DNA of 64,000 nt from Planctomicrobium piriforme (GTDB lineage Bacteria; Planctomycetota; Planctomycetia; Pirellulales; UBA1268), in the NCBI GenBank assembly GCA_945869735.1, contig CAMBPQ010000008.1:1-64000 (forward strand), given 5' to 3'. Positions 1 through 64,000 of the stretch are shown here, in pieces. Below the pieces are notes generated by a model, which searched no databases, was not told where the DNA came from, and saw only the letters and a program-made list of their open reading frames with translations. Each line of letters begins with the position of its first letter. Positions within the stretch are counted from its first letter, which is position 1. The translations under genes and the position numbers were made by a program.

Positions 1-41
1 GTCGCATCGAGACGGTGCCGGATTGGTTCGCCCGCGGACGC

Positions 42-638
42 TCAAAGGCCTGGTGGCTCCCGCTCCACAAAACCCGTCCAGACCACAGATGTGATCGCCC
101 TGCGCGGCGGCCGTTTACCGCTCTGCCCATGAAAACCCCGGATGGACCCCTTTTTTCGGGTTTGCTCGTCGACTGTCTCGATGGCCGGGTCGCGCCCCTG
201 CGCGAACATGGTGTTGAGATCAAAGTCGACCCGAGGCACGACTACGTTTTCGCCTTCCTCGGCCGGATTTTGGACAAGGTCTTGAAAACGCTCGGCTCGG
301 AGGACCGCGGGGAAGGCCGCGCACGCGATCAGCGTCAGGACGCCGGCACCTTTCCGGATAAGGCGTTGGGTTGGCTTGCTCGGGATGAACGGCCGCTCCC
401 TGAAGATCCAGCTAATCGAAAAGGAGGAAGGCGTCTTTACAACCGCTTTATTCTTCTTATTCGAAAAAGTCGCAGGCCTTCGTTTACGGAAAATCTGGGA
501 AGAAGCACTGTGATCTACAGAGTGCGAAGTCTGCGCGCTATGGGCAACGTCTGCTGCGGATGCTGGGGCGTTCGATCCCGGCAGATGATCATGAAAGACG
601 GACGTTTTGCCCATGGAGGCTGTCGTCCACAATGGCAC
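42..638 (-). CDS. hypothetical protein with possible signal/TM segment (start uncertain)
   Basis: ORF with hydrophobic stretch LIRKGAGVLTLIACAAFPAVLRA; overlaps an opposite-strand ORF, so doubtful. Confidence 0.3.
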   Translation of the reverse strand: MPLWTTASMGKTSVFHDHLPGSNAPASAADVAHSAQTSHSVDHSASSQIFRKRRPATFSNKKNKAVVKTPSSFSISWIFRERPFIPSKPTQRLIRKGAGVLTLIACAAFPAVLRAERFQDLVQNPAEEGENVVVPRVDFDLNTMFAQGRDPAIETVDEQTRKKGSIRGFHGQSGKRPPRRAITSVVWTGFVEREPPGL

Positions 639-670
639 GGGAGCGGTACGGCGGCGCTATTCGTGGCGCG

Positions 671-712
671 GTCGCTACCCGGATACCCATCGCTTGCGCT
701 CTGGGCTTTTTG
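671..712 (-). repeat. REP-like unit B (inverted)
   Basis: GTCGCTACCCGGATACCCATCGCTTGCGCTCTGGGCTTTTTG. Confidence 0.85.
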
Positions 713-780
713 TGGGCAGGCCGCTTCCCGCCAGGATGACCCCGCGACGAGCTCGTAGATCGTCGCTCTGCGGCAAAACT

Positions 781-2613
781 TCATGAAATCACTGGTTGTG
801 GCCGTCCAAGGCTCTCGAGCACGATGGCCAGGCTGAGCAGCAGGCGGATGGCGCCGCCGGCGTTGACCGGGTTGGCAAAGTTGGTGCGCACGCCCGGCAG
901 CGGCAGCAGTTCCGCCACGATCCGCTGATCGAGGTGGTGGTGCAGGAGTGGCCGCAGCGGTTCGACGTTTCGCCGCACCGCCATCCACCGCGGATGGTCC
1001 ACGTTGAACAGCCGCTCGTAGCGCCGGGGATCGTGCCGCTGCACCCGCATCCAGTAGAGCCGCCGCAGCCGGCTCTGCGCGGATGACGCGAGTTTGCCCA
1101 GCCACGAGCGGTCGGCGTCTAGCGAGTCGAACCGAAACGAGTTGGCGTCGAGTGGCACATCGCAGAGACCGGGACGAATCCTGCGAAGGATCGCCTTTTC
1201 CATCGCACGTTTGTCGTAAGCGGGCACTGGCAGCCCGAAGACGGCCTCATTGAAGTGACGGTCGGTCGCCGGCATGAGCGGCCACGCATGAAAGGTCGTG
1301 CCGTGGCAGGCTGTCGCCACGTGGTTGCGGATCCGTTGATCCCAGCGGATCCGGCAGGCCTCGATCTCCGGTGGATCAGGCCCGCGGAGGCAGTCGGCTC
1401 GGAGGTCGGCGACGAGTGCGTCGCACAACGCCGGGCCATCGTCGCCCAGCAGGGCGGGCAACCGCGACTCTGGCACGCCCCAGCGATTCATATACGCGAC
1501 CATGCCTTCGACCGCCCATGTACCCGTTTTCGGATCACGGCCTTCCGCATACGACACCGGCTCGAAGACCCAGTCATAAGTCAAACCAGACCAGAGATAC
1601 TCACCGAGCGACTCCACGTGGCCGAGGCCCTCCGCGAAGTCTTCATTCGGAGGGGCAGACGTCATTTGCAGAAAGCGAGCCGCTCGGTTCGTCCGCTCGG
1701 GAAACCCAGCGTCGAATAACTCGGTCGACACGGTCTCTAGCGGCATGCCCAGCCGTCGGGCGACATGCGTGGCTGCGATCACCTCGAAGTCGTCGTCGCG
1801 TCCGAGGACGACCGCCTTGGCCGCGATGCCTTCGCTGGCGAGCGTGGCGGCAACCAGTCGCGAATCGAGTCCTCCCGAGAGCAGGATCGAGGCGTCGTCG
1901 GCAGGCGGTCGGTGCCGGCGGATCGCCGACACGTAGGCGTCGTGAATCCGCTGCTGCATCTCCGCGGGAGTCTCGCCCGCCGGGGGAGGCGTGCCTGTAA
2001 ACCGATACACCTCCTGCTCCACGGCGCCGCGATCGCGTGACCAGCGAAGCAGATGCCCCTTGGACAATCGCTGCGTGCCGGCGACCAGCGGCCGGTTGCC
2101 GAGCGGCCCGTGCACGAGCAGGATCCCGGCAAGCCCACGGCGATCGATCGTCGCCTCAAACCGTGGATGGCAGTGAAACGCGGCCGGCGTGGTGGCAGCG
2201 ACCAGCGGCGCGTCGGCGCCAGTGCCAATCTGCGTCCACTGAAATGGAAACATCCCCATCGGGTCGACACCGGCGGCGAGGCCGCGGTCGCGCGACCAGG
2301 CCAGGCCCATGTGATAGCCGTCGTGAACCAGTGGCCGACCGGCGGGAGCGAGCCAGTCGCTCACGAGGTCTCGGGCCGTGATCCAGCTGCCGTCAGCGGC
2401 GATGCCGTAGCCGATGAGGATGGCGAAACCGTCTGCGTCGCGGTGCAGGCTCACCGGTGCCCGCGGGCCGGTCGCCCACACGCAGGCGAGGGAGTCGTGT
2501 CGCTCCTCCGCGATCGTCACGCCGGGCAGATCACCAAACAGTCGACGCACGCTCGCAACAAACCGCTCGCGGCGGAGCGGATCGTCATCGACAATCAGGG
2601 CGATGTGGGCCAT
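781..2613 (-). CDS. asparagine synthetase-family protein lacking the N-terminal Cys
   Basis: PP-loop SILLSGGLDSRLVAATL; AsnB-like two-domain length; N-terminus MAHIALIVDDD has no Cys2. Confidence 0.82.
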   Translation of the reverse strand: MAHIALIVDDDPLRRERFVASVRRLFGDLPGVTIAEERHDSLACVWATGPRAPVSLHRDADGFAILIGYGIAADGSWITARDLVSDWLAPAGRPLVHDGYHMGLAWSRDRGLAAGVDPMGMFPFQWTQIGTGADAPLVAATTPAAFHCHPRFEATIDRRGLAGILLVHGPLGNRPLVAGTQRLSKGHLLRWSRDRGAVEQEVYRFTGTPPPAGETPAEMQQRIHDAYVSAIRRHRPPADDASILLSGGLDSRLVAATLASEGIAAKAVVLGRDDDFEVIAATHVARRLGMPLETVSTELFDAGFPERTNRAARFLQMTSAPPNEDFAEGLGHVESLGEYLWSGLTYDWVFEPVSYAEGRDPKTGTWAVEGMVAYMNRWGVPESRLPALLGDDGPALCDALVADLRADCLRGPDPPEIEACRIRWDQRIRNHVATACHGTTFHAWPLMPATDRHFNEAVFGLPVPAYDKRAMEKAILRRIRPGLCDVPLDANSFRFDSLDADRSWLGKLASSAQSRLRRLYWMRVQRHDPRRYERLFNVDHPRWMAVRRNVEPLRPLLHHHLDQRIVAELLPLPGVRTNFANPVNAGGAIRLLLSLAIVLESLGRPQPVIS

Positions 2614-2631
2614 GTGAGGTGGGCTGCCGGC

Positions 2632-4527
2632 TCAAGCGGCGCGGCGGCCACGACGCAGTGCCTCCGCGGCGGATTCGGCAAACTGGCAGCCGAGATCCGC
2701 GAGCCAAGTCTCGTGCATCGAGCGGTTCTTGTGGTAATCGTTCGCCACGAGGGTCACGTCGCGGCCGGCGTGAAGGCCGGCGACGGCGAAGTGGAGCCGG
2801 TCGGTGATGATTCTGCGGTGCCGGGCGGCAAACACGAGGTAGTCGGCGGGCGTCGCGGCAAGCCGCACGGGATCGCGGGCGAAGAGCGGCTTGCGGCCAC
2901 CCCGCTCCTGGTCGCGCCGCAGATACACGCCCAGTTCACGGTCGGCCCTCGATGGCTCGGGCCAGGCGAGGCCAAGTGCGAGATCGGGAGCGAGATCGGG
3001 CGCGAGGATGCCGGTGGGGCAATAGGCCAGACTACCCCGCTCACGAACATACACCCGCGCGAAGGGTCGGTCTTCGGCCGTCGTGAATGACTGCGGCAGG
3101 ATCACCACGGGCAGTCCCGTGGCGAGGGCTCGGCTGCGGAGGTCGTAGTTGCCCTCATACCGCGTGCCCATGTTGCCGCCACCGCCAAACACGAGCACGT
3201 CGAGTCCGTCGCTTGTCCGCGGGCCGTCGTCGAGGTTCACAAGCGACCAGCCGATGCCGTAAGTAGCGAAGAGTTGCGTCATCGCCAGTTCGATGAGATG
3301 GTCGCCGACGTTGCCCACGGGGCGGACGTAGCCGACCTTCTTCCCGACGAGCGGTTCGCAGACGTGGGCGAAGGCCTCGGGACTCAGCAGGCGGTGTCGC
3401 GACGCGGCCGGTGCCCCGCGGCCGGCCCGCCCCGTGGTCGCGGCCGCCTCGGGGCTGCGATCGAGCAGTCGGCGGACGCTCTCGGCCGTGCGGCCCGTGA
3501 GCCCGGTGGCGAGCAGGTCGCGATAGAAACCAGCCACCACATGGTCGACCTCGGGAAGCGCGTCGACCGCCTCGATCAGGTGGCAGCCGTGATCGAAGCC
3601 CGCAAAGTGACCGAGCGTGCCGCAGGCGTCGAGCAGGAGCATCGTTCGCACGCACTTCTCGCAGCGGCCGCAGTTGGCCTTGCCGGCCACATTGTGCCAG
3701 CAGACGCGGAGATGCCGCTGCACGAGCGGATCGTCGCTGATCGCCCGGATTTTCTCGAGCCGCGTCACCGTTGGCGCCACGTGTTCGATGGCGAGCGCCG
3801 CCGAGCCGAGCAGCGGGTCGGTGCCGGCTCGCGAGCCGACGTCGGGGTGCTCGAAGCCGAGGCCATCGCTCGAGATCAACATTCGGCCTACGTGGGGCGT
3901 GAGCACATGACCCACGGCGGCCAGCGCCGCCCCAAACTCCCGTCGCCATGGCGTCGCCCGGACCAGCGGGTGGCGGCGGAGATTGCTCCTCACGACCACG
4001 CTCTTTGCCCCGACCGTGGCCGCCACGTCGCGGAGGAGTCGCTCGACGGCGGCCAGCCGCGGAGCGTCACGCAGGCGCACGTCATAGCCGGCAACGTAGA
4101 CGAGCGTATCGACCCGTCGGCCGCCGGCGAGGAGCGTGTGGAAGGCGTCGACCCCGCCGCTGAAGCAGAGGGCCGTGGAGCCCGTGGCCGCGGCGGCGTG
4201 TTGCGCAGTGCTCACCAGCGGTGCCGGCGCGTTCGGATACCAGAGCTCGCGGAAGGCGGCGGTGAGCAGTTCGAGGTTGGCCGCCCAGGTGGCGCAGACG
4301 GGGCCACGGACTACCAGCGACTTGTCGGCGTGCATCGCGGGCACGAGCAGGGCCGTGCCGAAAGCCTCGGGTGCCGCGGCGAGCGGCGTGTCGGCCGACT
4401 CAAACCACACCGGCCGTCCGGCCGCGGTCGCCGTCACGCGGTGACTCGTGCCGCGGGTGCGGATCCGCGGCGCTTCACTGCAGACTGCCTGCAGGTCACC
4501 GTGCCATGCTGTCGAGAAAGGCCACAT
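2632..4527 (-). CDS. fusion: PP-loop (QueC-like) N-terminal domain + polysaccharide pyruvyl transferase C-terminal domain
   Basis: CFSGGVDAFHTLL and CGRCEKC in N-half; GNVGDHLIELA, VFGGGGNMG, ITDRLHFAVAGLHAG in C-half. Confidence 0.8.
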   Translation of the reverse strand: MWPFSTAWHGDLQAVCSEAPRIRTRGTSHRVTATAAGRPVWFESADTPLAAAPEAFGTALLVPAMHADKSLVVRGPVCATWAANLELLTAAFRELWYPNAPAPLVSTAQHAAAATGSTALCFSGGVDAFHTLLAGGRRVDTLVYVAGYDVRLRDAPRLAAVERLLRDVAATVGAKSVVVRSNLRRHPLVRATPWRREFGAALAAVGHVLTPHVGRMLISSDGLGFEHPDVGSRAGTDPLLGSAALAIEHVAPTVTRLEKIRAISDDPLVQRHLRVCWHNVAGKANCGRCEKCVRTMLLLDACGTLGHFAGFDHGCHLIEAVDALPEVDHVVAGFYRDLLATGLTGRTAESVRRLLDRSPEAAATTGRAGRGAPAASRHRLLSPEAFAHVCEPLVGKKVGYVRPVGNVGDHLIELAMTQLFATYGIGWSLVNLDDGPRTSDGLDVLVFGGGGNMGTRYEGNYDLRSRALATGLPVVILPQSFTTAEDRPFARVYVRERGSLAYCPTGILAPDLAPDLALGLAWPEPSRADRELGVYLRRDQERGGRKPLFARDPVRLAATPADYLVFAARHRRIITDRLHFAVAGLHAGRDVTLVANDYHKNRSMHETWLADLGCQFAESAAEALRRGRRAA

Positions 4528-4530
4528 GCG

Positions 4531-5400
4531 TCAGGCTGCGTGGCGGCCCGGGGCCGCTGTCGTAAGGTCTGGACAGAGGATCGTTTCCGGACGTTCGTCG
4601 AACTTCACGAGGCCGTCGACGCATCGCATGGGCCGCGCATGGAGCGACTTGAAGTAGTCGAGGTTTCGCGTGCCCGAGTTGTTGCGGGCGAAGCTCGGTG
4701 CCGGTGGATGCCAAAGATGGATCGGCGCCGTCGTCAAGAGGATTGAGTTGACGCGGCGGCCGAGCCGTGCGAGCCGGCATTGGAGGTCACGATCTTCGAG
4801 GCCCCAGCCGATGAACTGCTCGTCGAAACCATTGATCTGTTCGTAGTCGTCCCGCCAGAGAGCGATGTTATTGCCGGAGAGCCTTGGCCGCATCGGCACG
4901 TGTGCCCACTGATACGCCTTGGCACGCAGCCCCTTGAGTCGTATTCGCCGCGACTCCGACCGCGGTACGAACCGCTCGATGTCGCCATGGAGGATCGCGC
5001 CCGTGTCGATGCGTGCCGAGGTGGCCTCATCGAGCCGCGCACAGTCACTACCGACAACCCAGCCCAGGCGGCGTGCGGCGAGGTGCTGCCTCAGATGGTC
5101 GCGGGGCAGAATGCAGTCGCCATCGGTGAAGAGGATGTAGGGAGCCGTCGAGGCCGCCACGCCCTCGTTGCGGCAGCGTGCGAGGCGGAAGCCGTCGTGC
5201 TTGTGGGTGGTGAAGCGGAGCGGAAATGCCACGTGGCGGGCGAGGGTTGTGAGTATCTGCAGCGTCTTGTCGCGGGAGCCGTCGTCGGTCACCACGACCT
5301 CGAAGCGGTCGGCGACACCCTCTTGAACGGCGAGCGACGCCAGGCACCGTTCGAGGTGCCCGGGACGTTCGAATGTGGAAATGATGACCGCGATATCCAT
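4531..5400 (-). CDS. glycosyltransferase family 2
   Basis: MDIAVIISTFERPGHLERCLASL..., YILFTDGDCILP, FIGWGLEDRDLQCRL; start trimmed from ORF to ATG at 5400. Confidence 0.88.
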   Translation of the reverse strand: MDIAVIISTFERPGHLERCLASLAVQEGVADRFEVVVTDDGSRDKTLQILTTLARHVAFPLRFTTHKHDGFRLARCRNEGVAASTAPYILFTDGDCILPRDHLRQHLAARRLGWVVGSDCARLDEATSARIDTGAILHGDIERFVPRSESRRIRLKGLRAKAYQWAHVPMRPRLSGNNIALWRDDYEQINGFDEQFIGWGLEDRDLQCRLARLGRRVNSILLTTAPIHLWHPPAPSFARNNSGTRNLDYFKSLHARPMRCVDGLVKFDERPETILCPDLTTAAPGRHAA

Positions 5401-5520
5401 TCCGCCCCTCCGATCGGTACGACCCGCAGAGTCATCGACATTTTGTGATGGGCCGGATGAATGGCGGTCGGTTTCGTGGGGCGGGAGTGGCGGGCGAAGA
5501 CACCGTCGCCGTGGCGAACG

Positions 5521-5673
5521 GGGCGGGTTGGGTTGGTGCGCGTATTCCCCGCCCACAAGAAGCCCGGAGCGCGAGCGATGGGTATCCGGGTGGCGACTTC
5601 GGTGGTGGCGGGGAGCGGGACGGGGTGGGGGGCGTATTCCCCGCGCTTGCGCTTGGGGCTTCCTGACGGGAGG
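5521..5673. repeat. REP-like: truncated A', B, spacer, A'
   Basis: GCGTATTCCCCG|CCCACAAGAAGCCCGGAGCGCGAGCGATGGGTATCCGGGTGGCGAC ... GCGTATTCCCCGCGCTTGCGCTTGGGGCTTCCTGACGGGAGG. Confidence 0.88.
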
Positions 5674-5727
5674 CATCGCGTTTTGCGGCGGCGCCGCGTG
5701 AGCGGCGGCGGCTTTGCCGTGCTAGCG

Positions 5728-6569
5728 TCACGCGATCGGCCGCGTGAGCACCTCCGCGGGCGTCCACCCCGCTGCCCGCACGTCGCGGATCGCGAGGCTG
5801 CCCGTTCGCTTGGCGAGCCGCTGGCCGGTGGCGTCGCACACGAGCGGGGCGTGGCAGAAGGCTGGCGGCGTCCATCCGAGGGCTTCAAAGAGCAGGAGTT
5901 GCCGGGCCGTGCTCGTGAGCAGGTCGGCGCCGCGAACCACCTCCGCGATCTCCATCGCGTGGTCGTCGCCCACGACTGCCAGTTCGTAAGCGGCGAGGTC
6001 GTCCCGTCGCCACACCACGAAGTCGCTGAAATCGGTGCCCGCCGTGCGACACACGAGGCCCTGGAGCGCGTCGTGAAACTGGATCCTGCGGCCGTCGGGT
6101 ACGCGAAACGGCCAGGCTACGCCGCCGGGGGCGGTCGCCCGTTCCCACCGCGTCGGCCGCAGGCTGCGCGGAAAGATCGGCTCCACGCCGCCCGCGTTCC
6201 CGCCGGAGATGTCGTGTGGTGCCGTCGCCGCCTCCTCCACGTCGCGGCGCGAGTGCGGGCTGGGGTAGATCGCTCCGGTCGCTGCGAGCCGCCACCAGAC
6301 GTCGAGAAACCTGCCGTCCGTTCGCTCTGCACGTAAGGCGCATACGGGCCGCCCACATCGGGGCCTTCGGTCCACTCGAGGCCGAGCCAGCGAAGGTCTT
6401 CGATGGCGGCGGCGGTGTATTCGGGCCGGCAGCGGGGGCCGTCGAGATCTTCGATGCGAAGCACGAGTCCCGCCCCGCGGGCCCGTTCGGCGGCGAGGGC
6501 GAACGTCCGCGCGTGGCCTACGTGGAGATGGCCGGTCGGCGTCGGTGCGATACGTCCGCGAAGTGGCAT
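5728..6569 (-). pseudogene. gluQ: glutamyl-Q tRNA(Asp) synthetase, apparently frameshifted
   Basis: MPLRGRIAPTPTGHLHVGHARTFALAAE...IEDLDGPR in one frame (ORF 6117-7040), continues as ERTDGRFLDVWWRLAATGAIYPS...QRLAKRTG in another (ORF 5728-6375); shift near 6315-6330. Confidence 0.75.
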
Positions 6570-6603
6570 GGGCAGCAGGGTTTGGAATACCTCAGGAATC
6601 AAA

Positions 6604-6636
6604 CCAGGAAGACCCAAGCGCAAGCGAGGGGAAGTG
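6604..6636 (+). repeat. REP-like unit A, degenerate
   Basis: AGGAAGACCCAAGCGCAAGCGAGGGGAA. Confidence 0.55.
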
Positions 6637-6753
6637 GAGAGCATCGGGAGGTGAATGACCAGTCCGTAGGATGACAAACTCGATTCGGCCTGTCGTCGTG
6701 GCGAGCCCACTATTCCAGGGCGAAGCCCAACTGAGGTACGACCATCGACCGAA

Positions 6754-6829
6754 GAGCCGTGTGCGGGAGATCCGCCAGCACGGTTCGGAGGGCGGGGGGC
6801 CCGAACACAATCGGGCCTTCCCAACCCCT
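6754..6829 (+). mobile_element. group II intron 3' relic (domain V plus domain VI-like hairpin)
   Basis: GAGCCGTGTGCGGGAGATCCGCCAGCACGGTTC with lower helix GAGCCGTG/CACGGTTC and two-base bulge, followed by GGGGGGCCCGAacacaaTCGGGCCTTCCCAACCCC. Confidence 0.72.
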
Positions 6830-6837
6830 CTGGGACC

Positions 6838-6910
6838 CTATCCCAACCCGCTCCGCGCCACGCCCACGGTCGCCACCCGCATTCCCAGCGCTCGCGATCC
6901 GGGCTTCTTG
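6838..6910 (-). repeat. REP-like spacer + B'
   Basis: CTATCCCAACCCGCTCCGCGCC...GTCGCCACCCGCATTCCCAGCGCTCGCGATCCGGGCTTCTTG. Confidence 0.82.
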
Positions 6911-6922
6911 AGGGGGGCCTCG

Positions 6923-7921
6923 TCACCCCAACCGTGTGCCCGGCATCAGCGGGCTGCCGCGGAGAAACTCGGCGGCCGACATGCTTCGCCGCCCCTCGGG
7001 CACGAGCCTCATGATGGCGATCGCGGTTCCCTCCCCACATGCCACCACGATCCGCCCGCCCTCCGTGTCGAGCACCGTACCCGGCGCGGCGGCGACGGGA
7101 AGCGATGACCGTTCCGCCTGCGGCACGACCACGAGATCTTCGAGCACGAGCCGTTGCGTCTGGCCGTCACCCCTGGTGAACACGGTCGTCAGCCGCGGCC
7201 ACGGATCAAGCGCCCGCCGCAGCCGCTCGATCCTCACCGCCGGCACCGCCCAGTCGACGATGCCATCGGCCTTCGTGAGCCGCGGAGCCCTCGTTGCCTG
7301 CGTCGTCGCCTGCGGCAGGCCGACGCCAGCGACCGACCCCGTGGCCGCGACCGCGGCCTGCAACCGCTCGACCCCCTCGATCACGGCGCCGGCGCCGAGG
7401 GCCGCGAGCCTTGGCTCCAGTTCGGCCGCCGTCTCCCGCGGGCCAACCGGCGTGACCCGGACCACGATCACGTTGCCGGCGTCGAGCGCCGGCGTCATTT
7501 GGATCACGCTCACGCCGCTGAGAGCGTCGCCCTCCCGGATCGCCCATTGCACCGGCGCCGCGCCGCGATGCCGCGGCAGGAGTGAGCCGTGCAGATTGAT
7601 CCCGCCGAAGGGCGGCACCGTGAGCAGGTCGGGGGAGAGGATCTGGCCGTAGTCGCAGACCACAAAGAGGTCAGGACGCAGGGCCGCGAGCGAGGCGACC
7701 ACCGTGGGCTCGTTGACCCGCTCGGGGTCGAGGATGCCAATCCCTGCGGCGGCGGCGGCGTCGCGCATCGGATTTCGCGGGGGCCGACGCCCCGGCGGCG
7801 CGTGAGCCGGCCGCGTGACGACCGCCACGATCGCATGGGGCGACCGTAGAAGCGACTCGAACATCGGCACCGCGAACGGCCCCGTGCCCATCACGACGAT
7901 GCGAAGCGGTGTGATCGTCAT
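6923..7921 (-). CDS. fmt: methionyl-tRNA formyltransferase
   Basis: IVVMGTGPFAVPMFESL, GGINLHGSLLPRHRGAAPVQWAI, TPALDAGNVI; adjacent to def. Confidence 0.93.
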   Translation of the reverse strand: MTITPLRIVVMGTGPFAVPMFESLLRSPHAIVAVVTRPAHAPPGRRPPRNPMRDAAAAAGIGILDPERVNEPTVVASLAALRPDLFVVCDYGQILSPDLLTVPPFGGINLHGSLLPRHRGAAPVQWAIREGDALSGVSVIQMTPALDAGNVIVVRVTPVGPRETAAELEPRLAALGAGAVIEGVERLQAAVAATGSVAGVGLPQATTQATRAPRLTKADGIVDWAVPAVRIERLRRALDPWPRLTTVFTRGDGQTQRLVLEDLVVVPQAERSSLPVAAAPGTVLDTEGGRIVVACGEGTAIAIMRLVPEGRRSMSAAEFLRGSPLMPGTRLG

Positions 7922-7970
7922 GCTGTCCACGCCCGCTCCTTGAGGCACCCTCGCTGTCGGTGGATCGAGC

Positions 7971-8597
7971 TTAGCAGCGGGCGGCCTCGAGCCGATCGAG
8001 TGACGCATGCAAGGCGTCGCTGCCGGGGATCTCGCCGCGTGACTGCTGGCCGGCGAACACGTTGCGGAAGCTCTCGAGCGCCCACCGCACCTCGAGTTCG
8101 GCAGCCTCAGGAAGGCGATCGGTAAACAGCCGGCCCTCGAGGTGATCGAACTCGTGCTGCACGACGCGGGAGAGCAGGCCGTCGATATCAAGGTGCACGG
8201 GCTCGCCCTCGAGCGACCAGGCGTCGACCACGATCTTCTGCGGGCGACGCACGTCCATGCGCACGCCGGGCAGGCTCAGGCAGCCCTCCTCTTGCACGGC
8301 CGTGCCGCGCGGCCGGCTCAGCACGGGGTTGATGAAGACGTGCTCTTCGCCAGCGCCGCGGCGGCCGGCACAGTTCACCACGAACAGCCGGTAGGGCAGC
8401 GCCACCTGGTTGGCCGCCAGGCCGATGCCCTGCGACTCATACATGATCTCGAACATCTGCTCGACGGCTTCACGGAGCCCGGCGTCGAGCCGCGCCACCG
8501 GGCGGGCCCTCCGCAGGAGCGCCGGGTGAGGATACTCGACGAGCGTGAGCGGGCCGATCGCGGCGGGATCGGCGGCAGTGTGTGAGGCAGGATCCAT
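7971..8597 (-). CDS. def: peptide deformylase
   Basis: GIGLAANQV, EGCLSLPG, QHEFDHLEG motifs. Confidence 0.95.
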   Translation of the reverse strand: MDPASHTAADPAAIGPLTLVEYPHPALLRRARPVARLDAGLREAVEQMFEIMYESQGIGLAANQVALPYRLFVVNCAGRRGAGEEHVFINPVLSRPRGTAVQEEGCLSLPGVRMDVRRPQKIVVDAWSLEGEPVHLDIDGLLSRVVQHEFDHLEGRLFTDRLPEAAELEVRWALESFRNVFAGQQSRGEIPGSDALHASLDRLEAARC

Positions 8598-8681
8598 GAA
8601 TCAGCGGCGACCTTGCGGTTAGCGAATGGGGGGCAGCGACACCGGCATCATACCGCCGTCCCGGCACGGTACGATGTCGGA

Positions 8682-9236
8682 ATGAACGCCCCGGCCATGC
8701 CACGCGAATCGTCAGCGACTGCCGTCAGCGACCTGCCGTCGCCCCCCTGGTTTACGCCAGCGGTGCTCCTGGCCACAGCCGGCGGAGTGGGTCGCGTCCC
8801 CTTCGCACCCGGCACGTTCGGAGCCCTGCTCGGCCTGCCGCTCGCCGTGGCCACCGGTGTAATCGCGGAGCGGTGTGGCGGCGGCCTCGCCGGCCGGGCT
8901 ATCGAGGCGGCGCTCATCGCTGCGGTCTGCGTGGTCGGCATCCCGATCTGCTCGCGGGCCGCGCGGCTGATGGGAAAAAAAGACCCGGGGGCGATCGTCC
9001 TCGACGAGGTGGCGAGCATGCCGCTGGCACTCCTGATCGTGCCACCGGAGGCTCGCACGCCGGCGGTGCTCGCGGTCGCGTTCGTGCTCCTGCGGATTTT
9101 CGACATCGGCAAACCGTTCCCCTGTCGGCAGCTCGAGAAACTACCGGCTGGCCTCGGCATCATGGCCGACGACTGGGCCGCAGCGGCGTGGACGGCCGCA
9201 TGCCTCGCCGTCGCCCGGTGGCAGCACTGGCTCTGA
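8682..9236 (+). CDS. pgpA: phosphatidylglycerophosphatase A
   Basis: GVGRVPFAPGTFGALLGLPL and DPGAIVLDEVASMPL motifs. Confidence 0.85.
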   Translation: MNAPAMPRESSATAVSDLPSPPWFTPAVLLATAGGVGRVPFAPGTFGALLGLPLAVATGVIAERCGGGLAGRAIEAALIAAVCVVGIPICSRAARLMGKKDPGAIVLDEVASMPLALLIVPPEARTPAVLAVAFVLLRIFDIGKPFPCRQLEKLPAGLGIMADDWAAAAWTAACLAVARWQHWL

Positions 9237-9268
9237 ACGACCGGTCCGCCCGAGTGGAAGCCCGCGGT

Positions 9269-9922
9269 ATGCGCATCCTCCTCATCGACCACGGCTGCTG
9301 CGACCACCCACACACGCGGGTGCATCGGCTTCGTGAAGGCCTCGAGGCGGCGGGCTGCACGGTCGCCGTCTGCGGTCCCTCGACGGTGTACGGCTTCGAT
9401 GAGCAGCCCCCGGGCATGCATGGCATCCACCTCCATGACGTAGCGGCTGCGTCTCGTGAGTTTCTCGCCGCCGTCCGCGACGGGAGATCCGAGGTGTTTC
9501 TCGATGCCGTCGCCCGGGTGCCATCGCGGCTCCTCGGCCTCGCCCGCGAAACCGCCCGCCAGCGGATCGCCGAGGCGGCTGACGACGTGTTTCCCGAGGC
9601 GATCTTTGTGTTTCATGCGGGCATCCTCACCGATCTGGCGGTGGAGACCGGCGCGCCGGTGGTGGTGCACGTAACGCCCGCGGACTTGGCCGTCGCGGCA
9701 GCCAGACCGTCGCTCCAACGGCTCGTCTCCGCGGCGATCGGCTCGAGCGACCGCGTGATCGGGGCCGACGGGCCCACAGCCGCCACGCTCATCGACTGGC
9801 TCGGTAACGACGACGACGCGCGGGCCCGCTGTGACACGTGGCCGATCGACGACAGCGCCGCTGCCCGCATCGCCGACGCCTGCCAACGTGCGCTCGCCCG
9901 CCGCCGCGGCGACCCTGCCTAG
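9269..9922 (+). CDS. glycosyltransferase-like protein (short)
   Basis: MRILLIDHGCCDHPHTRVHRLREGLEAAGCTVAVCGP... GT-B-like N-terminal pattern. Confidence 0.5.
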   Translation: MRILLIDHGCCDHPHTRVHRLREGLEAAGCTVAVCGPSTVYGFDEQPPGMHGIHLHDVAAASREFLAAVRDGRSEVFLDAVARVPSRLLGLARETARQRIAEAADDVFPEAIFVFHAGILTDLAVETGAPVVVHVTPADLAVAAARPSLQRLVSAAIGSSDRVIGADGPTAATLIDWLGNDDDARARCDTWPIDDSAAARIADACQRALARRRGDPA

Positions 9923-9934
9923 CCCTGAGCCAAG

Positions 9935-9979
9935 CGAGTTTGGACTTGCGCTTTTTGCGCGGAGCGCATAAAAAACTCG
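9935..9979. terminator. hairpin/terminator-like inverted repeat at IS1380-relic left flank
   Basis: CGAGTTT...GCGCtttttGCGC...AAACTCG. Confidence 0.4.
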
Positions 9980-10050
9980 AAATCCCCCGACGAATCGCGT
10001 GACTACGGTTGGAGCCAGGTCACGCGGCTCGTCTCTCACGGAGGAGTTTC

Positions 10051-10934
10051 GAGTGAACGCCAAAGTACGACAGCAGTTATAAAAGCGCAAGCGTAGAATC
10101 GTTCTTCGGCTGGAGCAGACCGATTGGACCGTGACGGCTCGGCCCGAACTTGCCGCTGCGAACATTCACTCCGAGATCGCGGAGCGGACGCGGGCGATCA
10201 CCACTGGCGGCATAGGTGCGGCGCACCTGCTTGTGAAGCGATTGGGCCTTGATCGAACGATGATCGGCTCGGCCTGCTCAAGGTTCACCTGCCGTACCAC
10301 GAGGCGGACCACGTCCTGGACATCGCCTACAACCTGTTGGCAGGCGGGACGAGGCTCGAGCATCTGGAACTTCTGCTGAACGACGAGGGCTACCTTGATG
10401 CCCTCGGGGCACGTCGGATTCCTGACCCCACGACGGTCGGTGACTTCTGCCGGAGGTGCGACGTCGAGCGGATCACCGCCTTGCAGGAGGTCTTGAACGA
10501 CAGCCGCGCAAAGGTCTGGAAGCAGCAGCCGGCCGACTTCTTCAAGGAAGCGATCCTCGATGCCGACGGCACGATGGTCGATGCACTAGGGCCAGAAAAA
10601 GTTGTTTGACGACAATCGTTACTTCTTCTTCATCACCAACGACTTCCGGAAGTCGGCCGCCACGATCGTGCTGGAGGCGAATCACCGCTGCAACCAGGAA
10701 AACCTCTTCGCCCAGGCAGCCGGGCCCGCAGGAACATGCCCGCAGCCGGAGTTCGGATGCTCCGATCCCCATTCACCCCTGACCGCACGGCGTGCAGCCG
10801 AGAACGCCATGAAACCACAGACAACCCGAACCTCCACGACGGCCCGCAAGGGCACGAGAGGCGACGGCCTTGCCAGCCCGGCCAGCCCACAACTGACGCC
10901 AAAACGGCTCGCGATTCGCTTGTTGAAGGGCTAG
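10051..10934 (+). pseudogene. degenerate IS1380-like transposase
   Basis: TARPELAAANIHSEIAERTRAIT...; in another frame AYNLLAGGTRLEHLELLLNDEGYLDALGARRIPDPTTVGDFCRR; then RYFFFITNDFRKSAATIVLEANHRCNQENLFAQ; internal stop near 10079, frame changes and central deletion. Confidence 0.75.
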
Positions 10935-11091
10935 AGCGCATCTGCCTTTGGTGGAGCGGCGAGATGGCACCTTGGAGGAGGTAGGCAAGGGGGTCGGCGA
11001 ACGCTCGAGGAGCGTCGGGCCGCCGCGGCCCTCAGCGACGAGACTTTTGCCGCCCCCGAAGCCGGCGATCCACGTAAGTTGGATGCGCTCT
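10933..11091 (+). repeat. family II structured repeat, copy 1
   Basis: Bounded by AGAGCGCATC (10933-10942) and GATGCGCTCT (11082-11091); shares GGGGGTCGGCGAACGCTCGAGGAGC and GCCGGCGATCCACGT with copies 2 and 3. Confidence 0.75.
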
Positions 11092-11116
11092 GGCAGCGGC
11101 GTGGAGCGGGCGGAGT

Positions 11117-11163
11117 GCTACCCACATTCCCCGCGCTTGCGCTTGGGGCTTCCTGACGGGAGG
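11117..11163 (-). repeat. REP-like unit A'
   Basis: CATTCCCCGCGCTTGCGCTTGGGGCTTCCTGACGGGAGG, lying between family II copies 1 and 2. Confidence 0.85.
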
Positions 11164-11282
11164 CAAGGGGGTCGGCAAACGCTCGAGGAGCCTTGGGCGT
11201 ATCCTCGCCCCGGCGACAATCCGTAGGATCGCGCAGCGGCGACTTTTGTCGCCCCCGAGCCGGCGATCCACGTAAGTCGGAA
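11159..11282 (+). repeat. family II structured repeat, copy 2
   Basis: GGCAAGGGGGTCGGCAAACGCTCGAGGAGCCTTGGGCG...GCCGGCGATCCACGTAAGTCGG. Confidence 0.75.
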
Positions 11283-11290
11283 GCTCGAGG

Positions 11291-12103
11291 TCAGATCTCT
11301 TCGCTCGGCGGAAACTGCCGCCGCTCGAGAATCACAACCGCGGCGGTCAGGAGCACGGCCACGAGGGCGACCACCGCCAGCACATGCACCCACGCCGGCT
11401 GTGGATCGACGAACAGCTGCATCTCGGTCGGCAGCTTCTGCTCCCAGCCCATCCAGGCGACGAGCAGGCTTCGCAGCCGCAGGCTCACCGTCACCTGATT
11501 CACAACCGCCGGGATCGCGCCCGCGAGATACTCGACCACCAGCGCCACGCCGACACTCGCGACGAGCGCCCGCTTCGGCATCACGACCGCGGGCAGGGCG
11601 AAGAGCGCCGCGCGGCCGGCGCACGAGAGCAGCACAAGCGTGACGAGGATTTGCGCCACGGCGAACGGGTTGGTCACGTTCGCGACCGAGAGAGCCAGGC
11701 CCGTGGCGAGGATCGCGACCACCGACGTCCAGAGCACGGCCGCGAGCCAGGTTCCCAGCAGGAGGGCCCGCCGGCCGCCGGGCCGCACGGCCACGTGGGG
11801 CCACGTGCCGCGCTCCAGTTCATCGGCCACCGCGGGGCACATCGTGACCAGCAGCCCGAGCATGCAGACCGCCTCTGGGATGAGGGCGTAGAGCATGGCG
11901 ACCGAGAGATCGGGATCGAGCCGGCCACGGGCCGCGCGGCCCGCGGCGAGCATGACGGTGGCGGGAAACACGACGCCCACCGCGGCCAACGCGAGCCGTG
12001 GCCGGGTGAAGAGCCGACGCAGTTGGAAGGCGGCGACGGTCCACGTCCCTGCAAAGGTGACGAAGCGAGACGGCGCGCGGATGCCGGCGGCAGGGTCGTT
12101 CAT
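11291..12103 (-). CDS. ABC transporter permease
   Basis: multi-TM protein overlapping ABC ATPase gene. Confidence 0.75.
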   Translation of the reverse strand: MNDPAAGIRAPSRFVTFAGTWTVAAFQLRRLFTRPRLALAAVGVVFPATVMLAAGRAARGRLDPDLSVAMLYALIPEAVCMLGLLVTMCPAVADELERGTWPHVAVRPGGRRALLLGTWLAAVLWTSVVAILATGLALSVANVTNPFAVAQILVTLVLLSCAGRAALFALPAVVMPKRALVASVGVALVVEYLAGAIPAVVNQVTVSLRLRSLLVAWMGWEQKLPTEMQLFVDPQPAWVHVLAVVALVAVLLTAAVVILERRQFPPSEEI

Positions 12104-13026
12104 GCCGTGGCCCCACGATGCAGGCGGACGAGCCGACCGAAGATGCCCTCGAGCGACCGATCGGCGGCGACGACCTCTCCCACCGTCAGCCCGGCGTCGA
12201 GGGCGGGGATGACGGCCAGCTCCACCAGGAGCGTCGGCTGCCGGGTGGCCACGACCACCCCGTCCGGCTCGAGTCGCACGCTCTCGACACCATCGACTCC
12301 GCAGGCCAGCGCGGCGAACCGCCGCGGCTCGTCGCACCGCACTCGAATCTCCGCCGGCATCGAGTCGACCAGGTCGCGAATCTCGGTGGCTGTGCCGCTG
12401 GCGACCAGCCGTCCGCCGAGGATGACGGCGAGGCCCGCGTCGAGCGCCTCGACCTCGTGGAGCAGGTGGCTCGCGACGATCAGGCTGCGGGTCTTCGCCC
12501 ATGAGCGCACGAGTTCTACGAGGTCGTGCCGGGCCACCGGATCGAGGCCGTCAAACGGCTCGTCGAGCACGAGGAGGTCGGGGTCGTGCGCGATCGCACC
12601 GGCAAGCTTCGCCCGCTGCCGCATTCCCTTCGAGAGCGTCGCAAGCGGCCGGTGCGACGCCGCGGCAAGGCCCACCTGCTCGAGCGTGCGATCGGCGCGG
12701 GCCGCAGCCTCGGCAGCGCCAAAGCCTGAGAGCTGCACGAGATATCGCACCCACTCACGCGGCGTCGTCAGGCCGAGCCCGAGATCCGCCGCGGGGCAAT
12801 AGCCGATCCGCCGCAGCACCCGCGGGTTGCCGAAGGGCGGCTCACCGAACACGAGCACGCGGCCGATCGTAGGCCGCAGCTGCCCCGTGACGAGACCGAG
12901 AAACGTCGTCTTGCCCGCGCCGTTGGGGCCGAGCAAGCCGTGTGCGCCTGCCCCAAGATCGACGCTGATGTCGTTGACGCCGATCACCGACCCGTAGAGC
13001 TTCGTCAGGTTATGGATCGCGATCAT
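12100..13026 (-). CDS. ABC transporter ATP-binding protein
   Basis: LLGPNGAGKTTFLGL, LSKGMRQRAKLAGAIAHDPDLLVLDEPFDGLDP. Confidence 0.93.
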   Translation of the reverse strand: MIAIHNLTKLYGSVIGVNDISVDLGAGAHGLLGPNGAGKTTFLGLVTGQLRPTIGRVLVFGEPPFGNPRVLRRIGYCPAADLGLGLTTPREWVRYLVQLSGFGAAEAAARADRTLEQVGLAAASHRPLATLSKGMRQRAKLAGAIAHDPDLLVLDEPFDGLDPVARHDLVELVRSWAKTRSLIVASHLLHEVEALDAGLAVILGGRLVASGTATEIRDLVDSMPAEIRVRCDEPRRFAALACGVDGVESVRLEPDGVVVATRQPTLLVELAVIPALDAGLTVGEVVAADRSLEGIFGRLVRLHRGATA

Positions 13027-13030
13027 GACG

Positions 13031-14119
13031 TCAGGCCCTCGTCGGCAGCGCGACCCGTCGCACAAGCACGACGGCCGACAGAATGGAGACCACCGTCAGG
13101 GAGACCGCGGGGGGCAGGACTGCCCGGGGCCGCGTCTCCACGCCGAAAATCCAGGCCTGGACCACGCCGACAGCGTGATAGGGCGAGAGCCATGCCCAGC
13201 GATCGATCGTGTCGTCGAGGCCGGCGGCCCGGGCGATCCAGTTGGCACGCCGCAGTGGCGGCCGCTCGTTGTCGGTTGTGTCTCTCGCGGTGGCGGCAGG
13301 GGCCTCTGCGGCCGCCACGAGATCGGCCGTGGTGAGGGAGGCATGCGCGATCCAACAGGCCGCCCACGTGGCGAACCAGGCAAAACTCGCGATTCGGCTC
13401 TCGGTGGTCAGCGAGGAGTAGGCGAGGGCGATGAGCACCGTGGGGATTGCGAGTGCCGCGCTGGCGGCCACAATCCGCAGCGGCAGGTCGCATGTCTCGA
13501 ACGCGACCCGGATGCTCGGGCTGACGAGCACGCCGGCCAGCCAGAGGGCCACGGCCGGCAACACCGTGATCGCCGCGACGATCGTGGCCAGGATCGCGAT
13601 CTTGCCGAGGATGTATTCGAATCGTCCGACAGGCCGCGTGAAGTAGACGAGCCACGCCCTGGCCCGGAGATCGCGGGAAATCAATGACGGCGCCACGAGC
13701 CCCACGACCACGGCGAGGAGCACCGCCTGCGGCGCCCGCATGAAGGCCAGGAGGAGCCGCGACCAAACGAGCCTCCGCGTGCGGACGATGTCGTCTGCCT
13801 CGCTGACATGCCGCTCGTCCGCCGGCTGGCCAAGCGTGTCGGCGAGCACCGTGCCGAGCATGCCGACGCCGTCGAGGTTGTGGCCCATGTGGGCACGTTC
13901 CTTCAGTGAGGCAAACCGGCCCTCCTCGATCGACTGTTCGAAGGCGAAGAAACTGCCCGCGAAGAGGAGCGCGGGACTCCAGGCGAAGAACACCACCCGC
14001 CGCAGCCAGCGGCTCTTCCAGGCGAGGCGGATGCCCGTGGCGGCGATCACGCCACTGGCGGCTCCTGCTCCCGCCCGTTGCCCCGACCACGGGCGATAGC
14101 CAACGTCATGAAGTGGCAT
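13031..14119 (-). CDS. ABC transporter permease
   Basis: multi-TM protein overlapping ABC ATPase gene. Confidence 0.75.
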   Translation of the reverse strand: MPLHDVGYRPWSGQRAGAGAASGVIAATGIRLAWKSRWLRRVVFFAWSPALLFAGSFFAFEQSIEEGRFASLKERAHMGHNLDGVGMLGTVLADTLGQPADERHVSEADDIVRTRRLVWSRLLLAFMRAPQAVLLAVVVGLVAPSLISRDLRARAWLVYFTRPVGRFEYILGKIAILATIVAAITVLPAVALWLAGVLVSPSIRVAFETCDLPLRIVAASAALAIPTVLIALAYSSLTTESRIASFAWFATWAACWIAHASLTTADLVAAAEAPAATARDTTDNERPPLRRANWIARAAGLDDTIDRWAWLSPYHAVGVVQAWIFGVETRPRAVLPPAVSLTVVSILSAVVLVRRVALPTRA

Positions 14120-15065
14120 GCTCGCCCTCCTCCGACCGCGCGATCGCCTGCAGAAACACATCCTCGAATCGCCGTCGCGCCGGTTCCAGCGCCCGCACGA
14201 TGACGCCCGATTCACGCACCGCCGTCCAGACATCGTCGAGCCCGCGACCTTTCTCCGCCGACATAAGCAGCGTCGTGGCATCGGCCCGCGTGGCCTCGAT
14301 GCCCCGGTCCCGCAGCAGTGCCGCGCAGGCGTCGAGCGGACCTGTCGCCTCGAGCCGCAGTTGTGGCGAGACTGGCCGCGTCAGCTCCTGGAGCGAGCCC
14401 TCGAGCCGCACCCGCCCGGCGGCGAGCACGATCACACGGTCGCAGATCGCCTGCACGTCGTGTAGGACGTGCGTCGAGACGAGGATCGTCTTGCCGTGCT
14501 CGCGGGCGAGCGTCGTGAGTCGGCCGAGCATGGCCCGCCGCTCGATCGGATCGAGGCCGTTGGTAGGCTCGTCGAGGATCACCATCTGCGGATCGTGGAC
14601 AATGGCGGCGGCGAACGCCACCTTCTGCCGCATGCCGACCGAGAGCGTCTCGACCGTGCGATAACGTTCCTGACCGGCGTCGCACCAATCAAGCACCTCG
14701 TGGGCGCGGCGGAGCGCCTCGGTGCCGGGGAGTCCGGAGAGTCTCGCAGCATACTGCACCATCTCCACCGCGGCGAGTCCGGGCACGGTGCACTCGTCCT
14801 CGGGCACCACGCCCACCGCCTGCCGCACGACCCTCGGTCGCCGTGCCGGATCGATTCCGAACACGCGGACATTCCCCGCGGCCAGCCGCACGAGGCCGAG
14901 AATCGCGCGGACGAGCGTGCTCTTGCCCGCGCCATTGGGCCCGACGAGCCCCGTGATCCCCGGATGCACGTCGCAGGTTACGCCCTCGAGTACCGTCCGC
15001 CCGCCGTAACGCTTGACGACGCCGTCGATGCGGATCGGCAGTTTGTCGTTCGCGGCCCGCGGCAT
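14106..15065 (-). CDS. ABC transporter ATP-binding protein
   Basis: LVGPNGAGKSTLVRAILGL, LSVGMRQKVAFAAAIVHDPQMVILDEPTNGLDP. Confidence 0.93.
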   Translation of the reverse strand: MPRAANDKLPIRIDGVVKRYGGRTVLEGVTCDVHPGITGLVGPNGAGKSTLVRAILGLVRLAAGNVRVFGIDPARRPRVVRQAVGVVPEDECTVPGLAAVEMVQYAARLSGLPGTEALRRAHEVLDWCDAGQERYRTVETLSVGMRQKVAFAAAIVHDPQMVILDEPTNGLDPIERRAMLGRLTTLAREHGKTILVSTHVLHDVQAICDRVIVLAAGRVRLEGSLQELTRPVSPQLRLEATGPLDACAALLRDRGIEATRADATTLLMSAEKGRGLDDVWTAVRESGVIVRALEPARRRFEDVFLQAIARSEEGEHATS

Positions 15066-15150
15066 GGAACATACGCCATGCCCCCCGTAGACTTCCGTGC
15101 CCGGGCCGCCGTCGTGTGCGGCACCATCGCGTCTCCACAGAAAGGCCCAC

Positions 15151-16407
15151 ATGCCTCGCGCTCCTTCCGCCCGGTCCTCAACAGTCACGTCATCCTCTAA
15201 GGCGGCCTCTGCCACGGCAGGCAGTGTACGCCTCCCCGCTGCCGACCTGGCCACGGCCCGGAAGATCGTCCTCGATCTGCTCGCGATCCCCGGCTTGTCG
15301 GGTGACGAGAAGGCGGTGGCCGACCGGGTGGTGAAGTGGCTCCGCGAGGCGGGCTGCCCCATGGCGGCGATCGCGTTTGACTCTGCGCACACCAAGACAC
15401 CTGTGAAGGGCAACGTCGGAAACCTGATCGTGCAGTTGCCCGGCACGCTCCCCGGCCCACGGCGGCTGCTCATGGCCCACATGGACACAGTGCCCGTCTG
15501 CCTCGGGGCGAAGCCGGTGGTCGCCGGGAAGTTCGTGAAGAGCGCTGATCCCAAGACCGGCCTGGGCGGCGACGATCGCGCCGGCGTGGCGGTGGTGCTC
15601 GCGACGGCGGTGCAGATTCTGAAGTCGAAGCTGCCGCATCCGCCGCTCACGCTCATGTTTGGGATCCAGGAGGAGATCGGCCTCTACGGGGCCCGGTTCG
15701 TGAAGGCAGCCGACCTCGGCCGGCCGAAGCTCGCCTTCAACTTCGACGGCGGCGGCGTCGAGAAGATCACGGTCGGTGCGACGGGCGGCTACCGATTGGA
15801 CATCTCGATCGAGGGCATCCCCAGCCACGCGGGTGTCGCTCCCGAGAAGGGCGTGTCGGCGATCGCGATCGCGTCGCTTGCGATCGCGTCGCTGGTGGAG
15901 AATGGCTGGCACGGTCTGGTCGAGAAGGAGGGCAAGCGGGGCACGAGTAACGTGGGGGTGATCCACGCCGGCTCGGCCACAAACGTGGTTGCCGCTTCGG
16001 CCACGCTCCGCGCCGAGGCCCGCGGCCACGATGCCGCCTTCCGCGGCAAGATCGTCAAGGCGATCGAGAAGGCCTTTGCCGACGCCGCGAAGAAGGTGCG
16101 GAGCGTCGATGGCAAGACAGGCAAGGTCACGGTGGAGGGCCGCCTCGACTACGAAGCCTTCCGGCTCGCCGACGATGAGCCCTGCGTGGTGGCGGCCCGC
16201 GAGGCCGTGCGTGGCATAGGGCTTACACCGCGGCTCGACATTTCCAACGGCGGCCTCGACGCCAACTGGATGGCCGCCAACGGCGTGCCCACCGTCACGC
16301 TCGGCTGCGGCCAGATGGAGATCCACACGATGAACGAAAAGCTTGACCTCGCGGCATTCGAGAATGCGTGCCGCGTGGCACTGCGGCTTGCAACTCAGGG
16401 CGCGTAA
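15151..16407 (+). CDS. M20-family peptidase (peptidase T-like)
   Basis: LLMAHMDTVPVC, GGDDRAGVAVVL, FGIQEEIGLYGAR. Confidence 0.87.
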   Translation: MPRAPSARSSTVTSSSKAASATAGSVRLPAADLATARKIVLDLLAIPGLSGDEKAVADRVVKWLREAGCPMAAIAFDSAHTKTPVKGNVGNLIVQLPGTLPGPRRLLMAHMDTVPVCLGAKPVVAGKFVKSADPKTGLGGDDRAGVAVVLATAVQILKSKLPHPPLTLMFGIQEEIGLYGARFVKAADLGRPKLAFNFDGGGVEKITVGATGGYRLDISIEGIPSHAGVAPEKGVSAIAIASLAIASLVENGWHGLVEKEGKRGTSNVGVIHAGSATNVVAASATLRAEARGHDAAFRGKIVKAIEKAFADAAKKVRSVDGKTGKVTVEGRLDYEAFRLADDEPCVVAAREAVRGIGLTPRLDISNGGLDANWMAANGVPTVTLGCGQMEIHTMNEKLDLAAFENACRVALRLATQGA

Positions 16408-16426
16408 GCGGTACGACTGCATCCGG

Positions 16427-16503
16427 CCCCCCACCTCACCCCGCTCCGCACCGCCCCCACGGTCGCCACCCGCATTCCCATCGCTTGCGCTCTGGGCCTC
16501 TTG
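16427..16503 (-). repeat. REP-like spacer + B'
   Basis: CACCCCGCTCCGCACCGCCCCCACGGTCGCCACCCGCATTCCCATCGCTTGCGCTCTGGGCCTCTTG. Confidence 0.85.
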
Positions 16504-16510
16504 GGGGCGT

Positions 16511-19500
16511 TTACTTCGCCGGAGCCTGGAGAGCGGGCGGCGGCGGAGGCTGCCGCGCCGCGGGCGGAAGCGGCTCGGTGGAATACGTGCCCTCGCCGCA
16601 GTCGACGAGCAGATAGCCCGCCCAGAGCAGCGGGTGCGGACGATCGCCGAGCGTCCCGTCGCCCGCGACCTTGAGTCGTGGCTCGCGGGCGGGATCGGTC
16701 TGCTCGGCGAGCACGACGTCAACCGCCCGCTGCCAGGCCGCCGGCGCCGACGATCCATCGGCGGCAGTCGCGTCTCGGAGAAACTCCGTCATCAGGTCGG
16801 TGCAGGTCTTGCCCCCCATTCGCCACCGGCTCACGACGGCCGTGTGGGCCCCGGCGGCGACCAGATTGGTGACGGCAAGGAAGATGTCCTCGCCCGGTCG
16901 CATCGGAGCGGATGCGAGACCGCCCGCGGCCGCCGTCTGCAGACCGGGAAGCAGAATCCGCTGCGGACGCTTGAGCGGCGGGGCCAGCCAGTCGCCAAAC
17001 GTGATCCCGGGCATGCCCGCCGCCGGCGGCACGAGCGGCCACGAGGCGACCGGCCCGTTGCCCGCCAGTTCGTCAAACACCACCAGCGTGTCGCACACGG
17101 TCGCCGCCGACTGCAGCGGCGCCACACTCGGAGCCGAAAGCGGCACCACCCGGTCGACGGCGGCCGTGATGTGCGCGAGCGTCTCCTCGGCCACGGCCGG
17201 CTTGTCGCCGCGGAGCATGCGGCCGGCATGCACGCCGATCGGTCCGACAGCCTGCGACTCAAACCGCATCACGGCGAGGCTGCGGGTGGGGGCGTAGCGA
17301 ATCCGACAGCCGTCGCGGAGCATCCGCGTGGCCGCCCCGCCCGATCCCACCGGCAGCAGTTCGAAGGGCACGTACCAGAGCCAGCCGTCGGGCACGATCA
17401 CGAGTTCATCGATTCCCTCCGCGAGCGTGACCTTCGAGTTTTCAAAGAGTATTCGTTCGATCCGCTCCGCCGAGCCCCGCCAGTCGCCGGCCGCGAGCCG
17501 TTCGCTCGACACCACCGACACCGGATCGAAGAGGCACAGACCCTTGGCCAGCGACTTGATCTCGCCCGGTAGGTCTCCGGCCTGACGCACCTGCCAGATA
17601 CTGAAGCGGTCGCGAGATTCGAGCAGGCCGAAAAGTCCGGATCGCGTCCAATGGAATGAGAGGAGCAACTGCCGCGGGGCGAGCCGTCGCCGGATCTCGG
17701 TGCCGGCGGTGAGCGGAGGAAAGTCGATTAGCGTGGGCTCACGGCCCGCGGCGATGGCCGCCACGAGTTGGCCACGGCGAACAGTGAGATCGCGGTAGGT
17801 GTTCCAGTCGGCTTTCGCGGCTGCCGGCCCAGCGGCATCGGCCCCTGCCTGGGCTCCGGCGGCCAGGGTGACGGCCAGCGTGCCACGGAGCTGCCCCATG
17901 CGGTCGATCACACCGGCAAGTTCGGGCTGCGCACCCACAATCGCGGCGCGGCGGGCCGCTTCGGCGGGGGTGAGGCTCCGCGGATCGGCCGAGAGCAGCC
18001 GCTCGATCGCAGTGCGACGACCGCCCAGCGGCTGCGACGCCAGCCAGCGGTGCCGCATCGTCGCCTCGGCCGCCTCGATCGCCCGCTCCTCGCCGCGCCG
18101 GGCCGCGACGGCCACCCAGGTCTCGAAGGCATCGCCTCTGGCGGCCGACATCGTCGCCAGCGATCCCAGCGGGTCGGCCGCGAAATCCCTGGGCAGTGGA
18201 TCGGCGAGCAATTTCCCAAAGAGTGTGTCGGCCTGCCGCTCCGACACGGCGGAGGAGCCACCGAGGCAGAGATCGACGAGCCGCGCGGTCTGAAAGAGCC
18301 GCGGGGTCCGCGATCGGGCGATCAAAAGCCCGCGGTCGAGATGGCCATCGCCCGCCGCCACGTCGCCGCCCGCATACTCGAGCAGCGCTGCGGCGTAGGC
18401 GGCCTGCGCCCCGAGCGTGCCGCGGCCGGCATCGCCCCGCAGGAGCCGGCCGTCGATCTCCTTGAGCGCCGCGGCAGCGCCGCGGATGTTGCCCGACGCC
18501 ACGAGGCATTCTGCCTCAACGGCCAGCAGCCGCGCGCGAAGAACGGGCAGGCCCCCGCGGGCCCAGTCGCAGCCGCCACCGATCGAGGTGGGCACGCCGC
18601 GTGTGCCGGCCATCCGATAGGCGGTGAAGGCCCACTGAAACGCCTCTTCAAGCGCTCGCGCGTCGGCGAAATCGGCGGCGGCGTAGGTCGCCTCCTCGAA
18701 GAGTTTGGCGGCCCGCTGCGGCTGGTCGGCGTCGAGCGCGATCCGGCCGAGCATGATCAGCCCCCACGCGGTGAGCGGGTGGTCGAACTGGTTGCCGACC
18801 AGCAGGCCGCGGGACAGCAGCGGGCCCGCGAGATCCTGCTTTCCCTGCGCCCAATAGGCGGCGCCAATCGCCACGTCGATCCACGATTGCGACCAGTGGT
18901 TGGGCGGGGCGGGCCGCCGGATGAGCAGCTTGGTCGCCGCCTCGAGCGGCGGACTCTCCCGCGCCAACTCACCTAGCAAGGAACCATGGCGGTAGATCGC
19001 GATTACCAGCGGCCGCATGAGTTCGCCCGGCCTGATGGTCCGGTCGTAGGCGGCGGTGAGCACACCCCCGCGCTGGAGTACATCCTGCGCGTCGGCACCC
19101 CGCTGCCGTAGCGCCATCGTCATGGGGATAGCCGCGGGCGTGGCGTTGCGCTCGCTGCGTCCCCAGGTCGCCACCCGCGGCGTCGCCAGCGGTCGCAGCG
19201 GCTGCGGTGGAAACTGCACCGACAGGAGCCAGTCGGGATACGCGGCGAACACGAGCATCGCCTCCTCGTATCGTGCGACGGCGTCGCCGAGGCGGCCCGC
19301 TTCGTAGAGGCACTCGCCGAGGATCGCCGCCGATGCGATCGAATCGATCCAGCGCTGCCCGCCGATCTTCACGCCCCCCTGATAGTCGTTGCCGGCGACG
19401 TCGAGGGCGGCGGCGTAGTCACCCACCGCGAGCGCCTGCAGCGCGAGGTCGTAGCCAGGGGAGGGCACGGTCTCCGCGCTGCCGGGAACGCCGACATTGG

Positions 19501-19576
19501 GCGGTAGCACGACCTGCCCCGGGGCAAAAGCGGCCGGCAGCATCACGACGACAGCGGCCAGGAAGGCGCGTCTCAT
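16511..19576 (-). CDS. secreted TPR-like/CHAT-domain-like protein with degenerate catalytic dyad
   Basis: signal peptide MRRAFLAAVVVMLPAAFAPG; repeat-rich helical N-half; C-terminal CHAT pattern GEDIFLAVTNLVAAGAHTAVVSRWRMGGKTCTDLMTEFLRD with DELAGNG and LLPGLQT at catalytic positions. Confidence 0.7.
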   Translation of the reverse strand: MRRAFLAAVVVMLPAAFAPGQVVLPPNVGVPGSAETVPSPGYDLALQALAVGDYAAALDVAGNDYQGGVKIGGQRWIDSIASAAILGECLYEAGRLGDAVARYEEAMLVFAAYPDWLLSVQFPPQPLRPLATPRVATWGRSERNATPAAIPMTMALRQRGADAQDVLQRGGVLTAAYDRTIRPGELMRPLVIAIYRHGSLLGELARESPPLEAATKLLIRRPAPPNHWSQSWIDVAIGAAYWAQGKQDLAGPLLSRGLLVGNQFDHPLTAWGLIMLGRIALDADQPQRAAKLFEEATYAAADFADARALEEAFQWAFTAYRMAGTRGVPTSIGGGCDWARGGLPVLRARLLAVEAECLVASGNIRGAAAALKEIDGRLLRGDAGRGTLGAQAAYAAALLEYAGGDVAAGDGHLDRGLLIARSRTPRLFQTARLVDLCLGGSSAVSERQADTLFGKLLADPLPRDFAADPLGSLATMSAARGDAFETWVAVAARRGEERAIEAAEATMRHRWLASQPLGGRRTAIERLLSADPRSLTPAEAARRAAIVGAQPELAGVIDRMGQLRGTLAVTLAAGAQAGADAAGPAAAKADWNTYRDLTVRRGQLVAAIAAGREPTLIDFPPLTAGTEIRRRLAPRQLLLSFHWTRSGLFGLLESRDRFSIWQVRQAGDLPGEIKSLAKGLCLFDPVSVVSSERLAAGDWRGSAERIERILFENSKVTLAEGIDELVIVPDGWLWYVPFELLPVGSGGAATRMLRDGCRIRYAPTRSLAVMRFESQAVGPIGVHAGRMLRGDKPAVAEETLAHITAAVDRVVPLSAPSVAPLQSAATVCDTLVVFDELAGNGPVASWPLVPPAAGMPGITFGDWLAPPLKRPQRILLPGLQTAAAGGLASAPMRPGEDIFLAVTNLVAAGAHTAVVSRWRMGGKTCTDLMTEFLRDATAADGSSAPAAWQRAVDVVLAEQTDPAREPRLKVAGDGTLGDRPHPLLWAGYLLVDCGEGTYSTEPLPPAARQPPPPPALQAPAK

Positions 19577-19779
19577 GCAACCGTTGTACACCCCGCCGGC
19601 TCTTCGTGGCCCAGCAAAAAGCCGCGGCAGTCTGGGAAGGCACGGCAAGGGGCCTGTCAGTCTGGGTAAGCCCTGGATTCGGTTATGACGGTCGTCCAAA
19701 GTTTGCGGGTCATGACGGCCGATAGAGCAGGTGGATTCGAAGAGGGCAGCCACACTCCAGCCAGAGACGGACTACCGCC

Positions 19780-20061
19780 ATGCACACGTCACTCGCCACG
19801 CTGCCCGCAGTCGCTCCGCGGATCCTGTTGGCGGTCGCTGCCCTCTGCGGCTTGGCGGTCACCGGCTGTCAGGTCGACGTCGGCGGCCAGACGCTGCCCA
19901 GCGCCTATTACCTGCAGGACGACATCCAATACTTCCCGGCGGGCCCCGAGTTCAAGCTCTCGAAGGAAGCGGCGGCCCAGAAGGCCTACAAGAAGGAAAT
20001 CGGAGCCGACGGCTGCAACGGCAACTGCGGCGGAGGCTGCGCCTCTTGCGGCAACCATTGA
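19780..20061 (+). CDS. small putative lipoprotein, Cys-rich C-terminus
   Basis: lipobox LAVTGC; C-terminus CNGNCGGGCASCGNH. Confidence 0.7.
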   Translation: MHTSLATLPAVAPRILLAVAALCGLAVTGCQVDVGGQTLPSAYYLQDDIQYFPAGPEFKLSKEAAAQKAYKKEIGADGCNGNCGGGCASCGNH

Positions 20062-20074
20062 CGGTGTCTGGCCG

Positions 20075-20120
20075 GCCACCCGCATTCCCCGCGCTCGCGC
20101 TTGGGGCTTCCTGACGGGAT
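20075..20120 (-). repeat. REP-like unit A'
   Basis: CCACCCGCATTCCCCGCGCTCGCGCTTGGGGCTTCCTGACGGGA. Confidence 0.85.
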
Positions 20121-20283
20121 GCACACCTCCCGATCGTGAGGAGCCGGTCGGAGACACGCGCAGACGTCGGGGAATCTTTGCGACTCACGAGCGATGCCTC
20201 GTCGGCCACGGGGGCATCCTGTAGCAAAATCCCCCGGCGACGAGCATGCCACCGCCGGCGAACCAATCCGGCACCGTCTCAAG

Positions 20284-20322
20284 GCCACCCGCATTCCCCG
20301 CGCTCGCGAGTGGGGCTTCCTG
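20284..20322 (-). repeat. REP-like unit A'
   Basis: GCCACCCGCATTCCCCGCGCTCGCGAGTGGGGCTTCCTGG. Confidence 0.8.
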
Positions 20323-20526
20323 GCTCTGCAAAAAACAGCCTAAAAACCTCGCCCACTCCGGGATGGTTGCAAGCTTCGCACCAGCCGCTAGACTGCCGCT
20401 CGTGGGTTTAATGCCCTTCTAAGGTCTTATAAATAAGATTTCGTGGGTTTTAAGCCATTTTTTGCAAGTCGCTGGCCAACCTGGATGGCCGGCGAGTGAT
20501 TTCCCGCGGAGGCGGGCGCTTGAGTA

Positions 20527-21024
20527 GTGCGGAACACTATGGCCGCTGCGGCCGATCTGCTGATTGGCGAGTTCGTGCGGGCGCTCGACGAGCGCTTCCG
20601 GCTGGCGATCCCGCCGGAACTCCTCGAACCGCTCCTCGCGGCCGGCCCGAAGCTCGTGCTGGCCAAGGAACGGGCCGGCTGCCTGTCGCTCTGGTCGGCG
20701 GCCCTCTGGAAGCCCCGTATGGATGCGGCGGTCGACGTGGTCCGCAGCAAGATGGAGGCGGGGCTCCTCGCCCAACGCGTGGGCCAGCTCCAGGAACTCG
20801 GCCGGCTGCTCTCGACGCGACACCAGACGGTAACGCTCGCGGGGCGGGCACGGCTGGTGGTGCCCGAGGGATTTCGCGAGTTTCTCAGCGTGGAACCGGG
20901 CGGCAGCCTGCTGGTGGTCGGGGCAGCCGTCTGCGTGGAGCTCTGGCAACCCGCCGCGTGGAGTGCCTACGTCACCAGCGAGATGCCCGGCTTCCGCCGC
21001 CGCATCGACGAACTCACCGCCTGA
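20527..21024 (+). CDS. mraZ: MraZ-like (AbrB-fold) protein
   Basis: two SpoVT/AbrB-like repeats: GEFVRALDERFRLAIPPELLEPL and GRARLVVPEGFREFLSVEPG. Confidence 0.7.
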   Translation: MRNTMAAAADLLIGEFVRALDERFRLAIPPELLEPLLAAGPKLVLAKERAGCLSLWSAALWKPRMDAAVDVVRSKMEAGLLAQRVGQLQELGRLLSTRHQTVTLAGRARLVVPEGFREFLSVEPGGSLLVVGAAVCVELWQPAAWSAYVTSEMPGFRRRIDELTA

Positions 21025-21184
21025 CAAAACACACGACGATCTTTGGTCATGCCCGGGTGGGAGGAAACGGTTTTTCCCTGTCGGTTCCATCCGCTCAGGA
21101 AATTCGATAACCACGGAACGGCCCACAACAGCACGGATGCTGCCGCGGGACCTCCTCCGGGCATGGCCTTTTTGATTCGCGAAG

Positions 21185-22318
21185 CTAGGCGAGCGGGTTG
21201 CCCCGCTCGAGAAGCGGCCACTCGACGCGTCTACCGGACAACGCCGACGCGTAGACGGCGGTGATCATTTCCACCGTCGTGCGGCCGGCATACATGCCCG
21301 TCTCGGGCTCACGATCTTCCGCGATCGCATCAATGAGATCGAGGGCGGCGCGCCGACCCCACGAGGCTCGTTCCGCCGAACGGTCGACGTCGGCCTCGGG
21401 CAGCGGCGATTCGAGGCCCTCAGGGCCAATCGGCTGCCAGGGAAAATCCTTGTCAACCCGCCAAAGCGGCGCCGCGCGGAAGTAGGCATGGGGGATCTGA
21501 TCGGGGCGGATATGGATCGCGCCCGCGGTGCCGACGACGGTGAGGCCGAAGTTTGGCTGCTTGAGCCCCGCATCGCGGACGCTGGCGAAGTAACCCACGG
21601 GCCCGTCAGCCATTCCAAACATCGCCGTGATTGAATCACTGGCGATCAGACCAAGCCCCTCCGGACCGTCGACGGCATCGGCCTTGGTGATCGCCCTGCC
21701 CCCGACCGCGACCGCCGCTTCACACCACTTCGGCTCACCTGCCAGATCGGCCATCATGTCGAGCACATGACAACCGAGCACCGAGAGATCCTCGCCGCCG
21801 CCCCGATGATCTTCCTTGCCACGGCCGCGAACCTCGAGCACCTTGCCGATCCGGCCGGCCTCGATGACATCCTTGGCCGCGGCGTAGGCGGGCGAATGCC
21901 GGTTGACGAACGCCAGGGTGAGTTTTGCATTGGCCTTCGTGCAGGCGGCGATCACGTCATCGGCCTCGGCGAGCGTGCGAACAAAGGGCTTCTCGAGGAA
22001 GATCCCCTTCGCGCCCGCCTCGGCGGCCGCGATCGCCATCTCGGCGTGGCAGTCGATATGCCGCATGCAAAGGGCGACGATGTCGGGCTTCACCTCGGCG
22101 AGCATCTTTCGCCAGTCACGATAGGCCGTGCCCTGCTTTGCCACGTCGAGTTTGAGGCGAGCCACCGCCTTTCCGAGCCCCTCCTCCGACTCGTCGGCCA
22201 CGGCAACGATCTCCGCCGTCTCGATGTCGGCCCAGAGTTCATCGATCGCATGCCCCCAATCGCCGCGGCCAGTCCGGCCGATCACCGCCACCCGCAGAGG
22301 ATCCATTGTGAACTCCAT
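21185..22318 (-). CDS. Gfo/Idh/MocA-family oxidoreductase
   Basis: RVAVIGRTGRGDWGHA, GIFLEKPFVRTLAEADDVI, GGEDLSVLGCHVLDMMADLAG. Confidence 0.85.
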   Translation of the reverse strand: MEFTMDPLRVAVIGRTGRGDWGHAIDELWADIETAEIVAVADESEEGLGKAVARLKLDVAKQGTAYRDWRKMLAEVKPDIVALCMRHIDCHAEMAIAAAEAGAKGIFLEKPFVRTLAEADDVIAACTKANAKLTLAFVNRHSPAYAAAKDVIEAGRIGKVLEVRGRGKEDHRGGGEDLSVLGCHVLDMMADLAGEPKWCEAAVAVGGRAITKADAVDGPEGLGLIASDSITAMFGMADGPVGYFASVRDAGLKQPNFGLTVVGTAGAIHIRPDQIPHAYFRAAPLWRVDKDFPWQPIGPEGLESPLPEADVDRSAERASWGRRAALDLIDAIAEDREPETGMYAGRTTVEMITAVYASALSGRRVEWPLLERGNPLA

Positions 22319-22399
22319 CGAGGTTCGAGTTTTCTTCACCCATAAAACGGAAGAAGCCGTTGCGCCGACATCCTACCCGCCGTTTGGCGGGCCGTCGGA

Positions 22400-22993
22400 T
22401 CACGTGCCGGCAAACCCGGCCTTCGCGAGGCCGTCGAGAAACATCTGCACCGCCGAAGCGACGAGTACCATTCCCATCACGCGTTCAAACGCCGTCAGGC
22501 CCTTGGGCCCCAGAAACTCGCTGATCTTCGCCCCCAAGAGCAGGATCACGGCCGAGGCACTCCACGCCAGCGTGAGCGCCAGCAGCCACTCACCGTGCCG
22601 CCCGGGCTCGCGACTCGTCATCAAGATCACGGTGGCAAGCGCCGACGGGCCCGCGATGTAGGGCACGGCCAGGGGCACGATGAAGGGCTCGCCGTCGACG
22701 TCTTCACCGAGTGAGCCGTGGTGGGCTGGAAACACCATCCGCAGTGCGATCAGAAACAGCACGATGCCGCCGGCGAGCGTGAGTGCCGGCTCAGAGATCC
22801 CGAGCAGCGAGAGCAGCGGCCGGCCCACGAACAGAAACATCACGAGCAACGCGTAGGCCACGAGCAGTTCACGGCCCACAATCCAGAGCCGCCGGCTCGG
22901 ATCGACGGGTTTGAGCGCGGCAAGGAACAGCGGCACGTTCCCCAAGGGATCCATCACGAAAAAAAGCAGGATCGCCGCAGATGCCAGTGTCAT
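22400..22993 (-). CDS. MarC-family integral membrane protein
   Basis: FFVMDPLGNVPLFLAALKP, VPLAVPYIAGPSALATVILM; upstream start 23027 also possible. Confidence 0.85.
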   Translation of the reverse strand: MTLASAAILLFFVMDPLGNVPLFLAALKPVDPSRRLWIVGRELLVAYALLVMFLFVGRPLLSLLGISEPALTLAGGIVLFLIALRMVFPAHHGSLGEDVDGEPFIVPLAVPYIAGPSALATVILMTSREPGRHGEWLLALTLAWSASAVILLLGAKISEFLGPKGLTAFERVMGMVLVASAVQMFLDGLAKAGFAGT

Positions 22994-23053
22994 CGGTATG
23001 ATCCTTGGGGAGTCATCCTGGATCATCACCCCGGGCCGGTTCAGCGGCAAGAC

Positions 23054-24001
23054 ATGGCCCACGATCATTCGCACCGCCACGAAGCAAACTGCGGCCATCC
23101 GCATGGGCACGGCCACGGGCTCTCGCCCGAGAAACTCGACCGCGCGATGAGCCTCGGTATCGGGCTCAATCTGGCGTTTGTGGCGGCTGAGGTAGCCGCG
23201 GGGCTGTGGGCCGGGTCGCTGGCACTGTTGGCCGACGCCGGGCATAACGCCGGCGATGTGCTCGGCCTCCTGCTCGCCTGGGGGGCAAGTTGGCTGGCAC
23301 GGCGGCCGCCGTCGCGTCGCTACACCTGGGGCCTGCGGCGGTCGACGATCTACGCGGCGCTGGCCAACGCGGTGCTGCTCTTGGTCGCCTGCGGCTCGAT
23401 TGTCTGGGAAGCCATCCACCGGCTGTCCGCCCCAGAGCGGGTGGCCGGCCCGACCGTGATCGTGGTGGCGGCCATCGGCGTGGTGATCAACACGCTCACC
23501 GCCCTGCTCTTCATCCGCGGTCATGCTGACACCAACGTCCGCGGCGCCTTTCTCCACATGGCGGCCGACGCGGCGGTGTCGATGGGCGTGGTGATCGCGG
23601 GCCTTGCGATTGCCTTCACCGGGGCGACCTGGATCGACCCGCTGGTGAGCATCGCGATCGCGGCGGCGATCGTGGCAGGCACCTGGGGGCTGTTTCGCGA
23701 GAACCTCGACCTCGCGCTCGACGCGGTGCCCCGCGGCGTGGAACCAGAGGCGATCACGGAGGCGCTCGCCACGGTCGCCGGCGTGAGCGAGGTGCATGAT
23801 CTCCATGTGTGGGGCGCGAGCACCTCGGAGATCTCGCTCACCGCCCACCTTGTCACATTCGAAGGATCAGACCGTGACGCGATGCTCGAGGCGGCGCACG
23901 CAATGCTTCGTGAACGCTTCCGAATCGCGCACGCGACGATCCAGATCGAGAGCGACGCCGCCTGCACCGCCTGCCCGCAACGGCCGACCGAGGCGCTCTG
24001 A
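23054..24001 (+). CDS. CDF-family cation efflux transporter
   Basis: His-rich N-terminus; SLALLADAGHNAGDVLGLLLAW; HMAADAAVSMGVV. Confidence 0.92.
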   Translation: MAHDHSHRHEANCGHPHGHGHGLSPEKLDRAMSLGIGLNLAFVAAEVAAGLWAGSLALLADAGHNAGDVLGLLLAWGASWLARRPPSRRYTWGLRRSTIYAALANAVLLLVACGSIVWEAIHRLSAPERVAGPTVIVVAAIGVVINTLTALLFIRGHADTNVRGAFLHMAADAAVSMGVVIAGLAIAFTGATWIDPLVSIAIAAAIVAGTWGLFRENLDLALDAVPRGVEPEAITEALATVAGVSEVHDLHVWGASTSEISLTAHLVTFEGSDRDAMLEAAHAMLRERFRIAHATIQIESDAACTACPQRPTEAL

Positions 24002-24057
24002 ACACCGCCCCTCCACAGGGAAGCCCCGCTCGCCAGACTCGAGAAACTGCTCCGGCT

Positions 24058-25491
24058 TCAGCCGCGGACGGCAGACCGGGCGATGCCAGCGAGCATCCGC
24101 TGAAACACGAGCTCGTGGAGCGGCCAGATCGCATACCAATAGGCCAGGCCCCCGAGCCCCCGTGGGTCGAAGACCGCCGTCTGGTGGATCGTGACGTCGC
24201 CGTCACGGGGCACCACCTCGAACTCCAGCCAGCCACGGCCGGGCATCTTCATCTCGGCGGCCAGTCGCAGCCGTCTTGGCGGGTCGCAGAACTCCACCTT
24301 CCAGCAGTCGAGTACCTCGCCGGTGCAGAGTTTCTCGGGGTCGCGGCGACCGCGGGCCATGCCCGGCCCGCCGATGGCCTGATCCATCCAACCGCGGAGC
24401 GTCCAGAGCCAGTTGCAGGCATACCAGCCGTTGGGGCCGCCGATCCGCTCGATGGCCGCGAACGCCCGCGCGGGGGTCACGGCGATCACCACGTGACGAT
24501 GGTCGACGAGCCGCGTCCCCGCGTGCCTGCCGCCGTAGCGATGCGGCAGATCCTCGACGTCGGCGAAATCAGCCCAGCGCTTTCCGGCAAACTCGCGGTC
24601 CTCGTGCTGCCCCGCTTCGCGAACCGCCGTCTGCAGGTCGCGGGGCCGGATCGCGAACTCCCGCCGGGCGGCGTCATTCGTGACCACCGTGGGATTTTTC
24701 AGGCCGTCGATCAACTTGCGTCCCACCTTCGAATATCGGGGCGTGACCAGTTTGAGCCACAGGCTCGAGAGCCGGGGCGTCAGCACGGGCACCGGGATCA
24801 TCAGGCGGCGTAGGCCACGCTGCCGGGAGTACTCGTGCATGATCGCGCCATACGACACCTTGTCAGGGCCGCCGATCTCAAAAATCCGTGGTGCCCCGGG
24901 GGGCAGGTCGATGGCGGCCGAAAGATAAGCGACCACATCGTCAATCGCGATCGGCTGCGTGGGCGTGGCGAGCCATGCCGGACAGATCATCACCGGGAGC
25001 CGTTCGACGAGCGTCCGTACCAGGTCAAATGAAAAGCTGCCCGCCCCCACGATGATGGACGCCCGAAACTCGACCACGTCGAGACCGCTAGCGCGGAGGA
25101 TCGACCCCACCTCGTGGCGGCTGCGGAGATGAGCTGACAGCCGCTCATCGTCGTCGACCCCGAGTCCGCCAAGATAGATGATCCGCTTCACCCCACCGGC
25201 CACGGCCGCTGCCGCAAACTGCTCCGCCGCCAACCGATCGGCGCGCTCGAAGTCGACACCGCTCTCCATCGAGTGCACGAGCCAATACGCCACGTCGATG
25301 CCAGCGCAGGCCCGCTCGAGGTCGGCGGGATTGGTGGCGTCGCCCGCCAGCACCTCCGTGGTCGCGGCCGTCTTGCCGGCGAGTTTCTCGGGCCGTCGCA
25401 CAAGGCAATGGACGTCGAGACCGCGCCGCTCGAGTTCCACCAACAAACAGCCACCGACATAGCCCGTGGCACCGGTAAGAAGGATTTTCAT
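24058..25491 (-). CDS. SDR-family NAD(P)-binding protein with C-terminal DUF2867
   Basis: MKILLTGATGYVGGCLLVELERRG; C-terminal WRLxxEMKMPGRGWLEFEV-type region. Confidence 0.85.
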   Translation of the reverse strand: MKILLTGATGYVGGCLLVELERRGLDVHCLVRRPEKLAGKTAATTEVLAGDATNPADLERACAGIDVAYWLVHSMESGVDFERADRLAAEQFAAAAVAGGVKRIIYLGGLGVDDDERLSAHLRSRHEVGSILRASGLDVVEFRASIIVGAGSFSFDLVRTLVERLPVMICPAWLATPTQPIAIDDVVAYLSAAIDLPPGAPRIFEIGGPDKVSYGAIMHEYSRQRGLRRLMIPVPVLTPRLSSLWLKLVTPRYSKVGRKLIDGLKNPTVVTNDAARREFAIRPRDLQTAVREAGQHEDREFAGKRWADFADVEDLPHRYGGRHAGTRLVDHRHVVIAVTPARAFAAIERIGGPNGWYACNWLWTLRGWMDQAIGGPGMARGRRDPEKLCTGEVLDCWKVEFCDPPRRLRLAAEMKMPGRGWLEFEVVPRDGDVTIHQTAVFDPRGLGGLAYWYAIWPLHELVFQRMLAGIARSAVRG

Positions 25492-25587
25492 ACGCGTAGT
25501 TTAGGCGATCGGCAGACTTATGCCTCATGGTCCCCACCGCTCACACGATTGGGCTTTTTGAGGTAAGCGAGCAGGCGTTCGCGGCCG

Positions 25588-26454
25588 CTACGGATTATCT
25601 CGCTCAAACGCCTCGTTCATCCGCTCGGCGATGAGCGGCGGCGTGTCGGTCTTGAGCCCGTAGAGAAACCACCGCACCCGCTGCTCGCTGGAGCCGTGCG
25701 TAAACCCCTCGGGCACGACGTAGCCCTGTGCCTGTTTCTGAATCCGATCATCGCCGATTGCGGCAGCCGCGTTGACCGCCTCGCGGATGTCCTCCTCGTC
25801 GAGAACGCCCGCGTACTGGGCCATGTGGCGGGCCCAGACGCCGGCGAGGTAGTCGGCCTGGAGTTCCATGCGGACGGAGAGTTTGTTGTAGTCGGCCTGC
25901 GAGAGCCGCCGTTGCATCGACTGCACTCGCTCGCTGATGCCGAGTTGATTCTGGACATGGTGCCCGATCTCGTGGGCAATCACGTAGGCCTGGGCAAAGT
26001 CGCCCGGGGCCCCAAACCGCCGCTTGAGCTCCTCGTAGAAGACGGGGTCGATGTAGACCGTCTTGTCGAGCGGGCAATAGAAGGGCCCCGCCCCAGCGTC
26101 GGCGATGCCGCAGCCGCTCTGCACACGGCCGGTGAAGATCACGAGCCGCGGCGGAACGAACCGCTTCCCGAAGGCCTTTGGAAAGATTGCCGACCAGACG
26201 TCCTCGTTGTCGGCGAGCACCGTCTTGAGAAACTTGCTCACCTCGTCATTGACGGGCTTGCCAGGAGCGGCCTGCGGCGCGGGACCACCCACGAGCTCGG
26301 GGGCGATCCGCATGAGCTGGATTGGGTCGACCCCGAGAAACATCATCACGACCATGATCAGGAGCGTGAGCAGTCCGCCACCCAACACCGCCTGCTGCCC
26401 CGCGCTGCGTCGATCTTCGACGTTCGCGCTCTGTCGCCTGCCTTCCCAACGCAT
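25588..26454 (-). CDS. neutral zinc metallopeptidase (YpfJ-like)
   Basis: FYCPLDKTVYIDPVFYEEL, AYVIAHEIGHHVQNQLG. Confidence 0.9.
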   Translation of the reverse strand: MRWEGRRQSANVEDRRSAGQQAVLGGGLLTLLIMVVMMFLGVDPIQLMRIAPELVGGPAPQAAPGKPVNDEVSKFLKTVLADNEDVWSAIFPKAFGKRFVPPRLVIFTGRVQSGCGIADAGAGPFYCPLDKTVYIDPVFYEELKRRFGAPGDFAQAYVIAHEIGHHVQNQLGISERVQSMQRRLSQADYNKLSVRMELQADYLAGVWARHMAQYAGVLDEEDIREAVNAAAAIGDDRIQKQAQGYVVPEGFTHGSSEQRVRWFLYGLKTDTPPLIAERMNEAFERDNP

Positions 26455-26547
26455 GGTTGTCTCATCTCCGGGGGTATGCCACCGTTCAGCGGCAGCAAGC
26501 GGATTCTAGAGAACCGCCTCGACGACTGCATCCGTCGGGCGCCGTGG

Positions 26548-26670
26548 CGGGCGGATTCCCCGCGCTCGCGCTTGGGGCTTCCTGACGGGAGGCGGCGCGA
26601 ATCGGCACGCGCTGCGTCGGGTGCCCTCAAAAAGCCCGGAGCGCAAGCGATGGGTATACGGGTGGCGACC
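26548..26670. repeat. REP-like A' then B
   Basis: GCGGATTCCCCGCGCTCGCGCTTGGGGCTTCCTGACGGGAGG ... CAAAAAGCCCGGAGCGCAAGCGATGGGTATACGGGTGGCGAC. Confidence 0.88.
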
Positions 26671-26685
26671 GCGGGCGTGGCCGCG

Positions 26686-28086
26686 TCAATCCTCGGGGAG
26701 TGGTCGGCCCTTGGTTTCCGGGAGGAATACCAGCGCCACCAGCCCGAGCAGGAAAATCACGCTCATGAACGAGCAAGCGTTGCGGAAGGCGACGAGCTTA
26801 GCCTCCGGCGTCGTGGCGCCGGCCTTGAGCGCGGCCTGGAGCGTGCCGAGCGTGAACGGACCGCTCGCCGCCAGAAACCGGCCGACGTTGTAGCAGAAGC
26901 TTGTGCCCGTGCTCCGCAGGCTCGTGGGGAAGAGCTCCGGCAGGTAGATCGCGAAGCCGGCAAACAGAGCGAGCTGACACGCCCCCATGATCGCGCTCAT
27001 CCAGATGTCGCCACGGCCGTTAAACATCTGGAAGTAGGCCACCGTTGCCACGAGAGCCGCCACGAAGGCAATCGCGAACGCCGGCTTGCGACCCATGCCC
27101 TGGGCCATTCGGGTAAACAGCAGCATCCCGAAAAATGCGCCGATATTCTGGACGATCGAGTTGACGCCGATCCAGAACTGCTTCGTGCCGGCGATCTTAT
27201 CGGCGGGCACACCCTCCTTTATGAGCGACTGCTGCATCACGTCGCCGACGAGCTCGGGGCTGAAAAAGCCAATGCCCCAGAGGCCGATCACGCCCGCCAC
27301 GCAGAGCATCATGCCGAGCAGCGCCGGCTTTTGCCACCGCGGGTCGCCCAGGAGCGCTGAGTAGGAGCCAAACCGCACCCCCGCGGCCTTACCCGCGGCC
27401 CGCGCCTTCACCCATTTCTCTGGCTCTTTGAGCCGCACCTGAATGAAGACACAGAGAAAGGCCGGGATCGCCCCGACCAGAAACATGTATTTCCAGCCAG
27501 TGCCCGCGGTGATCGCCTTCGTCGCTTCGAGGTGGCCCATGTACATGCTGACGCAGCCCGCCGTGATGTTGCCCAGCGCCGAGAGTGCCTGGAGCAGGCC
27601 GAGGGCCCCGGTCCGAGAGCGGTCGGGGAGCGTGTCGGCGACGAGGGCCACGGCCAAGCCGAACACCCCGCCGACCCCCATTCCCGTCAGAAAGCGGTAG
27701 GTCGCGAAGTCGATCCAGCCCTTCGAGAAGGCCGAGAGCCCGGTGCAGACCGAGTAGATCAGCACCGTGAGCGTGAGCATCTTGGCCCGGCCGTAGCGGT
27801 CGCCCAGTGATCCAAAGATCAGGCCGCCGAGCGCCCACCCCGCGACGAAAATGCTGGTGGCGTAGCCACCATAGAGTTTGGGGTCCATGCCCGCGGGAAG
27901 CAGCGATTCCATCGCGCTGTTGCGAGCCAGCAGAAAGAGCTGCTGGTCGAGGCAGTCAAACATCCACGCCAGCGACGCGACCATAAACACAAACCAGTGG
28001 TAGGGCGTGAGATCGCGATACCAGGGGCCTGCGTCGGCTGCGACTGGGGAAACGCGGCTCGTGGTGGCCGACGGCGTGCGTGCCAT
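26686..28086 (-). CDS. MFS transporter
   Basis: 12-TM pattern, GSLGDRYGRAKML, FLPETKGRPLPED. Confidence 0.9.
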   Translation of the reverse strand: MARTPSATTSRVSPVAADAGPWYRDLTPYHWFVFMVASLAWMFDCLDQQLFLLARNSAMESLLPAGMDPKLYGGYATSIFVAGWALGGLIFGSLGDRYGRAKMLTLTVLIYSVCTGLSAFSKGWIDFATYRFLTGMGVGGVFGLAVALVADTLPDRSRTGALGLLQALSALGNITAGCVSMYMGHLEATKAITAGTGWKYMFLVGAIPAFLCVFIQVRLKEPEKWVKARAAGKAAGVRFGSYSALLGDPRWQKPALLGMMLCVAGVIGLWGIGFFSPELVGDVMQQSLIKEGVPADKIAGTKQFWIGVNSIVQNIGAFFGMLLFTRMAQGMGRKPAFAIAFVAALVATVAYFQMFNGRGDIWMSAIMGACQLALFAGFAIYLPELFPTSLRSTGTSFCYNVGRFLAASGPFTLGTLQAALKAGATTPEAKLVAFRNACSFMSVIFLLGLVALVFLPETKGRPLPED

Positions 28087-28153
28087 ACGTATTGGTCCTT
28101 TGAGTGAGCCGCCGCTCGAGCGAAGGCCAGAATCCATCCAGCGACTACAGGTC

Positions 28154-28987
28154 TCAGCCCAGGGCTTCCTCAACCCGCCGCATGTAGTCGATGCTTTCGC
28201 GGGCCAGTCTTTCCGGCCCAGGAGCATAGTCAAACACCTCGATGCTCACCCAACCGGCGTAGCGGATCTCGTCCAAGGCGCGGAAGATCGGACCAAAGTC
28301 GACCGCACCGAACCCCGGGCCCTGGAGATTGGTGTCGTTGGCGTGGAAGTGCTCGAGGTGCCGGGCACTCGCCACGATGATCTCCGGGATCGCCTCCCGC
28401 TCCGACGACATCGCCTTTACGTCGAGGTGCAGGCGGACGTGGGGAGAGCCGATGCGATCGATGAGCCGGCAGGTCTCGGCGGCCGTCGTGAGCACATCGG
28501 TTTCGGCTAGCGATAAGGGTTCAATGGCGACCACGGTGTCGGTTGTTTCGAGCATCGGCACAAGTCTCGAGAACACTTCATGAATAAAATCGACGGCCTG
28601 CTCGGGCGACACTCCGGGCAACAGGCTCCGCTGCTTCGGAGAGCCAAACACGAGCACACGGCCGCCGAGGTCGTTGCAAAGCCGGGCCAGCTCGCCGAGA
28701 TACTCGACCGTATGACCGCGAACGGCGGCGTCGGGATGCGCGACGTGGAAGCCCTCGGTCTTCGCCAGAAGCCAGTGGAGCCCCACGCAATCGAGGCCCG
28801 CGCGGGCGATCGTGCGGCGCATCTCGCTGCGGGTGGGCGCGGAAAGGTCGGTGGCAAGCGGCGCGAGCGTGAAGGGCGCGACCTCGATCCCGCTATACCC
28901 GGCGGCGGCCGCGAAGTCGCAGGCCTTTGCCAGCGACCAGTCGCCGAAGGTCTCGTTGCAGATCGCGTAGCGGAAGGGAGTGTTCAT
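28154..28987 (-). CDS. sugar phosphate isomerase/epimerase (xylose isomerase-like TIM barrel)
   Basis: GYSGIEVAPFTL, VAIEPLSLAETDVL, HLDVKAM, HFHANDTN, GWVSIEVFDYAPGPERLARES. Confidence 0.87.
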   Translation of the reverse strand: MNTPFRYAICNETFGDWSLAKACDFAAAAGYSGIEVAPFTLAPLATDLSAPTRSEMRRTIARAGLDCVGLHWLLAKTEGFHVAHPDAAVRGHTVEYLGELARLCNDLGGRVLVFGSPKQRSLLPGVSPEQAVDFIHEVFSRLVPMLETTDTVVAIEPLSLAETDVLTTAAETCRLIDRIGSPHVRLHLDVKAMSSEREAIPEIIVASARHLEHFHANDTNLQGPGFGAVDFGPIFRALDEIRYAGWVSIEVFDYAPGPERLARESIDYMRRVEEALG

Positions 28988-30090
28988 CGTTGGCCATGTG
29001 GGGGTGACTTCGGATCATCGACCTTCGCGGGTCGTCCGGTGCGGGCGGAGCGATAGCATGCCTCGACGATCGCTACGGCCTTGCGACCCTCGAGACCGTC
29101 AAGCGTGGGTCGGCGGCCGGCCCGCACCGCGTCGAGGAACGACTCGAAGTTGCGGGTGTGACAGGAGTAGTTGATCGCCATTGGGTCGGAGGCGCCGCCG
29201 CTGGTGCCGCTCGAGCCGCCGAACTGCTCGCGGGTGGCGGTGTCATCGGGCGTCTCGGAGCGAAACCGCCAGCAGGTGAGCTGCTCCTCGACCACCTCCG
29301 CGGTGCCGTCGCGGCCGCCCACGAGGAACCGGCGGAGCTGCCCCGGAAAGAGGCTGGTCGCGGCGAGCAACTGGCCCAGGCAGCCGTTCTTGAACTGCAG
29401 GATCGCCACGCAGGTGTCTTCGACCTCGAGACGTTTGGCATCGTGAGATCGTACGGCCGTCATCGCGATCACGCTCTCCACCGAGTTCTCGCCCGGGGCG
29501 AGCCCGGGCATCGTCGCGGCGACGATCCACTGCAGGGCGTCGACACCGTGGATCGATTGGTTCATCAGGGCACCGCCGCCGTCGAGGGCCTTGGTGCCCT
29601 GCCAGCGTCCGGGACCGTAATAGGCGTCGTCGCGCCACCACGGCACGTAACTGGCCGCCACGGCGAGCGTGCCGAATCGGCCGGCGGCCGCGGCCTCATG
29701 CACAGCGCGCACGACGGGATTAAACCGTTGGGGGAAGATCGCGCCCAGGTGCACGCCCGCCTTGTTGGCGAACGCGATCATACGATCGATGCGCTTCACC
29801 GCAATCTCGAGCGGCTTCTCGCAGATCACATGCACGCCTCGGCGAATGGCCGCGAGTACGGCCGGTAGATGCGCACCCGAGGGGGTGGCCACGGTGACGA
29901 AGTCGGGCTTCTCACGACGCAGCATCCGCGCGGTGTCGGCATGCCACTGGCAGCCAAACTCCGCCGCAAACGCGCGGCCCTTCTCCTCGGTGCGGCACGT
30001 GGCAGCCACCAGTTCGACGCCCGGGATGTCGGCCAGGGCCCGCGCGTGCAGCCGCGCGATCGCTCCGATACCGATGATGGCAACCCGCAT
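28984..30090 (-). CDS. Gfo/Idh/MocA-family oxidoreductase
   Basis: MRVAIIGIGAIARLHARAL, VHVICEKPLEIAVKRIDRMI. Confidence 0.9.
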   Translation of the reverse strand: MRVAIIGIGAIARLHARALADIPGVELVAATCRTEEKGRAFAAEFGCQWHADTARMLRREKPDFVTVATPSGAHLPAVLAAIRRGVHVICEKPLEIAVKRIDRMIAFANKAGVHLGAIFPQRFNPVVRAVHEAAAAGRFGTLAVAASYVPWWRDDAYYGPGRWQGTKALDGGGALMNQSIHGVDALQWIVAATMPGLAPGENSVESVIAMTAVRSHDAKRLEVEDTCVAILQFKNGCLGQLLAATSLFPGQLRRFLVGGRDGTAEVVEEQLTCWRFRSETPDDTATREQFGGSSGTSGGASDPMAINYSCHTRNFESFLDAVRAGRRPTLDGLEGRKAVAIVEACYRSARTGRPAKVDDPKSPPHGQR

Positions 30091-30131
30091 GCGGCGTCTC
30101 CCAGGGCCAGCCTTCGGCCCGTGGCTGCTCA

Positions 30132-30293
30132 GTGTAGCGGCGAGCTGGCACCGTGAACGAGGGAGGCGAGGGGGTCGGCGAACGCTCGAGGAGCCTTGGG
30201 CGTATCTTCGCCCCCGGAGACAATCCGCAGGACCGCGCAGCGGCGACTTTTGCCGCCTCCGAGCCGGCGATCCACGTCCGTTGGATGCGCTCT
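30132..30293 (+). repeat. family II structured repeat, copy 3
   Basis: AGCGGCGAGCTGGCACC...GGGGGTCGGCGAACGCTCGAGGAGCCTTGGGCGTATCTTCGCCC...GATCCACGTCCGTTGGATGCGCTCT. Confidence 0.75.
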
Positions 30294-31071
30294 AAGGGAG
30301 GATCGGAGGGTGCGGGTTGTAAAACCGATCGAAGAGCCTGTCGTGCGCTCGGTGCAGATGCGGCATCGGGCCGGCGTCATGCGAGCCGGTCCGCGGGGCG
30401 CAGGGTCCACGGTAGATCGGGCCACATGTGGGGCAGCCACGATTACCCACGAGGTCGAATGGCTGCGGCGGGCAACTTGGATGGCATGGCGGCGGCGGCA
30501 CGCACGTCGGCAACGTCCGGGGCTCGCCGCACCAGTGGATCGGCTCGAGCAACGCGATCCAGTCGGCAGCCGTATCGGTCCGCGGCGGCAGCAGTTTCGC
30601 GATCGCAGCGGCGGCGTCCGGCCCTGTCATCGCGGGGTCGATCCGATCCGTTCCCTTGAGTGGATCGGCAAACTTTTCGGCCAACGACGCCTCGTCGGGA
30701 TCACGATTGCGTCGCTGCTTCCTCCCGGCCGGCCCGTTCGCGGCGCCGAGATCGTCGTCTTCACCGATATCGCCCCGGCTGGCATCGAAGGGCCCCGATG
30801 ACTCCGCGGGCGAATCGGCGGTCGACCCGGGCGTGAAGCCGGGATCGCTGGGAGTGTCGACTCCCACGAGCACGATCCTGGTGGCGGAAGTACCACGCGG
30901 CGCTACGGCATCTTCGCCACAGACACCGCTGACTGACGGCACGAGCGAAGCGGAGAGAATCGCCACGGCGAGTGGCACGCGGCGGGTGGCCGGGCGACGG
31001 GCTGCGACAGTGGATAGCGTTGCGAGTATCTCCACCGTCTTTCGATCGGTCGAAGCCGACGGCTTACTCAA
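30292..31071 (-). CDS. hypothetical secreted, Pro/Cys-rich protein
   Basis: intact ORF, hydrophobic N-terminal segment, LPTCVPPPPCHPSCPPQPF. Confidence 0.55.
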   Translation of the reverse strand: MSKPSASTDRKTVEILATLSTVAARRPATRRVPLAVAILSASLVPSVSGVCGEDAVAPRGTSATRIVLVGVDTPSDPGFTPGSTADSPAESSGPFDASRGDIGEDDDLGAANGPAGRKQRRNRDPDEASLAEKFADPLKGTDRIDPAMTGPDAAAAIAKLLPPRTDTAADWIALLEPIHWCGEPRTLPTCVPPPPCHPSCPPQPFDLVGNRGCPTCGPIYRGPCAPRTGSHDAGPMPHLHRAHDRLFDRFYNPHPPILP

Positions 31072-31187
31072 GCGGCGGCGGCCGGCGCTTACCGGGTCGC
31101 ATCACACAGTTCGGCCTTTGCGGATGAGGTAAACTGGCGGATGTTTCGTGACCGGCGTGTTCTGACCCGCGCTCTGGGCTGCCTCCC

Positions 31188-32390
31188 ATGCACCTTCCCG
31201 ATCCGGTTCGGCTGATTACGGCACTCACCGCCGCACGCCGCAAACTTGTCATCGTGGCGACGGGAGGCGGTTCGTCGGCGATTCCCCATCTGCTCACCAC
31301 CCCAGGAGCTTCGGCCGTGGTGATGGAGGCCATGGTGCCCTACGCACGGGCTGCGCTCGAACGGTTACTCGGCGGCCCACAAGAGACCTCCTGCTCAACG
31401 CTCACGGCCAGGCGGCTCGCGGCCGCGGCCTGGCAACGGGCCTGCCTGCTCGAACAGGCTGACACGGGCGCGGATCACGCCGTCGCTGCCGCGCAGGCCG
31501 TAGGCGTGGCGGTGACGGCGAGTCTCCGCACGAGCCGGCCGAAGCGGGGCGGCCATCGCGTGTGCGTCGCGGTGCAAACGCTCGAGGCGACACACGTGGC
31601 GGAACTCATGCTCGAGAAGGAGGTCCGCACGCGTGCCGAGGAGGAGATGCTCGCGGCGGCGCTGCTCTTTGACGTGCTCATCGACGCCGGTGGGCTTGCC
31701 AAGGCCTGCGGACGGGAAGCGATGAGCGGCCTGCGGCCGGGCGAGCAGGTGGTGCGCGACCAGGTCGTAGCGCCGCCCGCGTGGCGCGAGTTGCTCGCCG
31801 GCACGCGGGCGGTCGTACCGCTTCATGCCGTACCGGAAACCGAAGCGACGCCGACCGCCGGCGGCCTCGTCTTTCCGGGATCGTTCAACCCGCTCCACGA
31901 GGGGCACCGGCTCATGGCACGGATCGCCGAGGAGATCGCGGAACGGCCGCTCGCCTACGAGATCTCGCTCCTCAACGTCGACAAGCCGCTGCTCGACTTC
32001 ATCGAGATCCGCGACCGTGCGGCGCAGTTCGCGGGGCAGCGGGTCTGGCTCACACGGGCGGCGACATTCATCGACAAAATCGCTGTCTTCCCGAAGAGCA
32101 CGTTCGTGATGGGAGCCGACACCTACGTGCGGCTTGCTGATCCGAAGTATTACGGCGGCTCGACCGCGGCGGCGGAGGCGGCGGTCGAGAGCATCGCCAC
32201 GCAGGCCCGTGGGCTGATCGTGTTTGGCCGGGCGCGGCAGGGCGTCTTTGAAGACGCCTCGAAGCTCGACGCGCCTCAGGCCCTGCGGGCTGTCAGCTAT
32301 TTCGTGTCGCAGCGGGAGTTTCGGCTCGACATTTCGAGCACCCAGCTGCGGCACGAGGCGATCGAGTGCATCCAGGAGACCAACGCATGA
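31188..32390 (+). CDS. fusion: CinA-C/PncC-like domain + nucleotidyltransferase (NMNAT-like) domain
   Basis: VATGGGSSAIPHLLTTPGASAVVMEAMVPYA (CinA-C-like); VFPGSFNPLHEGHRLMARIA (HxGH nucleotidyltransferase). Confidence 0.82.
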   Translation: MHLPDPVRLITALTAARRKLVIVATGGGSSAIPHLLTTPGASAVVMEAMVPYARAALERLLGGPQETSCSTLTARRLAAAAWQRACLLEQADTGADHAVAAAQAVGVAVTASLRTSRPKRGGHRVCVAVQTLEATHVAELMLEKEVRTRAEEEMLAAALLFDVLIDAGGLAKACGREAMSGLRPGEQVVRDQVVAPPAWRELLAGTRAVVPLHAVPETEATPTAGGLVFPGSFNPLHEGHRLMARIAEEIAERPLAYEISLLNVDKPLLDFIEIRDRAAQFAGQRVWLTRAATFIDKIAVFPKSTFVMGADTYVRLADPKYYGGSTAAAEAAVESIATQARGLIVFGRARQGVFEDASKLDAPQALRAVSYFVSQREFRLDISSTQLRHEAIECIQETNA

Positions 32391-33607
32391 CGCTCCCAAC
32401 CGCCGCACGAGCCGTCGTGGTGATCGTCTGGCTAGTGACGCTGCCGGTCGCAGCCTTCGCCGACGTGCTTGCCGACAAACTCGAGCCGCACGTCGGTCAG
32501 GTGATCGACCTCATCGAGCTTGGCACGGGCACGCGGTACGTGCGGCCGAGGCTCGAGGGCCTCGTCGTCCGGGACGGCGAAGTAAAGTCGCTGCGGATCG
32601 TTCCCGAAGGCGAAGCGCAGCCCAAGACGCTCCTCCTCAGCGGGGTCACGCGGATCGACGCCAACCGCGAGACGGTGCATACCGCCGAGGTCAAGCGGGG
32701 TGGCGCCGCGGCGTTCAAGCTTGCCAGGGCGAGGGAGGCCTACGCGAAGGAACAGGCGGCGGCGGTCGACCGCATGCAGCAGCGGGGGATCGCGCCGTGG
32801 CCGCGGCTCGCCGCGACCGATCACGATGCGGAGTTGAAGGAGCTCCGGGAGTTTGCCCGCCAGGTGTCGCAGGCATTCCCCACGCTCGAGACGGCGGAGA
32901 CTCACGAGTTTATCGTCGTCACCGATATCCCCGCCGCGCAGATCAAGCCGTATGTCGCCAACCTCGACGGGATGCATGACTTTCTCTGCACGCTCTACGG
33001 CATCCCACCGGGCGAACCGGTGTGGAAAGGGAAGTGTCTCGTGTTCGCGTTCTTCAAAGAGGACGATTTTCAGGTCTTCGAAGACCGCTTCATGCAATCG
33101 ACGCTCCGCGGCATGCACGGACTGTGTCACCAGCGGAGTGACGGCCGAGTGATCATGGCTTGCCACCGCGGCGACGACGCCCCGGCGTTTGCCCACATGC
33201 TCGTGCACGAAACGAGCCACGGCTTCAACTACCGCTGGCTGTCGCCGACCCACCTACCGAACTGGCTCAACGAGGGAATCGCGGAGTGGGTGGGTACGAA
33301 GCTCGTTTCCGGGTGCAACCAGGTGCCGCTCAAAGAGGCACGGGCTCTGGAATACATGAAGCAGAAAGGCAATCTCGGCACTGATTTCTTCGACGCCGAC
33401 AACATCGAGAGCGTGCAATACGGCATGGCCTCGGGGCTCGTGAAGTTTCTCGCCGGCCGCGATCTCAAGAAGTTTGCTGCCTTCGTGCGGGCCCTCAAGG
33501 AGGGCGTGCCCGTCGAGGAAAGTCTCAAACAGACGTACGGGGCGTCGCTCGACGAACTGGTGAAATCCTACGGCACCGCGCTTGGGGTCCCGACTCTCAC
33601 ACGCTGA
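32387..33607 (+). CDS. putative secreted HExxH metallopeptidase-like protein
   Basis: signal peptide; MLVHETSHGFNYRWLSPTHLPNWLNEGIAEWVG; ATGA overlap with previous gene. Confidence 0.7.
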   Translation: MTLPTAARAVVVIVWLVTLPVAAFADVLADKLEPHVGQVIDLIELGTGTRYVRPRLEGLVVRDGEVKSLRIVPEGEAQPKTLLLSGVTRIDANRETVHTAEVKRGGAAAFKLARAREAYAKEQAAAVDRMQQRGIAPWPRLAATDHDAELKELREFARQVSQAFPTLETAETHEFIVVTDIPAAQIKPYVANLDGMHDFLCTLYGIPPGEPVWKGKCLVFAFFKEDDFQVFEDRFMQSTLRGMHGLCHQRSDGRVIMACHRGDDAPAFAHMLVHETSHGFNYRWLSPTHLPNWLNEGIAEWVGTKLVSGCNQVPLKEARALEYMKQKGNLGTDFFDADNIESVQYGMASGLVKFLAGRDLKKFAAFVRALKEGVPVEESLKQTYGASLDELVKSYGTALGVPTLTR

Positions 33608-33642
33608 CGGCGGTCTACACGGCGTGAGCCGTGGGGGCCGTC

Positions 33643-35367
33643 TCAGCTCTTGACCCTGCGGGCGAGGCCGCTGGCGAGCCGATCGAGCGTCACGCTGCGG
33701 TCGTCGATGCCGATGTGAACGCGGATCAGGCTCATGCCCGAGGTGTCGGCCAGGGCCTTCGCGAGCGCCTCGTCAAACTCCCCCTCGGTGCGGACCTCAT
33801 ACCCAGTGCCGCCGCCAAGCACCTGTGGGAGGAGTTGATACTGCCAGGGGTTGATGTCGTTAAACGATCCCTCGTGCAGCAACCGCTCGGTGCCGTAGCC
33901 CTTGTTGTCGAGCACGATTACCGTCACGGCCATCCCGCGACGGACGATCGTGGAGAGTTCCATGCCAGTCATCTGGAAGGCGCCGTCGCCCACCAGCACG
34001 ATCACCGAGAGGTCAGGCCGGGCGGTCTTGGCGCCGACGGCCGCGGGCACCGCGAATCCCATCGACGTGTAGTAAGCCGGCGCGATGAACTCGGTCTGGC
34101 CGCGAATCACAAGCTCACTCGAGGCAAACAGCGCGTCGCCGACGTCAGCGATCACGATCGTCTTGTCGTCGAGCGACTGGTCGAGCCGACGGACGAGCCG
34201 CGTGGTGGTGATCGGTGCGTCGGGCTCGAGGACGAACGGGCCGGCGGCGGCGGCCGGGCCAGGCGGCAGGGGCCGCTGCCTTCCCTTGGGCCGCGCCGCG
34301 GCGACGCCGCGAATGAAGTCGTCGAGCAACACACCATGGAAGTGGTGGTGGCTGATCCGCAGGTCGTCGCTGGTGGCGAAGATCGTTCGCATCGGATCGA
34401 GCTTGGCGGTGAAGATCCCGAGATCGATATCGGTGAGAAGCGCGCCGAGCAGGATGAGGCAATCGCTCTCCTCGACAAACTCCGTCACCTCCCGGCGACC
34501 CAGCGCCCCCTCGTAGAGGCCGATGTAAAGCGGGTGAACCTCGCTGACCACGCTCTTGGCGAGCATCGTCGCTGCGATCGGGATCCCGCTGGCCTCGGCG
34601 AGGGCCACCGTCTCGGCCTGCAGGCCATGGCGGTGCAGTTCGATGCCGGCGATGATCACGGGTCGCTGGGCGGCGTTGATGCGCCCGACCGCCTCCTTCA
34701 CCGCTTCCGCGAGCGCCTCGGGGTCGCTCTGTCGCGGGACGGGCGCGTAGGGGCGGATCTGATCGGGCACCACGGCGACCATGTCGCGGGGCAGTTCGAG
34801 GTAGACCGGCGCCTTCAGGCGGTGCGCCGTGTCGAGCAGGAAGTCGATGTCGCGGAAGGCGGTTGCCGGATCGATGATCTCCAGGCTGGCGGCGCAGAGC
34901 TTGTCGAAGACCTCGAGTTGCGTCCGCCATTCGCGAACACGATGGTGCAGGAGCGGGTTGTTGGCCCGTTCACCGAGGCCCGGGGCTCCGGAGATCATCA
35001 CCACCGGGCTCTTTTCGGCCGCGGCACCCGCGATCGAGTTGGCCAGCGACAGCCCCCCCACGCCGTAGGTCACGCACACCGCCCCCATGCCGTTGACGCG
35101 GGCGTAGGCATCGGCGGCGAAGCCGGCGCAGTCCTCACGGGTGCAGTTCACGAGGTCGAGCGGGCTCTTCTCCAACATGCTGTAGAAGGAGAGCACGTAA
35201 TCACCGGGGAGCCCGAAGACGTGGCGAATCCCGTAGTCGGAAAGCCGTCGGATCAGGTACTGCCCGATCGAGAGGCTCGTCACGCTCTCGGCACGCTGGA
35301 CCGCGGGCCGCTTTGCAGGGGGCGCGACTAGGCCGTTGTCGAGGCTCGAACGAAGGACGATCGACAT
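33643..35367 (-). CDS. thiamine-pyrophosphate enzyme, pyruvate/indolepyruvate decarboxylase-like
   Basis: HVFGLPGDYVLSFYSMLE, CTREDCAGFAADAYARVNG, VLVGDGAFQMTGMELSTIVRRG. Confidence 0.87.
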   Translation of the reverse strand: MSIVLRSSLDNGLVAPPAKRPAVQRAESVTSLSIGQYLIRRLSDYGIRHVFGLPGDYVLSFYSMLEKSPLDLVNCTREDCAGFAADAYARVNGMGAVCVTYGVGGLSLANSIAGAAAEKSPVVMISGAPGLGERANNPLLHHRVREWRTQLEVFDKLCAASLEIIDPATAFRDIDFLLDTAHRLKAPVYLELPRDMVAVVPDQIRPYAPVPRQSDPEALAEAVKEAVGRINAAQRPVIIAGIELHRHGLQAETVALAEASGIPIAATMLAKSVVSEVHPLYIGLYEGALGRREVTEFVEESDCLILLGALLTDIDLGIFTAKLDPMRTIFATSDDLRISHHHFHGVLLDDFIRGVAAARPKGRQRPLPPGPAAAAGPFVLEPDAPITTTRLVRRLDQSLDDKTIVIADVGDALFASSELVIRGQTEFIAPAYYTSMGFAVPAAVGAKTARPDLSVIVLVGDGAFQMTGMELSTIVRRGMAVTVIVLDNKGYGTERLLHEGSFNDINPWQYQLLPQVLGGGTGYEVRTEGEFDEALAKALADTSGMSLIRVHIGIDDRSVTLDRLASGLARRVKS

Positions 35368-35392
35368 GACAGCCTCCTTTGGAGATGAACGA

Positions 35393-35602
35393 TCACTTCG
35401 CGAGCCGTCGCCGCCGGACGGACAGCATCACGAGCCAGAAGCCGAGAAAGGCCGCCACGCAGCCGAGCACGACGAGCATCCGCCGCGGGTCGTGGTTGAG
35501 CCGCCACGCGCCGACGGCGTGGATGCAGCCCCAGACGGCGACCCCGATCATAATCCAGCGGATGATCCGCTCGGCTTCGGGTGGTGGAACAGGCGAGTCC
35601 AT
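35393..35602 (-). CDS. small membrane protein
   Basis: MDSPVPPPEAERIIRWIMIGVAVWG...LVMLSVRRRRLAK, two hydrophobic segments. Confidence 0.6.
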   Translation of the reverse strand: MDSPVPPPEAERIIRWIMIGVAVWGCIHAVGAWRLNHDPRRMLVVLGCVAAFLGFWLVMLSVRRRRLAK

Positions 35603-35623
35603 GCCCCATTCTACCGGTCCCCC

Positions 35624-35795
35624 AGGAAGCCCCAAGCGCGAGCGCGGTGAATACGGCCACCACCCTATCCCGCTCCACACCACCCCCTCGCCCGCCACCC
35701 GCTTTCCCATCGCTTGCGCTCCGGGCTTTTTGGTTTCAGGAAGCCCCAAGCGCGAGCGCGAGGAATACGGCCCCTCACCCAACCCGCTCCGCCAG
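35624..35795. repeat. REP-like A, B', A plus truncated spacer
   Basis: AGGAAGCCCCAAGCGCGAGCGCGGTGAATACGGC ... CCCATCGCTTGCGCTCCGGGCTTTTTG ... AGGAAGCCCCAAGCGCGAGCGCGAGGAATACGGC. Confidence 0.88.
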
Positions 35796-35839
35796 AAAGC
35801 CCACCCGCGGAAGCGGTGGGGGCCGTGCGGGGGAAGGTG

Positions 35840-36066
35840 TCAAAAAAAGGCCCCCGGAACGGCCCAGGGTCCAGGGGGGCTGAGAACCTGGACCGTTTCC
35901 GGGAGCGATTGGACGATCGACGCCTTGAGGGCCACTGTCCCGACGTCGGCGGCGAGCATCCGTGCTGCCGGCGACATCGGGCGGGGTCGACCTCGAAAGG
36001 AAACCCCGTAGCCTTCAGGCGAGGGGACAGTACGGATCGTTTTTTTTTGGGTCAAGGCCGTTCCGA
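35840..36066 (+). ncRNA. putative structured RNA/leader module 1
   Basis: nested inverted repeats GGTCCAGG/CCTGGACC, ACTGTCCC/GGGACAGT, GTCGGCGGC..AGCA/TGCT..GCCGGCGAC, CGGGGT..CCT/AGG..ACCCCG, GCC/GGC; T9 run at 36040-36048. Confidence 0.5.
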
Positions 36067-36068
36067 TG

Positions 36069-36182
36069 CCCGTTCCAGGAGTAAGTTCTGCCCGTTGGCG
36101 GGGCCGCATCCAGCCCAGCCTGCCGGCATTCCGCCGGGTGCCGGCAGGGAGGTGTGTCGGCGCGGACTGGGAGGGAACGGGT
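36069..36182 (+). ncRNA. putative structured leader module 2
   Basis: CCCGTTCC/GGAACGGG enclosing CCCAG/CTGGG and CCTGCCGGC/GCCGGCAGG. Confidence 0.4.
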
Positions 36183-36232
36183 ATGATCGCCGCGCTCCCG
36201 ACCGGCAGCTGCTCAACCAAGGAGTTCTCCCG

Positions 36233-36874
36233 ATGGCAAACGCCGTCCCCCTGATCACCCCTGCGATTACCCCTGCGTTGCCAATCCCGTCCGCCGGCGC
36301 ACCGCCGACACCAGAGGCGTGGGCGGCCGCCTTCGCGGCGGCACTGCCCTACGCTGCGTTTCTGGAACGCCACGGCACAAACGAGCAGCGCGGGCGGTGG
36401 ACCGCCTTTCACGAAAAGGTCGTGCTCACTCCGGCCCAACGGCAGTTGCTCGGCGGCTTCGTGCGGACGATGCCGGTGCTCGTGCTCGCCGGCGCCTGGT
36501 GCGGTGACTGCGTGAACCAGTGCCCGATCTTCGCGCACTTCGCGGCGGCCGCGCCCACGATCGACCTGCGGTTTCTCGACCGCGACGTCTTGCCCGACAT
36601 CGCCGCCCATCTCAAGGTCTGCGGCGGACAGCGGGTGCCCGTCGCCGCATTCTTCAGTGAGGATTTCACGCCCATCCTCTTCTATGGCGACCGTACGCTC
36701 TCCGCGTACCGGGCCACGGCTACGGCCCAGCTCGGTTCGTCGTGCGCGTCCGGCGCCGCGCCGCCCCCGTCGGAGGCGATTGCCGCGGTCGTGTCCGACT
36801 GGCTCGACCAGTTCGAGCGGGTCCACCACATCCTACGACTCTCCGCCCGCCTGCGCGAAACGCACGGCGACTGA
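36233..36874 (+). CDS. thioredoxin-like protein
   Basis: LAGAWCGDCVNQCPIFAHFA and KVCGGQRVPVAAFF. Confidence 0.8.
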   Translation: MANAVPLITPAITPALPIPSAGAPPTPEAWAAAFAAALPYAAFLERHGTNEQRGRWTAFHEKVVLTPAQRQLLGGFVRTMPVLVLAGAWCGDCVNQCPIFAHFAAAAPTIDLRFLDRDVLPDIAAHLKVCGGQRVPVAAFFSEDFTPILFYGDRTLSAYRATATAQLGSSCASGAAPPPSEAIAAVVSDWLDQFERVHHILRLSARLRETHGD

Positions 36875-36876
36875 CC

Positions 36877-37254
36877 ATGAACAGCCGCGAACGCTGGACG
36901 GTCTATCCGCTGTTGTTCCTCGCGATCGGGCTCGCACTCCGCGCCGTGGCGGTGCCGCCCGACAAGCTCTCGGTGAGTGTCGTCGAGGCCGGCCGGATCG
37001 TCTGCGGGGAGATCGTGATCGCGGCGGAAGACGACACGAAGCTCGTGCACGTCGGTCGCGTCAAAGGGGGTGGTGGCGGGCGGATCGAGGTCAACGATGG
37101 CACGGGCATCGTGGCGGTCGCGATCGGAACCGGTCCGGAAAGCCGCGACGGCGGCGTGGATTTTTTCAACGGCGAGGGGCGGCCGGTGGGGCGGCTCAGC
37201 CCTGGCGGAGCCTCCGCGGAAACTCCGCGAGACCCGGGATCCGTCGAAAACTGA
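36877..37254 (+). CDS. hypothetical protein
   Basis: ORF follows thioredoxin-like gene closely; N-terminal hydrophobic segment. Confidence 0.5.
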   Translation: MNSRERWTVYPLLFLAIGLALRAVAVPPDKLSVSVVEAGRIVCGEIVIAAEDDTKLVHVGRVKGGGGGRIEVNDGTGIVAVAIGTGPESRDGGVDFFNGEGRPVGRLSPGGASAETPRDPGSVEN

Positions 37255-37256
37255 AA

Positions 37257-37330
<74 letters not shown>

Positions 37331-37502
37331 CTGACACCAATCGTAACGGTTTTGCTGATCGGTCAACCGGACGGCGGCGAAACCCGCTGGCGGCCAGGCT
37401 GCCCGGGGGCTGGCGTCGTGTATCTTTGACAGAGAGACTCGTCGGGGCGGACGGCTCTGGGACGCTCCCCGCGACCGCGGGCCCATCCGCGGACGGTTTT
37501 TC

Positions 37503-38168
37503 ATGGCACACATCACACTTCGCGTCCTCCACGGCGCCGACCGGGGCCGGGTGTTCAGCGACCTTCCCACGCCGGTGACCATCGGCCGCGAGGAGGGCAA
37601 CTCGATCCAGCTCAACGACGAGCGGATCAGCCGCTACCACCTCAAGCTGCAGCAAGATAACGACAAGATCGTCGCCACTGACCTCGAGAGCACGAACGGC
37701 ACCAAGGTCAACGGCGAGGACATCCAGGTGCGGATCGTCCGCCACGGCGACATGATCTCGCTGGGGCGATCGCTCCTGCTGGTCGGTTCACACAGCGACA
37801 TCGACCGCCGCATCGCGGCCATCGCGGCAAAACACCCGCCGGCCGCCGCCGGCCGCGCCCAGGAGCTCGGGGAGCGGATGCGGCGGATCGCCGAGCAACA
37901 CTCCGACGTGATCGAAGACGTCTCGGCGGTACGGTCGCCGCTGTTGCCCTCGGGTCCGCCGCCGCTGCCCGAACGGCTCAGCCCGGCACAGTCGGCGGAG
38001 CTGAGCGAACTGCTCGAGTACGTCCAGAATGTCCTTCGCGATGCGAGTGAGGGGGCCGTGATGCGGGCCAACGCCGAGAAGGTAGAACTCGAGTTTTCCA
38101 ACTGGCAGGCCGTGCTCGAACTCCAAGCTCGCCTCGCCGAGTTGCTCCGCCAGATCGGCGAACCGTAA
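37503..38168 (+). CDS. FHA-domain protein
   Basis: VTIGREEGNSIQLNDERISRYHLKL, DLESTNGTKVNG. Confidence 0.9.
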   Translation: MAHITLRVLHGADRGRVFSDLPTPVTIGREEGNSIQLNDERISRYHLKLQQDNDKIVATDLESTNGTKVNGEDIQVRIVRHGDMISLGRSLLLVGSHSDIDRRIAAIAAKHPPAAAGRAQELGERMRRIAEQHSDVIEDVSAVRSPLLPSGPPPLPERLSPAQSAELSELLEYVQNVLRDASEGAVMRANAEKVELEFSNWQAVLELQARLAELLRQIGEP

Positions 38169-38228
38169 TCGGGCGGAGCCTCCCGCCAGGGCGCGCAACC
38201 GCGCACGCGGCACGGCTCCGGTTCCCGA

Positions 38229-38263
38229 CAGGAAGCCCCAATCGCGAGCGTGGGGAATACGGG
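38229..38263 (+). repeat. REP-like unit A
   Basis: AGGAAGCCCCAATCGCGAGCGTGGGGAATACGGG. Confidence 0.8.
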
Positions 38264-38312
38264 TCGCTGTCGGTGTTTGCTAGACTCTCGTCTCCCTTCG
38301 CGAGGCACACGG

Positions 38313-41300
38313 ATGAGCACGCAGTCGTTCGCCCACCTTCACTGCCACAGTCACTACAGCCTCCTCGACGGCGCAAGCTCGATCGAGCGGCTCGTCAACC
38401 GCACGGTGGAGCTGGGCATGAATGCCCTGGCCATCACCGACCATGGCAACCTCCACGGTGCCTTGGAGTTTTATGAGGCCGCGAAGGCCGCGAAGATCAA
38501 CCCGATCATCGGCTACGAGGCCTACATCGCCCCCGGCAGCCGCTTCCAGAAAGATGCGGGCAGCCAGCGGGATTCGAGCTACCACCTCACGCTTCTGGCC
38601 CGCGACCGCACCGGCTTCGCCAACCTGCTCAAGCTGGCCACGAAGGCCTATCTCGAGGGCTTCTATTTCAAGCCGCGGATCGACCGCGAACTGTTGGCCG
38701 AGTACGGCGAGGGCCTGATCTGCCTGTCGGGCTGCCTATCGGGCGAGTTCAGCCGGTCGCTCATCGGCAGTTCGCGGGAGCAGCGGGAGTCGCTCGCCCA
38801 GGCCCGCGAGGTGGCGGGCTGGTTTCAGAAGACCTTCGGCGACCGCTACTTCATCGAGATCCAGGACAACGGCCTCGACGTGCAGCGGCAGGTGACGGAC
38901 GTCGCCCTTGAGATCTCGAAGGAGCTTGGTATCCCGCCGGTGGCCACCTGCGACTGCCACTACGTCAACCGCGAAGACGCCGAGGCGCAAGACATCCTGC
39001 TGTGCGTCAACACCGGCCGGTTCCGTAACGACACCTCGCGGATGCGCATGGACTCAAGCGAGTTCTATCTCAAGAGCCCTGTGGAGATGCACGAGGCGTT
39101 CGTCGGCCTCGACCGCGGGCTGGTGTCGGGTGCGGTGAGCCGCAGCCAGGAGATCGCCGAGTCGGTTTCGATCGACCTCGACCTCGGCAAGCGACACTTC
39201 CCCGGCTTCGACGTCCCGAGTGGCCTGACGGCCTCAGAGGAGCTCCGCCGGCTCTGTCTGGAGGGTCTCCGTGAGCGGTATGCGAGCGTGCCCAAGCGCT
39301 GGGCCGGGGGCGTCGTGCCGGCCGACACAGCCACCAGTGAACTGCACGAGCAGGTGGTCGAGCGACTCGACCGTGAGCTCGACGTGATCGACACACTCGG
39401 CTACGCCAGCTACTTCCTCATCGTCTGGGACTTCGTGCGACACGCTCGGGAGCAGGGCATCCCGGCCGCAGCGCGAGGCTCGGGCGTGGGGTCGCTCGTC
39501 GCCTATTCCCTCTATCTCTCGCACGTCTGCCCGCTGGAATACGACCTGCTCTTCGAGCGGTTTCTCGACGTCAACCGCCGCGAGGCGCCCGATATCGACA
39601 TCGACTTCTGCAAGGAGCGGCGTGGTGAGGTCATCGACTACGTCAAGAAGAAATACGGTGAGGCGAATGTCGCGCAGATCGGCACGTTCGGCACGCTCGC
39701 GGCCCGGGCTGCAATCCGCGACGTGGGGCGGGCACTGGGCATGGCGATCCTGCGGGTCGACCAGATCGTGGCCCTCGTGCCCGACCAACTCGGTATTTCA
39801 CTCGAAGACGCCGCCGCGACTGGCTCGCAACTGGCGGCCGCCTGCGACGCCGACCCCGAGATCCGCGAGCTCGTCCATCTCGCCAAGCAGATCGAGGGCC
39901 TGGCCCGTAACGTCGGCACCCATGCCGCGGCCGTCGTGATCGCCGACCGGCCGCTCGTCGAATACGTGCCGCTGCAGCGGGTGACGGGCAAGGAGGAAGT
40001 GATCACGCAGTGGGCCATGGACGACGTCGAGCGGGCGGGCCTCATGAAGATGGACTTCCTCGGCCTTCGCTACCTCACCGTCGTGGCCAAGACGCTCGAG
40101 ATCATCTTCAACACGCAGCAGCAACGGCTGGATCCGTTTGCGTTCCCACTCGACGACAAGGCGACCTTCGCCACGCTTTGCCGCGGCGAGACGAAGGGCA
40201 TCTTCCAGCTCGAAAGTGGCGGAATCCGCGATCTACTCCAGCGGATGAAGCCCGACCACTTTCTTGACATCGTCGCCGTCAACGCCCTCTACCGGCCGGG
40301 CCCACTCGAGGGCGGCATGGTCGATGAATATGTCAACGTGAAGCATGGCCGCAAGCGACCCGAATTCCTTCATCCCGTCATGAGGGACGTGCTCGGTGAG
40401 ACCCACGGCGTGATGGTCTACCAGGAACAGGTGATGCGGATCCTGGAGCGGCTCGGCGGCATCGAGCTCTCGAGCGCCTACACCTGCATCAAGGCCATCA
40501 GCAAGAAGAAGCTGGAGACCATCGCCGCGTTCCGCGAGCAGTTCGTCGCCGGGTCGCAGGCCCAGGGGCTCTCCAAGCAGCAGGCGGAGGAGGTCTTCGC
40601 CCTGATCGAGAAGTTCGCCGGTTACGGCTTCAACAAGAGCCATTCCACAGCCTACGCCTTGCTCGCATTCCAGACCGCCTACCTCAAGACCCACTTCCCC
40701 ACCGAGTTCATGGCCGCCCTGCTTTCCGGTGACATCACGGGCCGCAACTTCAAGAAGAAAGACTTGCTCGTCGAGCACGTCGAGGACTGCCGCCGGATGG
40801 GTATCGAGGTGGCACCGCCCGACGTGAATGCCTCGGCTGCCGACTTCAGCGTGGCCGGGGGCCGGATTCTGTTTGGGCTTTCGGCGGTGAAGGGCTGCGG
40901 CGTGCAGGCCGCCGAAGCGATCGGCGTTGAGCGGGCCAAACGGGGGCCGTTCCGCGACCTGCACGACTTGTGCGGCCGGCTCGATTCTTCACTGGTCAAT
41001 AAGACGGCGATCGAGAATCTCGCGAAGGCCGGCGCCCTGGATTCGCTCGGCGGCCACCGCGGCGCATTGCTCGCCGGCGTCGAGCGGGCGATGGCGGCCG
41101 GCGCCTCGCAACTCGCCGACCGTAAGAGCGGTCAGAAAAACCTGTTCGCGGCCCTCGACGATCTGCAGCCGTTGGCGGCGGCCCCGACCGACCTCCCCGA
41201 TGTGCCCCCGCTCTCGGATCTCGAAATGCGGTCCAACGAGAAGGAGGTGCTCGGCTACTACATCCACAGCCATCCACTCGCCGAATTCCAGAGCGTGATC

Positions 41301-41945
41301 GATGCGATGTGCACCCATGACACGGGTGATCTTGGGGCGGCCAAGGCGAAAGACAACGTCGTGATCGGCGGCCTCGTCGCCGCCCTCAAGCTCTCCAACA
41401 CCAAGCAGGCCCGGCCCGGATCTACGCACACGCGGTATGGCATGTTCGACCTCGAGGACATGAATGGCCTCGTACGGAGCATCTGCTGGCCGGAAGACTA
41501 CGCGCGGCTCGGTGAGTACCTCCAGTCCGACGCCGTAGTCGTCGTCGGCGGATCGATCGACCGCCGTGCTGGCAGCGAAGAGACCAACCTCATCGTCAAT
41601 GAGCTGCTACCGATCGCCGACATCTGGCGGCTCCAGCCGCGAAGCGTCACGGTGAAGATCGTTGAGGGTGTGCACGACGCCGCGGTGCTCGACCGGCTTG
41701 CCGAGATCTTCCGCCGGCATCCGGGCAAGTCATCGCTGCGGCTGGTGCTCGACCTCGCGGACGGCTCGCGGGTGCTCATGGAGGCCGACCGCGACAAGGT
41801 CGGCTGGACGCAGCAACTGCACCACGAGCTCGTCGACCTGCTCGGCTCCGGCTGCGTGCGGGCGCCGGTGGCGCTGGGTGGCCGTCGCGAGGAGGGCCCG
41901 TCGCGCCGCGGCCGTGCCGGCCGTGCCCCCGCAGGCGCGGGCTGA
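38313..41945 (+). CDS. dnaE: DNA polymerase III subunit alpha
   Basis: FAHLHCHSHYSLLDGAS PHP domain; APDIDIDFCKERRGEVIDYV; YQEQVMRI; ~1,210 aa. Confidence 0.97.
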   Translation: MSTQSFAHLHCHSHYSLLDGASSIERLVNRTVELGMNALAITDHGNLHGALEFYEAAKAAKINPIIGYEAYIAPGSRFQKDAGSQRDSSYHLTLLARDRTGFANLLKLATKAYLEGFYFKPRIDRELLAEYGEGLICLSGCLSGEFSRSLIGSSREQRESLAQAREVAGWFQKTFGDRYFIEIQDNGLDVQRQVTDVALEISKELGIPPVATCDCHYVNREDAEAQDILLCVNTGRFRNDTSRMRMDSSEFYLKSPVEMHEAFVGLDRGLVSGAVSRSQEIAESVSIDLDLGKRHFPGFDVPSGLTASEELRRLCLEGLRERYASVPKRWAGGVVPADTATSELHEQVVERLDRELDVIDTLGYASYFLIVWDFVRHAREQGIPAAARGSGVGSLVAYSLYLSHVCPLEYDLLFERFLDVNRREAPDIDIDFCKERRGEVIDYVKKKYGEANVAQIGTFGTLAARAAIRDVGRALGMAILRVDQIVALVPDQLGISLEDAAATGSQLAAACDADPEIRELVHLAKQIEGLARNVGTHAAAVVIADRPLVEYVPLQRVTGKEEVITQWAMDDVERAGLMKMDFLGLRYLTVVAKTLEIIFNTQQQRLDPFAFPLDDKATFATLCRGETKGIFQLESGGIRDLLQRMKPDHFLDIVAVNALYRPGPLEGGMVDEYVNVKHGRKRPEFLHPVMRDVLGETHGVMVYQEQVMRILERLGGIELSSAYTCIKAISKKKLETIAAFREQFVAGSQAQGLSKQQAEEVFALIEKFAGYGFNKSHSTAYALLAFQTAYLKTHFPTEFMAALLSGDITGRNFKKKDLLVEHVEDCRRMGIEVAPPDVNASAADFSVAGGRILFGLSAVKGCGVQAAEAIGVERAKRGPFRDLHDLCGRLDSSLVNKTAIENLAKAGALDSLGGHRGALLAGVERAMAAGASQLADRKSGQKNLFAALDDLQPLAAAPTDLPDVPPLSDLEMRSNEKEVLGYYIHSHPLAEFQSVIDAMCTHDTGDLGAAKAKDNVVIGGLVAALKLSNTKQARPGSTHTRYGMFDLEDMNGLVRSICWPEDYARLGEYLQSDAVVVVGGSIDRRAGSEETNLIVNELLPIADIWRLQPRSVTVKIVEGVHDAAVLDRLAEIFRRHPGKSSLRLVLDLADGSRVLMEADRDKVGWTQQLHHELVDLLGSGCVRAPVALGGRREEGPSRRGRAGRAPAGAG

Positions 41946-42066
41946 CGCGGGCCGAAAAACTGCCGAATCGGGGCTGAACCTCGCATTGCCCCCATCCCGC
42001 GGCAGCACTAATCTCCATATCTGTGTTGGTGGATGTCTCTCGTCCCTCGCGTCCTGGGTGAACTCG

Positions 42067-43446
42067 ATGCTCTTGACCTCCAGCCGCTCCGGCATCCTTT
42101 GCGTGGTCGTGGCGATCGCCACGGTGGTCGCCGCCTTGGCCCATCGACCGGTGTTCGCACAAAGTGCCGCCGGCGTGATGGTCGATGCCAACGGCGTGCT
42201 GCGGACCCGAGCGGTAGCTGACCCTGGACTCGCGGCCGATCGGCAGAAGGCGGCCGTGGCTGCACTGCCGGGCGATCTCCAGAAGCGGGTGCCGCTGCGG
42301 AAGGTGGCTCTCTCGCGGCTCGAGGCGGCTCTCGCCAAGCATGCGGCCGATGGCCGCGGCATTCCCGACGAGATCGAGAAGCTCGCCGGTCTGACCCGCG
42401 TGCAATACATCTTCGTCTATCCCGCCGAAGGCGACACACCCGGTGAGATCGTGCTCGCGGGCCCCGCCGAGCCCTGGATGACCAATGCCGCGGGTCGTGT
42501 CGTCGGCGTCGAAACCGGCAGCCCGACCGTTCTGCTCGAGGATCTCGCCACCGCCATCCGTGCCTTCGCCCCCGGCCAACCGCAGGATCGCCTCGTCGGC
42601 TGCTCCATCGACCCGACGAAGGAGGGCCTGGCCGCGATGCAGGATTTTCTCCGCAAGACCGGCCGGCTCAATCCGCAGGGTGGAACGGATCAGATCATCG
42701 CCGGCATGAAAGAGGCGCTCGGGCCGCAGACGGTGAGCGTGCAGGGTGTGCCCGCGGCGACCCACTTCGCGCAGGTGATGGTGGAGGCCGACTACCGGAT
42801 GAAACTAATCGGTATCGGGCTCGAGCAGCCCCCGGTGAGGATGCCCACGTGGATCGATCTGGCCAGTGCCGGGTCCGTGGCGGCCAACGCCCTGCAACGA
42901 TGGTACTTCGTGCCCGACTACGAGTGCGTGAGAATCGCCGAAGACGACCTCGCGATCGAACTCGTCGGTCGCGGAGTAAAACTCTGTGGTGCCGACGAGG
43001 TGGTCCGCGCCGACGGCACCCGCCTCTCCGCCACCCGGGCCGACAAGCCGAGCAAGACGTTCACCGAGGCGTTCACTCGCGAATACGCGAAGATCGCCGC
43101 CAAGAGCCCGGTCTATGCCCAGCTCCGCACCATGATCGACCTCGTCGTGGCTGCGGCCTACCTGCAGGAGCACGACGCCTACGGCAAGGCGGGCTGGGGC
43201 GCCAAGACGCTCCGTGACGAGAAAGCCTATCCGGTCGAGCGGCTCACGCCACCTGCCCAGGCCGAGACGGCGATCCATGCCGTGTGGCGCAACAATCGGC
43301 TGCTCACGCCAATTGGTGGCGGGGTGACGGTCCATCCGCGGATGGCGCTCGCTGCCCCGAACCTGATCATGGATGAGAAGGGCGAGGTCAACGCCGCCCG
43401 CACCGCCGCCAAGGATCTGCCGGCTGACGCGTGGTATTGGGACTAA
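42067..43446 (+). CDS. DUF1598-like secreted protein
   Basis: signal peptide; RLVGCSIDPTKEGLAAMQDFL, PPVRMPTWIDLASAG, RWYFVPDYECVRI. Confidence 0.75.
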   Translation: MLLTSSRSGILCVVVAIATVVAALAHRPVFAQSAAGVMVDANGVLRTRAVADPGLAADRQKAAVAALPGDLQKRVPLRKVALSRLEAALAKHAADGRGIPDEIEKLAGLTRVQYIFVYPAEGDTPGEIVLAGPAEPWMTNAAGRVVGVETGSPTVLLEDLATAIRAFAPGQPQDRLVGCSIDPTKEGLAAMQDFLRKTGRLNPQGGTDQIIAGMKEALGPQTVSVQGVPAATHFAQVMVEADYRMKLIGIGLEQPPVRMPTWIDLASAGSVAANALQRWYFVPDYECVRIAEDDLAIELVGRGVKLCGADEVVRADGTRLSATRADKPSKTFTEAFTREYAKIAAKSPVYAQLRTMIDLVVAAAYLQEHDAYGKAGWGAKTLRDEKAYPVERLTPPAQAETAIHAVWRNNRLLTPIGGGVTVHPRMALAAPNLIMDEKGEVNAARTAAKDLPADAWYWD

Positions 43447-43465
43447 CCCCACATACCCGTCGCTC

Positions 43466-44359
43466 CTACTTCTCGACGGGCACGATCAACACGCTGGCGG
43501 CGGCACGTGAGAGCACGGCCTCCGAGGTGCTGCCGAGCAGCCACCGGGTGAGCGCGTCGGTCGGCGTGCGACCGATCACAATAAGGTCGATTCCGTCGGC
43601 CGTGGCCCGCTCCAGAATCTTCTCGCCGGCATTGCCCTGCGACACGATCGGCTTGGCCGAACGGAAGGCGGCCGGGAGCGTCCCGGCAAACGCGGTGAGT
43701 GTGCCCTCGAGCGCCGTCACCTCGCCATCATGCTCTTGTTGCCAGGCCTTCGCGACGGCGGCCGTGTCGGGATCACGGACCCGGTTCTCGAGCCACGACG
43801 GCAGCGGACCGGCGAGCAGCGCCTCGGCGACACCGATCATGGATCCCTCGGTGCTGGCTGGCCAGTGAACGTGGCCGAGTGCCTTCGCAACCGCGGCGGC
43901 GCTGGCCGGATGATGGCAAGCGAGCACCTTGAGCCCGCGGTCCTTTGGCGGCGCCGACCGCACCACGAGCACCGGGAGGCGAGCCCCGTGCACGACGGCG
44001 CGGGAGACGCTGCCGAGGAGGAGCTGTTGCAGTGAGCCGAGGCCCTGGGCGCCGACCACGATCATGTCGGCCTGCCAGGTGGCGGCGGAGTCGAGAATGC
44101 CCAAGGCGGCGGCCGCGTCACTCTGGATAAACTCGGTCCGGGAGGCGACATCGGCCGGGAGCAGATCGCGGGCGTCGGCAAACACGGCCGCCGCGGCACC
44201 ACCGATGATCGACCGCGATCCGTTGGTCACCCGCTTCTCGAGCTCGCGCGGCGAGTAGTAGAGCGCGAACAGATCCGCAACCGGATCACAAATGCCAGCG
44301 GCCATTCGCACCGCGTTGAGCGAGGTCTCCGAACCGTCCACCCCGATGAGCATTCTCAT
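43466..44359 (-). CDS. universal stress protein-family protein, two UspA repeats
   Basis: LIGVDGSETSLNAVRMA, IVVGAQGLGSLQQLLLGSVSRAVVHGARLPVLVVR, IVIGRTPTDALTRWLLGSTSEAVLSRAAASVLIVP. Confidence 0.88.
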   Translation of the reverse strand: MRMLIGVDGSETSLNAVRMAAGICDPVADLFALYYSPRELEKRVTNGSRSIIGGAAAAVFADARDLLPADVASRTEFIQSDAAAALGILDSAATWQADMIVVGAQGLGSLQQLLLGSVSRAVVHGARLPVLVVRSAPPKDRGLKVLACHHPASAAAVAKALGHVHWPASTEGSMIGVAEALLAGPLPSWLENRVRDPDTAAVAKAWQQEHDGEVTALEGTLTAFAGTLPAAFRSAKPIVSQGNAGEKILERATADGIDLIVIGRTPTDALTRWLLGSTSEAVLSRAAASVLIVPVEK

Positions 44360-44416
44360 TGCGATCTCTCCACGTGTGTGGGCTGCTGTTTGAAATCCAG
44401 GTTCATTCTCAACGAA

Positions 44417-45433
44417 TTATCCCAGCCAGACTTTTGCCGGTTCGCCCGGCACCTCGCGCACAAGCCGCGGCACCGCGTAGCCCGGGAGCGAGTCCCGCAG
44501 TTGCCGATGGAGGTGGAGGGCCTGTGGTTCCGGCACGTCGAAGTGCGCGGCCCCACGGACACGGTCGAGCAAATGAAGATAGTACGGTACCACGCCAAGT
44601 TCGACGAGTCGCTCCGATAGCGACCGCAGCACGGCCGCGGAGTCGTTCACACCAGACAGCAAGACAGTCTGGTTGAGAACCACCGCCGGCGTGGAGGCCA
44701 GTCGGCGGACCGCATCGGCGACCGACCCGTCGAGTTCGGCCGGGTGGTTGGCATGCAGGACGACGACTTTGGCCAGCCGAGAGGCACCGAGCACAGCCAC
44801 CAGGTCCGCCGTAATCCGTGACGGCAGCACGACGGGCAGGCGGGTGTGTATCCGTAGCCGACGGAGGTGCGGCATGGCGTCGAGACGGGCGATCACGCCG
44901 TGTAGGAAGGCGTCGTCGGCGAGCAGCGGGTCGCCGCCCGAGAGAATCACCTCGGTGATCGATGCGTCGGCGGCGATCGCGGCCAGCCCCTCGTTGACGC
45001 CGCGACGGGTGGCGCCGCTGGCCGCGTAGGGAAACTCACGGCGAAAGCAGTAGCGACAGTTCACAGCACAGCCGCCGGTCAGGAGCAGCAGCGCACGGCC
45101 GGCATATTTCTTGACGAGACCGGGGGCCGCAAGCGCCGCAGCCTCGTCGAGTGGATCGGCGGAGAAACCCTCGGCGTCGATCGTCTCCGCCCGCTGCGGC
45201 AGAATCTGAAGCAGCAGCGGATCGCGGGCGTCGCCGTGTCGCATGCGGGCAGCGAAGGCCCGCGGCACAAGCAGCGAAAATCCCCCCGCCGACGCCCGTG
45301 CCTCGGTGGCATGCCCGGGGTCGAGCCCGAGCATGCGGCAGAGTTCGTCTGGGTCGCGAATGGCGTCGGCCAGTTCTCGCTGCCATCCAGGGGCAACGCC
45401 GGTCGAGTCGCGCTTGAGTGTGGCGGTAGGCAT
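44417..45433 (-). CDS. epmB: EF-P beta-lysylation protein EpmB (KamA-like radical SAM)
   Basis: LLLLTGGCAVNCRYCFRREFPY (CxxxCxxC), ILSGGDPLL, LNQTVLLSGVND; divergent from efp. Confidence 0.9.
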   Translation of the reverse strand: MPTATLKRDSTGVAPGWQRELADAIRDPDELCRMLGLDPGHATEARASAGGFSLLVPRAFAARMRHGDARDPLLLQILPQRAETIDAEGFSADPLDEAAALAAPGLVKKYAGRALLLLTGGCAVNCRYCFRREFPYAASGATRRGVNEGLAAIAADASITEVILSGGDPLLADDAFLHGVIARLDAMPHLRRLRIHTRLPVVLPSRITADLVAVLGASRLAKVVVLHANHPAELDGSVADAVRRLASTPAVVLNQTVLLSGVNDSAAVLRSLSERLVELGVVPYYLHLLDRVRGAAHFDVPEPQALHLHRQLRDSLPGYAVPRLVREVPGEPAKVWLG

Positions 45434-45552
45434 CGGGAGCGGACGGCGGAAGTTGACAGGTCGGGGCGGTGCGGCCACTCTGGACGACCCGTAAGAATAC
45501 GGGCGTTAGACCCGGAAGCGAAAGCGGCCATCCACAGGAGCGTCGAGCAGCA

Positions 45553-46122
45553 GTGGCATCCTACAACACGAGCGAGTTCAAGAAGGGTCTCAAGGTCCAG
45601 ATCGATGGCGACCCATACATCATGATCGAGTGCAACTTCGTGAAGCCGGGCAAGGGGCAGGCACTCTACAAGTGCAAACTGCGGAACCTGCTGCGCAACA
45701 CCGTCCTTGACCGCACCTACAAGAGCGGCGACTCGCTCGACACAGCCGACATTGCCACGATCGAGGCGCAGTTCCTCTACAAGCAGGGCGAGCAGTTCGT
45801 GTTTATGGACAACGCCAACTACGAGCAGTACGAACTCACCAAGGAGCAGGTCGACGACTCCTGGAAGTGGATCAAGGAGGGCACGGTCTGCGCGATGCTG
45901 CTCTACAACAGCAATCCGATCTCGATCGAGCCGCCAAACCACATGGTGCTCAAGGTCGAGTACGCCGAACCGGCGATGCGGGGCAACACGGCGACGAACC
46001 TCACCAAGACGGTGAAGTTGGAGACGGGCGCCGACGTGATCGTGCCGGCGTTCATCGAGCAGGGCGACCAGATCAAGGTCGACACCCGGACCGGTGAGTA
46101 TCTCGAGCGCGTGAAGGCCTGA
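45553..46122 (+). CDS. efp: elongation factor P
   Basis: YNTSEFKKGLKVQIDGDPYIMIECNFVKPGKGQALYKCKLRNL; GTG start. Confidence 0.96.
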   Translation: MASYNTSEFKKGLKVQIDGDPYIMIECNFVKPGKGQALYKCKLRNLLRNTVLDRTYKSGDSLDTADIATIEAQFLYKQGEQFVFMDNANYEQYELTKEQVDDSWKWIKEGTVCAMLLYNSNPISIEPPNHMVLKVEYAEPAMRGNTATNLTKTVKLETGADVIVPAFIEQGDQIKVDTRTGEYLERVKA

Positions 46123-46130
46123 TGCGGGGC

Positions 46131-46362
46131 GTATTCCCCGCGCACGCGCTTGGGGCTTCCTGGCAGGAGGCGGGCGTACGGCTCACGCGGTGACGCTTCC
46201 TGGCCGCAAGAAGCCCGGAGCGCGAGCGATGGGTAGACGGGTGGCGACCGAGATGATCGCGCGGAGCCGAGTGGGATTCGGGGCGTCTACCCCGCGCTTG
46301 CGCTTGGGGCTTCCTGGCGGGAGGCCGACGGGGATGCGGGTGGCGACCGTCGTGATCGCCCA
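46131..46362. repeat. REP-like A', B, A', truncated B end
   Basis: GCGTATTCCCCGCGCACGCGCTTGGGGCTTCCTGG; AAGAAGCCCGGAGCGCGAGCGATGGGTAGACGGGTGGCGAC; CCCCGCGCTTGCGCTTGGGGCTTCCTGGCGGGAGG; GGGGATGCGGGTGGCGACC. Confidence 0.87.
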
Positions 46363-46382
46363 CTGCGTGTTCGGCCTTGCTG

Positions 46383-46820
46383 TCAGATGTAATACATCGC
46401 GTCGGTGGCGGAGCGGCATCGTCCCGCGAGGTCAGCGAGCGTGACGCCGCTGAGCGCCTCCGACTCGGCCTCTGCGGCCTCGTGCCATGCCGCCGCGAGC
46501 ACGGCCGCGGTCCGTGATCGCCGGGCGAGCGCGGCCGTAACCGGGGCCGCCGCGTCACCCGGGCCATCTACGGCGCGGCGAATGTCGTCGAGTGTGATCG
46601 TTTCCGGGGGCCGGGCGAGCCGATATCCGCCGGCGGCGCCCCGGGTACTCGCCACGATGCCGGCCGCCTTCATTTGCAGAAGGATGTGCACGAGGAATCT
46701 CGCGGGCACGCCCTGCGCTTCGCAGATCGCCCTGATCCGCACCGGCTCGACGGCGTCGCTGCGTCGCGCCAACTCGACCGCAGCCATCGCGGCATACTCG
46801 GTTTTCGCAGACAGGCGCAT
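46383..46820 (-). CDS. Rrf2-family transcriptional regulator
   Basis: MRLSAKTEYAAMAAVELAR, IVASTRGAAGGYRLARPPETITLDDIRRAV. Confidence 0.9.
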   Translation of the reverse strand: MRLSAKTEYAAMAAVELARRSDAVEPVRIRAICEAQGVPARFLVHILLQMKAAGIVASTRGAAGGYRLARPPETITLDDIRRAVDGPGDAAAPVTAALARRSRTAAVLAAAWHEAAEAESEALSGVTLADLAGRCRSATDAMYYI

Positions 46821-46836
46821 GGCAGGCCTCGCGGGT

Positions 46837-47574
46837 TCAGCGGGAATGGAGTCCGCACTCGGTCTTCACGGAGCCGCTCCAGCGGCCGGCGCGCTCGTCC
46901 TCGCCCGCGGTCACGGCCCGCGTGCAGGGCACACAGCCGATGCTCACGTAGCCCTTGTCGTGGAGCGGGTTGTAGGGCACGTTGTCGCGGATGATCGCAT
47001 CCCAGACGCTGGCCTTCGTGAAGTTTGCCAGGGGTGAAATCTTCACCACCCCAAACTTGTGGTCCCAGCCCACGAGCGGCGCAGCCGCCCGGTCGGGGCT
47101 TTGGTCGCGGCGGATGCCGCTCATCCAGGCGGTGTAGTTCACGAGCACACGCTTCACGACCGCGAGTTTCCGATCGGCGCAGCAACGGTCGGGGTCGGTG
47201 CGGTAGAGCGGTCCCCCGTGCTGCCGCTCATACTCGTCGACATCGGTTTCGGGCCGCGCGAGGACGACCTCGATGCCATATCGCTTCGCGATCCGGTCGC
47301 GGAGAGCGAGCGTCTCCGGAAACTGGTAGCCGGTGTCGAGATTGAAGACGTAGGTCTGCGGGGCGATCGCCGCGAGCCAGTGGATGATCAGGCAGCCCTC
47401 CGGCCCGAAGGCCGTGGCCATGGTGAGTTTGTCGCCAAACCGACCGACAGCCCAGCGGATGATCTCCTCGGGAGTCGCCGATTCGAGCGACCGGCTGGCC
47501 CGGGCGAGCTCCTCGCGGATCGCGTCCGACACCCCGTCCGGTTTCAGTTCCGCCGCAGCGGTCGTGGCAGTCAT
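46837..47574 (-). CDS. cysH: APS/PAPS reductase with 4Fe-4S-type Cys motifs
   Basis: VFNLDTGYQFPETL, DRCCADRKL, IGCVPCTRAV, TECGLH C-terminus. Confidence 0.94.
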   Translation of the reverse strand: MTATTAAAELKPDGVSDAIREELARASRSLESATPEEIIRWAVGRFGDKLTMATAFGPEGCLIIHWLAAIAPQTYVFNLDTGYQFPETLALRDRIAKRYGIEVVLARPETDVDEYERQHGGPLYRTDPDRCCADRKLAVVKRVLVNYTAWMSGIRRDQSPDRAAAPLVGWDHKFGVVKISPLANFTKASVWDAIIRDNVPYNPLHDKGYVSIGCVPCTRAVTAGEDERAGRWSGSVKTECGLHSR

Positions 47575-47773
47575 ATCCGAATCCTTACCACGTTGCTCAA
47601 CTATTGCAAGATTCGCCCGTCGGGATTTTCAATCGGCCATCCCGCTGGCCGGCACGCATCCGGTCCTGCACGACCCGCAGGGTTTCACAGGCCTGCCCGG
47701 TCTCTACGCTGCCCCCTGCCCATCCTCGGGGAAAACCTCACAATCTCGTCCTCACCCGCGAGGAACAGGGCTC

Positions 47774-49243
47774 ATGGCACGCAACGTGGCGTTGGCGGTC
47801 GATTTAGGCGCTTCGAGCGGACGGATCGTGTCCGGCAGTTTCGACGGCCGGCTGCTCGAACTCGAAGAACTTCACCGGTTCGAGAACGGGCCAGTGTCGA
47901 TGGGCGGCCAACTCGTCTGGGACCTGCCGCGGCTGTGGCAGGAGGTGGTCACCGGTCTCCGGGCGTCCGTGGATCGCCACGGCCGCTCGATCTCCACCGT
48001 GGGAGTCGATACCTGGGGAGTCGACTTCTCGTTCCTCGGCGCCGATGGGGCCCTCCTCGCCAATCCGGTCTGCTACCGCGACTCGCGCACTCGTGGCCTG
48101 CTGGCCGCTGCTGAGAAGATCGTGCCGCGCGCCGACATCTTCGCCGCCACCGGCCTGCAGTTCATGGAAATCAACTCGCTCTACCAGTTTCTGGCGCTCA
48201 AGGAGTCGAAGTCGAGTGTGCTTGCGGCCGCCGAGCGGATGCTGATGATCCCTGATCTTTTTCACTGGCTGCTGTCGGGCGAACGGTCCAACGAGCGGAC
48301 CAACGCCTCGACCACGCAGTGCTACGACCCACAGAGCAGCGACTGGGCATTCGGAATGCTCGAGCGTTTTGGTCTGCCGCGGGGTGTATTTGGCCCGCTC
48401 ACCGACCCCGGGACGAATCTCGGCGGCCTGCGGCCCGACGTCGCCGCAGAGACGGGGCTCACCGGCGTTCGCGTGATCGTCCCCGGCACCCATGACACGG
48501 CGAGTGCCGTGGCCGCCGTCCCTGCGACCGAACCGCCGAGCGCACGACCCGACTGGTGCTACGTGAGCCTGGGCACGTGGGCCCTGGTTGGTGCCGAACT
48601 CGACCGGCCGCTGGTCACGGCCGAATGCCTGGCCCGCAACTTCACCAACGAGGGCGGCGTCGGGGGCACGACCCGACTCCTCAAAAACGTCTGCGGCCTG
48701 TGGCTCGTCCAACAATGCCGGGCGGCATGGCAGCGGGCCGGCAAGGGCTGGACCTGGGAACAGCTCACGGCGCTAGCGGCAGAGGCGCCGCCGCTGGTCA
48801 CGCTCGTCGACCCCAACCATCCGTCGCTCGTGGCTCCGGCCGATATGCCGGAGGCGATCCGGGCGCTGGCCAAGGCGACCGGGGAGCCGGTGCCCGAGTC
48901 GACGGCCGCCGTGGTCCGCACGGCGCTCGAGAGCGTCGCTATGGCGGTGCGGCGAACTCTGGCCGAACTCGATACGCTTCTCGGCCGCCGGGTGTCCCGC
49001 GTGCACATCGTGGGCGGCGGGGTGAAAAACACGCTCCTCTGCCAGATGATCGCCGATGCGACGGCTCGGCCGGTCGTCGCGGGCCCGGTGGAGGCCACCG
49101 CGATCGGCAATCTGCTTGTGCAACTGGCAGGCCGTGGGGGCACGGCCGATTTGCGGGCGCTGCGGACGATCGTCCGCGACAGCTTCGAGCCGGCCTACTA
49201 CGAGCCCAAAGAGGCCGCTCGGTGGAACGACCGCCTCGGCTGA
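47774..49243 (+). CDS. rhaB: rhamnulokinase
   Basis: FGGY kinase; AVDLGASSGRI, GVDTWGVDFSFLG, FTNEGGVGGTTRLLKNVCGLWLVQ. Confidence 0.93.
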   Translation: MARNVALAVDLGASSGRIVSGSFDGRLLELEELHRFENGPVSMGGQLVWDLPRLWQEVVTGLRASVDRHGRSISTVGVDTWGVDFSFLGADGALLANPVCYRDSRTRGLLAAAEKIVPRADIFAATGLQFMEINSLYQFLALKESKSSVLAAAERMLMIPDLFHWLLSGERSNERTNASTTQCYDPQSSDWAFGMLERFGLPRGVFGPLTDPGTNLGGLRPDVAAETGLTGVRVIVPGTHDTASAVAAVPATEPPSARPDWCYVSLGTWALVGAELDRPLVTAECLARNFTNEGGVGGTTRLLKNVCGLWLVQQCRAAWQRAGKGWTWEQLTALAAEAPPLVTLVDPNHPSLVAPADMPEAIRALAKATGEPVPESTAAVVRTALESVAMAVRRTLAELDTLLGRRVSRVHIVGGGVKNTLLCQMIADATARPVVAGPVEATAIGNLLVQLAGRGGTADLRALRTIVRDSFEPAYYEPKEAARWNDRLG

Positions 49244-49254
49244 CGCGGTCGAGG

Positions 49255-49405
49255 CCGTATTCCCCGCGCTCGCGCTTGGGGCTTCCTGACGGGAGGCGGT
49301 GCCCCCAAAAAGCCCGAAGCGCAAGCGCCGGGAATACGGGTGGTGACCGTGTTGGCGGCGCGGAACGAGACGAGGTCGGGAGCGTATTCCCCGCGCAGCC
49401 CCACC
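49255..49405. repeat. REP-like A', B, truncated A'
   Basis: CCGTATTCCCCGCGCTCGCGCTTGGGGCTTCCTGACGGGAGG; AAAAAGCCCGAAGCGCAAGCGCCGGGAATACGGGTGGTGAC; GCGTATTCCCCGCGCAGCCCC. Confidence 0.87.
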
Positions 49406-49417
49406 CGAAGCGCGAAC

Positions 49418-49807
49418 TCACTTCTGCGGCTGGAACAACTGCGGATTCATGCTGAGCACGACCATCACCACGAATGACAGGATGACGATCACGCCCGCGA
49501 TGACTGCCCGGTGAAGCCAGACCTGCGACTGACGGGCATCGGTCTCCTCCTGACGCTGCTTTTGCGCCTTGCGATATTCGAGACTGTCGGTCGCCCGGAG
49601 CACGAATGGCTCGTTGCACTGCGGACAGACCATCTCACGCCCCAGCCACTCGTCCCGCGCCGTGAGCACGTGGCCTCTGGGGCAGGGAATCCGGTAGGTC
49701 TTTTCGCTCGCGGCCGCAGGCGTGCGACAGATCGGACACACGACCGTCGTGCCCTCTTGCACGCCCGGGCCTTGGTATCCGCAGGAGCAAGCGACGTTTC
49801 CACTCAT
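49418..49807 (-). CDS. zinc-ribbon membrane protein, hypothetical
   Basis: CSCGYQG, CPICRTP, CPRGH, CPQCNEPF and C-terminal TM. Confidence 0.65.
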   Translation of the reverse strand: MSGNVACSCGYQGPGVQEGTTVVCPICRTPAAASEKTYRIPCPRGHVLTARDEWLGREMVCPQCNEPFVLRATDSLEYRKAQKQRQEETDARQSQVWLHRAVIAGVIVILSFVVMVVLSMNPQLFQPQK

Positions 49808-49850
49808 GAACACGATTCTATCACTGAGCGGCCCGATCTGGCGAAAGGGG

Positions 49851-51800
49851 TCAGGCAGCCTGCTGCTGTCGCGCCGGACGCTTGGTGACGATGCCATGAT
49901 CGACCTCGATGATCGCATCGGCGAGCGCCAGCGTGCTGGCGCGGTGCGTGATCATGATCACGGTGCGGTTCTCGACGTAGGCTGAGAGGGCCGCGTGAAT
50001 GAGCCGCTCGCTGTCCACGTCGATCTGACTCGTGGCCTCGTCGAGCACGAGAATCTCAGCGTTCCGGAGGAAGGCCCGGGCCAGCGCGATTCGCTGCCGC
50101 TGGCCGCCCGAGAGCCGGAAGCCGTTGGGGCCCACCATCGTGCGGTAGCCTTCCGGAAACTCCGAGATGAACTCGTGGGCGTGCGCCCGGCGGGCAGCCT
50201 CCTCGATCTCCTCGTCGGCGGCATCCCAGCGGCCGTAACGGATGTTGTAGAGGATCGACTCATTGAAGAGTTCGGTCTGCTGCGTGACCATGGCGATTCG
50301 CCCCCGCAGGTCATGGAGCGCGACCTCCGTCAGCGGCACGCCGTCGATCAGCACGCGGCCCTGCGTTGGGTCGTAAAACCGGCAGATCACGTTCACGAGC
50401 GTGCTCTTGCCGCCGCCGTTGGGTCCCACGATCGCCACGCGTTCACCAAACCGGATTGCGACGTTCACATCCTTGAGAACGGTATCGATCCCGTCGTAGG
50501 AGAACGACACGTTCTCGAGCCGGATCTCCTGATGGGGCGAGGGCACCTCCCGCGGATGCACCGCCTCGGCCAGCTTGGAGGGCATGTCGAGCAACGGATA
50601 GAGCCCCTGGGCACCCACTATTCCGATGTTGAGCCCGGTGATTACGCCGGAGAGCTTCCGCACTGGGTCGCTGGCCCCGATCAGGAATCCAAAGAAGATC
50701 ATGATGCCCGGCACCGTCATCGGCTGGTCGGTCATCGTGATTCCGAAGATCTTCGTCTCCTGATTGATCACGAGCCATGCCCCGACGGCGATCGACGTGG
50801 CGACCATGCCGATGCCGAGGATCTCCGTGATCGGGTTGGCCAGGGCGTGATAGAAGGAGTGCCACATGCCCGTTTTCATCATGTCGCCGGTGCAGGTGCG
50901 GAATCGCTGCCGTTCGAAGCCTTCCATCGTGTAGGCCTGGACGGTCAACACGTTGTTGAGGGCCTCGAGGAGCACATGGTGGAATCCCCGCGAGCGGGAG
51001 AGGATGTTCTTCGAGACGTTGCGGATTCGGCGGTTGAGCCAGACCATCAAGAAGCCCACGACGGGCGCCAGCGTCAGGCAGGCCAGCGTCAGCCGCCACG
51101 AGACCATAAACGCGAACCCGAGGCAGGTCATGATCTTGAGCGGCTCGGTGATGGCGCCGCCGTACACGCTCGTGATGCCGCTGGCGAGCATGTCTGACGT
51201 GCTCGTGACCTGGGCCATGAAGCCTGCGGAGCCCCACTTCATGAACTGGGCCCGGTCGAGCGCGAGGGCCTTGTCGAAGACCTTGAGCCGGATGTTGCGG
51301 CTGATGGTCATCGCCACCCAGCTCACCAGCAGTGTGCTGCCCATGAGCAGCACGTGCTTGACGAACGTGCTGATCACGACAAACGCCACCACGAGGAGCA
51401 CCGTCTTAAACGGGTCGCGCGGCAGGAAGCGATCAATCCAGGGGGCAAGGTGCTGGGCCGAGAGGGCGATCGCCTGGTCGCCCCGCACCGACAGCCGGAA
51501 GGTATCGAGTTGGTTTTGAGACTTCTTCGCCTCGCCGGCATCGGGTATCCCCGCGGCCAGCCGTTTCTCGAGATCGGCGATCGTGGCATGCGCCACCTCG
51601 ATCCGCCGTTGAGACTCCTCAAGCCGCCGCTCGTTCCACGACTGCAGCGAGTCGCCCTTGAGCGTGACTTCGATGATCGGAAAAAGGGCGGCGATATTCG
51701 CGCCCCACAGGGCGGCAACGCCGGCGGAGCAAAGCAGCGCCGCTGCGAGCAGCGGCCAACTCTTTGAAGCTTCCCTCAAAGCCCTGAGAAAATAGTTCAT
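49851..51800 (-). CDS. ABC exporter (fused permease/ATPase, MsbA-like)
   Basis: VAIVGPNGGGKSTLVNVICRFYDP, LSGGQRQRIALARAFLRNAEILVLDEATSQID. Confidence 0.92.
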   Translation of the reverse strand: MNYFLRALREASKSWPLLAAALLCSAGVAALWGANIAALFPIIEVTLKGDSLQSWNERRLEESQRRIEVAHATIADLEKRLAAGIPDAGEAKKSQNQLDTFRLSVRGDQAIALSAQHLAPWIDRFLPRDPFKTVLLVVAFVVISTFVKHVLLMGSTLLVSWVAMTISRNIRLKVFDKALALDRAQFMKWGSAGFMAQVTSTSDMLASGITSVYGGAITEPLKIMTCLGFAFMVSWRLTLACLTLAPVVGFLMVWLNRRIRNVSKNILSRSRGFHHVLLEALNNVLTVQAYTMEGFERQRFRTCTGDMMKTGMWHSFYHALANPITEILGIGMVATSIAVGAWLVINQETKIFGITMTDQPMTVPGIMIFFGFLIGASDPVRKLSGVITGLNIGIVGAQGLYPLLDMPSKLAEAVHPREVPSPHQEIRLENVSFSYDGIDTVLKDVNVAIRFGERVAIVGPNGGGKSTLVNVICRFYDPTQGRVLIDGVPLTEVALHDLRGRIAMVTQQTELFNESILYNIRYGRWDAADEEIEEAARRAHAHEFISEFPEGYRTMVGPNGFRLSGGQRQRIALARAFLRNAEILVLDEATSQIDVDSERLIHAALSAYVENRTVIMITHRASTLALADAIIEVDHGIVTKRPARQQQAA

Positions 51801-52053
51801 GTACCGACTTCTCGCACGGGCCAGGACGGGTTCGGGAAGTGATCGGAAATCGCGGTGGGTCGAGCCCATCGCAGCCCGGCGAACGTCCGACAGCGAAGGC
51901 TGCGCACGCGCCGGCAGGATGGGATGACTTTGCTTGTCACATCTTCCGGACGGGTGGGGAGGGTAGTGATCCTCCCGGACGCGTTCAAGGGCGGGTTTTC
52001 CCTAAAAACAACGGCCTGGAAGGCCTGGGAAGACGAGGCTACGCCGCCTGCCG

Positions 52054-52220
52054 TCAGGAAGCCCCAAGCGCGAGCGCGGGGAATATGGCTTCCACGCCAA
52101 CCCGCTCCACGCGACTACCGAAGTCGCCACGCGTATTCCCATCGCTTGCGCTCCGGGCTTCTTGAGGGCACCACCGCCACGCCGTCAGGAAGCCCCAAGC
52201 GCGAGCGCGGGGAATACGGC
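52054..52220. repeat. REP-like A-B' composite (131 bp) + extra A, 3' side of RAYT
   Basis: TCAGGAAGCCCCAAGCGCGAGCGCGGGGAATATGGCTTCCACGCCAACCCGCTCCACGCGACTACCGAAGTCGCCACGCGTATTCCCATCGCTTGCGCTCCGGGCTTCTTGAGGGCACCACCGCCACGCCG + second A. Confidence 0.93.
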
Positions 52221-52235
52221 CCGCATCCCATAGAG

Positions 52236-52751
52236 TCATTCGTTTTGGCGGGGCCGCTCTTGGCAATCCCGCACATAGATCGCCACATCCTCGAGACTTC
52301 GCTGATCGAAGAGAAGTCGGCCGCTTCCACCTTTGGCCCACCACCGCCACGACTTCGACACGCTCCGCCGCTCCTCGTGCGTATCGAGGGCACGGGTCCC
52401 CCACGCCTTGAGTTCGCTCATCGCGGTGCTCGCGGAAGAATCAACTGCGGTCAAGACAACATGCACGTGTTGAGTGCGGCACTGACACGCATGTAGCGTC
52501 CAACCGCGGAAACGACAGTGTGCTGCGATCGACCGTGCGACGACGCCTCGCTGGAGCGACGTGAGCGTGATCGGTCGCATCACCATCTGCCGCCGGGCGG
52601 CCTGCTCGACGAATCGGTTTGCCACCTGAACACCACCACGTCGATCCACCCACCCACGGCTGTCCCCGGGAAGCCACGACCCGTAGGTCGTCCACGTGAG
52701 AAATAACGCGACAGGATCGGGGCGGATGATGGAACCGGGTTCGTGCGACAT
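52236..52751 (-). CDS. RAYT/Y1 HUH-type transposase (REP-associated tyrosine transposase candidate)
   Basis: FLTWTTYGSWLPGDSRGWVD; HUH motif TQHVHVVL; C-terminal Tyr in LEDVAIYVRDCQ; flanked by REP-like hairpin units. Confidence 0.87.
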   Translation of the reverse strand: MSHEPGSIIRPDPVALFLTWTTYGSWLPGDSRGWVDRRGGVQVANRFVEQAARRQMVMRPITLTSLQRGVVARSIAAHCRFRGWTLHACQCRTQHVHVVLTAVDSSASTAMSELKAWGTRALDTHEERRSVSKSWRWWAKGGSGRLLFDQRSLEDVAIYVRDCQERPRQNE

Positions 52752-52752
52752 T

Positions 52753-52782
52753 CCAAAGAGTGTACGGGCGTATATTCTTTGG
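52753..52782. promoter_or_regulatory. dyad upstream of RAYT gene
   Basis: CCAAAGAgtgtacgggcgtatatTCTTTGG immediately before the RAYT start codon. Confidence 0.4.
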
Positions 52783-52790
52783 TCAACGGG

Positions 52791-52921
52791 TCAGGAAGCC
52801 CCAAGCGCGAGCGCGGGGAATATGGCCTCCACGCCAACCCGCTCCACGCGACTACCAAAGTCGCCACGCGTATTCCCATCGCTTGCGCTCCGGGCTTTTT
52901 GAGGGCACCACCGCCACGCCG
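52791..52921. repeat. REP-like A-B' composite (131 bp), 5' side of RAYT
   Basis: matches 52054-52184 except for three substitutions by eye. Confidence 0.93.
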
Positions 52922-52976
52922 CCTCCACGTGCGCGTGACAAATCGCATCGCCACGTCGGCGGGGAGCCCCGGGGGG

Positions 52977-53879
52977 TCAGCGCTTGCCGAGGCGGAGTTC
53001 AGCGGCGAGGAGGGTGTTGGCGAGGAGCATCGCCACCGTCATCGGCCCCACGCCACCGGGCACCGGGGAGATCCACCCGGCGACCTCGCTCACCGGCCCG
53101 TAGTCGACGTCGCCCACGAGCCCACCGTCGACCCGGTTGATCCCGACGTCAATCACGGCCGCGCCGGGCTTCACCATCATCGCCGTGATCAACTTCGGGC
53201 GGCCCACGGCGGCCACCACGATGTCGGCCTGCCGTGTCAGCGCTCCGATGTCACCGGAGCGGCTATGGCAGATCGTCACCGTCGCGTCGCAGCCCCCGGT
53301 ATCGTCCGGCGGACAGCCGAGCGGCGGACGCGAGGCCAGCAGCAGCGCCAACGGCTTGCCCACGATGTCGCTGCGACCCACGATCACCACATGCTTACCG
53401 GCCGTCGGGATAGCCGCGTCGATCAGCATCCGCTGCACGCCGGCCGCCGTGCACGGAATAAACCGCGGCCGACCCTGCGAAAGCAAGCCGGCATTTTCGG
53501 GATGGAAGCCGTCGACGTCGCGATCGGGGGGCACCGCGTCGAGCACGGCGACCGTGTCGACATGCGACGGCAGCGGGAGTTGCACGAGGATCCCGTCGGC
53601 GGGCCCGTGTTCATTGCGGGCGATCGCCTGCACGAGCGCCACGAGTTCGGCAGTGCTCGCCGTCGCTGGCATCGCCACGACCTCCGAGTCGATGCCCACG
53701 CGGCCAGCCGCCGCCGCCTTGCTCTTCACATAAGAGGCGCTTGCCGCCATGTCGCCGACAAGCACCACCACAAGCCTCGGCCGTCGGGAAAACACCCCGG
53801 CGAAAGTCTCTGCCTCTCCACAGAGCTCAGTCTCGATGCGGCCCGCGAGAGCCTTGCCGTCCAGGATCGTCGCGGTCAT
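52977..53879 (-). CDS. folD: methylenetetrahydrofolate dehydrogenase/cyclohydrolase
   Basis: SASYVKSKAAAAGRVGI, GILVQLPLPSHVD, DVDGFHPENAG, VIVGRSDIVGKPLALLL. Confidence 0.96.
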   Translation of the reverse strand: MTATILDGKALAGRIETELCGEAETFAGVFSRRPRLVVVLVGDMAASASYVKSKAAAAGRVGIDSEVVAMPATASTAELVALVQAIARNEHGPADGILVQLPLPSHVDTVAVLDAVPPDRDVDGFHPENAGLLSQGRPRFIPCTAAGVQRMLIDAAIPTAGKHVVIVGRSDIVGKPLALLLASRPPLGCPPDDTGGCDATVTICHSRSGDIGALTRQADIVVAAVGRPKLITAMMVKPGAAVIDVGINRVDGGLVGDVDYGPVSEVAGWISPVPGGVGPMTVAMLLANTLLAAELRLGKR

Positions 53880-54895
53880 GGGGTAGCCTGCGGGTGGCGA
53901 TCGACCTGCACTTTGCTCGGGCGCTCGTCGTGCGTCCACTTCTTCCAGAGGGCCTCGATGCCGGCGGCTTCGGAATCGCCCTCATGCAGCACGATGAGAT
54001 ACCGCAGCGTAAGCGAGCCGCCGGCGGGGATCGTGAAGTCGCCTGTGCCCTTTGCGGCCCCGGTGAAGTCGTGCAACCCAAAGGGATTCGCGGCGACAAG
54101 TCCGTAGTCGCGGGCATGCCAGTGCGTCGGATGCCGAAGGTTGTCGGGATGGTCGAGCATGGCGAGGCCCACAGTGTGGCCATCGATCGGCCCCCAGTAG
54201 GCCACCCAGCGAGCCGCCTTGCCCCACGCGTCGGCGTCAGAGTGCCCCTCGGAGTTGGTGCAGTGGCCTGCGGCCCCCTTGGAGCCCTCGAGATTTTTGA
54301 GCTGCAGCTGCACGGGCACCCGCAGACCCATCACCCCTTCCTTCGTGTCGCCTAACGTCAGCAGACCGTGATCGGCATGGATCGTGATCGAATAGTCGAT
54401 CGCCCGCGACGTGCCGTCGCCGCTAAAAACGATCCGCCGCGTGTCGCTGCAGACCTGCGTGCCGTCGGCCTTCAGCCAACGGTTTTTCGTCTCAATCACG
54501 CCCTCCTGGCCGCCCTCAGCCTTCACGAGCGTGGCGTGCTCGATTCGGTTGTTGATCCGCTGCTCCGGGTGAGCGGCCGCCGGGTGCGAGGCCCAGAAGT
54601 CGATTCCGTTGACGGCGCCGTGCGTAAACCAGATCGACTCGTGATGCGGATGGTCGTGTGGTTCTCCGGCGACCCCTTCGACCATCGGCCAGGACCGCGT
54701 CATGGCGACGCCGCCGGGGCCAAGCACGGGAAACAAAATCGGCTTGCAATGGCCCGCGTAGACATACGACGTAAAGGGCTTGCCGTCGATCGCCACGTCG
54801 ATCCTGTTCTCGTGCATGTCGACCGTCACGGCCGCCGTCACGATCGCCGGCAGGGCCGCCATCAGCAGTGCAAGGGCAGACCACCGGGTGGTCAT
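53876..54895 (-). CDS. DUF6807/PmoA-family secreted protein
   Basis: signal peptide; HPHHESIWFTHGAVNGIDFW, GPIDGHTVGLAMLDHPDNLRHPTHWHARDYGLVAANPFG. Confidence 0.82.
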   Translation of the reverse strand: MTTRWSALALLMAALPAIVTAAVTVDMHENRIDVAIDGKPFTSYVYAGHCKPILFPVLGPGGVAMTRSWPMVEGVAGEPHDHPHHESIWFTHGAVNGIDFWASHPAAAHPEQRINNRIEHATLVKAEGGQEGVIETKNRWLKADGTQVCSDTRRIVFSGDGTSRAIDYSITIHADHGLLTLGDTKEGVMGLRVPVQLQLKNLEGSKGAAGHCTNSEGHSDADAWGKAARWVAYWGPIDGHTVGLAMLDHPDNLRHPTHWHARDYGLVAANPFGLHDFTGAAKGTGDFTIPAGGSLTLRYLIVLHEGDSEAAGIEALWKKWTHDERPSKVQVDRHPQATP

Positions 54896-55197
54896 TTCAG
54901 GGCCTCGACGTACATCGTCCGGAGTTGGTGCTGAACCTCCTCGAGCAGGCGCTTCTCGTCGGTGGAGAGATTGCCGGCGGTCTTCTGCCCAAGCATGTCG
55001 AGCGTGTCGATGAAGTGCTTCGCCGTAGGGATGTTGGTGATCGCCTGCTTCGTAATCGGATTCGGAATCCGCCCCAGCGCCATCAGCGCCTGCGTGAAGA
55101 GCGTATGCACCAGAAAATCCAAGGTCGCCGGGGGCATCTTGCCCTCTGCGGGCAGGTCCTGCTCGGAGTCTTCGGTTAGCGCCGCATCGTCACTCAT
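54892..55197 (-). CDS. DUF1844-domain protein
   Basis: TLFTQALMALGRIPNP...AKHFIDTLDMLGQKTAGNLSTDEKRLLEEVQHQLRTMYVEA. Confidence 0.85.
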   Translation of the reverse strand: MSDDAALTEDSEQDLPAEGKMPPATLDFLVHTLFTQALMALGRIPNPITKQAITNIPTAKHFIDTLDMLGQKTAGNLSTDEKRLLEEVQHQLRTMYVEALK

Positions 55198-55225
55198 GGC
55201 TGCTCCTGGAATAGCGTCGGAATCT

Positions 55226-56932
<1,707 letters not shown>

Positions 56933-57001
56933 TCACCGAGCGTGGTCAAACCCCCGCCGGTTTCTCCCCGCATGCACCGCGGGGTAGTGTAGAGTTTGGG
57001 G

Positions 57002-58066
57002 ATGCCCGCAGTCACCGCACCAACGACGTCAAACCTCCGAATCAGGAGCCTCGAGCCCCTTGTGCCGCCGTCCCGGCTCTGTGCGCTGCTGCCGCTCGAC
57101 GGCGCTGCGCTCGAGACCGTCCTGGCCGGACGCCCGGCCGTGGAGGCGGTGCTCGGCGGCAGCGACCCACGGCTGATCGTGGTCGTGGGCCCCTGCTCGA
57201 TCCACGATCTAGACGGCGCCCGCGACTACGCCGCCCGCCTGCACGAGCTGGCCGACAGCCTCGCCGACCGTCTGCTCGTGATCATGCGGGTGTATTTCGA
57301 GAAGCCGCGGACAACCGTCGGCTGGAAGGGGCTGATCAACGACCCCCACCTCGACGACTCATTCGACGTGGGCACGGGCCTGCGGCTGGGCCGCTCGCTG
57401 CTCATCGAGATCGCTCGGATGGGCCTGCCGACGGCCACCGAGTTTCTCGAACCGATCACCCCGCAATACATCGCCGACACGATCGTGCTCGGAGCGATCG
57501 GCGCCCGCACGACGGAGAGCCCGACCCACCGCCAGATGGCCAGTGGCCTGTCGATGCCCGTGGGCTTCAAAAACTCCACCGACGGCTCGCTGCAGGCTGC
57601 GATCGACGCGATGCTCGCGGCGAAAACACCCCACAGCTTCCTGGGCATCGACAACGACGGCGGCACCTGTGTGGTCTCGACCACGGGCAACCCCTGGGGA
57701 GTGCTCATGCTCCGCGGTGGCCGTTCGGGCTCCAACTACTCTCCGGAGGTGATGGAGAATGCCCGCACGCTCATGGAGAAGGCGGGGCTGCCGCCGCGGA
57801 TCGTGGTCGACTGCAGCCATGCCAACTCCGGCAAAGACCCGACGCGGCAGTCGATCGTATGGCGCGACGTGCTCGAGCAGCGGCGGGCTGGCGACCGCTC
57901 GATCGTCGGCATGATGCTCGAAAGCAACATCCATCCGGGCAGCCAGGCGGTGCAGGCCGACCGCTCGAAGCTGGCCTACGGCGTGTCGGTCACCGACGCA
58001 TGCATCGGCTGGGAAGAGACGGAGCAACTGCTCCGCGAGGCCCACGCGCGACTCGCCGCGAGTTGA
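57002..58066 (+). CDS. 3-deoxy-7-phosphoheptulonate synthase (class I)
   Basis: VVVGPCSIHD, RVYFEKPRTTVGWKGLINDPHLD, GARTTESPTHRQMASGLSMPVGFKN. Confidence 0.96.
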   Translation: MPAVTAPTTSNLRIRSLEPLVPPSRLCALLPLDGAALETVLAGRPAVEAVLGGSDPRLIVVVGPCSIHDLDGARDYAARLHELADSLADRLLVIMRVYFEKPRTTVGWKGLINDPHLDDSFDVGTGLRLGRSLLIEIARMGLPTATEFLEPITPQYIADTIVLGAIGARTTESPTHRQMASGLSMPVGFKNSTDGSLQAAIDAMLAAKTPHSFLGIDNDGGTCVVSTTGNPWGVLMLRGGRSGSNYSPEVMENARTLMEKAGLPPRIVVDCSHANSGKDPTRQSIVWRDVLEQRRAGDRSIVGMMLESNIHPGSQAVQADRSKLAYGVSVTDACIGWEETEQLLREAHARLAAS

Positions 58067-58138
58067 GCCGAGGAGACTAAAAAGCGAAAAGAGTGTTGCC
58101 TGGAGCAGCACGATCCGATACGTCGGCGGCAACCTCGC

Positions 58139-58369
58139 CTACTTAGTTTCAAACTCCGTTCTGGCGACGCCAGACTGTCGGATGATGGACCGAAGGGTGC
58201 CTCGCTTGAGTTCGTCATGGGTCGGCACAGGCACGGTGACCGTGCCCTCGTGGCTGGAATTCTGCATCACGACATGGCTGCCGCGTTGTCGTACTTCCAC
58301 GAAGCCATGGGCTTGCAGTATCCGACAGACTTCCGCACCGGAGAGGACGCGGAGCCTACCCAACGGCAA
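58139..58369 (-). CDS. hicA: HicA-like toxin
   Basis: SGAEVCRILQAHGFVEVRQRGSHVVMQ... dsRBD-like HicA pattern with GSH. Confidence 0.82.
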   Translation of the reverse strand: MPLGRLRVLSGAEVCRILQAHGFVEVRQRGSHVVMQNSSHEGTVTVPVPTHDELKRGTLRSIIRQSGVARTEFETK

Positions 58370-58577
58370 CCTCCAACTGGGTCACGTAGACCTCGTTGGA
58401 AAGCCGACGGCTGATCTCGTCGGGTGACGCACTCTCGAAGAACAACTCGAGCGCCTCCCTCAGATTCGCTCGAGCTTTCTCGACCGTAGCGCCCTCACTG
58501 CAGATGTCGAGCTCTGGGCACAGCGCCACGAAACCGCCATCTTCAGCTTGAATGATGGCCGTCAGATTTCGGGTCAT
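58356..58577 (-). CDS. hicB: HicB-like antitoxin
   Basis: LTAIIQAEDGGFVALCPELDICSEGATVEKARANLREALELFFE; overlaps hicA by 14 bp. Confidence 0.82.
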   Translation of the reverse strand: MTRNLTAIIQAEDGGFVALCPELDICSEGATVEKARANLREALELFFESASPDEISRRLSNEVYVTQLEVAVG

Positions 58578-58713
58578 GATGTCAGCCCTTGAAGTACGCG
58601 GGAGTTGTTGCCCGGCGACAGAGAAGCCCTTGGGAACGCCACTGCATTATCCACGCTTTCGGGCGGCCACGCCAACGCGGGCTCGACGAGCTGTTCCGTG
58701 ACCAGCCTTTCCG

Positions 58714-59649
58714 CTATCTGATCGGCACGAGCGGCGGGGCTGCCGGCGACGGTGCGTAGGGCGTGTCGGTTGCGCCGGTCACGGGCGAGGCCGGTTGCTG
58801 GGGAATCGGTTGCGGCTGCGGCAGCGTCGGGAACCCTCCCTCGACGGGCTGCTGCGGCTGTGGCTGAAGCAACTGGGGCTGCTGCGGCTGTGACTGCGTG
58901 GGAGGCGGCACGATCTGGGCCACGGGCTGGGCGGCCACCTGGCTTCGTGCGTTGAGGTCGTCGATCAGCACCTTCACCTCGTTATGAAACGCGAGGCCGC
59001 GGGCGGCAAACACGTCGGCGGGCGTGACACCAAACCGTCCATAGAGCATGGAGTTGGCGTTGTTGTCGACCGAGAGATCGGCGCCGTTGATCGACACGCC
59101 AAGAAACAGCCCTCGACTGCGGGCATACGAATAGATCTCGGCCCCGAGTTTGGCGTCGGTGCCGGCGTTGGCCTGACGACCAATCGGACCGAGGGCCACC
59201 GACGCATCCGCTCCGAGCGTCACCTTCTGGCCATTGAGGATGCCGTTCAGGCTCCGCGGCGTCGCGAACACGAGCACGATATCGGCCGACTGCACGCCGG
59301 CCTGGAAGCCGAGGCTGCCGCCCCCCATCGTCACCATCACGGGCGGGCTCCACGTGCGGTCGGGTCGGCGCACCATGAGCACTCCCCTGCCGAAGTTGAC
59401 GCCGAGGATGAAGCCCCCTTTGATCATGTCGGGGAAGATCGCGACGCCTTCGGCGCGGGCGAACATGGTCGGGGGGATCGATTCGATAGCGAGCCCGCCA
59501 AACTCGTCGAGTGTTTCGCGAGCCGAGTTGACGGTCTGCAGTTCGGCCTGGCCACCGCTCATCTGCATCTGTGCGGCGACCGGGGAGTGTAAGAAGGCGA
59601 GGCTCGCGACGACGACGAGGCCACGGCACGAGAGAGCGACAAGACGCAT
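58714..59649 (-). CDS. SYLF (Ysc84-like) domain secreted protein with P/Q-rich tail
   Basis: AEGVAIFPDMIKGGFILGVNFGRGVLMVR, MTMGGGSLGFQAGVQSADIVLVF; C-terminal PQQPQLLQPQPQQP. Confidence 0.85.
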   Translation of the reverse strand: MRLVALSCRGLVVVASLAFLHSPVAAQMQMSGGQAELQTVNSARETLDEFGGLAIESIPPTMFARAEGVAIFPDMIKGGFILGVNFGRGVLMVRRPDRTWSPPVMVTMGGGSLGFQAGVQSADIVLVFATPRSLNGILNGQKVTLGADASVALGPIGRQANAGTDAKLGAEIYSYARSRGLFLGVSINGADLSVDNNANSMLYGRFGVTPADVFAARGLAFHNEVKVLIDDLNARSQVAAQPVAQIVPPPTQSQPQQPQLLQPQPQQPVEGGFPTLPQPQPIPQQPASPVTGATDTPYAPSPAAPPLVPIR

Positions 59650-59760
59650 GGCGAATCCTTTCGCGGGAACGGGAATCAACCGGGAAAGCCTATCCCGCGA
59701 GCCTCCGCCCGTGAAAGCCCATTCGCGGCGGTGGTGGCGCGGAGCGGGTGGGGGTGGGGG

Positions 59761-59857
59761 GCGGATTCCCCGCGCTCGCGCTTGGGGCTTCCTGACGGGA
59801 GGTGGCGGGCGGCGACGCCGACAAAAAGCCCGGAGCGCGAGCGATGGGTCTACGGGT
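59761..59857. repeat. REP-like A' then B
   Basis: GCGGATTCCCCGCGCTCGCGCTTGGGGCTTCCTGACGGGAGG ... CAAAAAGCCCGGAGCGCGAGCGATGGGTCTACGGG. Confidence 0.87.
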
Positions 59858-61404
59858 CAGCCCGGCGACACAATCCCCAACTGCAGAAACTGCCGCAGAC
59901 TCGTGCGGCAAAACGCCTCGCACGCCTGAGCCATGATCACCCCTTGCTCGGTCTGGTCCTTGATCGGCTTGCCGTCGCGTTCGAGCGATCGTCCGGCTGC
60001 CGTCAGCCGGGCTCCGACGCGAGGAGCGAGGCCGTCTTCTCCCCGCTCCACGAGCTCATTGAGGATGCCGGCGTCGAGGTCGCCGAGCGTGTGCCCCGTG
60101 CCCGTCAGCTGACTCGCGACGGCCACCGCCCGCCCGCTCAGGGCATCCGACGCGATCACCGCGCGGTTGAAATCGTTGGGCATGGCATAAGGCCCGCGCG
60201 GTTCGCCGGTCGCCGTGTCAACGTGCCTGGCCGAGATCTCGAAGAGCCCCAGAGCCACGCCGGCGTCGACTGCCCGGGAAACGTCGGCGGGTGGTGTGCC
60301 GGCGACCCGCGGGTCGGCCACGATTGCGGAGAGCGGGCGGCTGCCCGTTGACATCATGTCGAGCAGCGCCTGATAGAGCGGGCCCTGCACGGTCGATGTG
60401 ACCACGTCGAGGTTCGTCTGGTGTGGCAGCGTCACTCCGGCACGGGTCACTCGAAACTCAATGTCGTCGGCCTCACGCACACGTTCCTCGAAGGACTTCA
60501 TCGCGCGGGGTGCGCGGGCGTAGAGATCCCAGCGAAAGGCGGTGTTGGCGCAGAAATCCTTGTGGGCCTCCGTGATCAGCCGGTCGGTCGTGGTGCGAAA
60601 GAGTTCCTGAAACTCGGGCCGCACGCAGAGATCCCAGAAGTTGGTATGCACGGGGAGGCTACCCACAAACGAAAGCCCCGCCCGCGAAAACATCCCGGCC
60701 ACCTCGGCGAAGTAGAAGCTCGTCCAGTGCTCGTTGAGATATTCGTGGGCGATGTATCGCACATCCTGCTTGACGATGCCGTCCACGTAGGCCGCCGCCC
60801 TGGGGTTGTCCTCGAAATATTTTGCGTGCCGCTCGCGGATGAAGAGTAGGTAGGCGAGAGCCTCACGCACCCGCTGTGCGCTATCGCCCTGCCGAAGTAC
60901 GGCATACTGCCTGATGATCCCGCGGATCGGCTGCAGGTGTGCCCATCCAGGCATGGAGTTGTAGCTCACGAGCAGGAGGCCACCGGGCGCAAGGTGTCGT
61001 TGGGCGGCCGCGAGGATCTGTTCCCGCACTTCCGGGGCCACCCAGCTCCACACACCGTGCAGCGTGATGAACTCAAACTCCCCGAGGTCGGCCGGCAGGC
61101 TCGCGAAGTCGCTGGTGATGACCCGCGTGTTGGCGAGGCCGCCCGCGGTGATGTCACGCTGGGTCGCGGCGGTGTGCTCGGGGTTGACGTCAACGCCCAC
61201 AAACGTGCCTTGCGGATTGGCGGCGGCGAGCGTCGTCAGCGAGCGGCCCAGTCCGCAGCCGAGTTCGAGGTAGCGGAAGCCGTCGGCGATCCGCGGCGGC
61301 ACGACGCCATTGAGTGCCGCCACGTGCCGCATCGCCACGGGGGCCAACTGCGGATAGAAGCCCGGGATATAGTCGACGTCGGTGATGTATCCGGCTGCGG
61401 TCAT
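59857..61404 (-). CDS. class I SAM methyltransferase with methyltransferase regulatory domain
   Basis: RYLELGCGLGRSLTTLAAANP, FITLHGVWSWVAPEVREQILAAAQRHLAPGGLLLVSYN. Confidence 0.85.
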   Translation of the reverse strand: MTAAGYITDVDYIPGFYPQLAPVAMRHVAALNGVVPPRIADGFRYLELGCGLGRSLTTLAAANPQGTFVGVDVNPEHTAATQRDITAGGLANTRVITSDFASLPADLGEFEFITLHGVWSWVAPEVREQILAAAQRHLAPGGLLLVSYNSMPGWAHLQPIRGIIRQYAVLRQGDSAQRVREALAYLLFIRERHAKYFEDNPRAAAYVDGIVKQDVRYIAHEYLNEHWTSFYFAEVAGMFSRAGLSFVGSLPVHTNFWDLCVRPEFQELFRTTTDRLITEAHKDFCANTAFRWDLYARAPRAMKSFEERVREADDIEFRVTRAGVTLPHQTNLDVVTSTVQGPLYQALLDMMSTGSRPLSAIVADPRVAGTPPADVSRAVDAGVALGLFEISARHVDTATGEPRGPYAMPNDFNRAVIASDALSGRAVAVASQLTGTGHTLGDLDAGILNELVERGEDGLAPRVGARLTAAGRSLERDGKPIKDQTEQGVIMAQACEAFCRTSLRQFLQLGIVSPG

Positions 61405-61464
61405 GCGACAGATTCCTCGAGGGTGAGCGGGGTGAAGTAGTGGCGACGCGGCGGTGGTGTCCTC

Positions 61465-61507
61465 GAAAAGCCCGAAGCGCGAACGACGGGTATACGGGTG
61501 GCAACTT
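61465..61507 (+). repeat. REP-like unit B
   Basis: GAAAAGCCCGAAGCGCGAACGACGGGTATACGGGTGGCAAC. Confidence 0.8.
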
Positions 61508-61530
61508 CGGCGGCGGGGGGTTCGCGAAGT

Positions 61531-62532
61531 CTATGCGTCGGCGGTCCATTTGCGGTATTTGCGGCGGAGGCGGTTCCGGATGCTGCGCACCGCGTCGGGA
61601 AGCCGGTTGAGCCGGAGAAGTCGGGCGATGCCCCGGCGTCGGGCCACGGGCTCGATGGGCGTCTCGAAGATCCGCGTGAACTGTTCGAGGATCACGTCGG
61701 CGTCGGCCGAGCGGGGCACGCGGTTGCCCCGATACCACGGCTGCGCGAGTAGCGTCCGCAGCAGGTCGGGATCGCGGTCAACCGCCACCACCCGCTCAAC
61801 GAGATCGTCGAGCATGGCCGACGTCGCTCGCGAGCCGCAGTCGTGGGCCGAGAGAAAACTCCACGTGTTGAAGTCGCGGCCGATGAGCGGGTCGCCCCAG
61901 TAGATCGGGATCGAGTTGACGAGCATCGGCTCGGCGATCTTCTCGCTCGTGTAGCCGGGATACGATTCGTTCTCGAAGGCGATGGTGAAGCGGTGGTCGG
62001 CGAGGAAGGCCCGCTTGTCGGCCACGCGGTGGCCGATCGTGTTCATCACTTTGCCTCCGGAGTCAACCGGCTTGTAGCGGGAGAGCCGCCGGAAAAACTC
62101 GTTGCGAACCTTGCAGAGGGGATTGGAGACCACAAACGCGCAAAACCGCGTCTGCTCCGCGAGCACGCGGTCGGGATCGAAGTCTGCCGGCTTCACGAGA
62201 TCGGGCGGGTCCACGCGAAACGGCCAGTGGGGGAGCCGGAAGTGCCGTGGGTGTGGGTCGTGCTCGAAGGTGAAGGCCCAGTCGGTGGAGAGCCAGTCGG
62301 CGGCAACGTTTTCGCCCGTGTAGAAGATCCGCACGCAGTCGTGGGCGAGGTGGTCGTGGCGTTTGCGGCCGATGCAGGAATGGATGAGGAAGTCGGGCCG
62401 GTCGCAGATGGAAAGGTCGTAGCGGCGGGCGATGATCCGCGTGAGGAAGTTGTCCCGCGGGTCGAAGTCGTCCCAGAAGCCGGCGAAGCCGATGCGGACG
62501 TGCGGGCGGTCGGTCGTGGTGGTGGCGTTCAC
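61531..62532 (-). CDS. glycosyltransferase family 10 (alpha-1,3-fucosyltransferase-like)
   Basis: RFTIAFENESYPGYTSEKIAEPMLVNSIPIYWGDP. Confidence 0.9.
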   Translation of the reverse strand: MNATTTTDRPHVRIGFAGFWDDFDPRDNFLTRIIARRYDLSICDRPDFLIHSCIGRKRHDHLAHDCVRIFYTGENVAADWLSTDWAFTFEHDPHPRHFRLPHWPFRVDPPDLVKPADFDPDRVLAEQTRFCAFVVSNPLCKVRNEFFRRLSRYKPVDSGGKVMNTIGHRVADKRAFLADHRFTIAFENESYPGYTSEKIAEPMLVNSIPIYWGDPLIGRDFNTWSFLSAHDCGSRATSAMLDDLVERVVAVDRDPDLLRTLLAQPWYRGNRVPRSADADVILEQFTRIFETPIEPVARRRGIARLLRLNRLPDAVRSIRNRLRRKYRKWTADA

Positions 62533-62559
62533 CCCGGGATCCTACACAGATTCGCCGAC

Positions 62560-62644
62560 AAGAAGCCCGGAGCGCGAGCGATGGGAATACGGGTGGCCGC
62601 GTCGGTGCCGCCTCCCGTCAGGAAGCCCCAATCGCGATCGCGGG
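62560..62644 (+). repeat. REP-like B then A (same orientation)
   Basis: AAGAAGCCCGGAGCGCGAGCGATGGGAATACGGGTGG ... TCAGGAAGCCCCAATCGCGATCGCGGGA. Confidence 0.82.
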
Positions 62645-62645
62645 A

Positions 62646-62831
62646 TCAGAGACAGCTGCCGCCGCCGGGGAGTCGCTTGCGGAGGAAGTTCATCCGCTTC
62701 TCGAGCGGGAGCGCGAGACGGCGGCGGATGAGTTCATCGAGCTGCCGATCGCTTTCGGCGGCCAGCGCGTCGAGGGCCCGCTTTCGGGTTGCGGCTTGTC
62801 GATCCCGGCCCGACTTTCGTGGCGCGATCAT
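62646..62831 (-). CDS. small hypothetical charged protein
   Basis: 61-aa ORF starting 3 bp from the nucleotidyltransferase stop. Confidence 0.5.
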   Translation of the reverse strand: MIAPRKSGRDRQAATRKRALDALAAESDRQLDELIRRRLALPLEKRMNFLRKRLPGGGSCL

Positions 62832-62834
62832 GAT

Positions 62835-63344
62835 TTACTCCGGCTTCCGCCGGCGGGCGGCCCGCTTGACCGGTGCGGCCCCGCGTCCGCCCATGGCTTC
62901 CCTGGTTTTTTCGAGCACGGGCAACACGGCCAGATCACGCTCACGGCCCGCGGCCCGCTTGCTGGCGATGATGTCATCGATTGAGGCGACGAGCACGGAC
63001 ATGCGACCTACCTTCCGCTCGACGGCCCGCGATCGCAGCCCTTCAAACGATCGCACGCCGTGAATCACGGGCATGAAATCGGCCTGCAAGCCCGAGGCAT
63101 CGTCCACCATCCGGTAGAGCTTTGACACGGGATAGAACGGCCGCAGGATCATGGCGTTGAGTTGAGCCGCCACGCGCTTGAGTTTGCCAAGATTCGCCGC
63201 CGTCTCCCGAAACATGAAATCGAAGTCGAGCGTCGTGACGGGTGCGCCGTGCATGGCCGCGGCCGCGTTGCCGATGAGGACCACTTCGAGGTGAACGTCG
63301 TGGACGGCCGCGAGAAGCGTCGCGAGCAAGGGCGTGGCGTTCAT
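62835..63344 (-). CDS. nucleotidyltransferase-like (AbiEii/MNT-type) protein
   Basis: EVVLIGNAAAAMHGAPVTTLDFDFMFRETAANLGKLKRVAAQLNA; ASIDDIIASKRAAGRERDL. Confidence 0.68.
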   Translation of the reverse strand: MNATPLLATLLAAVHDVHLEVVLIGNAAAAMHGAPVTTLDFDFMFRETAANLGKLKRVAAQLNAMILRPFYPVSKLYRMVDDASGLQADFMPVIHGVRSFEGLRSRAVERKVGRMSVLVASIDDIIASKRAAGRERDLAVLPVLEKTREAMGGRGAAPVKRAARRRKPE

Positions 63345-63412
63345 GGCGGCGTGGGGGGCGTGGGGGCGTGGGGGCGTGAACGTCCGTACTTTGTACGCGA
63401 CGGTTGGTGTGG

Positions 63413-63455
63413 TTGCCACCCGGATACCCGTCGCTCGCGCTTCGAACTTTCCGAA
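63413..63455 (-). repeat. REP-like unit B', degenerate
   Basis: GTTGCCACCCGGATACCCGTCGCTCGCGCTTCGAACTTTCCG. Confidence 0.65.
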
Positions 63456-63480
63456 AGCCGCGGCGCCGCCACGGACGCGG

Positions 63481-64000
63481 CTATTCCGAAACCGTCTCGA
63501 GCCAATCGGCAAACTTCGGATACGTCCGCTCGCGATCAAACTCCGCGGCGGCGAGCTGGCGGGCACCCTGGCGACACGCATTGAGCCGGCTGCGATCCGT
63601 GGCAAACCCCGTGATCGCCCGCGTGAGCGAGCCCGCGTCGCCGGCCGTATAGGCCACGCCCGCACCGTGCTCGTCGATGAGCTTCTGGAGTTCACCGGGC
63701 AGGGAGTTGACGATCGCGAGTCCGGCCGCGGCGAAGTCGCAGGCCTTATAGGGCACGGCGACGAGCGACTCGGGCTTCACGCAGACGAGCCCCACGTCGC
63801 ACCGCGCAAGCAGGTTTACATACCCCTGCCGGGAGAGCAGCCCGTGCACTTCCATGCGGCAGGAGCCGCTGAGGGCGGCGGCGGAGCGGCGGAGCGACTG
63901 TTCGAGGGCGCCGGTGCCGGCGACGTGAATGGTGGCCTTCACCCCGGCCGCCGAGAGCTGCCACGCGGCTCCGGCGAGCACGTCGAGATCCTGCCCGGCC
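63481..64000 (-). CDS. glycosyltransferase family 4-like, C-terminal part (runs off right edge)
   Basis: VHGLLSRQGYVNLLARCDVGLVCVKPESLVAVPYKACDFAAAGLAIVNSLPGEL. Confidence 0.75.
   Translation of the reverse strand, partial: AGQDLDVLAGAAWQLSAAGVKATIHVAGTGALEQSLRRSAAALSGSCRMEVHGLLSRQGYVNLLARCDVGLVCVKPESLVAVPYKACDFAAAGLAIVNSLPGELQKLIDEHGAGVAYTAGDAGSLTRAITGFATDRSRLNACRQGARQLAAAEFDRERTYPKFADWLETVSE

Follow-up and report, generated by a model that had tools for sequence, protein, structure and literature searches.

Why single-copy RAYTs persist in bacteria and when they are active are questions on which the locus analysed here bears. It lies in a 64-kb stretch of DNA (the window) of the 3.17-Mb planctomycete genome G000 and comprises a RAYT-like gene placed between two composite repeats. 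The locus is probably a REP/RAYT module consisting of a class-3-like HUH/Y1 enzyme and cognate two-hairpin repeats, with a promoter that, judged by its sequence, would be under a LexA operator. This explanation was ranked above the insertion-sequence, pure-terminator and non-LexA-palindrome readings, which are considered below together with the evidence concerned.

Organization of the RAYT locus

The gene and the repeats around it were located as follows:
52053..52184 (+), composite copy 1, REPIN-like, 132 nt, downstream of RAYT, with three differences from copy 2
52057..52080 (+), A unit of composite 1
52139..52162 (-), B unit of composite 1
52188..52211 (+), extra A unit, about 16 bp beyond the stop codon of RAYT
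52236..52751 (-), gene for the RAYT-like HUH/Y1 protein of 171 aa, with catalytic candidates H95, H97 and Y159, and with Q164
52790..52921 (+), composite copy 2, REPIN-like, 132 nt, upstream of RAYT
52794..52817 (+), A unit of composite 2
52876..52899 (-), B unit of composite 2

The first-pass annotation had described a 171-aa RAYT-like ORF with a TQHVHVVL motif between two direct 131-bp composites differing at three positions, and a further A unit 16 bp past the stop codon. The ORF and the extra unit were recovered at these coordinates, and the three differences between the composites were mapped to 52090, 52120 and 52161, while the length had to be corrected to 132 nt, with starts at 52053 and 52790. 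Each composite contains an A unit on the plus strand and a B unit on the minus strand, the starts of which are 82 bp apart. The consensus feet of the hairpins are TCAGGAAG for A and TCAAGAAG-like for B. The inverted arms of the composite are 38 nt long and the copy 1 sequence folded into one long hairpin, far better than shuffled sequences (z -5.8). The folding energy of isolated single hairpin units was no better than that of shuffles, and the stability of single hairpins was therefore left out as evidence.

The hairpin units were indeed scattered through the window, as previously noticed, with 29 A/B units detected relative to a mean of 0.04 in dinucleotide shuffles. The genome-wide search for these repeats revealed 473 units in G000 and one for the reversed-pattern control. 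REPINs, or BIMEs, are defined by two inverted REPs folding together and present in more than 100 copies, and the composites correspond to this definition with their 38-nt arms, z-score and genomic number of units. The dispersed copies in the window included the following:
5558..5663 (no strand), B-A composite with 82 bp between unit starts
26559..26653 (no strand), A-B pair with 71 bp between unit starts, also found at the syntenic place in genome G044
35625..35762 (no strand), A-B-A composite with 82 bp between the starts of the first two units
46137..46314 (no strand), A-B-A composite with 82 bp between the starts of the last two units
49263..49331 (no strand), A-B pair, the syntenic place in G044 being without a pattern match
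59769..59847 (no strand), A-B pair, A/B pattern match

The 82-bp spacing of unit starts thus recurs among the composites. The presence of REPs differed at syntenic spots of G000 and its sister species G044, though no clean pair of empty and filled sites was found between the two genomes. Their intergenic DNA is too diverged for the exact insertion ends of REPs to be defined.

The RAYT-like protein

The 171-aa product contains both TQHVHVVL and WTTYGSWLPGDSRGW. H95, H97, Y159 and Q164 were invariant in 14 homologs of 45-72% identity, including both ends of the Y----Q signature, Y159-VRDC-Q164. The dN/dS ratio of RAYT was 0.15-0.32 in four pairs, with the value of 0.28 for G000 versus G044. Profile searches with Pfam Y1_Tnp and NCBIfam IS200 gave only weak, sub-threshold Y1 matches, the NCBIfam REP_Tyr_transpos score was below the cut-off (18.6 versus 80 bits), and phmmer against PDB sequences gave no match. 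An AlphaFold model was built from the 14 homologs (pLDDT 75.9) and its best 30 fold matches in PDB were all transposases of IS200/IS605 or REP type, including 4er8, the E. coli TnpA_REP. Among the 398 genomes of the order that were sampled, 158 contained homologs of RAYT, which were also present in many named planctomycetes, e.g., Blastopirellula, Rhodopirellula and Rubripirellula.

The protein is a divergent, non-canonical relative of RAYTs. In comparison with class 2, TnpA_REP, it shares the 4er8 fold and the arrangement in which inverted REP pairs of high copy number flank a gene present once, as in REP/RAYT systems with REPINs, but it lacks YIxxNP, scores below the REP_Tyr_transpos cut-off and is accompanied by hairpins without the GTAG foot. 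Class 3 TnpA_Y1 proteins flanked by high-copy hairpins have already been described in Planctomycetes (Quentin et al. 2018, PMC6006769). The hairpins of this class can be high-copy, numbering about 600 in Solibacter (PMC6006769). That class carries the Y----Q signature, as class 1 does, in place of YIxxNP, and so does the RAYT studied here. Further similarities are the HUH/Y1 core, the W[TA] motif, the length (about 178 aa in class 3), a conserved N-terminal region, the planctomycete hosts and several flanking hairpins in high copy genome-wide. The 5' foot of the hairpins, TCAGGAAG/TCAAGAAG, is not plainly the CnGA tetranucleotide of class 3. By sequence, the protein appears to fit class 3 TnpA_Y1, a placement made by the described features. 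The earlier identification stood as far as a RAYT-like HUH/Y1 protein is concerned, but not as a canonical RAYT.

Due to the IS200-like Y----Q motif (PMC6006769) and the weak Y1_Tnp and IS200 matches, the gene could also be regarded as a minimal self-moving insertion sequence of the IS200/IS605 type, with the flanking composites as its ends. Against this, the RAYT gene was confirmed to be single-copy in G000, whereas gene-less hairpins number hundreds, and it is located at the same place beside folD in both G000 and G044. Such an element is highly improbable here, and the REP/RAYT module proposed by the first-pass annotation was supported. Its further suggestion that this RAYT was the founder of the whole repeat family found no support, since the RAYT and the REP type are common to G000 and its sister species G044 and so both predate G000, and no transposition event was observed.

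Association of REPs with RAYT across genomes

The analysis of this association covered 74 genomes from the family, and a strong RAYT match was obtained in 14 of them. At all 14 RAYT loci examined, repeats were common to both flanks, with the repeat sequence differing between loci. REP similarity between loci tracked RAYT similarity (Mantel r=0.48, p=2e-4) and did not track the host genus (r=-0.04). One REP type was common to G046, G060 and G073, which represent three genera, and another was common to G041, G051 and G035.

Four REP patterns were derived from the RAYT flanks. Type 1 was present in 732 copies in G044, 473 in G000, 439 in G009, 397 in G012, 279 in G042 and 275 in G053. Counts of type 2 were 287 in G041, 158 in G051, 117 in G035, 79 in G047 and 74 in G042, with no more than 7 in other genomes, while type 3 reached 336 in G073, 325 in G059 and 280 in G060, and type 4 was counted 752 times in G043. 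With 30 copies chosen as the cut-off, 14/14 RAYT genomes and 7/60 others were REP-rich (Fisher p=2.5e-10), a count that favours RAYT-bearing genomes by the origin of the patterns. The Mantel test, using RAYT loci only, is independent of this bias in pattern design.

The expectation that REP number tracks RAYT presence was borne out to this extent, with seven exceptions. REP-rich relatives without a RAYT, which had been named beforehand as evidence against the link, were seen in a minority of the drafts: G008, G010, G011, G059, G064 and G065, and additionally G047, in which only a degenerate remnant was detected. As the former six are drafts and RAYTs are frequently placed on short contigs or close to the end of a contig, loss and non-assembly of the gene are indistinguishable. 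The match in G047 (G047:C594) is tentatively assigned as a degenerate C-terminal remnant beside REPs. In G042, a second RAYT was observed, which is truncated by its contig and accompanied by another hairpin type (G042:C149).

These exceptions, the short G+C-rich character of many units and the shuffle-like folding of single hairpins would suit a view of the hairpins as old repeats or as transcription terminators of the ordinary kind, among which RAYT sits without acting on them. Such a view seems very unlikely, as it is opposed by the repeats shared by both flanks at 14/14 loci, by REP types following the RAYT phylogeny across genera, by the folding of the composite and by the recurrent 82-bp spacing of units.

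A LexA-box-like palindrome in the RAYT promoter

A LexA-type operator, absent from the first-pass annotation, was identified upstream of RAYT together with candidate promoter elements:
52761..52774 (no strand), LexA-box-like palindrome TGTACGGGCGTATA (TATACGCCCGTACA on the minus strand), with its end 9 bp before the ATG of RAYT
52781..52786 (-), candidate -35 element TTGACC of the RAYT promoter, read from the sequence
52759..52764 (-), candidate -10 element TACACT, separated by 16 bp from the -35 element and overlapping the palindrome, read from the sequence

Homologous RAYT promoters have TTGACA at the -35 position, and in most RAYTs of the family a TRTAC-N4-GTAYA palindrome covers the -10 region, 15-52 bp before the start. 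Only five perfect copies of this palindrome were found in the 3.17 Mb of G000. They precede RAYT, an ImuA-like gene (assigned with a profile score below its cut-off), a vitamin-B12 ribonucleotide reductase, YifB/ComM and a DUF2075-like gene named by eye rather than by a profile match. One-mismatch boxes precede lexA, recA (two boxes) and ssb. Sites with up to one mismatch were not in excess genome-wide, 21 being counted in G000 versus 25 for the reversed pattern, and the case for an operator rests on the locations of the sites. In the genus, the box was located upstream of lexA in 20/21 and of recA in 16/18 cases, at similar distances.

A scoring matrix was trained on lexA and recA sites alone, without any RAYT site. 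It gave more than 16 bits in 11/15 RAYT promoters of the family and at least 11 bits in 13/15. The region upstream of RAYT was the sole 90-nt stretch in the window at 17 bits, and none of the 1956 control stretches from RAYT-bearing contigs reached 15 bits. The RAYT promoter of G073 had a weak box, and that of G060 had no box near the gene and a one-mismatch form further upstream. In the latter genome (G060:C106), the box is displaced by a REP array that separates the RAYT promoter (TTGACA, TGGACTTCTGTACA) from the start of RAYT.

In other families of the order, lexA reached at least 17 bits in 14/21 genomes, and a strong box in the RAYT promoter was present in only 2/18 (G229 and G265, which are sister genomes). 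In these two, TGAACGACCGTTTA was found 16 bp before the start of the match, and the region upstream of their own lexA had no strong box. The G265/G229 box is possibly an independent gain. The RAYTs of the family under study form one clade (support 100/98) and, with the box strong in this family and rare elsewhere, a single recruitment of the RAYT lineage into the LexA regulon is the simplest reading. The family's lineage is thus predicted, from these sequences, to have joined the LexA/SOS regulon.

The palindrome could also be the operator of another regulator or of RAYT itself and merely resemble a LexA box, with the REP/RAYT pairing being real. A short palindrome over the -10 region could suit many repressors, and GTAC half-sites are favoured in RAYT boxes, while in the same genus the lexA boxes favour TGAAC/GTATA and the recA boxes TATAC/GTTCA. 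However, the same box precedes the imuA-like gene and the ribonucleotide reductase in G000, TGTAC-N4-GTATA is present before lexA itself in many other families of the order, and the matrix devoid of RAYT sites still detected the RAYT boxes. Control by a regulator other than LexA is accordingly considered unlikely. The motif known from E. coli is not the one used by LexA in planctomycetes (PMC3108266), and a LexA box of the form TGTAC/TGAAC-N4-GTATA is proposed on sequence grounds for a large part of the planctomycete order.

Proposed mechanism and comparison with other systems

The anatomy of the locus, the copy numbers, the co-variation of REPs and RAYT and the operator common to lexA, recA, ssb, the imuA-like gene and the ribonucleotide reductase were established directly. 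We infer that LexA binds the palindrome, that RAYT is repressed and then induced by damage, that single-stranded DNA is cleaved and that REPs move. During normal growth, LexA would keep RAYT repressed. DNA damage would activate RecA, leading to the cleavage of LexA and the synthesis of RAYT, which would be produced when single-stranded DNA, including the REP substrate, is plentiful. The HUH/Y1 enzyme would then act on folded REP/REPIN units, cutting via Tyr159. It may cut and join single-stranded cognate REPs, and rarely move or copy a composite. The operator would in this manner link an enzyme of a type specific for single strands with the condition in which the most substrate is available.

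It is conceivable, though held with somewhat less than even confidence, that in one planctomycete family a class-3 RAYT was domesticated and turned into a genuine gene of the DNA-damage response, processing hundreds of REP hairpins after the loss of LexA. If so, damage-timed processing of REPs could be an aid to repair or replication, or could represent damage-timed spread of REPs. The conserved SOS operator on one RAYT clade points to a concrete condition, DNA damage, and to a testable host function.

ISDra2 and IS608 TnpA (IS200/IS605) share the fold and the HUH/Y1 centre with the RAYT-like protein. The transposition of ISDra2 is stimulated by irradiation, with tnpA expression not being induced (PMC2806898). 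ISDra2 moves itself and its tnpA is not induced by irradiation, whereas the RAYT gene is predicted to be inducible. SOS-controlled integron integrases (PMC3108266) are likewise DNA-rearranging enzymes under LexA control, as predicted for RAYT, but they are tyrosine recombinases, i.e., another enzyme with another substrate. The REP/RAYT module and the class 3 features are known, and the regulatory variant is apparently new. The text of the class 3 paper (PMC6006769) contains no mention of SOS, LexA or regulation, and no paper joining RAYT or REP with LexA or SOS was found in a search whose coverage excluded most subscription papers and preprints.

Other genes preceded by the perfect box

The perfect box before the vitamin-B12-dependent ribonucleotide reductase gene was located at G000:C5:52537-52550, and this reductase is a plausible SOS gene. 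Another one, at G000:C47:5318-5331, lies 92 bp before the gene for the YifB/ComM-type ATPase. Genes of this type are tied elsewhere to natural transformation, and the box may indicate possible SOS control of DNA uptake. The box at G000:C101:948-961 separates the DUF2075-like nuclease/helicase gene from a small divergent gene of 99 aa, which resembles a toxin-antitoxin component.
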